Shown here piece after piece: positions 1 to 64,000 of a stretch of DNA of 64,000 nt (the stretch's first letter is position 1; each line of letters starts with the position of its first letter). The DNA comes from Arthrobacter globiformis (GTDB lineage Bacteria > Actinomycetota > Actinomycetes > Actinomycetales > Micrococcaceae). A program made the translations under genes and the position numbers. Under the pieces are notes generated by a model. The model was not told the origin of the DNA. It was given only the letters and a program-made list of their open reading frames with translations, and did not search any database. Location: NCBI RefSeq assembly GCF_003261175.1, contig NZ_QLNP01000105.1, positions 124,001-188,000 on the forward strand. The letters run 5' to 3'.

Positions 1-1
1 G

Positions 2-253
2 CGACGGAGACTCGGCCTGGCCAGCGCGCTGCGGGGGTTGGCGCGGGACAGGGCAGAACTCACCGTCCTGATGGCGGGCCGGACACCGGATGTGCAGCTC
101 TCGGGTGTGATTGACAGGGTGGGGCGGGACTTTTTTGACCTCGCCATGACGCTGCCGGGAGAAGCGCGGAGGGCTGGCCGGGTTGCCGATGTGGCAACGG
201 TTCCGTTTCGGGCCCTGAGCGCGCTCCGGTCACGGCGCGGAGGGGAGCTCTGA
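2..253 (+). CDS. C-terminal end of an unidentified protein (5' truncated by window edge)
   Basis: The reading frame is open from the first bases of the window to a TGA at 251-253, giving about 83 residues with no start codon that must be used, so the gene begins upstream. The residues are rich in Arg, Ala and Leu with a short beta-rich stretch (VQLSGVIDRVGRDFFDLA) that resembles small LSm/SH3-like tails of actinobacterial proteins of unknown role. No catalytic motif or membrane segment is visible. It is followed by a convergent helix-turn-helix gene. I cannot assign a function. Codon usage looks native and the frame is real; the identity is unknown. Confidence 0.6.
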   Translation, partial: RRRLGLASALRGLARDRAELTVLMAGRTPDVQLSGVIDRVGRDFFDLAMTLPGEARRAGRVADVATVPFRALSALRSRRGGEL

Positions 254-300
254 CCGCCCCAGGCAGGGAACGAAGCGTCCAGCCCGGAAACCGCCCGTGC

Positions 301-516
301 TCAAACCGACTTGGACTTGGCCTCTTGAATCATGCGGCTTGCCTCGGCATACCGCTCTTCGATGTACTGCTCGAGCATCTTCTCCTCAACCCGCCACTGG
401 CCGCGGCCACCCACCTGGATCGCCTTCAGTTCGCCGCTGCGGACGAGGGCATACGCTGCCGGCGCATTGATCTGAAGCTGCTCGGCTACATCTGCAAGCG
501 TAAGGAATCGGGGCAT
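301..516 (-). CDS. Small excisionase-type helix-turn-helix DNA-binding protein
   Basis: A 71-residue protein. Residues 5-44 form an excisionase/MerR-like winged helix: TLADVAEQLQI, then a recognition helix around AAYALVRSGELKA and a wing containing GGRGQWRV. Residues 45-71 are a charged helical tail. This fold is shared by phage Xis proteins and by chromosomal regulators such as BldC. No integrase or prophage gene is nearby, so a chromosomal regulator is more likely. The ATG at 516 is chosen because the domain starts at once; the frame stays open upstream without coding character. It is divergent from the cpaB-like gene, and a TTATCCACA box lies between them, which makes it a candidate regulator of the pilus genes (inference). 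Confidence 0.75.
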   Translation of the reverse strand: MPRFLTLADVAEQLQINAPAAYALVRSGELKAIQVGGRGQWRVEEKMLEQYIEERYAEASRMIQEAKSKSV

Positions 517-553
517 AGTCCAATTGTGCCACCGCTGGTCGCGGATGATGCCG

Positions 554-562
554 TTATCCACA
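554..562 (+). promoter_or_regulatory. TTATCCACA box ahead of the cpaB-like gene
   Basis: The 9-mer TTATCCACA lies about 107 bp upstream of the cpaB-like start and 38 bp upstream of the divergent HTH gene. The same 9-mer in the same orientation precedes cpaF (35603-35611) and the FHA/FtsK gene (14437-14445, minus strand). It equals the classical DnaA-box consensus, so DnaA or an unknown pilus regulator could bind it. The sequence match is certain; its function is inference. Confidence 0.45.
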
Positions 563-669
563 GTTTGATGTTGTTTGCCTGAATACCTTTCCGATTGGGC
601 AGGCATGCCGTAACAATGATCATGACCGGCGCGATTGAAGCGCCCAGGCGCCAAGGGGGAGCAGTACGC

Positions 670-1314
670 ATGAGTGGAAGCACGGCGGCGACCGGAGCCC
701 GGCTGAAGAAGCCTTCCTGGAAGGACCCGAGGCTTCTGGTGGGCGTGCTCCTTGTCCTCGCCTCCGTTGTCGGAGTCGTTGCACTCGTCGGCAGCGCGGA
801 TCGGACCACAGAGGTGTTCGCCGCCCGTGAGGCGATCGCAGTCGGTCAGAAACTCACCCCTGAAAACATCGGCCGCGTGAAGGTGCGCCTGGGCGACGTC
901 GAAGCGCACTATGTCACAGCGGCGTCTGGCGTTCCCGATGGCCAGGTGGCGGTCCAGCGGATTGCCAAGGACCAGTTGGTTCCCCGTGAAAGCCTGGGCA
1001 GTGTCGACGCACTGGACCGGAAACCCGTGGCCGTCACGGTTCAGGAGGCCTTGCCGGAGCAGGCCGTTGCGGGCACCCGGGTTGACGTCTGGGTCTCCAT
1101 GCCCGACGCCCGGAACGGTTTTGCCGAACCGAAGCTGCTGCTCCCGGGCGCAGAGATCGCAGAGGTCTCACAAGGATCCACCGCCCTTGGCGCTTCGAAA
1201 TCGACGGTCCTGATGGTTCTGGTGGGAAACGAGCAGATGGCCTCCCTCCTCGGCGCGCAGGCGAACGAAGCCAAAATCTCCGTAGTGTGGAATCCCGGCG
1301 GGGCCGCCAAGTGA
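670..1314 (+). CDS. cpaB: CpaB/RcpC-like SAF-domain protein of the Flp/Tad pilus
   Basis: A 214-residue protein with a short cytoplasmic N-terminus, one membrane helix at about residues 22-44 (LLVGVLLVLASVVGVVAL), then a SAF domain at about 47-115. SAF domains are typical of the Flp pilus assembly factor CpaB/RcpC, which acts at the envelope with the secretion ATPase. The ATG at 670 is preceded by AAGGGGGA about 9 nt upstream; an in-frame ATG at 595 lacks such a site. The stop codon overlaps the GTG of the next gene (TadZ-like), implying translational coupling. The ATPase, platform and pilin genes are not here but at 35.7-40.5 kb. The family assignment is good; the exact role in the pilus is inferred from the partner genes. 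Confidence 0.8.
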   Translation: MSGSTAATGARLKKPSWKDPRLLVGVLLVLASVVGVVALVGSADRTTEVFAAREAIAVGQKLTPENIGRVKVRLGDVEAHYVTAASGVPDGQVAVQRIAKDQLVPRESLGSVDALDRKPVAVTVQEALPEQAVAGTRVDVWVSMPDARNGFAEPKLLLPGAEIAEVSQGSTALGASKSTVLMVLVGNEQMASLLGAQANEAKISVVWNPGGAAK

Positions 1315-2639
1315 GTATTCCGGTTGTCACCGTCGGCGAGTCGCAGGAAGATCTGGTGGGCGGACTGGAGCGGCTCCACGGTCCCGTCACAGTAGTCCGG
1401 CGCTGCGCGGAACTCGCAGAACTGCTGGCTGCCTGCCAGAGCGGGCTCGCCCGGGCAGCTGTTGTAGCCGAGGGAAGTCAGGACCTGACTGCATCGCTGG
1501 TGGACAGGCTCGCCGCAGTAGGCGTAGTGATCATTGCCCTGACCGACAGCCCTGAGGAGCGATTGAGGCTCCGCGGGATCGGAGTCACCGCGGCGCCTCT
1601 GACCGTTGAATCCACAGCCCTGGCGGAGAGCATTGCCGACGCCGTAGGCAGGCACGCGAGCTCGAGCCCGGCAGGGCTGACTCCCGGCGGCGGTCCCGGT
1701 TACAGCACGGGTTTCGCGGATGCCGGTGCGGCCCTGCGCCCGGAGGCTGACGACGCCGAATCGGAGCCGGTTCCTGTCGGAACCGGCAGGGTTCTGGCGG
1801 TGTGGGGGCCGGCCGGTGCACCCGGCAGAACACTGGTTGCCGTCAACGTCGCGGGGGAGCTGGCTGCGGAAGGCAAGTCCGTCCTGCTGGTCGACGCCGA
1901 CAGCTACGGGGCCAGTGTCGCGGGCGTCCTCGGGCTGCTCGACGACGCGGCGGGTCTGGCGCAGGCCTGCCGGCTGGCCGACCAGGGCCTCCTGGACAGG
2001 GAAGCACTGCTCCGTGTCGCCGTACCGGTTACTGCCACATCCGGGACTTTCCGGGTTCTGACCGGAATTACGCGGGCCGACCGCTGGACCGAGCTGCGGG
2101 CGGCCGCGCTGGCGCTGGTTCTGGACCGGGCGCGGGAAGTGGCCGACTTCATCGTGGTCGACGCCGGCTTCTGCCTTGAGGCCGACGAAGAGCTGAGTTT
2201 CGACACGATGGCACCGCGACGCAACGCCGCGACGCTCAGGAGCCTGGAGCTGGCCGATACCGTGATCGCGGTTGGCGCTGCAGACCCGGTCGGTGTTCCC
2301 CGCATGGTCAGGGGGCTGGCGGAGCTCGAAGGTGCAGTGCCGGGGGTGCGCCCCGAGGTGGTGCTAAACAAAGTGCGGGCCTCGGCTGTGGGCCGCTCAC
2401 CGGAACGTCAGCTCCGCGAGGCGTGGGACCGGTTTGGCCCGTCGGCGAGCATTAAAGCCTTCCTTCCGTGGGACCCTGGTGCAACAGACGCAGCGCTGCA
2501 ATCCGGTTCGTTGTTGCTGGAATCGGCTCCGGACTCCCGACTTCGTTCGGCGATTGCGGAATTGGTTTGTGCACCTGTCCAGCAAAAACGCCGATCCTCT
2601 GTGTTCTCCTCCACAGCAAGGCGCAGGCTGACGGGCTAG
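1311..2639 (+). CDS. tadZ: TadZ/CpaE-like ParA/MinD-family ATPase
   Basis: A 442-residue protein. Residues 1-110 resemble the receiver-like N-terminal domain of CpaE/TadZ proteins, and about 160-420 form a MinD/ParA-type domain with LLVDADSYG (Walker A' region) and FIVVDAG (Walker B). TadZ localises Flp pilus assembly at the cell pole. The expected deviant Walker A reads GPAGAPGRT, so the usual P-loop lysine is Arg and the preceding signature lysine is also missing; ATP binding may be altered. The GTG at 1311 overlaps the stop of the cpaB-like gene (GTGA). No further pilus gene follows: a glutamate dehydrogenase comes next. The family is well supported; the name rests on context. Confidence 0.8.
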   Translation: MSIPVVTVGESQEDLVGGLERLHGPVTVVRRCAELAELLAACQSGLARAAVVAEGSQDLTASLVDRLAAVGVVIIALTDSPEERLRLRGIGVTAAPLTVESTALAESIADAVGRHASSSPAGLTPGGGPGYSTGFADAGAALRPEADDAESEPVPVGTGRVLAVWGPAGAPGRTLVAVNVAGELAAEGKSVLLVDADSYGASVAGVLGLLDDAAGLAQACRLADQGLLDREALLRVAVPVTATSGTFRVLTGITRADRWTELRAAALALVLDRAREVADFIVVDAGFCLEADEELSFDTMAPRRNAATLRSLELADTVIAVGAADPVGVPRMVRGLAELEGAVPGVRPEVVLNKVRASAVGRSPERQLREAWDRFGPSASIKAFLPWDPGATDAALQSGSLLLESAPDSRLRSAIAELVCAPVQQKRRSSVFSSTARRRLTG

Positions 2640-2698
2640 GCTCACGGTGAGGGCTGCAAGGAAGCAGCCGCGAACTGTTTTGATGGAGGCGTGTGTCG

Positions 2699-5600
2699 AT
2701 GTCGTCTGGGTCCAGCGTGGAGGATCAGTCCCGTTCAGTCGGAGCCGAAGAAGGCTTCTTTGAGGACTACTACGAGCATCTGGCGGAGGAGGACGCGCGC
2801 GCTTATCCGCACGAGCTGCTGACAGCACGGGCTGAGACCCACCGCGCCGTCGGGTTTGAACGCCGGCCGGGGAGTGCCAACATCTCGATCGTTCCGGAGG
2901 GCGACCGCAGCGTTGTGTACATCGTCACCGACGACATGCCTTTCCTGGTGGATTCAGTTAACGCCGAGCTGGTCCGGCAGAATTCGGCCATCCACCTCGT
3001 TCAGCACCCCATGTTCGTGGTCACGCGCAACCGCGAAACCAACGAACTCGTCAAGGTGGACAGGATCCCGTCCAGCATCGGCCTCTCCAGCGGCGACACA
3101 GCGGCGCTGCCCGTCCTGTCCCACCTGATCGCACAGGGCGACAACGCGTCCCACATGGAATCCTGGATTGCCGTTGAGATCGGCCGCGCCAGTGACGAAG
3201 CCGCTGACCGGCTGCAGGAAGGGCTGGAACGCGTCCTCGGAGACGTCCGGGCCGCCGTCGAAGACTGGCCCAAAATGCGCAACAAGGCGCTGCAGATCGC
3301 CCAGGACCTGGACAAGGTGGCGCACTCGGCTCAGATCGCAGAGCTGCGCCAGGCCCAGGACTTGCTTCGCTGGCTCGACGAGGGCAACTTCACCTTCCTC
3401 GGCTACCGGGAATATGACCTGGTCAACGAAGAAGGCGAGGATGTCCTGGAACTGCGCGAGGGCAGCGGCCTGGGCCTGCTGCGGGCGCACCACGATACCC
3501 ATCAGGTGCAGCATCTCACCGACGCGGGCAGGCGCAAGGCCCGCGAAAAGCGCGCTCTGGTCATCACCAAGGCCAATTCCCGCTCAACAGTGCACCGGCC
3601 TGCATACCTGGACTACGTCGGCGTGAAAAGCTTCGATGCCGCCGGGAACGTCAACGGCGAGCAGCGGTTCATCGGACTGTTTGCCACCAGCGCCTACACG
3701 GACTCGGTGCGCAATATCCCGATTGTCCGGGAAAAGGTCGAGGCTGTGCTGCGCGGTGCCGGTTTTCCGCCGGACTCGCATTCCGGGAAGGACCTGCTGG
3801 GCATCTTGGAAACGTACCCGCGCGACGAGCTCTTCCAGATTGAAATTCCCGATCTCGCCGCGACGGCAGCGGGAATCCAGCGGCTGCAGGAACGGCGCCG
3901 GACCCGTCTGTTCCTGCGGCCGGATATCTACGGACGGTTCATGTCCGCCGTCGTCTACCTCCCTCGTGACAGGTACACCACGAACGTCCGGCTGAGGATC
4001 GAACAGGAACTCCGCGAGACGTTCCACGCGGAGTCCATTGACTTTGAGGCGAGGATGACCGAATCCGCCCTCGCCCGCCTGTTCTTCCGCATCCGCCTGC
4101 CCAAGGGCGAGGACGTCAGCCACGTCAACACCGATGCGCTGGAAAAGAGGCTCGTCCGTGCTGCCCGGTCCTGGAGTGAAGGGATCGCCGAGGTGCTCCG
4201 CGAGCGGAGCTCTGACGACGGCGCCAATGAACTGGCGGCCATCTGGGCCGAGGCTTTCCCGGCGGGCTACCGCGTCGACTACGAGATAGAAGATGCCCTC
4301 GAGGACATCGCCCGGTTTGAAGAGTACGGGGCCGAAGCGGAGAGAACTGTTGGCGCCCGGCAGGAACGGCCGGGAGTCCATGTCTATCTTCCCGAAGGCG
4401 CCGGTGCCACCCTCGAGGAGGACGCCAGGGTCAAGCTGTACATGCTGGAGCCGAAGAGCCTGAGCCAGATCCTTCCCTATTTCCACAACCTGGGGCTGGA
4501 GGTGCTGGACGAGCGGCCGTTCGAGATCGAGACTGCCGACCGGCGGGACTTCTTCCTCTACGACCTCGGACTGAAGTACCCGGCCGGAGTGGACCCGGTG
4601 TCCACGGGCCGGCTGCTGGCGGATTCCTTCGGGGCGGCGGTTTCCGGCGGTGTCGAATCCGACAGTTTTGACCGGCTGGTGCTCCGCGAGGGCATGACGT
4701 GGCGCCAGGTTATCGTGCTGCGGGCCTACGCCAAGTACATGCGGCAAATGGGAAACACCAACTCGTTTGAGTTCATGGCCGATACCCTGCTGGCCAATCC
4801 GGAGGTCACCCGCGGACTCATTGCCCTGTTCGAGGCACGCTTCGACCCCAGCCTGCCCGAGGCCGAGCGGGCGCAGAAGCAGGCAACCGTCCGCGCCCAG
4901 CTGGCGACGTCCATCGACGATGTCGCTACCCTGGACGCCGACCGCGTGGTGCGGACGTTCACGAACCTGATCGAATCAACGCTGCGCACCAACTTCTACC
5001 AGGACAAGCCGCACCTGAGCTTCAAGCTCAACCCCTCGACCATCGAAGGGCTGCCCTTCCCTCGGCCCATGTTCGAAATCTGGGTCTACTCCCCGCGGGT
5101 CGAGGGCGTTCACCTGCGCTTCGGCAAGGTGGCCCGCGGCGGGCTCCGCTGGTCGGACCGCCGGGAAGACTTCCGAACGGAAATCCTGGGTCTGGTCAAG
5201 GCGCAGACGGTTAAGAATGCCGTCATCGTTCCAACGGGCGCAAAGGGCGGGTTCTTCGCCAAGCGGCTGCCGGATCCCGCCAAGGACAGGTCGGCCTGGA
5301 TGGCAGAGGGCGTCGAAAGCTACAAGACGTTCATCCGCGGACTGCTGGACATCACGGACAACCTCGTCACGGAAGCCGACGGCGAACGGCTCGTCCCGCC
5401 GTCGAGCGTTGTACGGCACGACGGTGACGACTCCTACCTGGTGGTCGCGGCGGACAAGGGCACGGCGTCCTTTTCTGACATTGCTAACGGACTGGCCGCC
5501 GACTACGGATTCTGGCTGGGCGACGCCTTCGCCTCCGGCGGTTCGGTGGGGTATGACCACAAGGCCATGGGCATCACGGCCCGGGGTGCCTGGGAGTCGG

Positions 5601-7552
5601 TCAAGCGGCACTTCAGCGAGCTGGACCTGGACACCCAGTCCGAGCCCTTCACCGTGGTCGGTGTCGGCGACATGTCCGGGGACGTCTTCGGCAACGGTAT
5701 GCTCCTGTCCAAGCACATCCGGCTGCTCGCGGCCTTCGACCACCGGCACATTTTCCTCGATCCGAACCCGGACGAGGCAACCTCCTACACGGAACGCCAG
5801 CGGCTGTTTGAGCTGCCCCGGTCGTCCTGGGACGACTACGACAAGAGCCTGATCAGCGAAGGCGGCGGTGTCTACCCGAGGCAGGCCAAGTCGATTCCGG
5901 TCTCGACCCAGGTCCGCTCCGCGCTGGGCTTGCCGGAGGACACGACACAGCTCAGCCCGCCCGAACTCCTGCGCGCCATCCTGCTCGCACCCGCCGACCT
6001 GCTCTACAACGGCGGCATCGGCACCTACGTGAAGGCCAGTTCCGAGACGCACGCCATGGTGGGCGACAAGTCCAACGATGCCATCCGGGTAGATGGCCGC
6101 GACCTTCGGGTCAAGGTCGTGGGCGAGGGCGGAAACCTCGGCATGACGCAGCGCGGCCGTATCGAAGCGGCGCTGCAGGGCGTCATCCTGAACACCGATG
6201 CCATCGACAACTCCGCCGGCGTCGACTGCTCTGACCATGAGGTCAACATCAAGATCTTCGTGGACCGGATGGTGGCTGCCGGCAAGCTCGACGCCGCCGA
6301 GCGCTCGGACTTCCTCGCGGCGATGACCGACGAAGTGGGCCGGCTGGTCCTGGAAGACAACATCGACCAGAACATCCTGCTCCTGAATGACCGCCAGAAG
6401 GTCGCGGAGTGGAGCCCGAGCTACGAGCGGCTGATGGACTGGCTGGAGAAGACGGCGGACCTGAACCGGGACCTGGAGGCGCTGCCGTCCACCGCTGCCC
6501 TGCGCGAACGGCTCGAGCAGGGGCAGGGCCTCACCTCACCGGAACTGTCCGTGCTGGCCGCCTACGCCAAGATCGAACTGGCGACGGCCCTGCGCGACAG
6601 CGACCTGGCCGACGACCCGTGGTTCCGCACGACGCTCCGGCAGTACTTCCCGGTGCAGCTTCGGGAGAGATTCGACGCCGAACTGGACACCCATCCGCTG
6701 CGACGGGAAATCATCGCAACGGTCGTGGCCAACGACATGATCAATCTGGGCGGCATCACCTTTGCCTTCCGGACCATGGAGGAGACCTCGGCGAGCGAGG
6801 TGGCTGTGGCCAAGGCGTTCGTGGCACTGCGGGAAATCTACGAGCTCGACGTCATGGTGTCCGAACTCAACGACCTGCCCGCCTCGTTCCCCACTGAGCA
6901 CTGGAGCGCCGTCCACCTCGATGTCCGTCGGCTGCTGGACCGTTCGGTGCGCTGGGTCCTTGCCCAGGGCAGCGCGTCGCGGCCCATCGCCGACATCGTC
7001 GCCGAGTTCCAGCCGCCAATGGAACCCATGCGGGCCCGGCTGTTGGACTACCTGCGCGGTGACGACCGCGAGCGCGTTGCCTCTTGGCTTGAGAAGGCGC
7101 GGTCGTGGGGCGTGCCCGAGGACCTGGGCCACCGCTGGGCAGAGCTGTTCGAGAGCTTCGTCCTGCTTGACATCGCAAAAATCGCGCACAGCCGCAAGGA
7201 GCCGGTGGAGGACATCGCCAACGTCTACTACACGGTGTTCAACCGGTTCCACGTGGACTCCCTGCTGGAGCGGATCAGTTCCCTGCCCCGGGCGGACCGC
7301 TGGCAGGCCCTGGCCCGTGCAGCTCTGCGCGATGACCTCTACTCGACCGTCTCAGACATGACCACGGCGGTCCTGGACTCGACCGACGAAGGGTCGCCGG
7401 CCGAGGACAGGCTTAGGGCCTGGGAGCAGCTGAACGCGGAACATTTGGGCCGGGCGAAGAGCATGTTCGATGAGGTCAACGCCCTCGAAGCGGACGACAT
7501 GGCCTCGCTCTCGGTAGCATTGAGGCTCTTGAGGTCAATCGTCCGACGCTAG
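2699..7552 (+). CDS. gdh: NAD-specific glutamate dehydrogenase, large (about 180 kDa) class
   Basis: A 1617-residue enzyme of the L_180 class, known from Streptomyces, Mycobacterium and Pseudomonas, which oxidises glutamate to 2-oxoglutarate and ammonia with NAD. The N-terminal half carries the ACT-like regulatory region. The dehydrogenase core lies at about residues 720-1220, with KVARGGLRWSDR and the substrate-lysine motif PTGAKGGFF near residue 845, followed by the NAD-binding region (VVGVGDMSGDVFGNG). The length matches the family. The ATG at 2699 has GGAGG at 2685-2689 with 9-nt spacing; a GTG at 2693 is too close to that site. The gene stands alone between tadZ and pdtaS. The function is confident. 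Confidence 0.95.
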   Translation: MSSGSSVEDQSRSVGAEEGFFEDYYEHLAEEDARAYPHELLTARAETHRAVGFERRPGSANISIVPEGDRSVVYIVTDDMPFLVDSVNAELVRQNSAIHLVQHPMFVVTRNRETNELVKVDRIPSSIGLSSGDTAALPVLSHLIAQGDNASHMESWIAVEIGRASDEAADRLQEGLERVLGDVRAAVEDWPKMRNKALQIAQDLDKVAHSAQIAELRQAQDLLRWLDEGNFTFLGYREYDLVNEEGEDVLELREGSGLGLLRAHHDTHQVQHLTDAGRRKAREKRALVITKANSRSTVHRPAYLDYVGVKSFDAAGNVNGEQRFIGLFATSAYTDSVRNIPIVREKVEAVLRGAGFPPDSHSGKDLLGILETYPRDELFQIEIPDLAATAAGIQRLQERRRTRLFLRPDIYGRFMSAVVYLPRDRYTTNVRLRIEQELRETFHAESIDFEARMTESALARLFFRIRLPKGEDVSHVNTDALEKRLVRAARSWSEGIAEVLRERSSDDGANELAAIWAEAFPAGYRVDYEIEDALEDIARFEEYGAEAERTVGARQERPGVHVYLPEGAGATLEEDARVKLYMLEPKSLSQILPYFHNLGLEVLDERPFEIETADRRDFFLYDLGLKYPAGVDPVSTGRLLADSFGAAVSGGVESDSFDRLVLREGMTWRQVIVLRAYAKYMRQMGNTNSFEFMADTLLANPEVTRGLIALFEARFDPSLPEAERAQKQATVRAQLATSIDDVATLDADRVVRTFTNLIESTLRTNFYQDKPHLSFKLNPSTIEGLPFPRPMFEIWVYSPRVEGVHLRFGKVARGGLRWSDRREDFRTEILGLVKAQTVKNAVIVPTGAKGGFFAKRLPDPAKDRSAWMAEGVESYKTFIRGLLDITDNLVTEADGERLVPPSSVVRHDGDDSYLVVAADKGTASFSDIANGLAADYGFWLGDAFASGGSVGYDHKAMGITARGAWESVKRHFSELDLDTQSEPFTVVGVGDMSGDVFGNGMLLSKHIRLLAAFDHRHIFLDPNPDEATSYTERQRLFELPRSSWDDYDKSLISEGGGVYPRQAKSIPVSTQVRSALGLPEDTTQLSPPELLRAILLAPADLLYNGGIGTYVKASSETHAMVGDKSNDAIRVDGRDLRVKVVGEGGNLGMTQRGRIEAALQGVILNTDAIDNSAGVDCSDHEVNIKIFVDRMVAAGKLDAAERSDFLAAMTDEVGRLVLEDNIDQNILLLNDRQKVAEWSPSYERLMDWLEKTADLNRDLEALPSTAALRERLEQGQGLTSPELSVLAAYAKIELATALRDSDLADDPWFRTTLRQYFPVQLRERFDAELDTHPLRREIIATVVANDMINLGGITFAFRTMEETSASEVAVAKAFVALREIYELDVMVSELNDLPASFPTEHWSAVHLDVRRLLDRSVRWVLAQGSASRPIADIVAEFQPPMEPMRARLLDYLRGDDRERVASWLEKARSWGVPEDLGHRWAELFESFVLLDIAKIAHSRKEPVEDIANVYYTVFNRFHVDSLLERISSLPRADRWQALARAALRDDLYSTVSDMTTAVLDSTDEGSPAEDRLRAWEQLNAEHLGRAKSMFDEVNALEADDMASLSVALRLLRSIVRR

Positions 7553-7586
7553 GACAAGGTCCCGCCGTCGAAAAACTGGAGGTGCA

Positions 7587-9056
7587 GTGGCAATCTTTAC
7601 GGACCCCATCAGGGAGCACGCTGATTTTGGGCCGGGGGATGCCGAGTGGCTGCACCTCCTGGTGGGCGACTGGCAGATGGTGGCCGATCTTGCGTTTGCC
7701 GACCTGGCCCTGTGGTTTCCCCACCCGGAGCACGGCTACGTTGCCTTGGCACATGTGAGGCCCTCCACGACGCATACGGTGTTCCACGCCGACTTCGTCG
7801 GGGAGGGCATCCGCTCGGACCTGCAGCCGCTGGTGGACAAGGCGTGGGAGAGCCGCACCATTGAGCGTTCCAGCGAGACGAACTGGAGCAGCGACATGGC
7901 ACTGCGGGTCGAAGCCGTGCCGATGGTCAGGAACGGCCGGACGTTGGCGGTGGTCACCTCACACATGGACCTCTCGAGCTCGCGGATGCCGTCCAGGCTG
8001 GAGCTGACCTACCGCCAGTGTGCCTATGACCTGCTGCGCATGGGCACACTGGGCCTCTGGCCGGACTTCGCCTCGCCGACCGGCTCCCGCCGCGGTGCCC
8101 CGCGCGTTGGTGATGGCCTGATCCGCCTCGACGCAGAGGGCATCGTGCAGTACGCCAGCCCGAACGGGGTCTCGGCGTTCCGGCGCCTCGGCGACGGCGA
8201 ATCCCTCGAAGGGCGCTCGCTGGCTGAAGTCACCGCGGGCCTGCTGAAGGACCGCCGCATGGTGGACGAGACGCTGCCTCTTGTAGTCACAGGGCGGATG
8301 CCGTGGCGAAGCGAGATTGAATCCCGCGGCGTCAGCCTGTCGCTGCGCGCCATCCCGCTCCGCGACGAGCAGCAGCGTTTCGGTGCGCTGGTCCTCTGTC
8401 GTGACGTGTCCGAGCTGCGGCGCCGCGAGATGGAGCTGGTCACGAAGGATGCCACGATCCGTGAAATCCACCACCGGGTCAAGAACAACCTGCAGACCGT
8501 TGCCGCGCTGCTGCGCATGCAGTCCCGTCGAATGGTCAGTGACGAGGCAAAGCAGGGGCTGGAACAGGCCATGCGGCGCGTGGCAACAATTGCGCTGGTG
8601 CACGAAACGCTCTCGCAGGGGCTGACCCAAAGCGTCGATTTTGATGAACTGATCGGACGCCAGTTCCGCCTTTCCGCGGAAGTGGCTTCACCATCCCAGC
8701 AAGTCCGGACGCAGCGGTCAGGGTTGTTCGGTGAGCTTCCCAGCGACTTCGCGACGCCGCTGGCGCTGGTGATCAACGAACTCGTCACCAATGCCGTCGA
8801 GCACGGACTGGAGGGACGCACCGGCACGGTGTGGTTGCTGGCCGACCGTTCAGCTGGCGACGACGATGAGGAACTGCTCACCGTCACTGTGGCGGACGAT
8901 GGCGTGGGCCTTCCGGAGACGCCCCATGTGGAGGGCCTCGGGCTGCAGATTGTCCGGACGCTGGTCACGAGCGAGCTTGGCGGTACCATCCAGTGGCAGC
9001 CCCGCGAGGGCGGCGGCACGGCGGTGCAGATTGTCCTGAGTCTGGCAAACCGCTAG
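7587..9056 (+). CDS. pdtaS: PdtaS-type sensor histidine kinase
   Basis: A 489-residue soluble kinase. An N-terminal GAF-like domain (about 1-150) and a PAS domain (about 185-280) are followed by HisKA_2 with the motif EIHHRVKNNLQ, where the phospho-accepting His is about residue 296, and by a HATPase_c domain with NELVTNAVEHG and DDGVGLP. This order is that of PdtaS, which in Mycobacterium tuberculosis phosphorylates the ANTAR-type RNA-binding antiterminator PdtaR. No membrane helix is seen. The GTG at 7587 has CTGGAGG just upstream. whiB1 lies convergently downstream; in M. tuberculosis the two genes are also neighbours. The response regulator is not in the window. Confidence 0.9.
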   Translation: MAIFTDPIREHADFGPGDAEWLHLLVGDWQMVADLAFADLALWFPHPEHGYVALAHVRPSTTHTVFHADFVGEGIRSDLQPLVDKAWESRTIERSSETNWSSDMALRVEAVPMVRNGRTLAVVTSHMDLSSSRMPSRLELTYRQCAYDLLRMGTLGLWPDFASPTGSRRGAPRVGDGLIRLDAEGIVQYASPNGVSAFRRLGDGESLEGRSLAEVTAGLLKDRRMVDETLPLVVTGRMPWRSEIESRGVSLSLRAIPLRDEQQRFGALVLCRDVSELRRREMELVTKDATIREIHHRVKNNLQTVAALLRMQSRRMVSDEAKQGLEQAMRRVATIALVHETLSQGLTQSVDFDELIGRQFRLSAEVASPSQQVRTQRSGLFGELPSDFATPLALVINELVTNAVEHGLEGRTGTVWLLADRSAGDDDEELLTVTVADDGVGLPETPHVEGLGLQIVRTLVTSELGGTIQWQPREGGGTAVQIVLSLANR

Positions 9057-9062
9057 CACGAC

Positions 9063-9106
9063 AAAGGCGACGGCCGCGGACCATAGGGTCCGCGGCCGTC
9101 GCCTTT
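9063..9106. terminator. Bidirectional intrinsic terminator between pdtaS and whiB1
   Basis: A perfect 20-bp inverted repeat (9063-9082 and 9087-9106) with a 4-nt ATAG loop ends in CTTTT on the plus strand. It sits between two convergent genes, so it can end transcription from both. Confidence 0.9.
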
Positions 9107-9151
9107 TCTTGTGGAGCTTTTGCTCGGGTGCAGTCGCTGCTGTGGTGCGCG

Positions 9152-9400
9152 TTAGGACGCGCGGCGGGCCCTGGCCGCGCGGCGCTTCAGTGCGCGCCGC
9201 TCGTCCTCGCTCATGCCGCCCCACACGCCGGCGTCCTGTCCGGACTCCAGCGCCCACTGCAGGCAGGTGTCAACGACCGGGCACCGGCGGCAGACGCTCT
9301 TGGCTTCTTCGATCTGCAAAAGCGCGGGGCCAGTATTGCCTACGGGGAAAAACAGCTCCGGGTCCTTGTCAAGGCAGGCCGCGCGGTTACGCCAATCCAT
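9152..9400 (-). CDS. whiB1: WhiB1-like iron-sulfur regulator
   Basis: An 82-residue WhiB-family protein with the four cluster-binding cysteines C9, C37, C40 and C46 (C-x27-C-x2-C-x5-C), the GVWGG turn at residues 58-62 and a basic C-terminus (RRALKRRAARARR) for DNA binding. MDWR at the start and DPELFFPVGN are close to mycobacterial WhiB1, a nitric-oxide-sensitive [4Fe-4S] regulator that binds the principal sigma factor. The ATG at 9400 is the natural start. A CRP-type palindrome lies 40-55 bp upstream and a GC hairpin further up. The identification is confident; the regulon is unknown here. Confidence 0.93.
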   Translation of the reverse strand: MDWRNRAACLDKDPELFFPVGNTGPALLQIEEAKSVCRRCPVVDTCLQWALESGQDAGVWGGMSEDERRALKRRAARARRAS

Positions 9401-9439
9401 GCTGATCAGTCACTCCATTCCTGGGAAGTCAATACCCTT

Positions 9440-9455
9440 TGTGAAAATATTCACT
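9440..9455 (-). promoter_or_regulatory. CRP/FNR-type operator upstream of whiB1
   Basis: The sequence TGTGA-AAATAT-TCACT differs from the CRP consensus TGTGA-N6-TCACA at one position. It lies 40-55 bp upstream of the whiB1 ATG, next to a TTGACT (minus strand, about 9429-9434) that could be a -35 element. In M. tuberculosis whiB1 is controlled by the cAMP receptor protein. The match is visible; binding is inference. Confidence 0.6.
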
Positions 9456-9470
9456 AGGGCTTACATAGGA

Positions 9471-9493
9471 AAGGGGCCCTGGAGGGCCCCCTT
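9471..9493 (-). promoter_or_regulatory. GC-rich hairpin upstream of whiB1
   Basis: An inverted repeat AAGGGGCCCT / AGGGCCCCCTT with a 2-nt GG spacer lies 71-93 bp upstream of the whiB1 start. Read on the minus strand it is followed by TTTCCTAT, like a weak terminator or attenuator. It could isolate the whiB1 promoter or lie in a leader. Function is not known. Confidence 0.35.
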
Positions 9494-9633
9494 GGTCATC
9501 TGGATCAAGCGTTTCATGTTAACGCTGTGTAAACAAGGGGTAGTGGACCACGAAATCCCCAAGAAACGTGAGCGATGCATCACATCGGTGGGCTGTCCCG
9601 CCGTGAGTCGACTATCTCGGGTAGTGTGCCAGT

Positions 9634-10131
9634 GTGTCAAGACCCCCAGAAGACCCGTCCGACCCGTTCGCTGATACCGGAGACGGCGGACTGCCGGAGG
9701 ACCAGGCCTCTGCGGGCACGGATCCTTCGAGTCTCGTCCGTCCCCGCGCCGTCGCCGTGATCTCTGGGATCGTGGCAGCCGAGGCCACGGCCCTGCTGGG
9801 CACAGCAGCCTGGTACGGATTTCAGCTGGCCACCGGTGCGCCTGTCATGTCGTTTTGGGGTGCCGTTTTCACGCTCGCCCTGCTCCTGGCCTTTGCGTCG
9901 TGGCTGTATGCCGTTGCCGTGTTCCTGTTCCGGGGCTTCCGCTGGCCGAGGGCCGGTGCCCTGGTGGCCCAGCTGTTCGTGCTGACCATTGGCTTCCCCA
10001 CGCTCACCGGCGGATTGCCGGCGGCCGGCGCCGCGATGCTGATCCCGGCCGCCACGGCCATCGTCCTGCTGTTCGACAAGCGCGTGATCCGCTTCGCCTC
10101 CCGCGCCGCTTCCGCTCCGCCGGCACTCTAA
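9634..10131 (+). CDS. Small integral membrane protein of unknown function
   Basis: A 165-residue protein with an acidic, disordered N-terminus (about 1-35) and four predicted membrane helices at about 38-62, 71-97, 103-125 and 128-150. The topology resembles small actinobacterial membrane proteins of unknown role. The GTG at 9634 is used; there is no clear Shine-Dalgarno sequence, and TAGTGT sits just upstream, so a leaderless message is possible. Its TAA overlaps, base for base, the TAG of the convergent FHA/FtsK gene (CTAA at 10128-10131). I do not recognise a named family with confidence. Confidence 0.7.
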   Translation: MSRPPEDPSDPFADTGDGGLPEDQASAGTDPSSLVRPRAVAVISGIVAAEATALLGTAAWYGFQLATGAPVMSFWGAVFTLALLLAFASWLYAVAVFLFRGFRWPRAGALVAQLFVLTIGFPTLTGGLPAAGAAMLIPAATAIVLLFDKRVIRFASRAASAPPAL

Positions 10132-13100
10132 CGCCTCCTGACTTTGTCGGCCACCGCCAGTTGGACGGGCACCGCCGTGCCGTCCGCCACGAGCAGGGCG
10201 CGTCCTGGCGGAGGATGGGGATCCGGCTCAATCCGCAGGCCGAAGATGTCGCCATCCAGCGCGCTGCGGGGCGCTATGAGGATGCCTCTGCCGCCACTGC
10301 GGGCTGCCATCGCGAGCGGGACACGCTGGATCAGTGACTGGCTGAACGCGGCTGAGAAAACTGTCGCCCAGCCGCGACTGTTCAGCTCCACGAGTTGCTG
10401 CTGGGAAATGGCAGGCAACATGTCCGCATCATCGACGAGGAGTATGGCGTCCTTTGGCAGGCTTCCTTCTACGGCGTCACGGTGGACCGCAGCCCAAAAG
10501 TCGCCGGGATGTGACGCCGGGCCGGGCTGCAGCCAGCCGGCCGCCAAGGGATTGAGCGCCGGCAGCGAAGCCAGGAACGAGGACTTGCCCGAACCGGCAC
10601 TGCCCAGCACGGCAAGGACAGCGCCTCCCGGCAGGCGCACCCCGGCAGGGGCGGGTTCGTCCCCGCCCATGCCCACCACCAGGCATCGGGCGGCTATACG
10701 CAACGGGTGGGCAGCTGCGGGATCTGATCCGTGCAGAGGGACGTCTGAAGCAGGCCCATCGGAAGCAGCGTCGCCTGAAGTCCGATCCGCTCTGGGCATC
10801 CGGGAGAGCAAGTCCGCCACAGAGAGTTGCACAGGAAGTGGATCCACGCGGAAGGGCTTGACCCGCACCGGCCCCTGCACCGCTTCGCCGAGGGCAATGA
10901 CAGTTCCGGAACCGGCACGTCGACCTCCTGGGATACAGAGCTGGCAGACCGCCTGGCGCCCTGCCGACAAAGCACCGGATGCCACGGCCCGGCCCGGAAC
11001 TGGAGGAAGGTCGGGCATCTTGGGCCATGCCAGCCTGCTCTCGGTGCTGGCGCCCCGCGGGCAGTAGATGCGGTTGGGGATGGCTGCAAAGAACCGCGAC
11101 GTCACGAGTTCCCGGTCGCCGGAGATCACCACGGTGATTCCGGCGCGGTGGCCGTCCCTGGCGATGTCCTGGAGATGGTCCTCGGCGCGGGTCAGAGGGC
11201 CGGAGCGAAGGGCCGATAGCCAGGAACCCCAGCCTGAAATGGCCAGCACCAGCGGCGGCCCGAAAGCTGCCGGGAGCCGGCTGAGCCGCCCGGACGCCTC
11301 GGCCGCCAGGCGCTCCAGCAGGCGTACACCGCGGCGGAGGTCGTCGAGGTTCACAAAGGACCCGGCGCGGTGCGCGCCCGCCATCCCCGCCAAGGACCCG
11401 TCCGCATCGAGGGCATAGAGGTGGCATTCCGTGGGATGGGCCAGCAGCTGTTGCATCGCCACTGACATGGCGTGGGCGGCATCCGGCGATCCTGCCCCGA
11501 TCAGTGCCAGATGCCCATCGGTTCCGGGCCGCCAGGTGAGACCGGCTAGCCGTTGCTCCTCGGGTAGGTCCAGCAGGCCCAGCCCTACGGCCAAGTCCCC
11601 GGCCGTCCCAGGGACGGCCCTTAGAGGGGCGGCGTTTGGAGGGACGGCGTCCGCACGGACAATGTCTGCAGGGACGGCGCTAGCCGCAAGGACGAGGCCA
11701 TCTGCGGTGAATGCGGCCATGTCGGCGGGATTGGTGAGTACGTCCGGAAGCGGCGGGGCCAGCGGACGGCGCACCGGAGAACCGCCCATTCCGGCCCATT
11801 GGGAGGCAGCCAGCTCCACCACAGGCCGGGCGGCGTCCGACGGGGTTGCCGGCGGAAGGCTGCCCGTGACAGAAGGCAGCGTCGCCAGCGCCGCGGTGGC
11901 CTCAAGCACCCTGACCCGGCAAGCCGCAGGGTCCTCGCGGGGGCTGGCAATGGATGCTGACTGGAACTCTTCAGCAGTTTCGGTACCCCTGGCCAGGTAG
12001 GCCCGTCCGGGCCGGTTGACGGGTATCGCCGATGCCGCATTGTTGCCGATCACGTCGGCTGACTCGTGCGCGGACTGCACCCGAAGGGCGATGCTCGTGG
12101 TGACGTTGGCCCGGATGTCCGCTGTGAGAGCCCCCTGCGGGCGCTGGGTTGCCATGATCAGGTGGATGCCCAGGGAGCGGCCAATGGCAGCGATCCTCAT
12201 CAGCGCGGTGAGGGTTTCCGGAGCGTCATCGACGAGCATCCGGAACTCATCGATGATGAGGATGAGCTGGGGGAGGGGCGGTCCGCCAGCAGCCGACATG
12301 CGATAAGCGGCCAGGTCAGGGGCGCCGGCTGCGGCTAACAGCTGCTCACGTGTGCGGACTTCCGCCCGCAGTGACACAATCGTGCGCTCCAGCTGGTTGC
12401 TGGCCAGGTCCGTCAGCATGCCGACGCAGTGCGGGATGCCAGTCAGCGGACTGAGTCCGGACCCGCCCTTGAAGTCGAAGAAGAGGACATTGACGCGGTC
12501 CGGCGGGTAGCACAGGGCCAGCCCGGCGGTAATCGTGCGAAGCAGCTCCGATTTCCCGGCACCCGTGGTGCCCGCAACGAGGACGTGCGGGCCATCCGCC
12601 TCAAGATCCAGAACACGCACACCCCGGTCGGTGCGGCCCAGGGGAATGATGAGTCCCGGCTCCAACCTGCCTGCCGCCCAGCGCTTGGCGGTCGCAGGAG
12701 CCGACAGGTCAAGGACATCGCCCAGCCCGCAGCTCGCAGGGAGCGGATGTCCGTCGGCCGGCATCCCAGGGAGGGACTGGCGGTATGTCCGGCAGTAGCG
12801 GTCGAAAACGCCGGACGGCACCAGGTCTGCAACGAAGCGGCGATGCCCAGCCCGCACCCGAAGCGTGGCCCAGCGCTCGCCGAGTTCAATGTCGGTTTCC
12901 GACGGCTGATGTTCCAGGCCCGGCAGATGGACCACCCGCCATCCGAGACCGCGGGCAGTTGTGATGATGCCGGCCTCAGGGGTGCCGTCTGCTGCTTCGC
13001 CGAAGAGCAGGAGAACGCGGGAAGCATCCGGTCCGCCGGACGTGTCCGTCACTGCCGCCAGAGTGTCAGGGATCCTTGAATGGAGTGAGACGCCCGGAAG

Positions 13101-14360
13101 GAATCGCGCCGCGAGCGGCAGGGCAGAAGCCGGTCCATGAATCGCGATCCGGGTACCCCTGGCCAGCGGATATCCCGTGAGCTGCATCAGGAACGAGTGG
13201 ACCAGACCGTGTACCTCCGGCTCTGGCCCCCGGACGGAAAGGACCGCAAGGCCAGGATCAAGGAGCAGCGGCACCGCGCCGAGCCCAGGGGGTTTGAAGC
13301 CCGGCTGGTTCGGCTCCAGGCGTATGTTGACCAATTGTTCAGCCAGGCCAAGCCTAAGCCAGACGCCTGGCGCAGGCCTTGGCGCCTCCTTGTACTCCGG
13401 CATCTCCCGTTCGGCACTCCGGCTGGTGCCGGCAGGGCTCCGCGCGGGAACCGCAGCGCTCAGAGCAAGATCAGCAGCGGACGGTGCGGACCGCCGTCGT
13501 CGATCCTGATCCTGCGCAACCGCCGCAGCGACTGCCGATCTGAGCTCGCGGCGCTGCCGGGCGCCCGAGAACACGGGGACAAGCAGAGACACTGCCGACA
13601 CTGCGGTGAAGGCCAGGAACATCCACGACCCCGTCACCAGCACCAGCCCCACACCTATGATTACGGGGAGAAGCGCCCCGAGGAGCAGCATGGACCGACC
13701 CGCCGGCACAGCCGGGTGTAACACGGTCAGTGGCTCGGCCACAGAGCTCCCAGCGAACGCGAGCTCGGCGTCCCGTGCCCCTGACGGCGCAGCCAGCACG
13801 ACCGACATGGACGAATTGCCGCAACGAATACGGGAACCGATCGCGACGGTTGTTTTTGACACCCGTTTGCCGTCGACCTCGGTTCCATTAATGCTGCCAA
13901 GATCCACAAGGGTCAGTGACTTATCCGTAACCTCGAGTCTGGCGTGCTCGCGGGAGAGATCAGCATCCGGAATCGTCAGCTCGGCGTTGGTGCGGCCGAT
14001 CCGGTAACTTCCCCGTCGCAGCGGAAGGACAGAGCCGGCCGCGGGGCCGCTGTCCACCACGAGGAGCACGGCAGCAGGAGGTTCGCCGGCCGGTCCCGCC
14101 CCGGGCACGGCGGCGTCGGACTCGCCACCGGTGGAAGGACCGTCCACCAGAACAGCCCCATTGATGAGGGGGCTTCTGCCGACTGTCATCACGCCCAGGC
14201 GCCTGCCCTCCACCGACAGCCTGCCGGTCTGGAAGCGGCGCGAGAGTTCGGTTTCCAGATCAGACCCTGGGCACCCGTCCGGAGCCGACACCGTCAGCTC
14301 GACCGGCCCGCCTTGGGATAGGGACCCTGGAGCACGCACCAGTGTGCACTGCAGTTCCAT
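10128..14360 (-). CDS. FHA-domain FtsK/SpoIIIE ATPase, EccC-like (type VII secretion family)
   Basis: A 1410-residue protein. An FHA domain (about 100-190, with GRTNAELTIPD, SREHA and GSINGT) is followed by two membrane helices (about 222-265). The first FtsK/SpoIIIE domain has Walker A GTTGAGKSE near 603 and Walker B LILIIDEF near 703. A second domain has a degenerate P-loop (GAGSPDA, about 955). A third has Walker A GSAGSGKSS near 1257 and LLVDDAD near 1310. The three-ATPase layout is that of EccC, the type VII secretion motor; the fused FHA suggests phosphothreonine control. The ATG at 14360 has AAAGG 9 nt upstream. No WXG100 substrate, EccB, EccD or EccE is in the window, so it is an orphan here. 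Confidence 0.85.
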   Translation of the reverse strand: MELQCTLVRAPGSLSQGGPVELTVSAPDGCPGSDLETELSRRFQTGRLSVEGRRLGVMTVGRSPLINGAVLVDGPSTGGESDAAVPGAGPAGEPPAAVLLVVDSGPAAGSVLPLRRGSYRIGRTNAELTIPDADLSREHARLEVTDKSLTLVDLGSINGTEVDGKRVSKTTVAIGSRIRCGNSSMSVVLAAPSGARDAELAFAGSSVAEPLTVLHPAVPAGRSMLLLGALLPVIIGVGLVLVTGSWMFLAFTAVSAVSLLVPVFSGARQRRELRSAVAAAVAQDQDRRRRSAPSAADLALSAAVPARSPAGTSRSAEREMPEYKEAPRPAPGVWLRLGLAEQLVNIRLEPNQPGFKPPGLGAVPLLLDPGLAVLSVRGPEPEVHGLVHSFLMQLTGYPLARGTRIAIHGPASALPLAARFLPGVSLHSRIPDTLAAVTDTSGGPDASRVLLLFGEAADGTPEAGIITTARGLGWRVVHLPGLEHQPSETDIELGERWATLRVRAGHRRFVADLVPSGVFDRYCRTYRQSLPGMPADGHPLPASCGLGDVLDLSAPATAKRWAAGRLEPGLIIPLGRTDRGVRVLDLEADGPHVLVAGTTGAGKSELLRTITAGLALCYPPDRVNVLFFDFKGGSGLSPLTGIPHCVGMLTDLASNQLERTIVSLRAEVRTREQLLAAAGAPDLAAYRMSAAGGPPLPQLILIIDEFRMLVDDAPETLTALMRIAAIGRSLGIHLIMATQRPQGALTADIRANVTTSIALRVQSAHESADVIGNNAASAIPVNRPGRAYLARGTETAEEFQSASIASPREDPAACRVRVLEATAALATLPSVTGSLPPATPSDAARPVVELAASQWAGMGGSPVRRPLAPPLPDVLTNPADMAAFTADGLVLAASAVPADIVRADAVPPNAAPLRAVPGTAGDLAVGLGLLDLPEEQRLAGLTWRPGTDGHLALIGAGSPDAAHAMSVAMQQLLAHPTECHLYALDADGSLAGMAGAHRAGSFVNLDDLRRGVRLLERLAAEASGRLSRLPAAFGPPLVLAISGWGSWLSALRSGPLTRAEDHLQDIARDGHRAGITVVISGDRELVTSRFFAAIPNRIYCPRGASTESRLAWPKMPDLPPVPGRAVASGALSAGRQAVCQLCIPGGRRAGSGTVIALGEAVQGPVRVKPFRVDPLPVQLSVADLLSRMPRADRTSGDAASDGPASDVPLHGSDPAAAHPLRIAARCLVVGMGGDEPAPAGVRLPGGAVLAVLGSAGSGKSSFLASLPALNPLAAGWLQPGPASHPGDFWAAVHRDAVEGSLPKDAILLVDDADMLPAISQQQLVELNSRGWATVFSAAFSQSLIQRVPLAMAARSGGRGILIAPRSALDGDIFGLRIEPDPHPPPGRALLVADGTAVPVQLAVADKVRRR

Positions 14361-14436
14361 TCGTGTCCGCCTTTCCGGGTCTTTGGTGGAAACGCTAGCC
14401 CTCATCACATGCGAGCCGACTCTGTATATCGGTGTA

Positions 14437-14445
14437 TGTGGATAA
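14437..14445 (-). promoter_or_regulatory. TTATCCACA box ahead of the FHA/FtsK gene
   Basis: On the minus strand this reads TTATCCACA, 77 bp upstream of the FHA/FtsK start and in the same orientation as the gene. The identical 9-mer precedes the two Tad pilus segments. A TTGACG lies about 12 nt further upstream and may be a -35 element. The function of the box is inference. Confidence 0.4.
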
Positions 14446-17752
<3,307 letters not shown>

Positions 17753-17756
<4 letters not shown>

Positions 17757-18631
17757 CCTCTCCCGACGCGGAGCTGGTTAGGCCGGGTCTGGGCCGTGGT
17801 CTCAATGACGTCGTCCGATCCAGGTTTCTGCTGAAGCTGTTGGTTCGAAAGGAACTGAAGGTCAGGTACCGGGGATCTGTCCTCGGTCTGCTCTGGTCCT
17901 ATGTGAAGCCGGGAATGCAGTTCATCGTCTTCTACGTAGCACTGGGGGTTTTCCTCGGACTGGAAAGCAGCCCGAGGAACCCGGATGGCCTTCCAAACTA
18001 TGCGATCTACCTGTTTTCCGGAATAGTTTTGATTAACTTTTTCAGTGAGGCGCTTGGGAACGCTTCCCGGTCAATCGTGAATAACGGCGGTCTGATCAAG
18101 AAGATTTACCTCCCGCGGGAGCTGTTTCCGGTGGCTTCCGTGTGGGTATCAGCCGTGCATTTTTTCCCGCAGCTCGTTATTCTCGTGGTTGCTTGCATGT
18201 TTGCTGGCTGGCATCCCTCCTTGATCCAGCTGGTTGCCGCAGCTGCGGGCTTCGTTGTGGTGGGGCTCCTGGCTACGGGCCTGGGACTGTTGTTCGGTGC
18301 AGCGAACGTCTATTTCCGTGACTCCGAGAACTTCGTCGACATGCTGCTGATGGTGGCAACCTGGGCGTCGCCGGTGATGTACGCCTGGACTATGGTGGCG
18401 AAGGAGATAGGGGAGTTCTGGTACAACGTCTATCAGCTCAACCCGATAACGGTGGCTGTGGAGGCATTCCACTTTGCCTTCTGGGTGCCAACAACTGACG
18501 GGAACTTCCCGCTGCCCCCGCACTTGCTGTCCTGGTGGCTGCCCGTGGCGCTGCTCATATCCGCAGCCGTTCTGGGACTCGGCCAACTGACATTCCGCCG
18601 ACTGGAGGGCCGTTTTGCTCAAGAGCTCTGA
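17753..18631 (+). CDS. wzm: ABC-2 polysaccharide export permease (Wzm/TagG/RfbD family)
   Basis: A 292-residue membrane protein with a cytoplasmic N-terminal amphipathic region (LLVRKELKVRYRGSVLGLLW, typical of this family) and about six membrane helices between residues 55 and 280. It forms the channel of an ABC transporter that flips a lipid-linked polysaccharide across the membrane. Start ATG overlaps the glfT2 stop (ATGA), and the end overlaps the ATPase gene by 17 nt. In mycobacteria the homologous pair Rv3783-Rv3781 is linked to galactan export. The substrate is therefore inferred to be the galactofuranan made by the two upstream genes. Confidence 0.92.
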
Positions 18632-19358
18632 AACAACGACGGCAATCGAAGTCAAGAACATCAGCAAGCAGTTCGTGCTTCGACACACGCGGTCCATCAA
18701 GGAAGCCATCGTCTGGCTGCTGAAGGGCCGCAAGGGCGACCTCTCAGAGAAATTCCACGCCCTCCGCGACGTTTCCGTGGAAATCGGCCAAGGGGAAGCC
18801 GTGGCGCTGCTGGGTCTGAACGGGTCGGGAAAGTCCACGCTGCTCAAGCACATTTCGGGTGTCATGCTTCCCGACAGTGGAACCATAAGGACACGCGGGC
18901 GTGTGGCCGGGCTCATCGAAGTCGGTGCAGGCTTCCACCATGACCTCTCGGGCAGGGACAACGTCTTTCTCAACGGTGCGATCCTCGGAATGAGCGAGGA
19001 GGACATCAGGGAGAAGTTTGATTCGATCGTCGAATTTGCTGAAATCGGCAAATTCATCGATACGGAGGTGAGATTCTATTCATCCGGCATGTACCTCCGG
19101 CTGGCGTTTTCCGTGGCCGTCCACACGGACCCCGAGGTCTTTCTCGTGGATGAAATACTCGCGGTCGGCGATGAGCCATTCCAGAAGAAATGCATTTCAA
19201 AAATTCAGGACCTGGCTGCGGAAGGCAAGACACTTGTCGTTGTCAGCCATGACCTGGATCTGGTCTCGCGGATTTGCCAGCGGGGCATCCTGCTGGAGGG
19301 CGGCAACGTGACCTTTGACGGGCCGATCGAAGAGGCTGTGGCGACCCTGCGCCGTTAG
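18615..19358 (+). CDS. wzt: ABC polysaccharide export ATPase (Wzt/TagH/RfbE family)
   Basis: A 247-residue nucleotide-binding subunit. Walker A is GLNGSGKST near residue 68, the signature region reads YSSGMYLRLAFS and Walker B is VFLVDEIL. It powers the adjacent permease. It lacks the C-terminal carbohydrate-binding domain found in Wzt proteins that read a capped chain end, so export here probably does not depend on a terminal modification (inference). The start is TTG at 18615 with GGAGGG upstream, inside the permease gene. A strong terminator follows at 19381-19434. Confidence 0.93.
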   Translation: MLKSSETTTAIEVKNISKQFVLRHTRSIKEAIVWLLKGRKGDLSEKFHALRDVSVEIGQGEAVALLGLNGSGKSTLLKHISGVMLPDSGTIRTRGRVAGLIEVGAGFHHDLSGRDNVFLNGAILGMSEEDIREKFDSIVEFAEIGKFIDTEVRFYSSGMYLRLAFSVAVHTDPEVFLVDEILAVGDEPFQKKCISKIQDLAAEGKTLVVVSHDLDLVSRICQRGILLEGGNVTFDGPIEEAVATLRR

Positions 19359-19380
19359 GTACTTCGACAGCCGACTTCGA

Positions 19381-19434
19381 CAGACAACAATAGAGGCAAC
19401 CGACAATCATGTCGGTTGCCTCTATTGTTGTCTG
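19381..19434. terminator. Bidirectional terminator after the galactofuranan operon
   Basis: A perfect 25-bp inverted repeat (19381-19405 and 19410-19434) with a 4-nt ATCA loop lies between two convergent genes. The stem is unusually A/T-rich for this genome and has no long U tract, but its length makes it a likely stop for both transcripts. Confidence 0.85.
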
Positions 19435-19443
19435 TCGGGCTGC

Positions 19444-21513
19444 CTAGCCTTGGCCGTTCCGAAACTCCCCACAGCCTGTCACCTTATACAGCTTGGCCGA
19501 GCCCTGCTGGTCCACCAGTGTCAGACCCGTTGCGCTTTCCGCGTGGTCCATGGCCGTGTTGGGGTGCGCACCGCCGTGCACTTCGCGTTCGTCGAACTTC
19601 AGGGCGAACTGGACGTTTAGCTTCCGTGCTGCCGGGCACACGGAGGGATCTGCGCCGGCCTCGTCGATCTTGCTCATCACAATGAGCTCTTCCGGGCTGC
19701 GCTTTCCTACGACGTGGGGGACCACTGCCTGCCGTTGCGACATACCCTCGGTGAGGGAAGCGCCCGTGAAAGGATCTCCGTAGACCCGGGAATTGGACGG
19801 AACCGTTTTAGGGAGACGTTCCAGGAGTTCCTTCTCATCGGTTGAAAGCAGGGGCGAGTTGGGACCGATCCTGTAATTCGAGGCGGCAATCTGCTGCTCG
19901 GTGCCAACGGAACCGAACTGTGCACCGACGGCGACGGCCACGACGCCCAGAACCAGGACACCGGCCGGGACGATCCTGTCGAGGCTGTTCCTTCCTGACA
20001 TACGGAGGGCGCCGCTAGTGAATTCTCCCAGGCGGAGTCTCGTGGTCGTGTCCGCCAGACCCCGCAGGATGCTCTCCCCGCCGAGGACGGCCAGTGGCAG
20101 AAGGACAACGGGAAGCATCGCGGCAAGCCTGTACGAGTCGTTGTACCAGACCCCAGTGAGGAAGTGGCGGGTCTCACTCTGCGGGAGCGCTGACGCCACG
20201 ACGAAGAGTCCCGAGGCAACGGTGGCCATGCCAAGAACCCACACGAGCTTACGGCGTGCGATAGATGCCACCAGACCAGCAACAAGCAGAACCAACATCG
20301 CCAGCGAAACGTGGCGCCTTTGCGGTCCTGCTCCGAGAATCTCGCCGATTGCCTGTGAAACAGTCTGATACGGCTTCCATTGGGATGACGTAAGGCTCTG
20401 GCCGGCGAGGTCCCAGCCCAGGAACGCCAACGGCACGTAGACAGCGACCATTGCTGCGAAAGCGATCAGTACTGCCGCCCTGACCTGCCCTGCGCGGTAG
20501 CCGGCACCCAGCCGGAAAAGCTTGACGAAAAGCAGCGGCAGCGCGAGACCCACCAGGGCGACGACAAAGCTGGGATGTGCCAGTGCGAGGCCCGGCACGA
20601 CCAGGACGCCCTGGCAGAGCACCGGTACGACCCGCCGCTTTGTCGGGTTGAGGCCCAGAAGGTCGATGATGAGCGCCAAAGCCACGGGCATGATGGCAAT
20701 GGCCAGGAGGTTGGGATAAAGGACGCCGAAGTCGATCATCAGATACGGGAAGGAACTGAAGCCGGCGGCAACCGCTCCGGCCAGCAGCATGGGCAAGACC
20801 TTGCCGCTGGAGATTCGGCTCGTCAAGTACATGGTGCCCAGGGGCCAGATCACCGCAGCGATCACGATGTTTGCCGCGGTGATGGCCTGGGGGACGGAGA
20901 CCGAAGCCGCTGAAGCGACAAGCGCAACCAGATCGTGCCAGGCGGCGGGATAGAACGCCGCTGAAGATTCGGTCAGGTTTCCCAGCGTCAGCGACGACCC
21001 GGAACCCGTCAGTAGGATGTGACCCACCGCATTGAGATGGAAAATGTTGTCATAGGTCTGGGAAATGCTGTCCGGAGCACCGATGATTCTGGCAAAGCGG
21101 ACCGCGATAATGACTGCCGGTATCGCGAAGGCGACGAGGATGGCACCGCGCCTGACCCACTCCTGGGCTGAAGTCAGGGCGGGGCCGTTTTCAGCGTCGC
21201 CACCGGTTCCGTTGTCGAACGCCCTTCGCGGCTGCGCCCCGAAGGCGATGCCGCGCATGGCCAGCACATAGCGGAGAACCAGTGCGGCCACTGTGAGGAT
21301 CACGGCACAGCCGGCCACCGGGATAATCCCGTAGTCAATGTTGGCGTACGGAGCTGCCACAGCAACGACGCCGGCGATGGTGACCGTCGTCGGACCGGAT
21401 ACCGCAAAGAGAGGAAGGCCCCTGACGCCTGCTCCGCGCATAACCACGAGCCCGGGCCCCAGGAAGATCACTGCTGCCAGCAGCAAAACGGGCACGAATG
21501 TCACCCAGGGCAT
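19444..21513 (-). CDS. Large polytopic membrane protein, DUF6541-like
   Basis: A 689-residue protein with about a dozen or more hydrophobic helices across residues 1-520 and a soluble extracellular C-terminal part of about 150 residues. The layout recalls GT-C glycosyltransferases and the actinobacterial DUF6541 family, often found in cell-wall polysaccharide loci. The family name is from memory of the pattern and should be checked. An acidic residue pair typical of GT-C enzymes is not obvious in the first loop. The ATG at 21513 has GAGGAG upstream. It is divergent from a GT2 gene and convergent with wzt, which supports a role in surface glycan assembly. The biochemical function is unknown. 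Confidence 0.75.
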   Translation of the reverse strand: MPWVTFVPVLLLAAVIFLGPGLVVMRGAGVRGLPLFAVSGPTTVTIAGVVAVAAPYANIDYGIIPVAGCAVILTVAALVLRYVLAMRGIAFGAQPRRAFDNGTGGDAENGPALTSAQEWVRRGAILVAFAIPAVIIAVRFARIIGAPDSISQTYDNIFHLNAVGHILLTGSGSSLTLGNLTESSAAFYPAAWHDLVALVASAASVSVPQAITAANIVIAAVIWPLGTMYLTSRISSGKVLPMLLAGAVAAGFSSFPYLMIDFGVLYPNLLAIAIMPVALALIIDLLGLNPTKRRVVPVLCQGVLVVPGLALAHPSFVVALVGLALPLLFVKLFRLGAGYRAGQVRAAVLIAFAAMVAVYVPLAFLGWDLAGQSLTSSQWKPYQTVSQAIGEILGAGPQRRHVSLAMLVLLVAGLVASIARRKLVWVLGMATVASGLFVVASALPQSETRHFLTGVWYNDSYRLAAMLPVVLLPLAVLGGESILRGLADTTTRLRLGEFTSGALRMSGRNSLDRIVPAGVLVLGVVAVAVGAQFGSVGTEQQIAASNYRIGPNSPLLSTDEKELLERLPKTVPSNSRVYGDPFTGASLTEGMSQRQAVVPHVVGKRSPEELIVMSKIDEAGADPSVCPAARKLNVQFALKFDEREVHGGAHPNTAMDHAESATGLTLVDQQGSAKLYKVTGCGEFRNGQG

Positions 21514-21626
21514 GGGGGCTCCTCGACAGTTTCAGGGAAATATGGCCAGTGGCCAACAATACTGTAAGCACGGCGAGCGCTCACTGCCGTCCCCGGGTCC
21601 CGCAATCGGTATGGGAGACTAGTCCA

Positions 21627-22292
21627 GTGAATCGAACGTGGATTGTCATTCCTATGTACAACGAAGGCACCGTTGTCGGCGATGTGATCCGAGGTCTCCT
21701 GCCTACTTTCCCCTACGTCGTGTGCGTGGATGACGGCAGCTCGGACGAGTCGGCAAAAATCGCCCGCGAAGCGGGAGCCGTGGTGGTGCAGCACCCCATT
21801 AATCTTGGCCAGGGAGCCGCCCTCCAGACCGGCATCGAGTATGCGCTGCAGGATCCGGCGCTAGGGTGCATTGTGACGTTCGACGCCGATGGCCAGCACA
21901 AAGTCTCTGACGCCTTCGAGATGGCGAACCGCATTCTCAGCAACGAGGCAGACATCGTCCTTGGCTCGCGCTTCCTTGACGACCGAACCAAGCTCACTCC
22001 GATGAAACGGATCGTGCTCAAGACTGCCGCGCTACAGTCCAAGCTGTCCACCGGGCTGGACCTGACGGACGCGCACAACGGGCTCAGGGCCTTCAACCCC
22101 TATGTCGCCCGAAACATCAACCTGACGCAGAACCGCATGGCGCATGCCTCCGAGCTGGTCAACAGGCTGGCAGCCATGAAGCCCCGCTACGTGGAACACC
22201 CCGTGGAGATCATCTACACGGATTATTCGAAGGCCAAGGGGCAGTCCCTTTTGAACTCGGTCAACATTCTCGCCGAACTGTTTTTGAGGTAA
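21627..22292 (+). CDS. Family 2 glycosyltransferase, dolichyl-phosphate-mannose-synthase type
   Basis: A 221-residue GT-A enzyme with the nucleotide-binding start IPMYNEGTVV, the motif VDDGSSDES and the metal motif FDADGQH, followed by GSRFLDDRT and a C-terminal TDYSKAKGQS typical of polyprenyl-phosphate glycosyltransferases. It has no membrane helix of its own; the next gene (DUF2304, 3 nt away) may provide the anchor. The GTG at 21627 has GGGAG about 9 nt upstream; the frame is open further up but that region lacks a better start. It likely transfers a sugar from a nucleotide donor to polyprenyl phosphate. The sugar is not known. Confidence 0.88.
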   Translation: MNRTWIVIPMYNEGTVVGDVIRGLLPTFPYVVCVDDGSSDESAKIAREAGAVVVQHPINLGQGAALQTGIEYALQDPALGCIVTFDADGQHKVSDAFEMANRILSNEADIVLGSRFLDDRTKLTPMKRIVLKTAALQSKLSTGLDLTDAHNGLRAFNPYVARNINLTQNRMAHASELVNRLAAMKPRYVEHPVEIIYTDYSKAKGQSLLNSVNILAELFLR

Positions 22293-22295
22293 TTC

Positions 22296-22649
22296 ATGCT
22301 TATTGTCATCCAGATCATCCTGGTACTCGCCGTCGTCCTGGTCGCGATGATCCTCATGCGGGGCGGTTCAAATGCCAGGCATCTGGCAATCCGCCGCATC
22401 ATGCTGATGGTGTTCACTTTTGTCGCAGCTCTGTCGATCTTCTTTCCTCAGATGCTGACCACGGTCGCAGGATGGTTCGGAATCGGCCGAGGAACGGACC
22501 TTGTCCTGTACGGCGTCGTTGTTTGGCTCCTGATTTTCATGGCCACCACCTACCAGCGGTTTCGCCAGACTGAAATTTCGCTGACCAAGCTGTCGCGGCG
22601 TATCGCCATTGACGAGACTCCGAGAGTCTGGGAAACGGACGGCAAGTAG
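22296..22649 (+). CDS. DUF2304 small membrane protein
   Basis: A 117-residue protein with helices at about 2-22, 33-55 and 68-88 and a charged C-terminal tail (RFRQTEISLTKLSRRIA), the pattern of DUF2304. These proteins commonly sit beside polyprenyl-phosphate GT2 enzymes, as here, with only 3 nt between the genes. It probably anchors or assists the upstream transferase (inference). Confidence 0.82.
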   Translation: MLIVIQIILVLAVVLVAMILMRGGSNARHLAIRRIMLMVFTFVAALSIFFPQMLTTVAGWFGIGRGTDLVLYGVVVWLLIFMATTYQRFRQTEISLTKLSRRIAIDETPRVWETDGK

Positions 22650-22650
22650 C

Positions 22651-23475
22651 ATGGCCGCAGGACCGGCAGTACCCACGGTGGATGTCTCGCTGATCATTCC
22701 GACCAACAGCATGCATCGCTGGCTGGACCGGGCTGTCGAGTCCGTTCTGGACCAAGACGGCGCCAGCTTCGAGCTGATCCTCTACCTGGACGGGGTCGAG
22801 CTGGCCCCGGGCAAGGAATGGGCCTCCGACCCGCGTGTTCGGCTGATTCGTGGTACGAACCCCCAAGGCGTGGGGCATGCCCTGGGCGAGGCCTGCAAGC
22901 AGGCGCGGGGCGAATTCATTGCCCGGTTGGACTCTGACGACGTCGCACTGCCCGGCCGTTTCGCCCGGCAGGTGGCATACCTGCGTGAGCATCCGGACAC
23001 CGTGGCGGTCACTGGCCGGGCGCCGTGGATTGATGAGGAAGGCGCCCGAATCGGGGCCTTCGGACATTCTGCCGGTTCCGACGTGCGCGGAAAACTGTTG
23101 GAGCAAAATGTGCTGGTCCAGTCGGCGATCATGTTCCGTACAGCTGACTATCGGGCGGTGGGCGGGTACAACCCCCTCAAGCAGATGGAAGACTACGACC
23201 TGTGGCTGCGTCTGGCCTTGCGGGGACGCATGGCGGTGCTGGAGGACGATGTCGTTGAATACCGCATACACCCCGACCAGACCAGCCGGGGCGTGCATCC
23301 CCGGGCGTCCTACGTCAGGACAATCTTTGCCGGTAGGAAGAATCTCGCGGAGTCGCTGGGGAAGTCAGCGGTCAGCCAACTGGTCCGCAACACGGCGTTC
23401 CGCACGGCGCTCTACATGATGTACTACCTGCCGCCGGGCTTTATTCGGCGGATCAGGACGCTGACTTCCCGCTGA
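22651..23475 (+). CDS. Family 2 glycosyltransferase
   Basis: A 274-residue GT-A enzyme: VSLIIPTNS at the nucleotide-binding strand, the metal motif RLDSDDVALPGR and the acceptor-side motif QMEDYDLWLRLALRG. Such enzymes add sugars to cell-surface glycans from nucleotide-sugar donors. The ATG at 22651 follows the DUF2304 stop by one base; no strong ribosome binding site is visible, so it is likely translationally coupled. It is the last gene of a three-gene group that precedes the pse genes. Donor and acceptor are not predictable from sequence. Confidence 0.88.
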   Translation: MAAGPAVPTVDVSLIIPTNSMHRWLDRAVESVLDQDGASFELILYLDGVELAPGKEWASDPRVRLIRGTNPQGVGHALGEACKQARGEFIARLDSDDVALPGRFARQVAYLREHPDTVAVTGRAPWIDEEGARIGAFGHSAGSDVRGKLLEQNVLVQSAIMFRTADYRAVGGYNPLKQMEDYDLWLRLALRGRMAVLEDDVVEYRIHPDQTSRGVHPRASYVRTIFAGRKNLAESLGKSAVSQLVRNTAFRTALYMMYYLPPGFIRRIRTLTSR

Positions 23476-23648
23476 CGCAGGCAGTGGGAGTCGTCCAGTC
23501 GCCGTGCGTCTTCCGGGACTGCGGCTACCGGCGGCAATGCAGCCCTGCGTTTCGGTACTGGTAGGCTGATGAAAGTGTGTCCCGGGCCGGTCGTAGCCCG
23601 GGGCTGGCCTTATATGTTTATGGAATTTACCCCAAGGCGGTTATAAAA

Positions 23649-24635
23649 ATGTCCCTACTGACTGGTTCTTCGGTGCTCATCACCGGAGGTACAGGCTCTC
23701 TTGGCAAGGCTCTCATCAAGGAAATTCTGGACAACCATGACGTCCGCCGTCTTGTGATCATTAGCCGTGATGAGCTGAAGCAGCACGAGTGCCGCGCGAT
23801 GTTCAACAACGACCCGCGACTGCGCTGGTTCATTGGGGACATCCGCGACCGCCAGCGTCTGGACCGTGCATTCCACAAAGTGGACTACGTCATCCACGCC
23901 GCCGCGCTCAAGCAGGTAGATACCGCTGAGTACAACCCGTTCGAGTACGTTCAGACCAATGTTCAGGGCTCGCAGAACGTCATCGACGCAGCCATCGATG
24001 CAGGCGTGAAGAAGGTCGTTGCCCTTTCTACGGACAAGGCCTCCAGCCCGGTGAACCTCTACGGTGCCACCAAGCTCTGCGCCGACCGACTGTTTATTTC
24101 CGGCAATCATTACGCCGCCGCCTACGACACCCGTTTCTGCGTTGTCCGCTACGGCAACGTCATGGGCTCCCGGGGCTCGATCGTTCCGATCTGGAAGCGG
24201 ATGGCAGCCGAGGGCAAGTCGCTTCCCGTTACCGATGACCGCATGACCCGTTTCTGGATCACGCTGGACCAGGCCGTGAAGTTCGTGCTGGACTCTTTCG
24301 AGATTATGCAGGGCGGCGAGCTCTACGTTCCGAAGATCCCGTCAGTTCGCATCACGGATCTCGCCAAGGCCGTGGACGATAACGCGACGACCCACGAGAT
24401 CGGCATCCGCCCCGGTGAGAAGCTGCACGAAGAGATGATCGCTGCTGATGATTCCCGCCGCACGGTGTCAGTCGGCAACCGTTACGTCGTCATGCCCCAC
24501 CTCGGTGGCTGGGGCTATGAGACTCCTGCCGATGCCGAGCCCGTCAAGGACGGCTGGAGCTACCAGTCGGATGGAAACGAAAAGTTCCTGAGCATCGAAG
24601 AGCTCCGGGAAATGTTTGTCGCGGAAGGTCTGTAA
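23649..24635 (+). CDS. pseB: UDP-GlcNAc 4,6-dehydratase (inverting), PseB
   Basis: A 328-residue extended short-chain dehydrogenase. The Rossmann motif is ITGGTGSLG, and the active-site region is STDKASSPVNLYGATK with the Y-x3-K pair. PseB converts UDP-GlcNAc to the 4-keto-6-deoxy-L-arabino-hexulose, the first step to pseudaminic acid. The sequence HAAALKQVDTAEYNPFEYV is typical of PseB/FlaA1. The ATG at 23649 has AAGGCGG about 9 nt upstream. It starts a run of four tightly spaced genes (pseB, pseC, pseF, pseGH). A TAGGCT -10-like element lies about 80 bp upstream. Confidence is raised by the complete pathway. Confidence 0.93.
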   Translation: MSLLTGSSVLITGGTGSLGKALIKEILDNHDVRRLVIISRDELKQHECRAMFNNDPRLRWFIGDIRDRQRLDRAFHKVDYVIHAAALKQVDTAEYNPFEYVQTNVQGSQNVIDAAIDAGVKKVVALSTDKASSPVNLYGATKLCADRLFISGNHYAAAYDTRFCVVRYGNVMGSRGSIVPIWKRMAAEGKSLPVTDDRMTRFWITLDQAVKFVLDSFEIMQGGELYVPKIPSVRITDLAKAVDDNATTHEIGIRPGEKLHEEMIAADDSRRTVSVGNRYVVMPHLGGWGYETPADAEPVKDGWSYQSDGNEKFLSIEELREMFVAEGL

Positions 24636-24638
24636 AGC

Positions 24639-25766
24639 GTGCTTCCCTATGGTCGTCAGTCCATCGACGAGTCGGACGTGCAGGCGGTAGCTGAAGCCCT
24701 TCGGAGCGACTGGCTCACCACAGGACCGAAGGTGGCCGAGTTTGAAGCTGCGATTTCGGCTGTGGCCGGCGGTGCTAACGCCGTCAGCGTCACTTCGGGC
24801 ACGGCCGCGCTGCACGTCGCGTATGTGGCGGCGGGCGTTCGGCCTGGGGACGAGATCGTGACCACGCCCCTGACCTTTGTGGCCACGGCTGCAACTGCCG
24901 CCATTGCCGGCGCGAAGATCATCTTCGCCGACGTCGATCCTTCCACCGGCAATCTTTCCCTGGATGCTGCCCGCGCAGCGGTGACTTCCAAGACACGGGC
25001 CATCACGGCCGTTGACTACGCGGGACTGCCGGTGGATGCTGCGGCGTTCAATGACCTCGCCCACTCCTCGGGGGCACTCTTCGTCGAGGATGCCGCCCAT
25101 TCCGTGGGATCGCTGCTGGACGGAAACCCTGTGGGTAAGGTTGCTGACCTTACGACGTTTTCGTTTTTCCCGACGAAGAACATGACCACGGCGGAAGGCG
25201 GTGCGGTAGTTACCCCTCATGACGACCTGGCCACCAAGGCCCGGCTGTTCAAGGGCCAGGGGCTGGTCCGGGAGCAGGAGTCCCTTCGTTTCCCCGACGA
25301 GGGTCCCTGGCACCAGGAAGTGCATGAGTTTGGCCTCAACTACAGGCTTCCCGACGTGCTGTGCGCCCTGGGCATCAACCAGATCGCCAGGCTCCAGTCG
25401 TTCCGTGAGCGTCGGCAGCAGATCCATGACGCGTACAACGCGGCATTTTCGGACAATGACAACCTCACCATTCCGGGAACGGTGGATGGAGCGGTACCCG
25501 CATGGCACCTCTATCCTCTGCGGGTGGAGGCCGACCGCCGTCGGGCCATTTTTGAAGAGCTTCGTAGCCGCGGTATCGGTGTGCAGGTTAACTACATTCC
25601 CGCTTACTGGCATCCGGTGTTTGAGGATCTGGGCTACAAGCGCGGCATGTGCCCTGAGGCCGAGCAGTACTATCGCCAAGAGATTTCGCTGCCGCTGTAC
25701 CCTGGCCTTACCGATCCAGAAGTTGAGCGCGTGATCGAAAACGTTCTGGCTGTAGTCGGCTCATGA
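24639..25766 (+). CDS. pseC: UDP-4-keto-6-deoxy-sugar aminotransferase, PseC
   Basis: A 375-residue PLP-dependent DegT/DnrJ/EryC1 family enzyme. The Schiff-base lysine is K180 in SFFPTKNMTTAEGG, and VEDAAHS carries the PLP-binding acid. The N-terminal LPYGRQSIDESDV and SDWLTTGP are typical of PseC, which aminates the PseB product at C4 with glutamate as donor. The GTG at 24639 follows the pseB stop by 3 nt, and its stop overlaps the ATG of pseF (ATGA). Confidence 0.92.
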   Translation: MLPYGRQSIDESDVQAVAEALRSDWLTTGPKVAEFEAAISAVAGGANAVSVTSGTAALHVAYVAAGVRPGDEIVTTPLTFVATAATAAIAGAKIIFADVDPSTGNLSLDAARAAVTSKTRAITAVDYAGLPVDAAAFNDLAHSSGALFVEDAAHSVGSLLDGNPVGKVADLTTFSFFPTKNMTTAEGGAVVTPHDDLATKARLFKGQGLVREQESLRFPDEGPWHQEVHEFGLNYRLPDVLCALGINQIARLQSFRERRQQIHDAYNAAFSDNDNLTIPGTVDGAVPAWHLYPLRVEADRRRAIFEELRSRGIGVQVNYIPAYWHPVFEDLGYKRGMCPEAEQYYRQEISLPLYPGLTDPEVERVIENVLAVVGS

Positions 25767-26509
25767 CGGAACTGACGTCGCCGCGTGTTGTTGCGGTCAT
25801 TCAGGCGCGGGTGGGGTCCACCCGGCTGCCGGGCAAGGTGCTGCGCAACCTGGCAGGCGCGGCTGTGCTTGAGTGGGTTGTCCGGGCTGCCAAGGCTGCC
25901 CAGGGGATTGATCAGGTTGTCATCGCTACGTCCGTGGACGCCGGAGATGACGCTATCGCGAGCTTCGGGGCGGACCACGGTATCGAGGTGGTGCGGGGGA
26001 GCGAGGAGGATGTTCTTAGCAGGTTCCTTCTTGCTGCCGAGCTCTCGGGTGCAGATGCCGTCGTTCGTCTGACAGCTGATTGCCCCTTGCTGGACCCCAT
26101 GGTGATTTCCCAGGTCGTGTCGTTGTGGCGGTGCGATCCCAGCATCGACTACGTCTCCACCACCCAGTACCGCTCCCTGCCCAGGGGCCTGGATGTGGAG
26201 CTTGCCACGGTTGCGGCGCTCACCGCAGCGGATAAGCGGACTGAGTCCTATCACCGTGCCCATGTCACGAGTGCCTTGTACGAAGAGGGGTCCGGCTTCA
26301 GCTGTGCGGCCCTCACGTTTCGTCCGACGACGGCGCAGTACAGGGTTACGCTCGACACCGCTGAGGACGCTGCACTGTTGGAGGAGCTCGCGCCGCTTCT
26401 GCCGCAGGTTCCGCCGCGCTGGCGGGATGTCGTGGGCATCCTGGATGAGCGACCCGACATCGTGGCCATCAACGCGCACATCGAGCAGAAGGCACTGAGC
26501 GAGGGCTGA
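25763..26509 (+). CDS. pseF: Pseudaminic acid cytidylyltransferase, PseF (SpsF-type)
   Basis: A 248-residue nucleotidyltransferase with the CMP-sugar synthase signature AVIQARVGSTRLPGKVL at residues about 10-26 and the motif RLTADCPLLDP. It would activate pseudaminic acid with CTP to CMP-pseudaminic acid, the last pathway step. It is of the SpsF class, which also handles other sugars, so the substrate is assigned from context. ATGA coupling to pseC and a 2-nt gap to the next gene support one operon. Confidence 0.87.
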   Translation: MTELTSPRVVAVIQARVGSTRLPGKVLRNLAGAAVLEWVVRAAKAAQGIDQVVIATSVDAGDDAIASFGADHGIEVVRGSEEDVLSRFLLAAELSGADAVVRLTADCPLLDPMVISQVVSLWRCDPSIDYVSTTQYRSLPRGLDVELATVAALTAADKRTESYHRAHVTSALYEEGSGFSCAALTFRPTTAQYRVTLDTAEDAALLEELAPLLPQVPPRWRDVVGILDERPDIVAINAHIEQKALSEG

Positions 26510-26511
26510 TT

Positions 26512-28005
26512 TTGCGGGTACTGCTCAGATGTGATTCGACGAAGGCGCAGGGCCTCGGCCACGTCATTCGAACCATGGCACTGGCGGAAGCTGCCCTGGC
26601 TGCCGGCCACAGCGTTCAATTCAGTGGTGATGTGGAAAGCCCTGTTGGCCGAGCCCTGATCGAGGATCTTTGCTCGGCCATCCACCCGATGCCAGACGGA
26701 CCCGAAGCGGTAGCGCGGCTGGCCTGTGACGTGGGGGCCGACCTCGTTCACATAGATACGTACGCGGACCAGGGCGACTTGGTTGCGGAGCTGCGCACGG
26801 TGGGGGTACTCCTGTCATCGATGGAGGATGGAAGCTTCGGAAGGCGCCCGGCGGATCTTGTGATAGATCCCTCACCTGGCGCTGAACTTGCCTACCGGCC
26901 GGGGGACGGCTCCTACAGGCTGTTCCGGGGCGCAGGGGCAATACCGATCCGCCGTTCGATCCGGGAGCTTGACGGCGCCAAGACCGTCAGCCGGGGGCTG
27001 TCGGCGGGCAGGGACGTCATGATCGTGATGGGCGGCACGGACGCACGCGATATGACAGCCCGGTGCGTGGAGCTCTGGGCCCAGACTCGGGTACCATCGC
27101 GCTGCTTCGTCGTGGACCCGGGTGGCCGGCGGGGGTTTTCCGTCGAACTGACCGCTGGCCAGTCGCTTGAAGTGATCCAGCCCTCCCTGCAGGTTCCCCA
27201 CCACTTCCCCTCGATGGATCTCGTGATCAGCGGAGCCGGCACTACAACCTGGGAGCTGGCGACGCTGGGCGTACCCATGGCCTTGGTGCAACTGGTTGAG
27301 AACCAGGCCGATAATTATGCGTTCGCAACAGGTAACGGAATGGCCCTTGGCCTTGGGAACGCGAGCATGGGGCAGCTGGACGAGCCATCAGCAGTCGCGG
27401 CGCTTCGGGGCCTGCTCCAAGACGATGTGCGACGTCTCCGTCTGGGAGTCCAGGCGCGGAGCGTGGTAGACGGCGGGGGAGCAGACGCGATCGTGCGGTA
27501 CTGGGAGCAGATGGCGGCCGAGTCGGATGGAATCTCGGTCAGGCCCGCTGAGATCCATGACGCGGGGCAGCTCTTTGATTGGCGGAACGACCCGACTGTA
27601 CGCCAGGTTTCGCGGGAAAAGGATGAACTGGCCTGGGACACACACCTGGCTTGGGTGTCTCGCGTCGTCAAGGATCCCGGAGTGTGTCTACTCATCGTGC
27701 AGTGCGACGGTCGGCCTGCGGGCACCGTGAGGTTCCATGTTCTCGAGGACGGGCATTGGGAAGTCTCCATCACGGTTGCTCCGACCATGCGGGGGCGAGG
27801 ACGGGCCGCCCAGATTCTTTCGGAGGCAGAGCGCTATTTCCTGGAACGCCGTCCCGAAGCTGTGCTGCACGCCTCGATGCTTGACTCCAACATCGCGTCC
27901 TACAAGCTGTTCCGCAACGCAGGTTATGAAGGGAACCTCGACGGTTCCGGCGAGGAAAGCTGGTACCACCTCGTGAGGCGAGGCGGCACACTTCCCGGCC
28001 GGTGA
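26512..28005 (+). CDS. PseG-PseH fusion: UDP-sugar hydrolase plus N-acetyltransferase
   Basis: A 497-residue two-domain protein. Residues 1 to about 335 are PseG-like: GLGHVIRTMALA carries the expected catalytic His17 (same position as in Campylobacter PseG), with VMGGTDARD and ISGAGTTTWELATLGVP of the GT-B-like fold. Residues about 341-497 are a GNAT acetyltransferase of the PseH type (WRNDPTVRQVS, ITVAPTMRGRGRAAQIL, DSNIASYKLFRNAGY). PseH acetylates C4-NH2 and PseG releases UDP, so one protein would catalyse successive steps between PseC and PseI. The start is TTG at 26512, two nt after pseF. There is no frameshift: the linker is continuous. Confidence 0.92.
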   Translation: MRVLLRCDSTKAQGLGHVIRTMALAEAALAAGHSVQFSGDVESPVGRALIEDLCSAIHPMPDGPEAVARLACDVGADLVHIDTYADQGDLVAELRTVGVLLSSMEDGSFGRRPADLVIDPSPGAELAYRPGDGSYRLFRGAGAIPIRRSIRELDGAKTVSRGLSAGRDVMIVMGGTDARDMTARCVELWAQTRVPSRCFVVDPGGRRGFSVELTAGQSLEVIQPSLQVPHHFPSMDLVISGAGTTTWELATLGVPMALVQLVENQADNYAFATGNGMALGLGNASMGQLDEPSAVAALRGLLQDDVRRLRLGVQARSVVDGGGADAIVRYWEQMAAESDGISVRPAEIHDAGQLFDWRNDPTVRQVSREKDELAWDTHLAWVSRVVKDPGVCLLIVQCDGRPAGTVRFHVLEDGHWEVSITVAPTMRGRGRAAQILSEAERYFLERRPEAVLHASMLDSNIASYKLFRNAGYEGNLDGSGEESWYHLVRRGGTLPGR

Positions 28006-28087
28006 CCTGCGGAGAACCACATAGGTTTCTACGAAGCAGGGCCGATTGCTTCTTTTGAAGCGTATTGGCGATTCATGATGAAGAAAT

Positions 28088-28119
28088 GACCCCTGGTCGG
28101 TGCATGCCAACCAGGGGTC
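28088..28119. terminator. Terminator between convergent pseGH and pseI
   Basis: A 10-bp inverted repeat (GACCCCTGGT at 28088-28097 and its complement at 28110-28119) with a 12-nt loop is followed by TTCTGTCT. It lies between two convergent genes. A smaller GCTTC/GAAGC hairpin with a TTTT loop lies at 28048-28061. Confidence 0.7.
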
Positions 28120-28171
28120 TTCTGTCTACTGGCCGCAGCCAAACTGCGGAGGCGGCCTGCAGTCGCCTATG

Positions 28172-29224
28172 CTAAACGACGTCCCAGGTAAGGGGCGTGC
28201 CGGCTTCGCAGTCTTGGCGGAAGGGACGCCCAAGGACTGTTTCGTACATGGCGGGTTCAAGGCCTCCGGCGGGCCGGATGGAACGAACGTTCTCCGGCGA
28301 TGCGAGTTCCCCCGCCCGCACGGGTTTGACTACGTACAGTGAACGCCGAAGTCGCTGACTCTCGGATTCGCTGGCAGTCTGCCGGATGACCGGCGATCCG
28401 AGGGCCTCCCACGCCGTCTGGCTCTCCTGAACCAGTGCGGCAAGCTCGTCCGGTTCGAGGGAGAAGTCGGAGTCGACGCCCCCATCCGCACGGCTCAGCG
28501 TGACGTGCTTCTCGATAACCGTAGCGCCGAGTGCAACTGCAGCAATCGCCGCACCGATGCCCATCGTGTGGTCTGAGAGCCCCACCTGGACACCGAAGGC
28601 GTCCCGAAGCACAGGGATGGTGCGCAAGTTCGACTCTGACGCTGCCGCTGGGTATGAGGACGTGCAGGCAAGGACCACGATCTGGTCGTTCCCCTCCGCC
28701 CGGATGGTCTGAACAGCGGTATCGATGTCCGTCATCGAAGCCGCGCCGTTGGACAGAATGATGGGCTTTCCGGTCCGGGCAACCAGCCGGAGGAGCGGCA
28801 AGTCGCCAATTTCGAGGGAAGCGATCTTGTAAAGCGGAGCATCGAGGGATTCCAGCAGTTCCACGGCAGATGCATCAAACGGACTGGAGAACGGGATCAG
28901 CCCCCGGGAACGCGCGCGTTCGAAAATCGGGGCATGCCACTCCCATGGAGTGTGAGCCTCCGTGTAAAGCTGGTACAGGTTCTTGCCACCCCAAAGCGGG
29001 TGGTCGGAGCTGATGTTGAACTGGGGCTTGTTGGAATCGATGGTGATAGTGTCCGCGGTGTAGCTTTGCAGCTTGACGGCCTGGGCGCCAGACTCGGCGA
29101 CCATATCGACGATGTCAAGAGCGCGCTGCAGGTCACCGTTATGGTTGCCCGACATTTCGGCAATGATGAACGGCCGTTCGGAGTTGCCAATCCTGTGGCC
29201 GGACACTTCGTAGGATGCTTGCAT
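28172..29224 (-). CDS. pseI: Pseudaminic acid synthase, PseI
   Basis: A 350-residue NeuB-family enzyme that condenses phosphoenolpyruvate with the 6-deoxy-AltdiNAc sugar to give pseudaminic acid. The TIM barrel (about 1-280) starts FIIAEMSGNHNGD, with AVKLQSYT, FSSPFDASAVELLE, IASLEIGDLPLL and SDHTMG. A C-terminal SAF (antifreeze-like) domain spans about 290-350. SSPFD and the EIGD context fit PseI more than NeuB. It is on the opposite strand from the other pse genes and heads a minus-strand run upstream of which lie a flippase and an unassigned protein. Confidence 0.92.
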   Translation of the reverse strand: MQASYEVSGHRIGNSERPFIIAEMSGNHNGDLQRALDIVDMVAESGAQAVKLQSYTADTITIDSNKPQFNISSDHPLWGGKNLYQLYTEAHTPWEWHAPIFERARSRGLIPFSSPFDASAVELLESLDAPLYKIASLEIGDLPLLRLVARTGKPIILSNGAASMTDIDTAVQTIRAEGNDQIVVLACTSSYPAAASESNLRTIPVLRDAFGVQVGLSDHTMGIGAAIAAVALGATVIEKHVTLSRADGGVDSDFSLEPDELAALVQESQTAWEALGSPVIRQTASESESQRLRRSLYVVKPVRAGELASPENVRSIRPAGGLEPAMYETVLGRPFRQDCEAGTPLTWDVV

Positions 29225-29283
29225 TACTTACCTATCTCGCTTAGGCGCTTGTTTGACGCTGCTGGTGCGGGTGGAAGGAGGGC

Positions 29284-30678
29284 CTACCATGATGCTAGAC
29301 CCCGCTTGCGGAGGACAAAAAAACCTGCTGCGGCGGCTGCGGCGGCCAGCACTGCGCTGACTATCCCGGCCGACACCGTGGTTGGGAGCAGGAAGTTTGC
29401 GGCAATGACCACGGTGGAGGCCATGGCGGCCGCGGCGAACGACCGGATGGGAATGAATCCTGGAAGCATTCGTGCGGCCAGAATGCAGTAGGCCATGCCC
29501 AGGCCCGCGAAGGTGGCCGCCTTGACTGCCCCCAGCAGCCAGTACTGCTCACCCTGCGCCGGGATAACGGCAACGACGGTTCCTGCAACGAGGAGGAGGG
29601 GAGTCACCCAGGTGAAGGCGCTGGTCTTCTGCCGGGCAAACATGACGGACATCGCCACCAAATAGAGGGCGTAACCACAGGCTGCGCCGGGCAAGACCTT
29701 GGCTAACTGCGTGACCTGGTGGTCTTCGCCTTTGAGGACCAGCATGCCCAGTGTCGCAGCAGCCGATGCGCCGATGGCGATCGCCCCACCCACCAAGGCG
29801 GTTTGGTTCCCTACTTTTCTGACTGTCTGCCCAAGATGTTCACCATGTGACGCTTCGAGGATGCGGGCCGTCCAGACGTTGTTGAGCCCGGAGAGGATGG
29901 CAAAAGGTCCCAAGGCGAACGCGGCGGCCGCCACGTAGCGACCGGCGGATTCTGAATCCTGGAAATGCTGCACCAGGAAGGTGTCCCCCTGCATCAGCAA
30001 CATGATCGCGAAGCTGTGGGGCAGGACCGGCAGCCCAAGGCGAAAGGCTGACCGGACAGCTTTCTTTGCCTTGGAAGGCCAGAGCGGCGGTGCGAGTGCC
30101 ATGCCCGCTATTGCTGTGGCCAGCATTCCGACGACGAAGGCAGCCATGTAGGTCGCGGAATCCGGCGAAATATAGCTGATGGCGAGCAATCCGGCCAAGT
30201 GGGATAGCAACGAGGCGCCGCCGCTGAGCAAGACAAATGCCAAGGCCCGGCCCTGGCTGCGGAGAATCGCCTGCGTACTGACGACGGAGCTCAGCAGCCC
30301 GGTTGCCAGGATGGCGCACGAGATCGTGATTGCAATGTCCCGGTCTGGCTCCAAAACGAAGTAGCCGACGGCTGCCAGGACTGAAAGTGTCAGACTGAGG
30401 ATGATATTGGCGCCGTTGATCGCCCGGGCGTGGGTGGGTCCCTCTGAAGGCCCAAAATAAGCCCGCGTGATGGCAAGGGGCAAGCCGGCGGACAAGACAA
30501 CCTGGCCGACCTGCAGGAGTACGGCCGAGAGGCCCACCCGGCCCCACTGTGTGGCGTCAAGAATTCTGATGGAAAACGGCTGCACCAGCAATGCACCCAT
30601 TCCTTGCAGGGCAGCTCCCAGAAGATAGTAAAGGGACTGCCTGGCATGGGACGGGCGGGCTCGTGAGGATTTAGCCAA
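29284..30678 (-). CDS. Polysaccharide flippase, Wzx/MVF-like
   Basis: A 464-residue protein with about 12-14 membrane helices and almost no large loops, of the oligosaccharide flippase/MVF superfamily. The opening YYLLGAALQGMGALLVQPFS and the following RILDATQWGRVGLS are typical. It would move a lipid-linked oligosaccharide across the membrane. The start is a TTG at 30678, inside the last codons of the upstream gene (8-nt overlap), so translation is probably coupled. The position between pseI and an unassigned protein suggests that a pseudaminic-acid-containing glycan is the cargo (inference). A second export route, the ABC pair, exists for galactofuranan. Confidence 0.88.
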   Translation of the reverse strand: MAKSSRARPSHARQSLYYLLGAALQGMGALLVQPFSIRILDATQWGRVGLSAVLLQVGQVVLSAGLPLAITRAYFGPSEGPTHARAINGANIILSLTLSVLAAVGYFVLEPDRDIAITISCAILATGLLSSVVSTQAILRSQGRALAFVLLSGGASLLSHLAGLLAISYISPDSATYMAAFVVGMLATAIAGMALAPPLWPSKAKKAVRSAFRLGLPVLPHSFAIMLLMQGDTFLVQHFQDSESAGRYVAAAAFALGPFAILSGLNNVWTARILEASHGEHLGQTVRKVGNQTALVGGAIAIGASAAATLGMLVLKGEDHQVTQLAKVLPGAACGYALYLVAMSVMFARQKTSAFTWVTPLLLVAGTVVAVIPAQGEQYWLLGAVKAATFAGLGMAYCILAARMLPGFIPIRSFAAAAMASTVVIAANFLLPTTVSAGIVSAVLAAAAAAAGFFVLRKRGLASW

Positions 30679-31702
30679 CGTTGATGAAATCGGGAGCGAC
30701 CAATCTTGTGGACACCGAACGGGGGAGTCTGTCCGGCAGGTGTTCGAATGGATCCTTCAGGAAGTGGAGGGGGGACAGCTTCGCCTCGTTGACTACGGGT
30801 CCGACTTTGCGTTGCTTCAGGCCCAGAATCGACTTCGCCTTTGTCCACGGGGCGCCGATCCAGTAATCGGCAAAGGGCCGAAGCCCGGGTGAATCCCAAC
30901 CCAAAACGCTGCGCAGGTCGGAGGGCGACTTCATGTACTCCTGGCCCAGCTCTGCGTACGCGATCTTCTGCAGGACAGGAACCGAGATGCTTTCCTCGTA
31001 GAACTCGGGCCAAAGGCTTCTCAGGTACTCCTCAGACGATGTCTCCTGGACGCCGGCTATCTGGAAGTGCGGGCCATACAAGCTGACCGGGGTTTCTACT
31101 GCAGCGCCATATATCAGGGCGGTGGCGAGCCGGTTTGAAACCACCTTCTTGGAGCTCATCAGCAGCCACATGACCCGGGCAAGGAACGCAGGGTCGCGTC
31201 GTTCGCCGGCAGTTGTGATGCTGTGGCCGGCCTTTCGCCACGCTTCGACAATTTCGGGCTTCTGCAGATCGTCCACGTGCATGCAGACCAACGCCGAGCC
31301 CTCGCGCTCGAACACCTCCCTGGCGTACCCCTGGTGATCGCCTTCGACGTCGAGGAGTCGGGTCCCATGGAAAGGAAACACGACCGCGTCGATGGAGCGT
31401 TCTATCGCCGCCCCGCTGTTCCTGGCCATTTCGGCAAGATACAGAGCGGGCGACCCAATGGGGGTGCTGGCGAAACCCGTTTCACGCAGGGATTCCTCTT
31501 CGCTCCATCCGCGGGAAGCGTGGGTCCATGTGAACAGGTTTCCCAGGGGCGCTGAGTCGGCGAGGTCGGCGAAGTGCGTCCGGATCGGCGTTACGGGTGT
31601 CCATCCATGCTGCAAGAGCCCGGCCATGTGACGGGGGCGCTGCAGCCCTGCATAGCCTGCAAGCACGGCGGAATGGCCATAGAAGTGGTTCTGAATGTCC
31701 AT
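30671..31702 (-). CDS. Unassigned protein of the pseudaminic acid locus, possible glycosyltransferase
   Basis: A 343-residue soluble protein that I do not recognise with confidence. The region near residues 185-215 (SSKKVVSNRLATALIYGAA, then SLYGPHF) looks like the donor-binding loop of GT-B-fold capsule enzymes, where a Ser/Asn-rich loop precedes a Gly-Pro turn. No signal peptide or membrane helix is seen. The ATG at 31702 has AAGGAG about 11 nt upstream. It overlaps the flippase and lies beside pseI, and no other transferase is in this minus-strand run. It is the best candidate for the pseudaminyltransferase, but this is inference from position and a weak motif. Confidence 0.6.
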   Translation of the reverse strand: MDIQNHFYGHSAVLAGYAGLQRPRHMAGLLQHGWTPVTPIRTHFADLADSAPLGNLFTWTHASRGWSEEESLRETGFASTPIGSPALYLAEMARNSGAAIERSIDAVVFPFHGTRLLDVEGDHQGYAREVFEREGSALVCMHVDDLQKPEIVEAWRKAGHSITTAGERRDPAFLARVMWLLMSSKKVVSNRLATALIYGAAVETPVSLYGPHFQIAGVQETSSEEYLRSLWPEFYEESISVPVLQKIAYAELGQEYMKSPSDLRSVLGWDSPGLRPFADYWIGAPWTKAKSILGLKQRKVGPVVNEAKLSPLHFLKDPFEHLPDRLPRSVSTRLVAPDFINVG

Positions 31703-31794
31703 TACCGGACGGGTCTCCTTAAGATCTACGCGGCAGTCGGCGCTGAAACGTAGCGCCAGCTACGGCACTCAGGCACGCATCGCTGTCATCAAGG

Positions 31795-34275
31795 CTAGCT
31801 TGTGCCGGCATTCAGGAGCACATTGCTGAATTCGCCGTTCGACGCGACACCGTACAGCCACATGCTGCCATCTTTGTGCCTTGCCAAGATGTTGGGTTGC
31901 CCGGCTTCGGCGAAAGCGCCAACCCCGGAAATAGACGAGAATACATCCCAACCGGCGCCTACCCGGCGCCGAGTCTGGAATCCTGCGTTCCCGTTCCCTG
32001 GGTACAACCATAGTTCACCTGACGATGATCTAGCCAAAATGTCCTGCTTGCCGTCGCTGGTCAGGTCCTCTGCGCTCACAACGGAGTTGAAGATGTTCCA
32101 GCCGGAGCCGATGACTTTGCGTGGCTGGAATCCGCCGGTGCCGTTACCCGGATATAGCCAAAGCTGTCCGCTGCCATCCCGGGCAATTACGTCGGCTCGG
32201 CCGTCTCCTGTCCAGTCGCCCGGCGACAGGAGGGAGTTAAAGGTATTCCAGCCGTGTCCGATCACCTTGCGCGGTTTGAAGTTCCCTAGTCCGTCAGTGG
32301 GATAGAGGTAGAGCGTGCCATCCTGCATGCGGGTGATGAGGTCGGGCTTTTGGTCGCCGTTGAAGTCGCCGGTGCTCACGATTGAGCTGAAGATATTCCA
32401 GCCGGCTCCGATCTGCTTCCGAGGCAACCAGCCTCCATGACCGTTACCGCGGTAGAGGTAGAGGATTCCGCTCCTGTCCGCGGCAAGAACATCGAGGTGC
32501 CCGTCACCGTCGAGGTCCCCGGCCTCCAAGACCGTGGAGAACGTCCCCCAGCCGGCACCTGCCTTTACCTTGTTTAGGTACCCAGTGGACCCATTGCCCA
32601 CGTAGTTGCGGAGCTGCCCGCCCGAATCCCTGCGCAGCACGTCAACGGGGCCATCGCCATTCAGATCCTGCCCGCTGCGGACTTCCGCTGCACCGCCCCA
32701 TCCGGTGCCCAGGAGGCGGCGGGCCAGGAATCGGCCGTCGCCGGTGCCGGGATAGAGGTAAAGATCCCCGCTGTAGGTCCGTGCGAGGAGGTCTGGGTTT
32801 CCATCTGAGTTGTAGTCCCCGGCGGCGCTGACGGAGTTGAAGACGCCCCAGCCGGTACCAATGGCGCGCCGGGGCAGGAACCCGTGAGTACCGCTGCCTC
32901 GGTAGAGCCACAATACGCCGTCTGAGGAGACAGCAGCCAGGTCATTCAGGCCATCGCCGTCAAAGTCGCCAACTCCATCCAGAGAGTCGAAGGTGTTCCA
33001 GGCGCTGCCGATTTGGATTCGTGGTCGTACCCCGCCCGTGCCGTCATTGCTATAAAACCAAAGCGTGCCGTCGCCCGACCGCGCTAGGATGTCTGCGGCA
33101 CCGTCGCCGTCAAAATCCGGGCTGGCAAAGACGCGGCTGTATATATCCCAGCCAGAACCAATTTGTCTTGCGCTGCCGAAGCTTCCGTCCGCAAGGCCGA
33201 GCTGTAGAACGAGCGCTCCGCTACTGCTCCTGGTGACCAGGTCAGGCCGGCCGTCACGGTTCATGTCCTGGGGGGTGAGGGAAATGTGACTGGCGAACTG
33301 CTGCCCGGAGGCGAAGCGCTTCAAGTTCTCGTAGCTGCCATTCCAGACATTTGAATCGCCGGCAAAGGGGCCGCTGGGGCTGAACTGCCAGATGCTGTAA
33401 TTACCCCAGCTGGAAGGGATGGCTCCAGGACTGTTGGTAGGGGCATCCGGATAGGAGGCAACCCATAGGGGGTAGTCACCGAAGCCAGGGGCATCATTGG
33501 TGCACTGCTTCCACCAATTTGTGTTCGTGTAGATGACGGGGAGCCGTCCGGTCAACGACCGCATGGTGTTGCCGAAGTCCCGGACCCACGCAACCAACTG
33601 TTGGGGCGTTTTGTCGTAGCAGGTGTCTCCGTGGTAGAAGCCGTTGATGGTCTGGCCCGCATAGGGATTGAATTCGAAGTCCAGCACTGGGGGCATCGTG
33701 TAACCGTCACCCGCCCAGCCGCCGCCGTTTGCCACGAAAAAGCGGGCCTGGTCAGCACCAGAGGAGGCGTTGGGGATTGCGAAGTGATAGGCGCCGCGAA
33801 GCATGCCTACGTTGCGGGCACCCTGGTACTGGGATGAGAAGCTGCCGCTGATGAAGTAATTGCCTTCGGTGGCTTTCACATATGCAAAGCGCGAGCCCAT
33901 GTTCCATTGCTGTTGCCAGTTCACGGCGCCTTGGTGGCTGCTGACATCTTGGCCCTTGACGCCAAAGGACGGGACCCACGTAGCTTCTGTTACAGCATCG
34001 CGGCGCGACCGCACGGCAAGTGGATTGCCCTGGCCCATCTGGGCGCCGTCTGCGCCTGCCGCTGCCTGCATCGCGGCCTTCGCTGCTTCGGAATCGAGCT
34101 CGGTGCCCGGGGCAGGCTCCACGGGGGCGCTTGTTTCGCCTGCCGTGGCAGTCGGCGTTGATTCCACGGCTGAAGCCGGAACCGGCGCCCCAAAACCCGC
34201 AAGAACCACGAGGGCGAAAAGGCTAGCGCTGAACGGTCGAGCAGTCCTTCGCCATGCAGTTATGGTCTGTGTCAT
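31795..34275 (-). CDS. Secreted GH25 muramidase with C-terminal FG-GAP repeats
   Basis: An 826-residue exported protein. A signal peptide (about 1-36, hydrophobic core SLFALVVLAGFG, cut near ASA) is followed by a linker of about 65 residues and a GH25 lysozyme domain (about 105-305). The domain has D110 in GQDVSSHQG and the acids D199 and E201 in LDFEF. Residues about 336-826 are ten repeats of about 49 residues; nine carry a calcium-loop motif of the type DxDxDGxxD, and the tenth is degenerate. GH25 enzymes cut the MurNAc-GlcNAc bond of peptidoglycan; FG-GAP/VCBS repeats form beta-propellers that often bind ligands or surfaces. The ATG at 34275 fits the signal peptide. There is no LPXTG anchor. 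Confidence 0.92.
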   Translation of the reverse strand: MTQTITAWRRTARPFSASLFALVVLAGFGAPVPASAVESTPTATAGETSAPVEPAPGTELDSEAAKAAMQAAAGADGAQMGQGNPLAVRSRRDAVTEATWVPSFGVKGQDVSSHQGAVNWQQQWNMGSRFAYVKATEGNYFISGSFSSQYQGARNVGMLRGAYHFAIPNASSGADQARFFVANGGGWAGDGYTMPPVLDFEFNPYAGQTINGFYHGDTCYDKTPQQLVAWVRDFGNTMRSLTGRLPVIYTNTNWWKQCTNDAPGFGDYPLWVASYPDAPTNSPGAIPSSWGNYSIWQFSPSGPFAGDSNVWNGSYENLKRFASGQQFASHISLTPQDMNRDGRPDLVTRSSSGALVLQLGLADGSFGSARQIGSGWDIYSRVFASPDFDGDGAADILARSGDGTLWFYSNDGTGGVRPRIQIGSAWNTFDSLDGVGDFDGDGLNDLAAVSSDGVLWLYRGSGTHGFLPRRAIGTGWGVFNSVSAAGDYNSDGNPDLLARTYSGDLYLYPGTGDGRFLARRLLGTGWGGAAEVRSGQDLNGDGPVDVLRRDSGGQLRNYVGNGSTGYLNKVKAGAGWGTFSTVLEAGDLDGDGHLDVLAADRSGILYLYRGNGHGGWLPRKQIGAGWNIFSSIVSTGDFNGDQKPDLITRMQDGTLYLYPTDGLGNFKPRKVIGHGWNTFNSLLSPGDWTGDGRADVIARDGSGQLWLYPGNGTGGFQPRKVIGSGWNIFNSVVSAEDLTSDGKQDILARSSSGELWLYPGNGNAGFQTRRRVGAGWDVFSSISGVGAFAEAGQPNILARHKDGSMWLYGVASNGEFSNVLLNAGTS
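31798..33270 (-). repeat. Ten tandem coding repeats (FG-GAP/VCBS) in the muramidase gene
   Basis: The 3' part of the GH25 gene encodes about ten units of roughly 147 bp each. Each unit has a calcium-binding loop, a short strand such as LWLYPGNG and a conserved IGSGWNIF-like segment. Several units are nearly alike at the protein level (for example PRKVIGSGWN and PRKVIGHGWN), which suggests expansion by duplication. Confidence 0.85.
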
Positions 34276-34533
34276 ATATCCGCTCCGCAGTCCGGGCCGG
34301 TGGCCCCCAACAGGCCAGTAGGCGCGGCCGGGCGGACGCGGTTGGGTCGCCCCGCTCAGCCCAGCCCCCAAGGGGTAGTCCTTGGCGCGGCCTACCCTAC
34401 CACTCTTGTTACTGCTGATGCTAATGATGGACTTGGTTCCAATGTGGTTTATGGGACCCGAAGCGTGGGCTTTTGCTACGGCAGCTCGTGCAGGGATTTC
34501 AGCGCCAATCCCTGCAGCTCTAGACTGGAGGCC

Positions 34534-35583
34534 ATGAAGGTTTTGGTCACCGGCGGCGCCGGGTACATCGGATCACACACAGCTCTCTGCCTGCTCGAAG
34601 ACGCACATGAGGTTGTCGTGCTCGACAACCTCATGAACTCGAACATTGAGGCAGTTCGCCGCGTTGAGGAGCTCGCCGGCAAGAAGGTGGAGTTCCGCGA
34701 GGTCGACCTCCTTGACGCTGAAGCTGTTGACCAGGTCTTCGCGGAGGGCGGGTTCGACGCCGTGATCCACTTCGCCGGCCTGAAGGCCGTCGGCGAGTCC
34801 GTGGCGAAGCCGCTCTGGTACTACAAGAACAACGTTGTGGGCACGCTCAACCTCCTCGAGAGCATGGACAAGGCAGGCGTCCGGAGGCTGGTCTTCAGCT
34901 CGTCAGCCACCGTTTACGGCGCCTCGGAGCACGTTCCCCTGATTGAAAAGTCTCCGCTGGACGCGACAAATCCCTACGGCCGGACGAAAGAGCAGATCGA
35001 GGACATCCTGTCCGACCTGAGCGACGCCGACCCGCGGTGGAGCATCGCACTTCTGCGCTACTTCAACCCCGTAGGTGCGCACGAATCGGGGCGCATCGGC
35101 GAAGACCCCCACGGCATCCCCAACAACCTTTTGCCCTTCGTTGCGCAGGTTGCGGTTGGACGGCGCGAGAAAGTCATGGTGTTCGGCAACGATTACCCCA
35201 CGCCGGACGGGACAGGGGTACGGGACTACATCCATGTCATGGACCTCGCAGCCGGCCACTTGGCAGCGCTGAACTACCTGCAGACCAAGACCGGCTCGTT
35301 CCGCTGGAACCTTGGGACCGGCAGGGGTTCGTCCGTTCTGGAGGTCATCGACGCATTCGGTGCTGCTGCAGGGCATCCGGTCCCTTATGAGTTCGCACCC
35401 CGGCGGCCGGGGGACGCGGCCGTCAGCTACGCAGATGCCTCCGCCGCATTGGCAGACCTGGGCTGGTCCGCCCACCGTGACCTGGCGCAGATGTGCGCCG
35501 ACCACTGGCGCTGGCAGAGTGCCAATCCGTACGGCTACGCCGGAGCAGAAGCGACTGAACCGGCGGCAGCCGCTACGTCCTAA
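34534..35583 (+). CDS. galE: UDP-glucose 4-epimerase
   Basis: A 349-residue extended SDR enzyme with the NAD motif VTGGAGYIGSH at residues 4-14, the catalytic SSSATVYG serine/threonine region and the YGRTK Tyr-Lys pair. RYFNPVGAHESGRIGEDP and DGTGVRDYIHVMDLA are diagnostic of GalE. It interconverts UDP-glucose and UDP-galactose, and so can feed the Glf mutase at 14.5 kb. The ATG at 34534 has TGGAG a few nt upstream. It is divergent from the muramidase gene and precedes the second Tad segment. Confidence 0.95.
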   Translation: MKVLVTGGAGYIGSHTALCLLEDAHEVVVLDNLMNSNIEAVRRVEELAGKKVEFREVDLLDAEAVDQVFAEGGFDAVIHFAGLKAVGESVAKPLWYYKNNVVGTLNLLESMDKAGVRRLVFSSSATVYGASEHVPLIEKSPLDATNPYGRTKEQIEDILSDLSDADPRWSIALLRYFNPVGAHESGRIGEDPHGIPNNLLPFVAQVAVGRREKVMVFGNDYPTPDGTGVRDYIHVMDLAAGHLAALNYLQTKTGSFRWNLGTGRGSSVLEVIDAFGAAAGHPVPYEFAPRRPGDAAVSYADASAALADLGWSAHRDLAQMCADHWRWQSANPYGYAGAEATEPAAAATS

Positions 35584-35602
35584 CCACGGCATCGCAGCTC
35601 AG

Positions 35603-35611
35603 TTATCCACA
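35603..35611 (+). promoter_or_regulatory. TTATCCACA box ahead of cpaF
   Basis: TTATCCACA lies 96 bp upstream of cpaF, in the same orientation as the gene. It shares a preceding G, and a following TGCCTGA element, with the box ahead of the cpaB-like gene, although the spacing to TGCCTGA differs. A TAGCAT at 35640-35645 could be the -10 element. Function is inference. Confidence 0.45.
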
Positions 35612-35706
35612 TGCCTGAGTTTGTGCTTGGCTCACGGGATAGCATCCTTTAGCTTTAACCCAGATGTACTGCCTCCGCTGGGGGCGGCAGTCGTTCGGGG
35701 GAATTC

Positions 35707-36930
35707 ATGGATGCAGTTCGCATTGTCGAGGATGAAGTCCGGGAGCTGATCCGTCGGCGCGGTCTCGATCCGTTGCACCAGACGGCCGAGGTCAGGCGGC
35801 TCGTGGAAGCGGCCGTGACCGACTATGACGAGCGTGCCCTCATGGGGCCGCTCCCGCCGTTGGGGCCGCTGGAGTCAGCACGCCGGTTTGTCTTTGACGC
35901 GGTGGCCGGGTTCGGTGCCCTCCAACCGTTTCTGGACGATCCGGGCATCGAGGAAATCTGGATCAACGCGCCCACTGAAATCTATGTCGCCCGGAACGGC
36001 GAATCCGAACTCACATCCCTGACCCTGACGGACCAGCAGGTGCGGGACCTCGTTGAGCGAATGCTGAAGAGCTCGGGCCGGCGGCTGGACATCTCATCAC
36101 CCTTCGTGGACGCGGCACTGCCTGACGGATCGCGCCTGCATGTGGTCATCCCGGACGTCACCAGACGCCACTGGGCGGTCAACATCCGCAAGTTTGTTGT
36201 GAAGGCGACCAGGCTAGATCATCTCGTGGAACTGGGCACACTGACCCCTCAGTCCGGGCGCTTCCTGGGTGCCGCTGTCGCGAGCGGACTCAACATCCTG
36301 GTCTCGGGTGCGACGCAGGCGGGGAAGACCACGCTGCTGAACTGCCTGGCGGCCAGCATCGGCAGCCGCGAGCGAGTCATTACGGTCGAGGAGATCTTCG
36401 AACTGCAGTTTCCGCTGCGCGATGTGGTCGGGCTGCAATGCCGGCAGCCGAACCTCGAAGGCGAAGGCGAGATACCGCTCCGCAGGCTGGTCAAGGAAGC
36501 CCTCCGCATGCGCCCTGACCGCCTGGTGGTGGGCGAGGTCCGCGAAGCCGAGAGCCTCGACATGCTGATCGCCCTCAACAGCGGGCTGCCGGGGATGTGC
36601 ACCGTCCATGCCAATTCAGCACACGACGCCGTAACCAAGATGTGCACCTTGCCGCTGCTCGCCGGGGACAACATTTCCAGCGCGTTTGTGGTACCCACCG
36701 TAGCCTCGTGCATCGACCTGGTGGTTCACTGCAGCCGCCTTGCAAACGGGCGGAGGCAGGTGACGGAAATTCTCTCCCTGGGCAGGCGGGTCGAGAACGG
36801 CATCATCGAGTCCTCAATGATTTTCACGACGATCGGCGGCCTGCTGGAACCGACGGCCAACACAATGCCGGCGGAGGAGAAATTCGCCAAGGCCGGTTAT
36901 GAGGTCGCGGCACTCTTGGACCCGCGCTGA
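35707..36930 (+). CDS. cpaF: CpaF/TadA secretion ATPase of the Flp/Tad pilus
   Basis: A 407-residue GspE/VirB11-family ATPase that powers pilin assembly. An N-terminal helical domain is followed by the ATPase core with Walker A GATQAGKT at residues 201-208 (K207), the Asp box ITVEEIFELQF, Walker B RLVVGEVREAE and the His box GMCTVHANS. Flp pili mediate adhesion and, in Micrococcus luteus of the same family, natural transformation. The ATG at 35707 has GGGGGA just upstream. It overlaps tadB by one base (TGATG) and leads the second Tad operon. Confidence 0.94.
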   Translation: MDAVRIVEDEVRELIRRRGLDPLHQTAEVRRLVEAAVTDYDERALMGPLPPLGPLESARRFVFDAVAGFGALQPFLDDPGIEEIWINAPTEIYVARNGESELTSLTLTDQQVRDLVERMLKSSGRRLDISSPFVDAALPDGSRLHVVIPDVTRRHWAVNIRKFVVKATRLDHLVELGTLTPQSGRFLGAAVASGLNILVSGATQAGKTTLLNCLAASIGSRERVITVEEIFELQFPLRDVVGLQCRQPNLEGEGEIPLRRLVKEALRMRPDRLVVGEVREAESLDMLIALNSGLPGMCTVHANSAHDAVTKMCTLPLLAGDNISSAFVVPTVASCIDLVVHCSRLANGRRQVTEILSLGRRVENGIIESSMIFTTIGGLLEPTANTMPAEEKFAKAGYEVAALLDPR

Positions 36931-37784
36931 TGGCTGCGCTGCTGGGGGTCCTGGTAGGAGCCGGTCTGTTCCTCATCTGGTGGTCGGCCTGGGACGAGCC
37001 CGCGCGTCCCAAGCGTGAACCGCGGGCAAGCCGTCTCCATGACCTGCTGTTGTCTGCCGGAATTGAAAAGGTCACCGGCGCCGGTCTCATCGGCAGCTGC
37101 CTGGGACTTGGCGCCTTCGGGACGCTGGCCTTCTTCGCTGTGAGCAGGTCCTTGCCCGTCTCTGTTTGCTTCGGCCTGTTCGGCGCCTGGCTTCCGGTGG
37201 CGGTGGTGAAATGGCGGGTCAAAAGACGAAGCTCCGTCCTGCGGAGAGCGTGGCCCGACGTCGTGGACCATCTGCGGTCAGCCATCCGGGCCGGGTTGTC
37301 ACTGCCCGAAGCACTGATACAGCTGGGCGAAAAGGGGCCGGAGGAGCTCCGGCACGTATTTCGCGACTTCGGCTCGGACTACCGCTCGGGCGGCCAGTTC
37401 GACGCGTCGCTGAACAGGCTCAAGGAGCGGCTGGCGGACCCCGTAGCTGACCGCATCATCGAGGCACTTCGGCTGACCCGGGAGGTGGGCGGCTCCGATC
37501 TCGGCAAGCTGCTCGGGACCCTCGCCGAGTTCCTGCGCGAAAGTGCACGGACCCGGAGCGAGCTTGAAGCGCGGCAGTCGTGGACAATCAACGCTGCGCG
37601 GCTGGCCGTCGCGGCGCCGTGGATCGTCATGCTGCTGCTGGTCAGCCGTCCGGAGGCTGTGGCTGCATACAACACCCCCATCGGGGCGGCCGTGCTGTTG
37701 GGAGGCCTGGTTGTCTCGCTGGTGTGCTATTCAGTCATGCTGAAGATAGGAGCCCTTCCAGAGGAAGAGAGGGTGCTGCGGTGA
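36930..37784 (+). CDS. tadB: TadB-like pilus platform protein
   Basis: A 284-residue type II secretion F-domain protein. Membrane helices are at about 2-20, 50-90 and 225-280, with the cytoplasmic T2SSF domain at about 110-225 (LPEALIQLGEKGPEEL, LRLTREVGGSDLGKLLGTLAEFLRE split by the usual helices). It forms the inner-membrane platform with TadC. It begins within the cpaF stop and ends overlapping the GTG of tadC. Confidence 0.9.
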   Translation: MAALLGVLVGAGLFLIWWSAWDEPARPKREPRASRLHDLLLSAGIEKVTGAGLIGSCLGLGAFGTLAFFAVSRSLPVSVCFGLFGAWLPVAVVKWRVKRRSSVLRRAWPDVVDHLRSAIRAGLSLPEALIQLGEKGPEELRHVFRDFGSDYRSGGQFDASLNRLKERLADPVADRIIEALRLTREVGGSDLGKLLGTLAEFLRESARTRSELEARQSWTINAARLAVAAPWIVMLLLVSRPEAVAAYNTPIGAAVLLGGLVVSLVCYSVMLKIGALPEEERVLR

Positions 37785-38722
37785 CCACCGTTCCAGCGGC
37801 TGCGATTGTCTGCGGTGCATTCCTGGGTGCCGGTCTGTGGCTCCTCCTTGTCAGGCTCCCATTCATGCGGTCCATCAGTTTCGTGGAACGAATCGAACCG
37901 CAGCTGCGATCCCAAAACCTCGAATCGAGGCTCCTTCGGGCGGAGGAACGCGTTCTCACTCCTTTTGGTCCCCTCGAACGCATACTCCGTCCGCTGATCA
38001 GGGAAGCCACAGCCAAACTGGCCAGGTTCAACCTTGGCTCCGCCGCCCTCAGCCGAAGACTTGCGCAGGCGCGCATCGACAAGTCGCCCTTGGACTTCCG
38101 GGCCCAGCAGCTCTTCTGGGGGCTTTGCGCATTCATTGCGGCTGTCAGCGTGATAGTGCTGGCCGCGCTCTCCGGGAGATTCAGCCCTGTCCTGGCCGTA
38201 GCGGTCTCCGTCGGTAGCGCGATCGGCGGATTCCTCTTCAGGGATTACTGGCTCGGGGTGCAGATCAAACGGCGGGAGGAGCGGATGGTGGCAGAATTCC
38301 CCAGCCTGGCGGAAATGATTGCGCTTGCTGTGGGCGCCGGGGAGAGTGCCACCGGTGCCCTCGACCGCGTGTGCAGGACCGCCCGGGGCGAGCTCTCCAA
38401 GGAATTCAGCAGCATCCTGGCCGAAACCCGTGCGGGCAAGCCCCTGGTGGAAGCGCTTCAGGAGTTTTCTGCACGCACCGATCTGGGGCCGCTCATTCGC
38501 TTTGTTGACGGCATCGTCGTGGCGGTGGAACGCGGCACACCACTGGCCGAAGTCCTCAGGGCCCAGGCCCAGGACGTCCGCGACACGGCCAAGCGTGAGC
38601 TGATGGAGTCCGCCGGCAAGAAGGAGATCGCGATGATGGTGCCGCTTGTCTTCGGTGTGCTGCCCCTGACAGTGGTGTTTGCCGTATTCCCCGGAATAGC
38701 GGCACTCAGCCTGAATTTTTGA
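37781..38722 (+). CDS. tadC: TadC-like pilus platform protein
   Basis: A 313-residue T2SSF-domain protein with an N-terminal helix, two central helices (about 105-145), a cytoplasmic T2SSF domain (about 165-280, with EMIALAVGAGESATGALDRV) and a final helix ending VFAVFPGIAALSLNF. The GTG at 37781 overlaps the tadB stop (GTGA) and is preferred over upstream in-frame starts that would lie inside tadB. It pairs with TadB in the pilus platform. Confidence 0.9.
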   Translation: MTTVPAAAIVCGAFLGAGLWLLLVRLPFMRSISFVERIEPQLRSQNLESRLLRAEERVLTPFGPLERILRPLIREATAKLARFNLGSAALSRRLAQARIDKSPLDFRAQQLFWGLCAFIAAVSVIVLAALSGRFSPVLAVAVSVGSAIGGFLFRDYWLGVQIKRREERMVAEFPSLAEMIALAVGAGESATGALDRVCRTARGELSKEFSSILAETRAGKPLVEALQEFSARTDLGPLIRFVDGIVVAVERGTPLAEVLRAQAQDVRDTAKRELMESAGKKEIAMMVPLVFGVLPLTVVFAVFPGIAALSLNF

Positions 38723-38792
38723 CGCCGCTGCTCCGGCAACCGTCGCAGTAGCCATATTCAACAAACAAGTAACTCCGAGAAAAGGGAAGCAC

Positions 38793-39035
38793 ATGACATT
38801 CATGGCCAGGCACGGACTTGCACTTGTCGCCGCAGTGGCGGCGCTGATCGGCCGCTCCTTGACCGCGGCCCCCCGGTTCCGGAAGACCTTCGCGGACCAT
38901 CCTGAACGCGGGGATGTGCCCGGCTGGGTCATGATCACCCTGATGTCCGCGGTCCTTGTTGCCGCGCTGCTGGCCGTGGCCGGCCCGGCCTTGGAAGCCA
39001 TGTTCAACCAGGCAATGGACACGGTTGGAAAGTAG
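38793..39035 (+). CDS. Flp-type pilin candidate
   Basis: An 80-residue protein with a basic N-terminus (1-40), then GDVPGWVMITLM and a hydrophobic helix (about 45-66), ending in a short polar tail. The size, single helix and position between tadC and tadE fit a Flp pilin. The usual Glu5 after the prepilin peptidase site is missing: cleavage after G40 or G44 leaves Trp or Thr there. The ATG has AAAGGGAAG upstream. A prepilin peptidase (TadV) is not in the window. The call rests on context and topology. Confidence 0.72.
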   Translation: MTFMARHGLALVAAVAALIGRSLTAAPRFRKTFADHPERGDVPGWVMITLMSAVLVAALLAVAGPALEAMFNQAMDTVGK

Positions 39036-39038
39036 CCC

Positions 39039-39434
39039 GTGAACGAAACCGGTGCGGCCACTTCCGGACGCGAGCGGGGTGCTGCCGTTGTCGACTTTGT
39101 GCTTGTGGGCGCCCTCCTGACGATGTTTTTTGTCTCCATCATTCAGCTCGCGCTCGTCCTGCACGTCCGGAACACACTTATCGATGCTGCGGCGTCCGGC
39201 GCCCGGCACGGGACCTTGGCCGACCGCACCGCGGAGGACGCCCGGCACCGCACCGGCGAGCTCATCGCCACGGCGCTCAATGCCGACTTTGCCCGCGACA
39301 TTGAAACACGTGAAGTCGTGTTCCAAGGGCTGCGGACACTGGAGGTGACCGTTAAGGCCCCGCTGCCCGTCATCGGTCTCATCGGTCCGCGCGGAGGGCT
39401 GGAGGTCGCCGGGCATGCCGCGATCACCGGCTGA
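39039..39434 (+). CDS. TadE-like pseudopilin
   Basis: A 131-residue protein with the TadE-type N-terminus RERGAAVVDFVLVG and one membrane helix (about 17-42), followed by a periplasm-side beta domain. The usual Glu of the AAxVEF motif is Asp here. TadE/TadF proteins are minor pilins needed for Flp assembly. The GTG at 39039 starts 4 nt after the pilin stop, and its end overlaps the next gene by 20 nt. Confidence 0.85.
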   Translation: MNETGAATSGRERGAAVVDFVLVGALLTMFFVSIIQLALVLHVRNTLIDAAASGARHGTLADRTAEDARHRTGELIATALNADFARDIETREVVFQGLRTLEVTVKAPLPVIGLIGPRGGLEVAGHAAITG

Positions 39435-39990
39435 CCGCAGGCGGCGCCACGTCACCAAGCAATGTGCGGACAGGTTTCGGGAGGCTCTGTGTGCCGGCCC
39501 TGGCGCTACACCCGGCGCTCACGGCAGCCTCGGCGCCCAAGGCGCCGCTGACCCCGGGAACGCAGGGGACGACGTCGGGCAACGGGGGAGTGCGGTCGTG
39601 GAGTTCACGTTCCTCGGACTGCTCCTCATGGTTCCCGTGGTGTACTTCATCATCACTGTTGGCCAGCTTCAGGGCGGCTCGTTCGCCGTGGTGGGCGCAG
39701 CGGACCAGGCCGCCAAAGTCTTCGTGGCCCAATCAGATGCAGCGTCGGGCCGGGCGGCCGCTGAGCAGGCCACCATGGTGGCCCTTGCTGACTATGGCCA
39801 TCCCGCCGGGAACGCCAGCGTCGAGATCCACTGCGACTCCGGCGGCGACTGCACCGCGGCGGGCTCGGCGGTCACCGTCACCGTCCGCCTCACCGTGCCG
39901 CTTCCGCTCGCCCCCTTCGGAGAGGCGCTGCGCCTCAACGCCGGCCAGCTCAGCGCTTCGGCCACCCAGGTTGTGGGCAGGTTCCGTTGA
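39415..39990 (+). CDS. TadE/TadF-like pseudopilin
   Basis: A 191-residue protein with a long Arg- and Gly-rich N-terminal region (1-55), then the TadE motif QRGSAVVEFTFLGLLL with a membrane helix at about 60-82 and an outer domain. It is a minor pilin candidate. The ATG at 39415 lies within the preceding gene; a GTG at about 39451 is an alternative, and the N-terminal 50 residues have no family match I can see. Its stop overlaps the TTG of the next gene (TTGA). Confidence 0.82.
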   Translation: MPRSPADRRRRHVTKQCADRFREALCAGPGATPGAHGSLGAQGAADPGNAGDDVGQRGSAVVEFTFLGLLLMVPVVYFIITVGQLQGGSFAVVGAADQAAKVFVAQSDAASGRAAAEQATMVALADYGHPAGNASVEIHCDSGGDCTAAGSAVTVTVRLTVPLPLAPFGEALRLNAGQLSASATQVVGRFR

Positions 39991-40469
39991 CGCCTCCTGC
40001 AGCCAACCGTACCTCCGCCGGGCCTGCGCGAACCAGCCGCGATGAGGGCGGGCAAATGACAGTCCTCATCATCGGGTTCGTCATGCTGGCCCTGTTGGTC
40101 AGCACCGTAATCATGGCGGCGTCCAGCCTCTACATCGAGCACAAGAAACTCCTGTCGCTCGCGGACGGCGCCTCCGTGGCGGCCGCCGACTCCTACACGC
40201 TTGGCCAGGTGGAAACGACCAGCGGCACTCCGTCGGCACTTCTGAACGGTGACAGGGTCCGGAACGTCGCCGCCGATTATCTCAGCCGCAGCGGCGCCTT
40301 CGGACGCGTCGACGCACTGGCCGCCGCGGCGGGAACAGGGACGCCGGACGGTTCCACCTCCGTCGTGGTCCTCAGCGCCACCGTGCACCCGCCGGTGGTC
40401 AATTTCCTCATCCCGGATGGCATAACCATTGCCGCCACGTCCACCGCACGCTCCCGGCTGACCCGGTAG
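39987..40469 (+). CDS. TadG-like pilus-associated protein
   Basis: A 160-residue protein with the motif DEGGQMTVLIIGFVMLALL and one membrane helix (about 23-48), then an outer domain. The GQMTVL start is typical of the N-terminal putative Flp pilus-assembly domain of TadG-like proteins. It lacks a von Willebrand A domain found in larger TadG proteins. The TTG at 39987 overlaps the previous stop. It closes the second Tad operon; prfB follows 60 bp downstream. Confidence 0.83.
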   Translation: MTPPAANRTSAGPARTSRDEGGQMTVLIIGFVMLALLVSTVIMAASSLYIEHKKLLSLADGASVAAADSYTLGQVETTSGTPSALLNGDRVRNVAADYLSRSGAFGRVDALAAAAGTGTPDGSTSVVVLSATVHPPVVNFLIPDGITIAATSTARSRLTR

Positions 40470-40528
40470 CCCAAGCGGCCGGTTCCCCGTCAGGCCGGTG
40501 AGGGTGGATAGCGTACGCTTAAACAACC

Positions 40529-41644
40529 ATGGCTCAAATTGATTTTGCTGCAGAAATCCGCGCGCTGCGCGGCACCTATACCTCCATCGAAAAGGTCACC
40601 GATGTCGAGGCGCTCAAGGAAGAGATCGCAGAACTGAGCGAGCGGGCCGGCGAGCCGGACCTGTGGGATGACCCCGCGGCCGCCCAGGTTATTACCTCGC
40701 GGCTGTCGCACCGCCAATCCGAGCTGGAGCGGCTGAACACGCTGGTTTCCCGCATCGACGACCTTGAGGTGCTGGTGGAACTCGGCCAGGACGAGGACGA
40801 CGCCGACTCCATGGGGGAGGCTGAGACGGAGCTTGAGTCCATCCGCAAGTCGCTGAAGGACCTCGAGGTCGTCACCCTGCTCTCCGGCGAGTACGACGAG
40901 CGGGAAGCCGTGGTTACTATCCGCTCCGGTGCCGGCGGCGTGGATGCCGCGGACTTCGCCGAGATGCTGCTGCGCATGTATCTCCGGTGGGCAGAGCGCC
41001 ACGGCTACCCCACCACCGTCATGGACACCTCCTACGCGGAGGAGGCGGGCCTCAAGTCCGCCACCTTCGAGGTCAACGCGCCGTACGCGTTCGGCACGCT
41101 GAGCGTCGAAGCGGGAACACACCGCCTGGTCAGGATCAGCCCGTTCGACAACCAGGGCCGCCGGCAGACGTCCTTCGCTGCCGTGGAGGTCATTCCCCTC
41201 ATCGAACAGACAGACTCCATCGACATCCCGGACAACGAGATCCGCGTGGACGTCTTCCGCTCTTCCGGCCCCGGCGGCCAGTCGGTCAACACGACCGACT
41301 CCGCCGTGCGCCTGACCCACATCCCCACCGGGACCGTGGTGTCCATGCAGAACGAGAAGTCGCAACTGCAGAACCGCGCAGCCGCGCTGAGGGTGCTCCA
41401 GTCGAGGCTCCTGCTGCTCAAGAAGGAGCAGGAGGACGCGGAGAAGAAGGCATTCGCGGGCGACGTCAAGGCATCCTGGGGTGACCAGATGCGTTCCTAC
41501 GTCCTGAACCCCTACCAGATGGTCAAGGACCTCCGGACCGAGCACGAAGTGGGAAACACTACCGCAGTGCTGGACGGCGCCATTGACGACTTCATCGAAG
41601 CCGGGATCCGCTGGCGCACTGACAACCGCAACGCCGAACGCTAG
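40529..41644 (+). CDS. prfB: Peptide chain release factor 2
   Basis: A 371-residue class I release factor that reads UGA and UAA. It has the RF2 tripeptide SPF ([14 protein letters not shown]) and the universal GGQ in [15 protein letters not shown] near residue 250, which triggers peptide release. The frame is continuous from ATG to stop, so the programmed +1 frameshift found in many bacteria is absent, as in most actinobacteria. A TACGCT at 40514-40519 would start a transcript within a few bases of the ATG, so the message may be almost leaderless (inference). Confidence 0.96.
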
Positions 41645-41719
41645 GCGCACCCGCCCGGGCAAGGGACCCAATCCCGCGACACGCCCTCTGACTCCCGCCT
41701 GAGCGCGGTGGCCCGTGCG

Positions 41720-41725
41720 TATAGT
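41720..41725 (+). promoter_or_regulatory. Probable -10 element for ftsEX
   Basis: TATAGT fits a -10 element and lies 93 bp upstream of ftsE in the 174-bp gap after prfB. No good -35 element is visible at the right distance. Confidence 0.4.
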
Positions 41726-41818
41726 CGAGAGGCCGGAGCTCTTCTTCCCCCTAGAGAAAGCCCCCGCGCCGGTTGCAGACTATGCCCATAAAGCCGTGTC
41801 CTGCAGGGTTTTAGGGTC

Positions 41819-42643
41819 ATGATCCGTTTCGAAAATGTCACCAAGGTCTATGACCAGAAAGCCAGGCCCGCCCTGGATTCTGTCAGCCTTGAAATTGACC
41901 GTGGTGAATTCGCCTTCCTCGTCGGCGCGTCGGGATCCGGCAAGTCCACGTTCCTGCGCCTGGTCCTCAAAGAAGACCGCGCCACCTCCGGGATGGTCCA
42001 CGTCGCCGGCCAGAACGTCGCCAACATCTCCAGCTGGCGCGTGCCCCGCCTGCGCCGCGGAATCGGCGTGGTGTTCCAGGACTTCCGCCTGCTGCCGCAG
42101 AAGAACGTCTTCGCAAACGTCGCCTTCGCCATGCAGGTCATCGGCAAGAGCCGCAGCGTCATCCGCGACACCGTCCCCGAGGTGCTCAAGACCGTAGGCC
42201 TGGAGGGCAAAGAGAAACGCATGCCGCACGAGCTCTCCGGCGGTGAGCAGCAGCGCGTGGCCATTGCCCGCGCCGTAGTCAACCGCCCCGGCATCCTGCT
42301 GGCCGACGAGCCCACCGGCAACCTGGACCCCACCACGTCCATGGGCATCATGGGCGTCCTGGACAAGATCAACCAGAACGGCACCACAGTGGTCATGGCC
42401 ACCCACGACGACGACATCGTGAACGAGATGCGCAAGCGCGTCGTGGAGCTCAAGAACGGCAAAGTCATCCGCGACGAGGCCCGTGCCCTCTACACGTCGA
42501 TGCTGCCTGTGGTCGGCCAGTCCCGAAGGCTCAAGGATGCCAGCGGACGCGATGAGGCCGCGCACTCCGGCGGCCAGGCTGCGGGCCAACAGGCAGCACG
42601 CGAGCAGGCGGCGCGCGAGCAGGCGGGGGAGGGCCGGCTGTGA
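41819..42643 (+). CDS. ftsE: Cell division ATP-binding protein FtsE
   Basis: A 274-residue ABC ATPase that works with FtsX at the divisome to control wall hydrolases. Walker A is GASGSGKST near residues 37-45, the signature [14 protein letters not shown] and Walker [13 protein letters not shown]. Residues about 230-274 form an Ala/Gln/Glu/Arg-rich tail with repeated AAREQ units not present in typical FtsE (about 229 residues). The ATG at 41819 starts at [11 protein letters not shown], the usual FtsE N-terminus. The stop overlaps the ftsX GTG. Confidence 0.95.
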
Positions 42644-43554
42644 GGCTCCAGTTCATCCTTGGCGAGATCGGCGGCGGACTGCGCCGCAACCTTTCGATGG
42701 TCGTCTCCGTGATCCTGGTGACCTTTGTGTCGCTGACCTTCGTGGGCGCCGCCGGCATGCTCCAGCTCCAGATCAACCAGATGAAGGGCTACTGGTACGA
42801 CAAGGTCCAGGTGGCCATCTTCCTGTGCGGGGAAGGGTCGACGGCGGCCGGTTGCGCCTCGGGACCGGTGACGGCGGAACAGCAGGACAACGTGCGGACC
42901 CTGCTGGAATCGCCAGCGGTGGCCCAGTACGTCAACGATTTCCAGTTCGAATCCAGGGACGACGCCTACAAGCACTTTAAGGAGCAGTTCTCGAACTCTC
43001 CGATCGTGGATTCGGTCACGCCGGACCAGCTTCCCGCCTCGTTCCGAATCAACATGAAGGACCCGGAGAAATACCAGATCATCAGCGAGACGTTCTCCTC
43101 GCAGCCGGGTGTTGAAACTGTCATCGACCAGCGGCAGGTCCTGGAGCGGCTCTTCTCCGTGATGAACGCGGCGTCCCTCGTGGCAGTGATCATCGCCGGT
43201 GTAATGACGGTGTGCGCCATCCTGCTCATCGCCACTACGATCCGGCTTTCGGCGTTCAGCCGGCGTCGGGAGACCGGCATCATGCGGCTCGTGGGCGCCT
43301 CGAAGACAGTGATCCAGCTGCCCTTCATCCTTGAAGGGGTGATCGCCGCGGTAATCGGAGCAGCCCTGGCCTCCGGAACGCTGTGGGCCGTGGCCCACTT
43401 CTTCCTGGGCGAATACCTGTCCAAGCAGTACCCCGATACGGCGTTCATTTCGCCGGCGCAGACGCTGCTCCTCGCCCCGGCGCTCGTCGGGCTGGGTGTT
43501 GTTCTGGCGGGTACTTCATCTCTGCTCACGCTGCGCCGATACTTGAGGGTGTAG
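42640..43554 (+). CDS. ftsX: Cell division protein FtsX
   Basis: A 304-residue membrane protein with an N-terminal helix (about 20-45), a large extracellular loop (about 50-170) and three C-terminal helices, the standard FtsX layout. The extracellular loop has two cysteines (FLCGEG and GCASG) that could form a disulfide. FtsX transmits ATP use by FtsE to a peptidoglycan hydrolase partner outside the cell. GTG at 42640 overlaps the ftsE stop. An M23 peptidase follows 3 nt downstream. Confidence 0.94.
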
Positions 43555-43557
43555 GCC

Positions 43558-44967
43558 ATGCTCATCGAAGGAATGCCCATGACCAGGTCCGGCAGGCCCG
43601 TGCGACGAAGCCCGGGCGGGCGCCAGCGCAGGGTTCTTAGTGCCGCCGTGGCACTGGTGCTGGCCGCGAGCCTGGGAGCGTCGGCTCCAACCGCGTTCGC
43701 AGGCGACCTTGAAGACCAGCAGGCCGCCCTCAAAGCAGAAGCTGCCCGGGTCCAGCAGTCGCTCGAATTCGTCGACGCAAAGATTTCCAAAGCTGTCGGC
43801 GACCTGGTGATCTACCGGGGCCAGCTTCCGGCCGCGCAGCAGGCGCTGCTCGAGGCACAGGGCCGGGTGGCGAGTGCCGTCAAGGAAGTGGAGGCCCTCG
43901 CTGCCAGGGTGGATCTGGCCCAGCAGAACAAGGCCAAAATCACCCAGCAGTTGGATGCAGACAAGCAGAAGATCGCCAGCACGAAGAAGCTGATCGGCCA
44001 GATCGCGACGCAGGCGTACAAGTCCGGCGGCGTGCCGTCTGACCTCACCCTGTTCTTCGGTTCCAACAACACAGGCAGCCTCACTGACACGATGGACATG
44101 GCCGACCAGGCATTGCGCAGCCAGAACTCCGCAATGGACAAGCTCACGCAGCAGAACGCCACCAACGTTAACTCGCAAGCACGCCTGCAGGCGGTCGAAG
44201 CCGAGATCAAGGACCTCAAGGCCAAGGCCGATGCGGCGCTGGCCAAAGAGAAGGCCGCCCGCGACGAGGCCGCCGCCAAGAAGGCCAAGGTGGACAAGCT
44301 CATCGCCGACACCACCCGCCTGAACAACGAACTCGAGGCAGCCAGGCCCGGAATCCAGAAGAAGCTGGCTGGCGTCAAGGCACGCCAGGACGCCGTCGCT
44401 GCCGAAATCAAAGAGCGTGACCGCAGGCTGCGGGAGGCGTGGCTCGCCGAACAGCGGCGGATCGCCGCCGCTGCCGCCGCGGCGGCGAAGGCCAAGGGGG
44501 AGCAACCCCCGCCTTACGTGCCACCGGTGACCGGACCGCCGTCGGCCTTTGGCCTCCGCCACCCGTTCCCCGGCAGCGTACCGATCACCTCCGGTTTCGG
44601 ATGGCGGGCGACGCCGCCCGGCACCATCGATTTCTATGGTGCCGGTGGCTACATGCACACGGGCATAGACTTCGGTGCCGCTTGCGGCACGCCGGTGTAC
44701 GCGGCGGCGGCCGGCGAAGTTTTCTCAGCCGGCTGGGCGGACGACGGCGGCGGGAACAACGTTAAAATCTCGCACGGTGTGGTCCAGGGCAACTCGCTGA
44801 CCACGATCTACTACCACAACACCAGTGTGGTGGTCTCGCCTGGACAGCAGGTCAGCCAGGGCCAGCTCATCGCATACTCGGGCACCACGGGAAACTCCAC
44901 CGGCTGCCACTCGCACTTTGAGACTTGGCTGAACGGTGAAGCTGTTGACCCGATGCGCCTGCTCTGA
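43558..44967 (+). CDS. Secreted coiled-coil M23 peptidase, likely FtsEX-controlled
   Basis: A 469-residue exported protein: signal peptide (core AAVALVLAASLGA, cut near AFA), a long coiled coil (about 50-300, Ala/Lys/Glu-rich) and a C-terminal M23 (LytM) domain with zinc ligands in HTGIDFG and HSHFE. The layout is that of EnvC and other FtsEX-linked cell-separation factors. Unlike many LytM factors that are inactive, the zinc ligands are kept, so it may itself cut peptidoglycan. ATG 43558 has GAGGG 8 nt upstream; ATG 43579 with GAAGGA upstream is an alternative that shortens the N-terminus by seven residues. It directly follows ftsX. Confidence 0.92.
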   Translation: MLIEGMPMTRSGRPVRRSPGGRQRRVLSAAVALVLAASLGASAPTAFAGDLEDQQAALKAEAARVQQSLEFVDAKISKAVGDLVIYRGQLPAAQQALLEAQGRVASAVKEVEALAARVDLAQQNKAKITQQLDADKQKIASTKKLIGQIATQAYKSGGVPSDLTLFFGSNNTGSLTDTMDMADQALRSQNSAMDKLTQQNATNVNSQARLQAVEAEIKDLKAKADAALAKEKAARDEAAAKKAKVDKLIADTTRLNNELEAARPGIQKKLAGVKARQDAVAAEIKERDRRLREAWLAEQRRIAAAAAAAAKAKGEQPPPYVPPVTGPPSAFGLRHPFPGSVPITSGFGWRATPPGTIDFYGAGGYMHTGIDFGAACGTPVYAAAAGEVFSAGWADDGGGNNVKISHGVVQGNSLTTIYYHNTSVVVSPGQQVSQGQLIAYSGTTGNSTGCHSHFETWLNGEAVDPMRLL

Positions 44968-45028
44968 CCAGGGCAGGACCAGGCGGCAGCGGCGTCCTGA
45001 CGGCGCCGGCCCGCCGGTGCACCTGCCG

Positions 45029-45034
45029 TAGAAT
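45029..45034 (+). promoter_or_regulatory. Probable -10 element for smpB
   Basis: TAGAAT fits a -10 element about 60 bp upstream of smpB. No clear -35 element is present. Confidence 0.4.
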
Positions 45035-45094
45035 AGTAAGACTTTGTTCCGGTGCCGCCGGGACAGCCAGTACCGAGAACTGAGGAGTTGAACC

Positions 45095-45565
45095 GTGCCC
45101 AAAGAAAGTGGCCGAAAAGTCGTGGCCACCAACCGGAAGGCCCGGCACGACTACCACGTCATGGACACCTACGAGGCCGGGATCGCTCTCATGGGGACGG
45201 AGGTCAAGTCCCTCCGCGAAGGCCACGCTTCCATGGTCGACGGGTTCTGCACGTTCTACAACGACGAACTCTGGATGGAGGGCATCCACATCCCTGAATA
45301 CAACCAGGGAAGCTGGACTAACCATGCAGCGCGCCGGCGGCGGAAACTCCTGCTGCACCGCGAGGAACTCATTAAGATCTCGCACAAGGTCCGCGAATCG
45401 GGCTTCACCATTGTGCCGCTGCAGCTGTATTTCGTGGATGGCCGCGCCAAGGTGGAAATTGGCATCGCGCGCGGTAAGAAGGACTACGACAAGCGCCAGA
45501 CACTCCGCGAGCAGCAGGACAAGCGCGAGGCCCTCCGCGTCATGCGGGAACGCAATCGGCGCTGA
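45095..45565 (+). CDS. smpB: SsrA-binding protein SmpB
   Basis: A 156-residue OB-fold protein that binds tmRNA and brings it to stalled ribosomes. NRKARHDYHVMDTYEAGI and GTEVKSLREG are diagnostic, and the C-terminal tail is basic (KRQTLREQQDKREALRVM). GTG at 45095 follows GAGGAG about 8 nt upstream. The tmRNA gene lies 121 bp downstream. Confidence 0.97.
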   Translation: MPKESGRKVVATNRKARHDYHVMDTYEAGIALMGTEVKSLREGHASMVDGFCTFYNDELWMEGIHIPEYNQGSWTNHAARRRRKLLLHREELIKISHKVRESGFTIVPLQLYFVDGRAKVEIGIARGKKDYDKRQTLREQQDKREALRVMRERNRR

Positions 45566-45686
45566 GCCGGCGCGACGACACGCGGTGAACCATCAGGAAT
45601 GATTCGCCGCTGTGATGCGTTATGATTGATAGTCCGGCAGGGATCTGGTCCAGAACCTACGCTCCGCCGGTTTGGTAACAAAATAC

Positions 45687-46052
45687 GGGGATGATCGGTT
45701 TCGACGATGTTAGTCGCGACAGGTGAAGCGGGCCGAGGATGCAGAATTATCTCGTAAACGCTGTCTGCAAACCAATAAGTGCCGAATCTAAGCGCACTGA
45801 CTTCGCTCTTGCTGCCTAAGCAGTAAGACAGTCCGTCAGCCCGAGGTTGCTATCGCCCCGGATCCTGGCGTCATTTAGATAGCCACTGCTGTTTGCTCCC
45901 GTCATCGGAGTAAACGGGACTTTTAGATGACTGGGCCCGGATCAGCCGCCTGTTTGCAGGACGGCTGGGGCCGAGAATATCCGACGCAAACTGCGCCCGG
46001 AGAAGCCCTGACAACACGACATCGGACGGGGGTTCAATTCCCCCCATCTCCA
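45687..46052 (+). ncRNA. ssrA: tmRNA (ssrA)
   Basis: A one-piece tmRNA of about 366 nt. The 5' end GGGGATGATCGG pairs with 3' CATCTCC to make the acceptor stem, and GGGTTCAATTCCCCC is the T arm. The resume codon GCC at 45781 begins the tag AESKRTDFALAA, ended by TAA at 45817-45819. CCA is not encoded after the discriminator A at 46052. TATGAT at 45621-45626 may be the -10 of its promoter, so RNase P processing of a short leader is expected. It rescues ribosomes stalled on broken messages together with SmpB. Confidence 0.95.
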
Positions 46053-46072
46053 CTGAATCCCGTTACCCAACG

Positions 46073-46104
46073 GGGAATGCCCGGACCTAGGTCCGGGCAT
46101 TCCC
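46073..46104 (+). terminator. Terminator of ssrA
   Basis: A 32-nt perfect palindrome (two 16-nt arms, GGGAATGCCCGGACCT and complement) 20 nt after the tmRNA end, followed by TGTTTAAA. Confidence 0.88.
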
Positions 46105-46233
46105 TGTTTAAAGGTTCGAGCCCCTTGCCGTTCACCCACGGCGTAGCCCGTACGGGACTACCCGCCATCCCTGTGGGGTTGTGACTGGTATCACGAATCC
46201 AGCAGTTCGAATCCAGCGGTAGGGAGGCATGCC

Positions 46234-47217
46234 ATGTTTACGGCGGCTGCAAACGAACCGGGCCCCGTCGATGACGGCGCGGCCCTCGACTCCTATTCGG
46301 AGACGGTCATCAGCGTGGCCAAGACCGTCACGCCCCATGTGGCCGCCATCGAGATGACGGGGAACCGCCGCAACGGACGGTTCCGGGTCGGCGCCGGGTC
46401 CGCGGTCCTGTTCACAGAGGACGGCTACCTGCTGACCAACGCCCACGTGGTTGCCGGCACCCAGAAGGGCCGCGCCGTCTTCGCTGACGGCTCCGGCACG
46501 GACCTTGAAGTGGTGGGCGCGGATCCGTTGTCCGATCTTGCAGTGGTCCGGGGCCGCGCCCCGCATGTCGCTCCTGCGGAGTTCGGGGACGCCGAGTCAC
46601 TGCAGGTGGGGCAGCTGGTGATTGCCGTCGGAAACCCGCTGGGTCTCTCGGGCTCGGTGACGGCAGGTGTGGTCAGCGGACTGGGACGCGCCATCCCTGT
46701 CTGGGCCGGACGCAACCGCAGGGTCATTGAGGATGTTATCCAGACCGACGCCGCCTTGAATGCCGGCAGTTCCGGCGGGGCACTGGCGGACTCCCGAAGC
46801 CGGATCGTGGGAATCAACACGGCGGTGGCGGGTGCCGGGCTGGGGCTGGCTGTTCCCATCAACAGGACATCGCGCCGGATCATTTCCGCGCTCCTGTCGG
46901 ACGGCCGGGTCCGGCGCGCCTATCTCGGGGTGGTCAGCACCCCGATCCGCCTGGGCGCCAGCGAAGTGGTCCGCACAGGGCAGCGGGACGGGCTGCGCGT
47001 CGTGGAGGTGCTCTCCGGTTCCCCGGCGGAGCAGGCAGGTCTAAAGACCGGCGATGTGCTGCTGCGGGTAGGCTCCCGCGCCGTCAGCAATGCCGAGAGC
47101 CTGCAGAAACTCCTCTTCGCCGAGGCCATCGGCGTCCCGATGAACATAGCCGTGCTTCGTGACGGCCACTTAACCGACGTCGCGGCCGTCCCCGGCGAGA
47201 TGGCGGACTGGGGATAG
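46234..47217 (+). CDS. Trypsin-like serine protease with PDZ domain (HtrA-like), no export signal
   Basis: A 327-residue protein. The protease domain (about 20-205) has the triad H71 (TNAHVV), D101 (LSDLAV) and S180 in NAGSSGG. A PDZ domain (about 220-320) has SPAEQAGLKTGDVLL. HtrA proteases usually work outside the membrane, but this protein starts MFTAAANEPGPVDDG with no signal peptide or membrane helix, so it may be cytoplasmic, or an upstream start may be missed. The ATG has GGGAGG 6 nt upstream, which argues for this start. It is monocistronic after ssrA. Confidence 0.88.
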   Translation: MFTAAANEPGPVDDGAALDSYSETVISVAKTVTPHVAAIEMTGNRRNGRFRVGAGSAVLFTEDGYLLTNAHVVAGTQKGRAVFADGSGTDLEVVGADPLSDLAVVRGRAPHVAPAEFGDAESLQVGQLVIAVGNPLGLSGSVTAGVVSGLGRAIPVWAGRNRRVIEDVIQTDAALNAGSSGGALADSRSRIVGINTAVAGAGLGLAVPINRTSRRIISALLSDGRVRRAYLGVVSTPIRLGASEVVRTGQRDGLRVVEVLSGSPAEQAGLKTGDVLLRVGSRAVSNAESLQKLLFAEAIGVPMNIAVLRDGHLTDVAAVPGEMADWG

Positions 47218-47313
47218 CCGGGCCGCGGATACAGACTGGGCACTGACTCAGGAGGGGACACAAAACGGGCTGGCCAGGGAATCCTGGCCACCCCGTCCGG
47301 TGGTATTGGGCAA

Positions 47314-47448
47314 TCAGCGCTTCTTCAGATGCGCTACGGGGTCCACTGCTCCCTCATGCGGGGCCTTGGCCTTCTTGTCCGCGCGTTTCTGCTTGATGGT
47401 CTTGCCCGCTTTTTTCTGCTGTTGCTGGTGCGGCGATTTGTCCGGCAT
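47314..47448 (-). CDS. 44-residue Lys/Gln-rich basic small protein
   Basis: A short frame from ATG at 47448 to TGA at 47314 encodes 44 residues, starting MPDKSPHQQQQKKAGK and ending VDPVAHLKKR. It is strongly basic, with no hydrophobic helix. The revcomp GGGAGCACGCC precedes the ATG, giving a GGGAG-like site. The codons are of native type, and such short basic proteins recur in Arthrobacter relatives, but I cannot name a family. It may bind nucleic acid or be disordered. Confidence 0.6.
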   Translation of the reverse strand: MPDKSPHQQQQKKAGKTIKQKRADKKAKAPHEGAVDPVAHLKKR

Positions 47449-47539
47449 GGCGTGCTCCCTCGTCCGAGGGGCAGGAGGGTGCCCCTCCCTACGTAAATTA
47501 CGCCTGTTTCAGCCCAGATGTAACTGCCTGGTATGCCCG

Positions 47540-47902
47540 TCAGCCCGTGACGTCGGCTATTCCCACAAACCTGGTGCCCACGCCGTCGAACTCGCTCCGC
47601 ACGAAACCGGGCGCGGGCGAGGGAACCTCGGAGGGGCGGTGATGATCGCACACGACGTACGTGAAATCCGGCCACCATTTCTTGGGCCGGGCCGCCTCCT
47701 CGTAACCGCAGACCGCGCAGACGAGGTGCACCCATACCGGCCGCTTCCCTGTCCGGTTAGCGCGGGACTGGACGAGCCACGCAGGGGGATTGTCCAGCAG
47801 TTCGCCAAGCTGGGCTTCGGTCAGAAGCTTGGGAATGCCGTGGCGCTGCGCCATTTCCAGTGGTACATCCAAGGCAATTGCTGCGTCGCGTCTGCTGATC
47901 AT
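47540..47902 (-). CDS. Hypothetical protein with possible zinc-binding cysteines
   Basis: A 120-residue protein. The N-terminal half is helical (MISRRDAAIALDVPLEMAQ and ELLDNPPAWL), and the middle has CAVC at 62-65 and CDHH at 85-88, spaced like a small zinc ribbon. I do not recognise the family. ATG at 47902 is chosen; an in-frame ATG at 47926 would overlap the start codon of the divergent transporter. No strong ribosome binding site is seen for either. The divergent position suggests that it could share control with the transporter. Confidence 0.65.
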   Translation of the reverse strand: MISRRDAAIALDVPLEMAQRHGIPKLLTEAQLGELLDNPPAWLVQSRANRTGKRPVWVHLVCAVCGYEEAARPKKWWPDFTYVVCDHHRPSEVPSPAPGFVRSEFDGVGTRFVGIADVTG

Positions 47903-47924
47903 CCAGTCCACGATACGGTAAGTC

Positions 47925-49313
47925 ATGAGCGATGCCAGCCAGACCACTGCTCCCACGCGTCTCCAGCGGCAGGTGCTGGCTGTCGCGATCGTGGCGTCTT
48001 TCATGGCGATCCTCGACAGCTTCGTTGTCAACCTGGCGCTGCCCGCCATCGGCAGGGAACTCGGCGGCGGCCTCCGCGTCCAGCAGTGGGTGGTGGATGC
48101 CTATCTCCTGACGCTCGGGGCGCTCATTCTGGCGGCCGGCTCGCTCTCGGACCATTTCGGACGGGTGCGTGTGCTGCAGTGGGGGCTGGGCGGGTTTGCC
48201 CTCACTTCGGTCCTCTGCGGGGCAGCATGGACCGGTGAAATGCTGGTGGTCAGCCGGGGTCTGCAGGGAGTGGCCGGAGCACTCCTGGTGCCCAGTTCGC
48301 TGGCGCTGATCGCCAGCCACTTCGACGGCGCCGCCCAGGGGGCGGCCATCGGCAAATGGTCGGCGTGGACCAGTGCCGCCGCCATCGTGGCCCCCTTGAT
48401 AGGCGGCGTATCCGTGGACCTGCTCTCGTGGCGAGTCATCTTCTTCGTCAACGTCGTGCCGGCGGCTGCCATCTGGCCCGTGCTGGCCAGGCTGCGGAAG
48501 GCCGATGCGGTCCCCGGCCCTGCCGGCAGCATCGACATTGCCGGGGCGCTCCTGGCCGTCATCGCACTGGGCGGACCGGTGTACGCTCTGATCGAGCAGG
48601 GGACTGCGGGCTGGGGCAGTCCGCAGGTCTGGCTGCCGCTGGCGGCAGGCCTCGTGGCCACGGCGCTCTTCCTCATCCACGAATCGCGCACTGCCGCTCC
48701 GCTCCTGCCACTGGGCATGTTCGCGGTCCGGAACTTCGGCTGGGGCAACATCGCCACCGCCGCGATCTACGGTGGCTTTTCCCTCGGGTTCTTTGCGCTG
48801 GGTATCTATATCCAGCAGGTCGGCGGCATGAAGGCGACCACCGCCGGCCTGGCGCTGCTGCCCTCGACGGTGATCCTGATGCTGTTGGCATCGTTCTTCG
48901 GTGGCCTGGCCGGCAAGTACGGTCCGCGGTGGTTCATGACAGCCGGTCCGGTGCTGTGTGCGGCCGGATTCCTGCTGACGCTGTCCGTTGGCGGCTCCCT
49001 GAATTACTGGACCCAGATCCTGCCCGGGCAAGTCGTCTTCGGCCTCGGCCTATCCATGACAGTGGCACCCCTGACGGCGGCCATCCTGGGATCAGTCGCT
49101 GAGAAGCAGGCCGGCGTGGGCTCGGCGGTGAATAATGCTGTTTCGAGGATCGCCGGCCTGGTCTGCATAGCCTTTGCGGGCTTCATCGTCGGTCCGGAAC
49201 TGACGACGCCGGGCCTGCACCGCGCGCTGCTGGCCACGGCCGCGCTGCTGCTGCTGGGTGCGGCCTGCTCCGCCGTCGGAATCCGCAACCCGGTGCCGGC
49301 TAGCCGCCGCTGA
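47925..49313 (+). CDS. MFS efflux transporter, DHA2/EmrB-QacA type
   Basis: A 462-residue protein with 14 predicted membrane helices. Motif C-like and early motifs are visible: SFMAILDSFVVNLALPAIGREL, with the helix 1 acidic residue typical of DHA2 drug/proton antiporters, and LSDHFGRVRVL (motif A). It would expel toxic compounds using the proton gradient; the substrate cannot be predicted. It overlaps at its 3' end with a convergent crcB gene by 14 bp. Confidence 0.9.
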   Translation: MSDASQTTAPTRLQRQVLAVAIVASFMAILDSFVVNLALPAIGRELGGGLRVQQWVVDAYLLTLGALILAAGSLSDHFGRVRVLQWGLGGFALTSVLCGAAWTGEMLVVSRGLQGVAGALLVPSSLALIASHFDGAAQGAAIGKWSAWTSAAAIVAPLIGGVSVDLLSWRVIFFVNVVPAAAIWPVLARLRKADAVPGPAGSIDIAGALLAVIALGGPVYALIEQGTAGWGSPQVWLPLAAGLVATALFLIHESRTAAPLLPLGMFAVRNFGWGNIATAAIYGGFSLGFFALGIYIQQVGGMKATTAGLALLPSTVILMLLASFFGGLAGKYGPRWFMTAGPVLCAAGFLLTLSVGGSLNYWTQILPGQVVFGLGLSMTVAPLTAAILGSVAEKQAGVGSAVNNAVSRIAGLVCIAFAGFIVGPELTTPGLHRALLATAALLLLGAACSAVGIRNPVPASRR

Positions 49314-49731
49314 CCGCGATTCCCGCCGCGGCAGCAGCCAGCCCCAGCACCAAGTTGGCGAGGATGTTGGCGGCGGCGGCCAGGTAGCGCCGTTCGCTGG
49401 CCAGCCGCACCGTCGCAGTGGTCCAGGAACTGAACGTGGTCAGGCCGCCGGCGAACCCGGTGGCCAGGGCAGAGTGCCATTCGGGGCCGAACACCGCTGC
49501 GGCGCCCACGGACAGCCCGATCACGAACGAGCCGGCCACGTTGACCAGCAGGGTAGCCCAGGGCCAGTGCCGCCGCGGCGACGGGAAGCCGGCCAGCCAG
49601 CCATCTACGGCGAACCGGAGAAGGGCTCCGGCGATACCGAAAAGACCCACGAGGAGCGCCGTCACCGTCCAGCACCACGAGGAGCGCCGCGGAAGGCGCG
49701 GGGCGCGCCGAGTACCCTGCCCGTCCGCCAT
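49300..49731 (-). CDS. crcB: CrcB/Fluc fluoride channel, first copy
   Basis: A 143-residue protein with four membrane helices. GLFGIAGALLRF, NVAGSFVIGLSVG and the GGLTTFSSW motif are characteristic of the Fluc fluoride channels that protect against fluoride. It overlaps the second crcB by 70 bp, an arrangement found in many actinobacteria where two subunits probably form a heterodimer. Start ATG 49731 lies inside the second copy; a later start is possible because the first 25 residues are polar. Confidence 0.9.
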   Translation of the reverse strand: MADGQGTRRAPRLPRRSSWCWTVTALLVGLFGIAGALLRFAVDGWLAGFPSPRRHWPWATLLVNVAGSFVIGLSVGAAAVFGPEWHSALATGFAGGLTTFSSWTTATVRLASERRYLAAAANILANLVLGLAAAAAGIAVSGG

Positions 49732-50138
49732 CCGGCGGCAGCCGCCGCCAGCCCCAGCAGGACAGAGAGTCCGAGGTAGATAAGGCCCGGGCCGGGCAGC
49801 CCGCTGCGGGTCAGCTGGTCAGTGGAAAATACGACGGCGGAGAAGGTGGTGAAGGAACCCAGCACGCCCGGCCCGATTGCCGCACGGAGCCAGAACGCGG
49901 TCTGCGGCCGGGTGATCCAGATGGTGGTGAGGGCTGCCAGCACGAAGCTGCCGACGAGGTTAATGCCCAGCGTGGCCCACGGCAGCTCTCCCGCCTGGTC
50001 GGGGAACAGCAGGCCCAGCCCGTACCGGAGTTCGGTGCCGAGCAGGCCGCCGGCGGCCACGGCCGTCCAGACCCGCCAGCCGTAGCCGGAGCCCGTCGTG
50101 GGGGCCGCGCCGGTGCTGCCGGCCAGGGGAGCCCGCAC
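49662..50138 (-). CDS. crcB: CrcB/Fluc fluoride channel, second copy
   Basis: A 158-residue paralogue with four membrane helices: GGLLGTELRYGLG, GINLVGSFVLAAL and GSFTTFSAVVF (the channel Phe box). It precedes the first crcB in a minus-strand pair with a long overlap, so both are likely co-translated. An MntR-like regulator gene ends 7 bp upstream. No fluoride riboswitch consensus was recognised ahead of the pair. Confidence 0.9.
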   Translation of the reverse strand: MRAPLAGSTGAAPTTGSGYGWRVWTAVAAGGLLGTELRYGLGLLFPDQAGELPWATLGINLVGSFVLAALTTIWITRPQTAFWLRAAIGPGVLGSFTTFSAVVFSTDQLTRSGLPGPGLIYLGLSVLLGLAAAAAGWRTGRVLGAPRAFRGAPRGAGR

Positions 50139-50144
50139 CAGTGC

Positions 50145-50858
50145 CTACAGGCCGGCCATGCGGCAGCCGGGATGTGCGGAGTCGCTGTGGATCCAGAGCG
50201 CGGAGGCTACTTCGTCGGCGAGGTCGACGTCGCGGCTGGTCCCAGGGGAGCCGATGCGGACAACCAGGGCGCCGCCGAAGGGCTTGCGGCCGCGCACCTC
50301 GACGTCGGCGTCGAGGTTGATCTTTTCGGCGGCAAGGTAGCGCAGCAGCTCCGGGTTCTCGTCGCTGATCCGGGTGATCCTGCCGGTGTGGCCGTCGTCG
50401 AGCTCGGTCATCCGGTGGGCGGACGGCATCCGGACAGAACCGTCGGCCGAGGGGATCGGATCGCCGTGCGGGTCCCTGGACGGGTTGCCCAGCCGGGCTG
50501 CCAGCCTCTCAACGAACGTGTCCGAGACCGCATGTTCCAGCTGTTCGGCCTCGTCGTGGACTTCATCCCAGCTGTATCCCAGGTCCTTGACCAGGTAGGT
50601 CTCAATGAGCCGGTGCCGCCGGACCATGGAGAGGGCAAGCCGGACTCCCTGCGGCGTGAGCGTGATGGCGCTGTACGGCTTGTGGAGGACCAAGCCCTGG
50701 TCCTTGAGCTTGCGCACCATCTCGGAGACCGAGGAATTGGCCACGCCGAGGCGCTGTGCAAGCTGGGTGGAGGTAATGGGCTTGTCCTGCCATTCCGTGA
50801 AGGAATAGATGACCTTAACGTAGTCCTCGATTGAGGAGGAGGGCGTACTGGTCTTCAC
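50145..50858 (-). CDS. mntR: DtxR-family metalloregulator with MntR-type metal site
   Basis: A 237-residue protein with a winged helix (about 8-70: STQLAQRLGVANSSVSEMVRKL), a dimer/metal domain (about 75-145) and a C-terminal FeoA-like SH3 domain. The iron sensors DtxR/IdeR use Met10 and Cys102; here the matching residues are Asp (EDYVKVIY) and Glu (EAEQLEH), as in the manganese sensor MntR. It therefore probably senses Mn(II). The GTG at 50858 starts just before the winged helix; further upstream codons lack domain character. No manganese transporter is in the window. Confidence 0.87.
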   Translation of the reverse strand: MKTSTPSSSIEDYVKVIYSFTEWQDKPITSTQLAQRLGVANSSVSEMVRKLKDQGLVLHKPYSAITLTPQGVRLALSMVRRHRLIETYLVKDLGYSWDEVHDEAEQLEHAVSDTFVERLAARLGNPSRDPHGDPIPSADGSVRMPSAHRMTELDDGHTGRITRISDENPELLRYLAAEKINLDADVEVRGRKPFGGALVVRIGSPGTSRDVDLADEVASALWIHSDSAHPGCRMAGL

Positions 50859-50889
50859 AGCTTCAAGCCTACCTGCTGCCACCGCGGCG

Positions 50890-51648
50890 TTACGCCCGGA
50901 CAGCCCGCCAGGTCTGGGTGAGGTAGGGGAGCTGCAGCAGTTCGCCCTCGGCATGCCCCAGGTGTTCGTGCAGGTACCAGGCCAGGTTGCCGGTCACCTT
51001 GGTGCGGGTGGCGTCGTTGGCCGCGAGGTAATAGCTGCGCGACTTGGCCAGTTCGAGGATGTCCTCTGGGGTGACGGGATCCTCCCACCGGGTCAGGTGG
51101 CTTTCGAGGGACGTGAATTCCGGGCCGATTTTGGGGCGGAAGTGGGGTTTGTGGACGTCCCCGGCGTGCATGATGCGGGACAGCCGGTGCACCCAGGGCA
51201 CTGATGTGTCCAGCTGGTTCCAGATCAGGCCCAGCACCCCGTGCGGCTTGAGGATCCGGGAAATCTCGGTGCTGGCCCGCAGCGGGTCGCACCAGTGCCA
51301 TGCCTGAGCAACGCTGACGACGTCGAACGCCGCCTCGGGCAGTCCGGTTGCCTCCGCGGTCCCTTCCAGAGCTTGAACCGCGGGGTAGGCACGGCTGAGC
51401 TGCTCCAGCATGTCCATGGAAGGATCCACCGCGCTGACGCTCAGTCCGCGTTCCACCAGCAATGCCGTGAATTTGCCGGTTCCGGCGCCAATGTCGGCAG
51501 CAGTGCTGGCCCCGGCTGGAATGAGCCAGTCGGCGGAATCAGCAGAGTAGCCGGGACGGACGCGGTGGTAGTGCTCGCCGCCGTCCTGGAAGCTCTGCCC
51601 AAGCTCCTGCCGCCGTCCGTGATGAAGTTTGGGACCGCCCCGTGCCAC
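50890..51648 (-). CDS. Class I SAM-dependent methyltransferase
   Basis: A 252-residue protein with the SAM-binding motif ADIGAGTGKFTALL near residues 50-63, VDPSMDML and FDVVSVAQAWHWCD, of the methyltransferase-11/25 type. The N-terminal RQELGQSFQDGGEHYHRVRPGY recurs in proteins of this family with unknown substrates. The start is GTG at 51648. It lies alone on the minus strand; the substrate cannot be inferred. Confidence 0.85.
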   Translation of the reverse strand: MARGGPKLHHGRRQELGQSFQDGGEHYHRVRPGYSADSADWLIPAGASTAADIGAGTGKFTALLVERGLSVSAVDPSMDMLEQLSRAYPAVQALEGTAEATGLPEAAFDVVSVAQAWHWCDPLRASTEISRILKPHGVLGLIWNQLDTSVPWVHRLSRIMHAGDVHKPHFRPKIGPEFTSLESHLTRWEDPVTPEDILELAKSRSYYLAANDATRTKVTGNLAWYLHEHLGHAEGELLQLPYLTQTWRAVRA

Positions 51649-51751
51649 GCACAGTCTCCTTAGCCCGACGTCGAAAATTACCTTTCGAATTTACCGCACG
51701 GGGACCGTTGCCGTAGCAGGCCGGGGGTGACGGCTTTGTCCGGGTTGGCGG

Positions 51752-53170
51752 CTAGTCCTGCACGCAGGGTGCGGCGCCCGCGGTGCCGGGGGTGTTGGGT
51801 GCCCACTCCGGGTAGGTGCGGGTGTCGTTCGCCGGGACCCAGCGTCCGGCGTCCACCACGTAGTCCCAGCCGAGGCCGGAGCGGCGGAGTTCTTCGATGC
51901 CGGCGAGCAGCCGCTGGGCGTCCTCGACCCGCGATCCCACACCGAAGCTGGCACGCAGGGATCCGGACGGCAGGCCCAGGCGCTTCAGCAGCGGGTGCGC
52001 GCAGAAGCGGCCGTCGCGCAGGCCCACGCCGTGTTCGGCGGACAGGTAGGCGGCCACCAAACCTGCGTCGTAGCCCTCCACGGAGAAGTTGACCACGCCG
52101 ATGGCGTCGTCCGGGTCGCTGTCGGCGAAGATCTGGTGGACGGTGACGCCGTCGATCTTGCGCAGCCCCTCGATGAGGAAGGACCGGATGGCGGCCTCAT
52201 GGGCGTGCCAGCCCTGCGGATCAAGGGCAGCGATGACCTGGGTTGCCCGGGCCAGGGTGGCCGCGCCGAGCACGTTGGGTGAGCCGCCCTCGTGGCGGGC
52301 AGGGCCGGTGGCCCAGCTGACGCCGTCGAGCCTGGCCTCGCTGACGGCGCCGCCGCCGGCGAGGTGGGGGGTGCCGGCGTCGAGCCAGTCGGGGCGGCCG
52401 ATCAGGACGCCGGCCCCGAAGGGGGCGTAGAGCTTGTGGCCGGAGAAGGCGAGGTAGTCGACGTCGTCCGCGGCGATGTTGACGCGGCGGTGCGGCGCGA
52501 GCTGCGCGGCGTCCACCACGATCCGGGCGCCGTATTCGTGGGCCAGCGCAGCGAGGCGCCGGATCGGAAGGATTTCGCCGGTGACATTGGAGGCGCCGGT
52601 CACGGCGAGGAGGCTGACATCGCCGTGCTCCAGCTCGGCGCGCAGGCTGCCGATCGTGGCTTCCAGCGTCTCCGATGCCACTACGCTGCGGTGCGGCACT
52701 CCCTGCCACGGCAGCAGGTTGGCGTGGTGTTCGATGTCCAGGTACAGCACTTCACCGGTGTGGTGGTGGTCCTCCACGGGCAGGCAGCCGGCGAGGAGGT
52801 TGAGGGAGTCGGTGGTGTTGCGGGTGAAAATGACGGCGTCATCGGCGCGGCCGCCCACGAACTCCCGCACGATGTTCCGCGAGTTCTCGTATACGGAGGT
52901 GCTGATCTGCGAGGCATAGCCGGCGCCGCGGTGCACGCTGGCGTAGTACGGCAAGATCTCGTTGAGGTACGCGGAAACCACCGACAGCGCGGGCGCGGAG
53001 GCGCCGTAATCCAGGTTGGCGTAGCGGACGTGGCCGCCCTGGATCAGAGGAGCCTGGATTTCTGCGCCGGTGACGGCTGCCAGGGGACGGCCGGCGGCGG
53101 CAAATCGGCCGTCCAGCAGGGCCGCGTCCGCGGCAGAAGACTCGGTGGAAGAAATGGTTGCAGTCGTCAT
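51752..53170 (-). CDS. Class V aminotransferase, cysteine-desulfurase-like, SAM-IV controlled
   Basis: A 472-residue PLP enzyme. The Schiff-base lysine is K246 (FSGHKLYAPFG), the PLP aspartate D220 (VVDAAQ), and the probable catalytic Cys390 lies in RDGRFCAHPLL, matching the position of the active cysteine of SufS-type desulfurases. The C-terminal 30 residues are an extension without family match. The gene is preceded by a SAM-IV riboswitch, so it is shut down when S-adenosylmethionine is plentiful, which indicates a role in sulfur or cysteine/methionine metabolism. The natural substrate is not established. ATG 53170 is the start. Confidence 0.88.
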   Translation of the reverse strand: MTTATISSTESSAADAALLDGRFAAAGRPLAAVTGAEIQAPLIQGGHVRYANLDYGASAPALSVVSAYLNEILPYYASVHRGAGYASQISTSVYENSRNIVREFVGGRADDAVIFTRNTTDSLNLLAGCLPVEDHHHTGEVLYLDIEHHANLLPWQGVPHRSVVASETLEATIGSLRAELEHGDVSLLAVTGASNVTGEILPIRRLAALAHEYGARIVVDAAQLAPHRRVNIAADDVDYLAFSGHKLYAPFGAGVLIGRPDWLDAGTPHLAGGGAVSEARLDGVSWATGPARHEGGSPNVLGAATLARATQVIAALDPQGWHAHEAAIRSFLIEGLRKIDGVTVHQIFADSDPDDAIGVVNFSVEGYDAGLVAAYLSAEHGVGLRDGRFCAHPLLKRLGLPSGSLRASFGVGSRVEDAQRLLAGIEELRRSGLGWDYVVDAGRWVPANDTRTYPEWAPNTPGTAGAAPCVQD

Positions 53171-53236
53171 GGGACCTCACTGAGAAAGGACCCCGTGTGA
53201 CGGGGATCCGCGCTTGCCGGGTCCGTTCCGGATCGG

Positions 53237-53318
53237 CCTGGTCGTCACCCGGGGCACCCCACCGCGAATGGAGGGTTGCCGGCCAGCTAACCGGGGTTTA
53301 GCGCTGGCACTCGTGACC
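53237..53318 (-). ncRNA. SAM-IV riboswitch
   Basis: On the minus strand the leader reads GGTCACGAGTGCCAGCGC at the 5' end, then a stem around CCCCGG, the core CCGGCAACCCTCC, GCGGTGGGGTGCC and GGGTGACGACCAGG at the 3' end. This order matches the actinobacterial SAM-IV class. It lies 66 bp upstream of the aminotransferase and would bind S-adenosylmethionine to repress it. With the promoter at 53326-53355 and the hisN terminator at 53419-53457 it accounts for most of the 328-bp gap. Confidence 0.9.
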
Positions 53319-53325
53319 TGTTACG

Positions 53326-53355
53326 AGACTAGGACATCCGGACGGGCGATGAAAA
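53326..53355 (-). promoter_or_regulatory. Promoter of the SAM-IV-controlled gene
   Basis: On the minus strand TTTTCA (53355-53350) and TAGTCT (53331-53326) are separated by 18 nt, placing the transcript start within a few bases of the riboswitch 5' end near 53318. The -35 match is weak, the -10 fits TANNNT. Confidence 0.5.
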
Positions 53356-53418
53356 AGCCTGTCCGGAATGTTAAGCGGATTATTACGCAGCGCAGATATC
53401 GGGCCTCAGGCCGAATAA

Positions 53419-53457
53419 ACGACGGCGAACGCCCCGGAAGGGGGCATTCGCCGTCGT
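53419..53457 (-). terminator. Terminator of the hisN operon
   Basis: An inverted repeat of 17 nt per arm (ACGACGGCGAA and GCCCC/GGGGC core) with a short loop. Read on the minus strand the only mismatch becomes a U-G pair and the stem is followed by TTTATTC. It lies 42 bp after the hisN stop. Confidence 0.88.
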
Positions 53458-53498
53458 AATATTCAGAGCAAGAGGCGCAGGCCGCGGTGGGACGAAAA

Positions 53499-54311
53499 CT
53501 AGAGCAGATCGTCCAGCTGCGGGTTCAGGCGCTTCAGGACTTCCGAGTGCAGGATCGAGTTGGTCGCCAGCGCATTGCCGCCGAACGGGCCGTCGGTGCC
53601 TTCGAGGGAGGTGAAACGGCCCCCTGCCTCGGTCACGATCGGCACCAGCGCGGCCATGTCGTAGAGGTTCAGCTCAGGTTCGCAGGCGATGTCCACGGCC
53701 CCCTCGGCCACCATGCAGTAGGACCAGAAATCACCAAAGGCCCGGGTGCGCCAGACCTCCTCGGTGAGCTGGAGGAACTCATCGAGGTTTCCGCGGTCCT
53801 TCCAGCCGCCGAGGCTGGAGTAGGACAGTGAGGCGTCGGCGAGGCTGGACACATTGGATACCTTAAGCCTCGTGGCGGCAGCGAGGGAACGGCCCGTGTA
53901 GGCGCCGGCGCCCTTGGCCGCCCACCAGCGCTTGCCCAGCGCAGGCGCGCTGACCACGCCGACCACGGGTTCGCCCTCGTCCACGAGGGCGATCAGCGTG
54001 GCCCACACCGGCACTCCGCGGACAAAGTTCTTGGTGCCGTCGATGGGGTCGATGATCCAGCGGCGGGAACCGTGGCCGGAACTTCCGAACTCCTCACCGA
54101 GGACGGCGTCACGGGGACGGGAACGGGACAGCTGGCCGCGGATGGACTCCTCGGCGGCCTTGTCCGCATCGGTGACCGGCGTCAGATCCGGCTTCGTCTC
54201 GATCTTGAGGTCCAGCGCTTTGAACCGGCTCATGGTCTGGTCGTCCACGGAATCGGCCAGCACGTGGGCCAGACGCAGGTCATCGTTGTACGTTGAAGCG
54301 GGTTGGGTCAT
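53499..54311 (-). CDS. hisN: Histidinol-phosphatase / inositol-monophosphatase family protein
   Basis: A 270-residue metal-dependent phosphatase. GEEFG and the metal motif [12 protein letters not shown] are diagnostic, with [18 protein letters not shown] completing the site. In actinobacteria this member acts as histidinol-phosphatase (HisN) in histidine biosynthesis and is found near rsgA and aroA, as here. Other inositol-phosphatase activities cannot be excluded. ATG 54311 begins the conserved part. Confidence 0.9.
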
Positions 54312-54377
54312 GGATCCAAACTACCCTCAAAGGCACGGCGGGGCGGGGAGGCAGCTGCCGGGCTGCGCCGCGGGAGG

Positions 54378-55493
54378 CTAGCCGACGCTGCCGAGTTCCT
54401 TGGTTTCCTGGGCCTCCATGCGCGGGTCGGTGCCCAGCAGGCGGCGCAGGGACGCGAGCCTGGCTGCTCCGGTTGGGCCGGCATGCCCGGCCGCTACCCA
54501 CGCATCCACACCGCAGTTGACGGCGGTGGCGTCGTGCTTGCAGCCTCGTTCGCAGGCCTCGGTGCCCGGCTCAAGGTCGGGGAAGGAGTGCAGGATGCGG
54601 TCCGGGTCAACGTGGGCCAGCCCGAAGGAGCGGATGCCCGGAGTATCGATGATCCAGCTCCCCGCCGGGGCGTCAGCGAGCTTGAGGGCAAGGGCCGACG
54701 ACGACGTGTGCCGTCCGCGGCCCGTCACGGCGTTGACGCCGCCCGTGGCACGTTCGGCGCCCGTCAGGGCGTTGACCATGGTGGATTTTCCGACGCCGGA
54801 ATGGCCCAGCATCACGGTCACCTTGCCGTCCAGGTGGGCGCGGAGCTCGGACACGGCGGCAACGTCGAGCCGGGCGGAGAGGCCGTCGTCGGACCGGGCG
54901 TCGATGCCGCCGGCCTCGGAATCGGCGGTGCGGCTGATGATGACCGGAAGGTCGAGGTGGCGGTAGTTGTCCAGCAGCCCGGTGGGGTCCTTGACGTCCG
55001 CCTTGGTGACCAGCAGCAGTGGTTCGATCCCGGCGTCGTAGGCTGCCACCAGCGCCCGGTCAATAAATCCGGTGCGGGGTTCCGGGTTGGCCGCGGCGAC
55101 AACCACCACCAGCTGGTCCGCGTTGGCGACAACCGCCCGTTCCACGGGATCCGTGTCATCGGCGCTGCGGCGCAGCAGGGTTTTGCGGTCCTGGATCTTC
55201 ACGAGCCGTGCAAGGGTGTCGGGCTCGCCGGAGACATCGCCAACGAGGGACACGAAGTCTCCGGCTACCACGGGGGAGCGGCGGAGTTCCCGGGCACGGG
55301 CGGCGATGACCGTCCGCTCGTTGCCCGAATCCTCGCCTACGACAGCTGTGTAACGCCCCCGGTCAACGGTGATGATCCGTCCGGTTACGGCGTCCTCATG
55401 GCTTGGGCGGTCCTTCGTCCGGGGCCTGGAACCCTTTTTGTTCGGCCGGATCCGGACGTCGGATTCGTCCCAGGAATCAGTGCTGCGTGCCAC
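54378..55493 (-). CDS. rsgA: Ribosome small subunit-dependent GTPase RsgA
   Basis: A 371-residue circularly permuted GTPase: an N-terminal OB fold (about 30-100), then G4 (VTKAD), G1 (GHSGVGKST), G3 (DTPGIRSFG) and a C-terminal zinc domain with [16 protein letters not shown]. It helps 30S maturation. The GTG at 55493 lies within the end of aroA (17-nt overlap); no other start fits before the OB fold, and the frame is open further upstream only inside aroA. The order aroA-rsgA-hisN on one strand is common in actinobacteria. Confidence 0.93.
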
Positions 55494-56913
55494 CGGGGGT
55501 CCCTGCGGTGTTGGCGCTTGCCGTGTCTGCGCCTGCGCTGTTGGCGCCCGCGCCACCCAGCTGTCCGAGCATGTCCGCCCAGAGCTTGGGGAAGTCCGGC
55601 ATGGTCTTGGACGTTGTGGCGATGTCCTGCACTTCCACGCCCCTGACCGCCAGCCCGAGGATGGCCCCGGCGGTGGCCATCCGGTGGTCGGCGTAGCTGT
55701 GCACGACGCCGGCATGCAGCTCCGCGGGCCGGATGATGAGTCCGTCCTCTGTTTCCTCGACGTCGCCGCCGAGGCGGTTGATTTCGGTGACAAGCGCCGC
55801 GAGCCGGTCCGTCTCGTGTCCGCGGAGGTGGGCGATGCCGCTCAGCCGGGAGGGGCCGGAGGCCAGCGCGCACAGCGCGGCGACGGTTGGTGCGAGCTCG
55901 CTGGTTTCGGCGAAGTCCGCCCCCTTGATGTCGCTGCCGCCGGTCACCGTCAGGGTGCCGTCCTGCAGGGTCACCGCGGCCCCCATGTCGGTAAGGATGC
56001 TGCGCCACATGTCGCCCACCTGTGTGGTGTGCTCCGGCCAGTCCGGAATCCGTACGGTGCCGCCCGTCGCCAGGGCAGCGGCCAGGAACGGGCCGGCGTT
56101 GGACAGGTCCTGTTCGATGCGCTGGTCGAACGCACGGATCGGGCCGGGGCTGACAATCCAGTGGTTCGGCGTGGAGTCATCCACCACCACGCCGGCGCCG
56201 CGCAGCACGGCAATGGTCATGTTGATGTGGTCCAGGCTCGGGACCGTGCTACCGGAGTGTTCTGGGCTTGAGTGTTCAAGGTGCAGGCCGTCCGTGAAGC
56301 GTGCTCCCACCAGCAGCAGGGCGGAAACGAACTGCGAGGACGCGCTGGCGTCAATGACGAGGTGGCCGCCGCGGACCTGACCCGTGCCTTCGACGCGGAA
56401 CGGCAGCGAAGCGGGCATACCGCCGTCCTCGCCGCTGACGGTGACGCCCAGGCCTGCAAGCGCCTCGATGATGGTTCCCATCGGACGCGCCCGGGCGTGG
56501 GGGTCGCCGTCGAAAACGGTGGCACCGCTTCGGAGCGCCGCCAGTGGCGGAACAAACCTCATGACCGTCCCGGCCAGGCCGCAGTCGATGGCGACGTCGG
56601 CACCACCGGAGTTGGCCGGAATCGGCGTCACCTCCAGGTCCGGGCCGAAGGCGCCTTCGCCCGGCACTTCCCGGATGTCCGCGCCCAGCTGGCGCAGGGC
56701 TTCGATCATCAGCGCTGAGTCGCGGGAGTGCAGTGGCGCCCGGAGCCGGGACGGCCCGTCGGCCAGCGCGGCGAGCACCAGGTATCTGTTGGTCAGCGAC
56801 TTTGAGCCCGGCACGCGGACCGTGGCGTCAACCGGCTGCTCCGCAAACGGCGCAGGCCAGTGCGGAGCTGCGCCGGAGGTCTTAGCGGACGCGCCCATGG
56901 GTGAAGCCGTCAT
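55477..56913 (-). CDS. aroA: 3-phosphoshikimate 1-carboxyvinyltransferase (EPSP synthase)
   Basis: A 478-residue shikimate-pathway enzyme joining phosphoenolpyruvate to shikimate 3-phosphate. The substrate motifs [18 protein letters not shown] and LAGTVMRF are present, as are [11 protein letters not shown]-type and [12 protein letters not shown] regions. The C-terminal 25 residues are Ala/Gly/Thr/Asn-rich and not part of the fold. The ATG at 56913 is used; an internal Met at residue 6 is an alternative. It is the first gene of the aroA-rsgA run. Confidence 0.95.
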
Positions 56914-56919
56914 TCCTGT

Positions 56920-57489
56920 TTATGCCCCCACCGCGTGGTCAACAGCCCGGCGGACTGCCTTGTCTGCGTTGCGGACAGCCTTGTCGGCACTGTGCAGCTT
57001 CTTGCCGGTGGTCTTGCGGGCGTCCGCGGCGAGGTGGCTTGCGGTCTTGCGTGCGTCGGCGGCGAGGTGCTCTGCGCGCCAGGCCAGGCCGGGCTTGCCG
57101 GCTGTGTCCACGGAGGCCAGCAGCACACCGCCGGTGAGGGTGATGTTCTTGAGCAGCTGGTTGCGGCGGGCTTCCCGGCCCTCCTTGCTGCTGATGTCCG
57201 CGCTGCGCCATTCAACGAAGGCGTTCAGTGCCGAGATGACGGCCAGCACCGAGGCTGCGAGGCGCGCGGATTTGCCGAGCGCGAAGAGGACACCTGCACC
57301 CACCTGCGCTCCGCCGATGACCCGTGCCAGGACCTTCTCATCCGTCTGGAACGGCAGGGCTTCGGAGGCGCGGCGCAGGAGGGGCGACAGTTGCTGTGCG
57401 GTGTCGTCCGCATTCCTGAGCTTGTCCGTTCCGGCGAGGATGAAACTTGAGGCCAGCATCGGCCGGGCAAAAAAGCGGACAACGGACAT
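56920..57489 (-). CDS. DoxX-family membrane protein with repetitive C-terminal tail
   Basis: A 189-residue protein with a DoxX core of four helices (about 5-125; [40 protein letters not shown] split by loops). Residues about 135-189 are an amphipathic tail with repeats of the type HLAADARKT and ADKAVRNA. DoxX proteins are linked to redox stress, and in mycobacteria one works with superoxide dismutase. The ATG at 57489 has AGGAGG 6 nt upstream. It is divergent from sigH, a redox sigma factor, which fits. Confidence 0.85.
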
Positions 57490-57925
57490 GAATTTCCTCC
57501 TGGATGGCCGAGCCGCGGTGGCCGCGGCGGAGTCGGTTCTAGTCTTGCACTTTTGCGGAATATTTGCCCACCGCGCGTCGTTGTGCACTTCAGGCCGGAA
57601 GCAGTCAGCAGGCGGTGTGCTGTGCGGTTTCCGGTGTTCAGCGGCGGCGGGGGATGTCCGGAACCGGCTAGAGCGCGGACCGCCGCACGAACGCGGGTTT
57701 GATCAAGCGGGTCTCGATAAGCGGAGTGGAGATGGAGCATTGACTTTGGTGAAGGAAGCTGTGGGGGTGCGAAGTCCCACCAGGATGCGGCCGTTTGTGG
57801 TGCCGGAAACCGACGCGTCTGAGGGTGGAAATGCCTTCTCGGGTCCGGACGTCGTCGCCGGCCCGGACTACGGCACGGCACGCCGTCGGACGCGGTCAGC
57901 GACGATCAAAGTAGACTTGAACGCA
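57490..57925. other. 436-bp gap between doxX and sigH
   Basis: This stretch holds the divergent promoters. A SigH/SigR-type promoter is at 57557-57582. The sigH frame is open through the whole gap; possible upstream starts are TTG 57746 and GTG 57749 (GGAG at 57734-57737) and ATG 57785. The last 140 bp have native-looking G/C third positions and could encode an N-terminal extension of the sigma factor. No RNA gene or repeat was seen. Confidence 0.6.
57557..57582 (+). promoter_or_regulatory. SigH/SigR-type promoter (autoregulation)
   Basis: GGAAT, 18 bases, GTT: an exact match to the SigR/SigH consensus GGAAT-N18-GTT. It points toward sigH, whose assigned ATG is 344 bp downstream. Streptomyces sigR is activated by its own product from such a promoter. 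The match is seen; use is inferred. Confidence 0.8.
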
Positions 57926-58654
57926 ATGAGCACCGTGGATCCGGCCCTGCAGGCCGCACAGGAGGACGCCGCCAACGGCATCCCTAAGACTGGTACGTCG
58001 CCCGCCGCTGAAGCGGCAGAGGATATCGACGTCGGCTCGGAGAGCGCCGAAGCGCGCCGGGCCCGGTTTGAGCGAGACGCCATGCAGTACGTGGACCAGC
58101 TCTATTCGGCGGCCATGCGCATGGCGCGGAACCCGGCCGATGCCGAGGACCTCGTGCAGGAGGCGTACACCAAGGCGTTCTCCGCGTTCCATCAGTACAA
58201 GCCGGGCACCAACCTGAAGGCCTGGCTGTACCGCATCCTGACGAACACCTACATCAACCTGTACCGGAAGCGGCAGCGGGAACCCCTGCAGTCCAATTCG
58301 GACACCATCGAGGACTGGCAGCTTGCACGTGCCGAGTCCCACACCTCCAGCGGTCTGCGGTCCGCGGAGGCCGAAGCTCTGGACCACCTGCCTGATTCGG
58401 ACGTCAAGCGGGCCCTGCAGGCCATCCCGGAGGAGTTCCGGCTTGCCGTGTACTTCGCCGACGTTGAGGGCTTCGCATACAAGGAAATTTCGGACATCAT
58501 GAACACCCCCATCGGCACTGTGATGTCCCGGCTGCACCGGGGCCGGAAGATGCTGCGGGACGAGCTGGCGGACTACGCCGCCGACCGGGGATTCAAAGCT
58601 GCCGCAGACGCCACGGCGGCAACGGAAAGCAACAAACAGGAGAACGGGAAATGA
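57926..58654 (+). CDS. sigH: ECF sigma factor SigH/SigR (redox and heat stress)
   Basis: A 242-residue ECF sigma factor. Region 2 is [20 protein letters not shown] and region 4 has [19 protein letters not shown] and [19 protein letters not shown]. These fit SigR (Streptomyces) and SigH (mycobacteria), which direct thiol-oxidative stress genes. The N-terminal 50 residues are variable. The ATG at 57926 is conventional, but the frame continues upstream and a longer form is possible. Its stop overlaps the start of its anti-sigma gene (ATGA). Confidence 0.94.
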
Positions 58655-58911
58655 GCGACTGCCAGGGATTGGGCGATTGCGATGACACCAGGATGCAGCG
58701 CATCTACGAGTATCTGGACGGGGCCTTGACCCGCAGCGACCTTGCGGAGATCAAGCACCACCTCGACGAGTGCCCGGAATGCGCACAGCAGTACGATCTG
58801 GAGTGCGTCATTCGAAAAGTGGTGAAGCGCTCCTGTACCGAGGCCGCTCCGGAAAACCTGAAGAACGCCATCCTGCAGCGGATCCACACCATCCGGCCAG
58901 TGGACGCCTGA
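58651..58911 (+). CDS. rsrA: Zinc anti-sigma factor RsrA/RshA
   Basis: An 86-residue ZAS protein with C10, H37, C41 and C44 (HHLDECPEC), the same positions as in Streptomyces RsrA. Oxidation of the cysteine thiols (C10 and C44 in RsrA) releases zinc and frees the sigma factor. The start overlaps the sigH stop, ensuring equal synthesis. The mycothiol-linked family member is confident. Confidence 0.95.
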
Positions 58912-58923
58912 CGGTTTGCCCGA

Positions 58924-58976
58924 CTTAAACGCGATGCCCCCGCTACCTTGCTGGTAGCGGGGGCATCGCGTTTAAG
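58924..58976. terminator. Bidirectional terminator after rsrA and the bL37 gene
   Basis: A perfect 24-bp inverted repeat (58924-58947 and 58953-58976) with a 5-nt loop TTGCT, ending in TTTAAG. It separates the convergent rsrA and bL37 genes. Confidence 0.92.
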
Positions 58977-58995
58977 CTTCGGTTCAAGCCGTGGC

Positions 58996-59070
58996 TTAGG
59001 TGTTGGGGCGCTTCCCGTGGTTCGCGCCGCCACGCTTACGGTCACGACGCTTACGTGCACGCTTGCTCAT
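58996..59070 (-). CDS. 24-residue ribosomal protein bL37
   Basis: A frame from ATG at 59070 to TAA at 58996 encodes 24 residues: MSKRARKRRDRKRGGANHGK and then RPNT. It is extremely basic, and ANHGKRPN is the hallmark of bL37, a small actinobacterial 50S protein seen in mycobacterial ribosome structures. GGAGG lies about 9-13 nt upstream on the minus strand (GGAGGCCAGCT before the ATG). Automated gene callers often miss genes this short. The family name is from memory of the mycobacterial sequence and is likely but not certain. Confidence 0.82.
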   Translation of the reverse strand: MSKRARKRRDRKRGGANHGKRPNT

Positions 59071-59191
59071 AGCTGGCCTCCTTAATTTCGTTACCCAAAA
59101 GAGTTGCCCTCTAGTCTCCCATATCAGCGGACCGCCTGCGAACCGGCGACGGTGCGGGGCAGGGAATCGGGACCCGGTGCCCGGACGGCGC

Positions 59192-59797
59192 CTACAGTGA
59201 GTTCCGGATCGAGACCCGGGCCTGGTCCAGCACGGTCCGCACGGTTTCCAGGGCCACCGGCGTCATGGGCCGGGCGGTGGTGTTCAGGCGCAGCTCGGCG
59301 CGCATGTCGTCCCGGAACGCCTGCAGCAACATCTCCGCTTCCTTGAGCATGCGCTGCCCTTCCGCGGTGTAGCGGCCCGGTCCTGCCGGATCCGCCGACC
59401 TGGCCGCGGTGCGTGCCGCTTCCGCTGTGGCCGCCAGGTCTGCACGCAGCCCACGCATGTTGCTGCGGATGTCGGCGCGGAGGTCGTCGGCGAGCCGGCG
59501 GACGGAGGCCGCAATATCGTTCTCCACGGTCTCCAGCTCCTCGCGCCGGCTATTCAGCTCAGCCAGGCCCGCAGCAGTGATGCGGTAGTTGGTGCGGCGA
59601 CCCTGGGATTCCGTGGCCACCAAGCCTTCCTCCTCCAGCTTGCCCAAGCGCGGATAGATGGTGCCCGCGCTGGGGGAGTAGGTGCCGCCGAACCGGTCGC
59701 TGAGCGCTTTGATGAGTTCATATCCGTGCTTGGGGCCCGCCTCCAGGAGCGCCAGCAGATAGAGCCGGAGCGCGCCGTGGGCAAAGACGGGAGGCAT
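59192..59797 (-). CDS. PadR-family transcriptional regulator
   Basis: A 201-residue protein. The PadR winged helix (about 5-85) includes HGALRLYLLALLEAGPKHGY, GTIYPRLGKLEEEGLV and RTNYRITAAG. A C-terminal helical dimerisation part (about 90-200) follows. The ATG overlaps the stop of the DUF4097 gene (ATGA), so both are one operon. Palindromic GATATATC sequences upstream of the operon are likely operators. The signal it senses is unknown. Confidence 0.92.
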   Translation of the reverse strand: MPPVFAHGALRLYLLALLEAGPKHGYELIKALSDRFGGTYSPSAGTIYPRLGKLEEEGLVATESQGRRTNYRITAAGLAELNSRREELETVENDIAASVRRLADDLRADIRSNMRGLRADLAATAEAARTAARSADPAGPGRYTAEGQRMLKEAEMLLQAFRDDMRAELRLNTTARPMTPVALETVRTVLDQARVSIRNSL

Positions 59798-60624
59798 CAG
59801 AGTGCCGGTTCCGGGGTGACCGGTGCCTGGCCATGGAAAATGGACGTCTTCCCGGACACGGAGTTGGTCCGGACCAGCATGAGTTTGGCGTCCGGGCCCG
59901 AGATGGTCTGCACTTTGCCGCCGGGGTGGCCATACTTCCGGTCGTCGATGACCACCGGACCGGTGGCCGACTGGGCCACGATGTCCACGCCGACGTCGTG
60001 CGGGACGCGGACAGTCAGGTCACCGGACACCGAGTTCGCGCCGAAGTCGTGGGTGAAGCCGTGCAAGTCAAAGCTCATGTCGCCGCTGACGGTGTTGGCC
60101 CGGATATTGCTGAACTGGCCGGAAGCAGTGACCTCGCCTGAGACACTCTTGGCCGTGAGGACGCCGCTGTGGTTGCGGGCGATCACTTCGCCGCTGACGG
60201 TGTTGACGTGCAGTTCGCCAGTGGTTCCGTCCGCCAGCAAGGATCCGGTCACGGTGCTCAGCCGGGTCCGGCCGTGGACGCCTGAGACCAGTCCGTCCCC
60301 GCTCACGGTGCCTGCCTCGACCTCGACGCCGGCTGGGACAGCGATGCTGATAATCACCGAGTTGTCGCTGCTGTTGTTGACCGAATCCATCAGGTTCTTG
60401 AACCAGCCCTGCGGCCCATGCAGCTGGTGCCGGATTTCAAGGCGGCCGCCGGTCACGGACACGGCGAGCGGATCCCCGTGCACGTCCGACACCTCGATCC
60501 GGACGGCTGCCTCATCGTGCGTGACGATGTCCAGCCTGCCGCGGACGATACCCACTTTAAGGTGCGAGACGCCGTCGACGTCCATGGTCTGCGGCCCGGT
60601 GACGGTCCAGGAGTTCTCTTCCAT
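59797..60624 (-). CDS. DUF4097 beta-strand repeat protein
   Basis: A 275-residue protein made largely of repeating beta units, for example VNTVSGEVIARNHSGVL, ANTVSGDMSFDL and VTGSLLADGTTGEL, which suggest a right-handed beta-helix of the DUF4097/DUF4098 kind. No signal peptide is seen. Members are often encoded with PadR or GntR regulators, as here. ATG 60624 has GGAGGG 5 nt upstream and is preferred over a TTG at 60636. The biochemical role of the family is not known. Confidence 0.88.
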   Translation of the reverse strand: MEENSWTVTGPQTMDVDGVSHLKVGIVRGRLDIVTHDEAAVRIEVSDVHGDPLAVSVTGGRLEIRHQLHGPQGWFKNLMDSVNNSSDNSVIISIAVPAGVEVEAGTVSGDGLVSGVHGRTRLSTVTGSLLADGTTGELHVNTVSGEVIARNHSGVLTAKSVSGEVTASGQFSNIRANTVSGDMSFDLHGFTHDFGANSVSGDLTVRVPHDVGVDIVAQSATGPVVIDDRKYGHPGGKVQTISGPDAKLMLVRTNSVSGKTSIFHGQAPVTPEPAL

Positions 60625-60639
60625 GATTCCCTCCAATTG

Positions 60640-60700
60640 CGATATATCGTGACTGTGGAAGCCACGCTAGTCCGCATGCGGCGGAAGATCAAGATATATC
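60640..60700. promoter_or_regulatory. Twin GATATATC palindromes, probable PadR operators
   Basis: CGATATATCG at 60640-60649 is a perfect 10-bp palindrome; GATATATC at 60693-60700 repeats its core. Their centres are 52 bp apart, about five DNA turns. They sit upstream of the DUF4097-padR operon, and PadR proteins bind AT-rich dyads. Binding is inferred. Confidence 0.6.
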
Positions 60701-60714
60701 GCGAGCTGGCTATT

Positions 60715-61314
60715 CTACTCCGGGCTGTCCATCCCCAGCCACTGGAACCAACCCCGGTGGAGCACCAGCCATGCCATCAGCCCGTAGCCCGCCTGCCCGG
60801 GCGAGCCGCCGTTGGCTGCGAGGTCCTGGCGCCACTGTTCGTGGTTCAGCAGCGGTGAAAACGTGTCGACGTAGAGGTGCTTGCGCCGGGTGGTTACGTC
60901 CGCAAAGGCAGTGTTCAGCTCACCGAGGCGGCGGTTCTGCACCGGATCCAGGGTGGGAGGCGGCCCCACGACGAAGACCTCCAACCGCCTCTGGGTGGCT
61001 GAATCCAGGATGTTGGCGAGGTTCAGCCGGCTCCGGGCAGTGGACAGCCCGAACTCGATGTCCCGGCCGGAGAGACCGATGACCAGCCGGTTCTCATGGT
61101 TGTCGGCGAACCGGCGCCCGGCCTCCTCGAGCCAGCGCGCGGCCAGGCCTTCCGTACCTTCCTGGGGGCACGGAAGCGAAAAGCTCTCCACCGTCATGCC
61201 GTCCTGCGGAGTGCGGGCGAGCACCCGGCCCAGCCATCCCAGCGCCCGGGGATCGCCGAGTCCGGCCAGCAGTTCATCTCCAACAGCCGCAATCCGCAGC
61301 TTCCTGTCTTCCAC
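60715..61314 (-). CDS. SGNH/GDSL-hydrolase-fold protein lacking catalytic residues
   Basis: A 199-residue protein with the fold of GDSL esterases: block I AVGDELLAGLGDPRALGWLG, block III VIGLSGRDI, block V near NGGSPGQAGYGLMAW. In block I the nucleophile Ser of GDS is Glu (GDE). In block V the usual D-x-x-H reads N-G-G-S, so Asp and His are also gone. Hydrolase activity is therefore unlikely. ATG at 61314 is used. It is a single gene between the padR promoter and kgd. Confidence 0.8.
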   Translation of the reverse strand: MEDRKLRIAAVGDELLAGLGDPRALGWLGRVLARTPQDGMTVESFSLPCPQEGTEGLAARWLEEAGRRFADNHENRLVIGLSGRDIEFGLSTARSRLNLANILDSATQRRLEVFVVGPPPTLDPVQNRRLGELNTAFADVTTRRKHLYVDTFSPLLNHEQWRQDLAANGGSPGQAGYGLMAWLVLHRGWFQWLGMDSPE

Positions 61315-61403
61315 TACTACCTCTTCACTTGTTGGGAGGGCGTGTCCCGGATACGGACCGTTTGAATGCCAGCCTAAAGGTCCATTAACTCACGCCGATT
61401 AAA

Positions 61404-61456
61404 CAGAACTGCCCGGCTGGAACGGTATGTCACCGTCCGGCCGGGCAGCTGTTCTG
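61404..61456 (-). terminator. Terminator of kgd
   Basis: An imperfect inverted repeat (CAGAACTGCCCGGC and GCCGGGCA with GTTCTG, interrupted by a 3-nt bulge) abuts the kgd stop. On the minus strand it is followed by TTTAATC. Confidence 0.7.
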
Positions 61457-64000
61457 CTACTTACGTGCGAATGCCTGCTTCAGGAGCGCGTCCTGCTCCG
61501 CAGCGTGGCGCTTCATGGAGCCGGCCGCGGTGGAAGCCGAAGCCGGGCGTGAAACCAGGCGCACCTGACGGTCCAGGGCGGTCGGCAGGTGCAGGCCCAT
61601 GAACGGCCACGGACCCTGGTTGGCGGGCTCGTCCTGCGCCCACACAACTTCCGCGTTCGGGTACTTGGCCAGCTCGGCTTCGATCTCCGCCTGCGGCAGC
61701 GGGTACAGCTGCTCGACACGGATGATCGCCGTCGTCTTGTCACCCGTCTTCTGCCGCGTGGACAGCAGGTCGTAGTACAGGCGTCCGGAGACCAGGAGAA
61801 CACGCTCGACGGCGTCCCCCTGCAGCTGCTCGTGCTCACCGATCACCGGGCGGAAGCCGCCGGTGGTGAAGTCCTCCACGGACGAGGCAGCGGCCTTGAG
61901 GCGCAGCAGCTGCTTCGGCGTGAAGATGATGAGCGGCTTCCGGGGCCGGCTGTAGGCCTGGCGGCGCAGCAGGTGGAAGTGCGAGGCGGCCGTCGTCGGG
62001 TTGGCGACGATCATGTTTTCCTCGGCGCACAACTGCAGGAAGCGTTCGATGCGGGCCGAGGAGTGGTCCGGACCCTGTCCTTCGTAGCCGTGCGGAAGCA
62101 TCAGCACGAGCGACGAGCGCTGGCCCCACTTCTGCTCGGCGGACGAGATGAACTCATCGATGATGGTCTGCGCGCCATTGACGAAGTCACCGAACTGCGC
62201 TTCCCACAGGACCAGGGCGTCGGGACGCTCCACCGAGTAGCCGTACTCGAAGCCCATGGCTGCGTATTCGGACAGCAGGGAGTCGTAGATCCAGAGCTTG
62301 GCTTGGTTGTCCGACAGGTTGCCCAGGGGCAGCCATTCGTTGCCGTTGGCGCGGTCGTGGAACACGGCGTGGCGCTGGACGAACGTGCCGCGGCGTGAAT
62401 CCTGGCCGGCAAGGCGTACGGGCACGCCTTCCATGATCAGGGAGCCGAAGGCGACGATTTCGCCGAAGCCCCAGTCGATGCCGCCTTCACGGGACATCTG
62501 TTCACGCTTCTCCAACAGCTGCTTGAGCTTGGCGTGGACGGTGAAGCCTTCGGGGATCTCGACGTGCGCCTTGCCGATGCGGGCGAGGGTGTCGGCGGAA
62601 ATTGCCGTGGACGCTGGCGCGTTCGCTCCGATGTCCGACTGCTGGGCCTGGGGGCGCTCGATGTCCGATACCGCAGCCGAATCGGCCGTGATGATTGGAA
62701 TCGGGGACGTCTGGGCGGCGTGGGTCTCGGCGAAGACGCGCTCGAGGCGTTCCTGGTAGTCGCGGAGCAGCTGCTCGGCTTCTTCCTCGGTGATGTCGCC
62801 GCGGCCGATCAGCGACTCGGTGTAGAGCTTGCGGACGGACCGCTTGGCTTCGATGAGGTTGTACATCAGCGGCTGCGTCATCGAGGGGTCATCGCCCTCG
62901 TTGTGTCCACGGCGGCGGTAGCAGACCATGTCGATGACAACGTCCTTGTGGAACCGCTGGCGGAACTCGTAGGCGAGCTGGCCGATGCGGACAACCGCCT
63001 CGGGGTCGTCGCCGTTCACGTGGAAGATCGGAGCCTGGATCATCTTGGCGACGTCCGTGGAGTACGTGGACGAGCGCGAGGAGGACGGTGCGGTGGTGAA
63101 GCCGACCTGGTTGTTGACCACGATGTGGATGGTTCCACCGGTGCGGTAGCCGCGCAGCTGGGACAGGTTGAGCGTTTCCGCCACAACACCCTGGCCGGCG
63201 AAGGCCGCATCGCCGTGGACCATGATGGGCAGCACAGGGAACGCCTGTCCCTGGTCCAGCCGGTCCTGCTTGGCGCGGACGATGCCCTCCAGGACCGAGT
63301 CCACGGCCTCGAGGTGCGAGGGGTTGGCGGCGAGGTAGACCTTGGTCTCCTTGCCGTTGTCCGACGTGAACGTGCCCTCGGTGCCGAGGTGGTACTTGAC
63401 GTCACCGGAACCCTGCACGGAGCGCGGGTCCTGGGTGCCTTCGAACTCGCGGAACACCTGGGCGTAGGTCTTGCCGGCGATGTTGGTCAGCACGTTGAGG
63501 CGGCCGCGGTGGGCCATGCCGATGGCGACCTCGTCCAGTCCGTCGTCGGCCGCATCGGAGATGACCGCGTCCAGCAGTGGAATCAGTGACTCGCCGCCTT
63601 CCAGCGAGAACCTCTTCTGGCCCACGAACTTGGTCTGCAGGAAGGTCTCGAAAGCCTCTGCAGCATTCAGCTTGGAGACGATGCGCAGCTGCTCGTCGCG
63701 GCTCGGCTTGGAGTACGGGTGCTCCAGCTGGTCCTGGAACCATTTGCGTTCGGCCGGGTCCTGGATGTGCATGTACTCGATGCCGGTGGTGCGGCAGTAG
63801 GCGTCCCGGAGCACGCCGAGGATGTCGCGGAACTTGAGCATCGGCTTGCCGCCGAAGCCGCCGGTGGGCCACTCGCGGTCAAGGTCCCACAGGGTCAGGC
63901 CATAGGTGAGCACGTCGAGGTCGGGGTGCTTGCGCTGCACGTACTCGAGGGGATCGGTGTCCGCCATGAGGTGGCCGCGCACGCGGTAGGAGTGGATCAG
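61457..64000 (-). CDS. kgd: Multifunctional 2-oxoglutarate decarboxylase/dehydrogenase Kgd (C-terminal part)
   Basis: The frame is open to the window end, giving 847 residues of a protein that is normally about 1230-1270 residues in actinobacteria, so the N-terminal acyltransferase-like part lies outside. The visible part is the thiamine-diphosphate E1 region: [55 protein letters not shown] and C-terminal [12 protein letters not shown] with the transketolase-type domain. It decarboxylates 2-oxoglutarate in the TCA cycle. In mycobacteria its activity is controlled by the FHA protein GarA; none is in this window besides the FHA/FtsK protein. Confidence 0.95.

Follow-up and report, generated by a model that had tools for sequence, protein, structure and literature searches.

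The 64-kb window, the whole stretch of DNA that was analysed, carries the same 9-mer, TTATCCACA, ahead of two Tad pilus segments and ahead of a gene for an ATPase with FHA and FtsK domains. The question raised by this locus is what one short word does in front of such different genes. The original prediction was that it joined the pilus and an EccC-like motor into one regulon, and it noted correctly that the 9-mer is the textbook DnaA box, giving a link to replication state as the alternative.

The 9-mer in the window and its genome

Exactly three copies of TTATCCACA were found in the window, at the places first described (Table 1), and all three were co-oriented with the gene downstream. The rarity claimed for the word was borne out by dinucleotide shuffles of the window, which gave a mean of 0.08 copies and reached three copies in 0 of 100 trials. 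The distance of 107 bp to the cpaB start codon (ATG 670) was correct, whereas the distances of 96 and 77 bp given for the other two genes were each off by one; the box lies 95 bp from the cpaF ATG (35707) and 76 bp from the FHA/FtsK ATG (14360).

Table 1. Coordinates of the boxes, -10 elements and adjoining genes in the window.
Feature	Position	Strand	Remark
TTATCCACA box of the cpaF promoter	35603..35611	+	Looser form kept at 73 of 80 named cpaF loci
-10 element TAGCTT, 38 bp after the cpaF box	35650..35655	+	
cpaF/TadA pilus ATPase gene	35707..36930	+	TIGR03819 268 bits, below the cut-off of 373
TTATCCACA box of the FHA/FtsK promoter	14437..14445	-	
-10 element TAGCGT, 39 bp after the FHA/FtsK box	14392..14397	-	
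FHA/FtsK gene (P0001), FHA and FtsK/SpoIIIE domains, EssC/EccC-like	10128..14360	-	
TTATCCACA box between the divergent HTH_17 and cpaB genes	554..562	+	No TANNNT or NANNNT at 38-40 bp
TAACAAT, possible cpaB -10, 48 bp after the box	611..617	+	Counted by eye; putative assignment
cpaB-like gene, SAF domain	670..1314	+	SAF 21.4 bits, cut-off 21
ORF downstream of cpaB, cpaE/TadZ-like by position only	1287..2639	+	Putative name, from the arrangement in PMC8467076
HTH_17/excisionase-family DNA-binding protein (P0002), divergent from cpaB	301..516	-	

In the whole genome, 36 copies of TTATCCACA were counted in 4.88 Mb (88 contigs), compared with two of the reversed word. A loose -10 hexamer (NANNNT) stood 38 to 40 bp after 15 of the 36 copies and was missing from the other 21; the fit was found for 11 of the 12 copies with T as the next base and for 4 of the 24 others (Fisher p = 2e-5), on a background of 8.5% per place. 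Random placement, against which the original prediction was to be checked, is therefore not what the genome-wide count gave, since 10 of the 36 copies lay on contig C31, the home of dnaA, dnaN and dnaB, and the T-followed copies were enriched for the promoter fit.

Among the 11 fitting T-followed copies, one was from the origin region (L009) and one had no assigned gene (L017). Beyond the ten copies on C31, reading of the flanks of all 36 showed boxes ahead of recA, comF, a second cpaB/RcpC gene, ssb-like and DUF222-HNH genes, and genes for a WXG100 protein, an AbiEi-like protein and an M23 peptidase. CpaB and WXG100 were above their cut-offs and comF was named from a phosphoribosyltransferase match, the rest being recognised by eye; the AbiEi-like gene scored 21.1 bits, just under the Pfam cut-off. 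At the AbiEi-like gene of the window's genome and its relatives (L029, L046, L049, L050 and L058) the box was seen by eye to lie in the loop of an upstream terminator-like inverted repeat.

The extended word TTATCCACATR was present in 18 of 23 relatives. A T at position 10 was considered as a marker of promoter boxes as opposed to DnaA boxes and was rejected. It held in the window's genome but is suggestive at most, because T also follows the origin boxes of relatives (L041, L042, L048, L051 and L054) and the base at this position is G, A or C in other genera.

Promoter architecture, conservation and downstream genes

The cpaF and FHA/FtsK copies in the window belong to a fixed promoter, which consists of the box, a spacer of 38-40 bp and a TAGNNT -10 hexamer and is often leaderless. 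The hexamer was found at this distance at the cpaF, FHA/FtsK, recA, WXG100 and second cpaB (cpaB2) genes of the window's genome; the cpaF box is followed at 28 bp by a further TAGNNT (TAGCAT). Searches for the box-38..40-TAGNNT pattern, in which TAG was imposed, gave 116 sites in 61 family genomes compared with two reversed controls, spread over 41 of the 61 genomes and 25 of 32 genera. The exact pattern occurred in 43 of 149 order genomes (two controls). Among the matches listed, the form with C, G or T at box position 3 was present in 84 of the 149 (nine controls) and the TTRTCCACA form in 95 of 197 class genomes (16 controls).

An ATG stood 6, 7 or 8 nt past the hexamer at 19, 14 and 5, respectively, of 138 non-redundant pattern-derived sites, compared with 0 to 6 sites at every other offset from 0 to 39, any ATG being taken irrespective of whether it was a confirmed gene start. 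This peak is as would be expected for the -10 of leaderless genes, and a leaderless -10 would place the box at about -61 to -51 and the hexamer at about -12 to -7. No -35 element was visible in a profile of 123 promoters (135 before the redundancy filter), in which TCCAC and TA...T were imposed by selection; the box was preceded by a weak G, and a C stood two bases ahead of the hexamer. Near-identical box promoters occurred in at least seven copies each in two genomes, G030 and G075. A lipoprotein-like gene follows a box promoter at one G075 locus (L092), and the G030 box promoters also carry a PafBC-type TGTC[AG]GTG element.

Conservation was assessed in orthologue sets picked by protein, not by motif, with the looser form NNNTCCAC-N37..41-TANNNT. 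It was retained at all but 7 of the 80 named cpaF loci, the best 80 of 528 confirmed, compared with a shuffle mean of 0.9 (maximum 4), none for the reversed and one for the reverse-complement control. Because these loci are from related species (chiefly Arthrobacter, Pseudarthrobacter, Paenarthrobacter, Kocuria and Rothia, plus one Sinomonas and the anomalous L339), the counts are not independent. The contig of L339 is recorded as Vibrio cholerae strain 35D; its cpaF shares 71% identity with the Micrococcaceae query and has the box promoter, and it is probably contamination or a mislabelled assembly.

The element was present in 24 of 30 WXG100 promoters (absent from 6), 15 of 30 comEA promoters (absent from 15), 13 of 30 cpaF promoters sampled across the order (absent from 17) and 8 of 30 cpaB promoters (absent from 22); the reversed core gave one match over all four sets at spacings of 20-60. 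At recA it was found in 14 of the 27 readable loci out of 28 (shuffle mean 0.22, maximum 3), and the 13 without it included 9 of the 10 of family f4. The comEA promoter of the window's genome reads CAATCCACA-39-TACCGT. In the order sample of cpaF, TCCACA was followed by TANNNT at 28-31 bp in nine cases versus 12 at 37-41 bp, some of the shorter cases reflecting promoters that have two TANNNT hexamers. In the opposite orientation (TGTGGA) nine matches fell at 20-60 bp, two of them at 37-41 bp. The promoter is thus found repeatedly across the order and in other parts of the class, yet it is missing from many orthologous promoters. Loss of the 9-mer from such promoters had been named as evidence against the original prediction; it was uncommon at the named cpaF loci but affected more than half of the order sample.

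The cpaB copy departs from the common spacing. The HTH_17 and cpaB genes were divergent in all of the 30 best-scoring loci, and a box with at most one mismatch faced cpaB in 14 of these 30. The window's cpaB box was kept in same-genus loci, with no TANNNT at 38-40 bp. By eye, four same-genus loci had TAACAAT or TAAGAAT at 47-50 bp from the box, a distance longer by roughly one helical turn, and four loci of family f15 had the box 39 bp before CACGAT. The cpaB copy counts as a probable, though non-standard, member.

At recA, the box coincides with another regulatory element. In 10 of the 14 box-bearing recA promoters the same -10 also closes a PafBC-type element, and in L385, L386 and L387 the recA box is accompanied by a slightly different PafBC element, with the box 23 bp ahead of TGTCRG in L385. 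That the box is a general part of PafBC promoters was rejected, as it was present at 4 of 30 PafBC-type loci from 38 sites listed (a further box composite, in G230, was outside the 30). These four were recA, two unlabelled loci from a single genome that are nearly identical and, by eye, a RadA-like gene; one of the three recA promoters among the 30 had the box. Since the box is not general to PafBC promoters, it is an input of its own.

The genes behind the promoter include cpaF, cpaB, comEA, comF, recA, ssb, RecQ, DUF222-HNH, WXG100 and the EssC-like FHA/FtsK ATPase. With proteins of the window's genome as BLAST queries, and comEA taken from a same-genus genome, thirty family loci comprised WXG100 (5), FHA/FtsK (4), cpaF (3), recA (2) and DUF222 (1), with HTH_17 in two more by eye and 13 other or unlabelled. 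A second sample of 20 loci (5 from the window's genome, 14 from G154 and 1 from G002) contained six labelled genes, namely recA, comEA, cpaF, WXG100, FHA/FtsK and cpaB2; by eye it also contained two rpsF genes (the rpsF operon usually includes ssb), a RecQ-like helicase, two small WXG-like proteins, one RraA-like gene, one MFS gene, two DUF6318 lipoproteins and three TIGR02453/DUF2461 genes, a single member of each of the last two groups being confirmed. The DUF6318, RraA-like and MFS genes have no known tie to competence and count against a regulon reading.

Outside the family, 30 order loci gave cpaF (12), cpaB (1), DUF222 (1) and 16 unlabelled; four of the 12 cpaF loci were from one genus and two from another, and L097 and L117 were assigned by short matches. 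BLAST labelled DUF222 (5), cpaB-like (2), FHA/FtsK (1) and dnaN (1) among 27 new class loci, in which RecQ (3, one genus), HTH_17 (1), WXG-like (1) and kinase-like (7) genes were recognised by eye, the rest being other or unlabelled. Eleven stretches from genomes short of HTH_17 or cpaF matches yielded recA (2, BLAST), a cpaB-like gene (1, by eye) and eight other or unlabelled.

Several recurrent proteins were also observed. A conserved protein starting MGIRYYAYAF lies 60 bp after the box (L072, L074 and L044; L072 without a Pfam match), small WXG-like proteins follow it in two same-genus genomes (L184 and L196; L184 without a Pfam match), and in family f36, outside the order (L421, L422, L426, L428 and L430-L432), the box was seen by eye ahead of a large kinase-like protein.

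The most unexpected part is that WXG100, FHA/FtsK and uptake genes have a promoter class in common. P0001 was above the cut-off for PF00498 (FHA) and PF01580 (FtsK/SpoIIIE). Its best NCBIfam match was EssC (TIGR03928, 244 bits against a cut-off of 778), and it did not pass the curated NCBIfam cut-offs, TIGR03924 (200/509 bits) and TIGR03925 (158/347 bits) included. The WXG100 protein passed both PF06013 (62.5 bits) and TIGR03930 (66.9 bits), and its relatives were found in 58 of 61 family genomes.

Candidate binders of the box

From the sequence, DnaA and another, dedicated activator with DnaA-like specificity are about equally tentative candidates for the binder, and the divergent HTH_17 protein ranks lower. 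If DnaA were the activator, the replication initiator itself would switch on DNA-uptake and recombination genes. The box is used as the same word in the origin region of the same genome, and TCCACA is the core kept across the box variants seen here. The box was kept at recA in 4 of the 15 genomes without an HTH_17 match, and DnaA is, to our knowledge, universal. According to the accessible text of PMC4285127, the high-affinity DnaA box is TTATCCACA in E. coli and others and TTGTCCACA, a form found at many promoters here, in S. coelicolor and M. tuberculosis; its final six letters are described there as integral to the box. However, the preference for T at position 10 in the window's genome hints that the binder reads a base beyond the 9-mer, and positions 1-3 vary at comEA and recA (CAA, GAA, CGA).

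These same features, together with the fixed spacing and the other letters that follow the box in other genera, are what a dedicated activator would explain. No candidate gene was found for such a protein, however, and this reading requires another factor to have converged on the DnaA box.

It is rather unlikely that the HTH_17 protein is the binder and hence the dedicated competence regulator, although its divergence from cpaB and the box facing cpaB suggest it. By eye, the box also lies ahead of its orthologues in L088, L089 and L415. HTH_17 was matched in 133 of 149 order genomes, and the recA box was kept in 10 of the 12 genomes with a match compared with the 4 of 15 without (E 0.001). In M. 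luteus, mutants with raised com promoter activity were almost all hit in this gene or beside it, but according to the available part of that report one mutation of the cluster, 13-M89, alone left com expression unchanged (PMC8467076). The four genomes with a recA box and no HTH_17 match (G091, G109, G126 and G132; loci L388, L410, L399 and L389) make HTH_17 a less likely binder, and in G132 a cpaB-like gene is preceded by the box as well (L379, by eye). The association at recA stems from family f4, in which 1 of 10 keep the box; outside f4, 3 of 5 genomes without HTH_17 keep it. As the association is mostly that of one clade, it left the relative standing of the three candidates unchanged.

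Two further readings were considered. If the copies were plain DnaA boxes, serving to titrate DnaA or as marks of replication and without effect on the transcription of their neighbours, this would account for the exact DnaA box, the origin cluster and the 21 of 36 copies outside the promoter rule; it is very improbable given the fixed 38-40 bp to TAGNNT, the orientation, the start-codon peak and the recurrence of the box at the same genes across genera. Chance placement, for which only the low number of three copies in the window speaks, is a negligible prospect in view of the shuffle and reversed-word controls for the window, genome, family and cpaF set.

A proposed competence regulon and its relation to known systems

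The reading that we consider probable, on sequence grounds, is that a dedicated class of promoters uses the box as its upstream activator site and joins uptake, recombination and WXG100/EssC-like genes into one competence regulon. From the box, at about -61 to -51, a bound activator would recruit the housekeeping polymerase to a -35-less promoter with a 38-40 bp spacer, TAGNNT at about -12 to -7 and often a leaderless start. Its targets would be the Tad pilus, comEA, comF, recA, ssb, recQ and DUF222-HNH genes together with the WXG100/EssC-like pair, and these co-driven genes would form one competence regulon with a predicted role in natural transformation. A common operator was found at both uptake and recombination genes, incompletely across species. 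The single regulon of pilus and motor that was originally predicted gained support at the sequence level and extends to WXG100, recA and comEA in several genera; what the prediction missed is that the unit is the whole fixed-spacing promoter, that the cpaB copy is off-spacing and that the gene set looks like one for DNA uptake and competence. A bolder and rather doubtful version is that in Actinomycetia DnaA, at a single box 39 bp ahead of promoters lacking a -35, directly switches on the competence regulon (Tad pilus, ComEA, RecA, SSB) along with a WXG100/EssC-like apparatus for uptake or for attacking neighbours to release DNA.

The proposal can be compared with genetic results from M. luteus, as far as they are given in the accessible text of PMC8467076. 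Almost all mutants with raised comEA/EC promoter activity were changed in or beside the divergent HTH_17/cpaB pair; a single change in the HTH protein was enough to restore the phenotype, and no deletion of the HTH gene could be obtained (PMC8467076). Knockout of the cpaB-like gene lowered transformation 10^4-fold, mutations in tad-1 genes altered com expression or transformation, and transformability fell at least 1000-fold with a point mutation in a gene of the FtsK/SpoIIIE family next to tad-1, a mutation that in that text did not on its own repress the com promoter (PMC8467076). M. luteus is absent from the named loci, so the link to its competence is one of gene arrangement and not of P0001 sequence comparison. 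An FHA/FtsK gene beside cpaF, as in M. luteus, was looked for in flanks of up to 6 kb and rejected as a general arrangement, being found at 1 of 80 named loci (L361).

A 2026 paper, in its accessible part, describes the M. luteus competence regulon as currently unknown, with its upstream signals and cascade still to be identified (PMC12849477). No published motif, DnaA link or co-regulation of type VII secretion with competence was present among the open-access literature matches listed. The fixed-spacing operator offers candidate regulon lists in actinobacterial genomes and a bait for the regulator, and it makes a tie of the WXG100/EssC-like pair to DNA uptake testable. If DnaA is indeed the binder, one protein would be common to replication control and gene acquisition.

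The element resembles the DnaA boxes of oriC and of DnaA-controlled promoters in its 9-mer and its core TCCACA, and TTA/TTG variants are known for DnaA (PMC4285127, accessible text); it differs in that the boxes here are single, co-oriented and 38-40 bp from the -10 of DNA-uptake genes. Sigma adaptation and a -26 motif are described for PafBC in the available text of PMC11804915. Like the box promoters, PafBC promoters are -35-less and have the -10 in common, and many recA promoters have both elements; by eye, however, the cpaF and FHA/FtsK promoters of the window and that of WXG100 lack the -26 TGTCRG element, which recA has. The RecA-NDp promoter of PafBC reads TTGTCRGTG-N8-TANNNT. With type VII secretion (EssC/EccC with WXG100), the promoter class has in common an FHA and FtsK ATPase and a WXG100 protein, but the ATPase is below the EssC cut-off and the comparison covers the ATPase and WXG100 alone. 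The competence regulons of other phyla are controlled through ComK, SigX and CRP-S/Sxy. As in those regulons, one short operator stands at uptake, ssb, recA and com genes; here the operator is a different one, the pilus is Tad and not Com, and WXG100/EssC-like genes are included.
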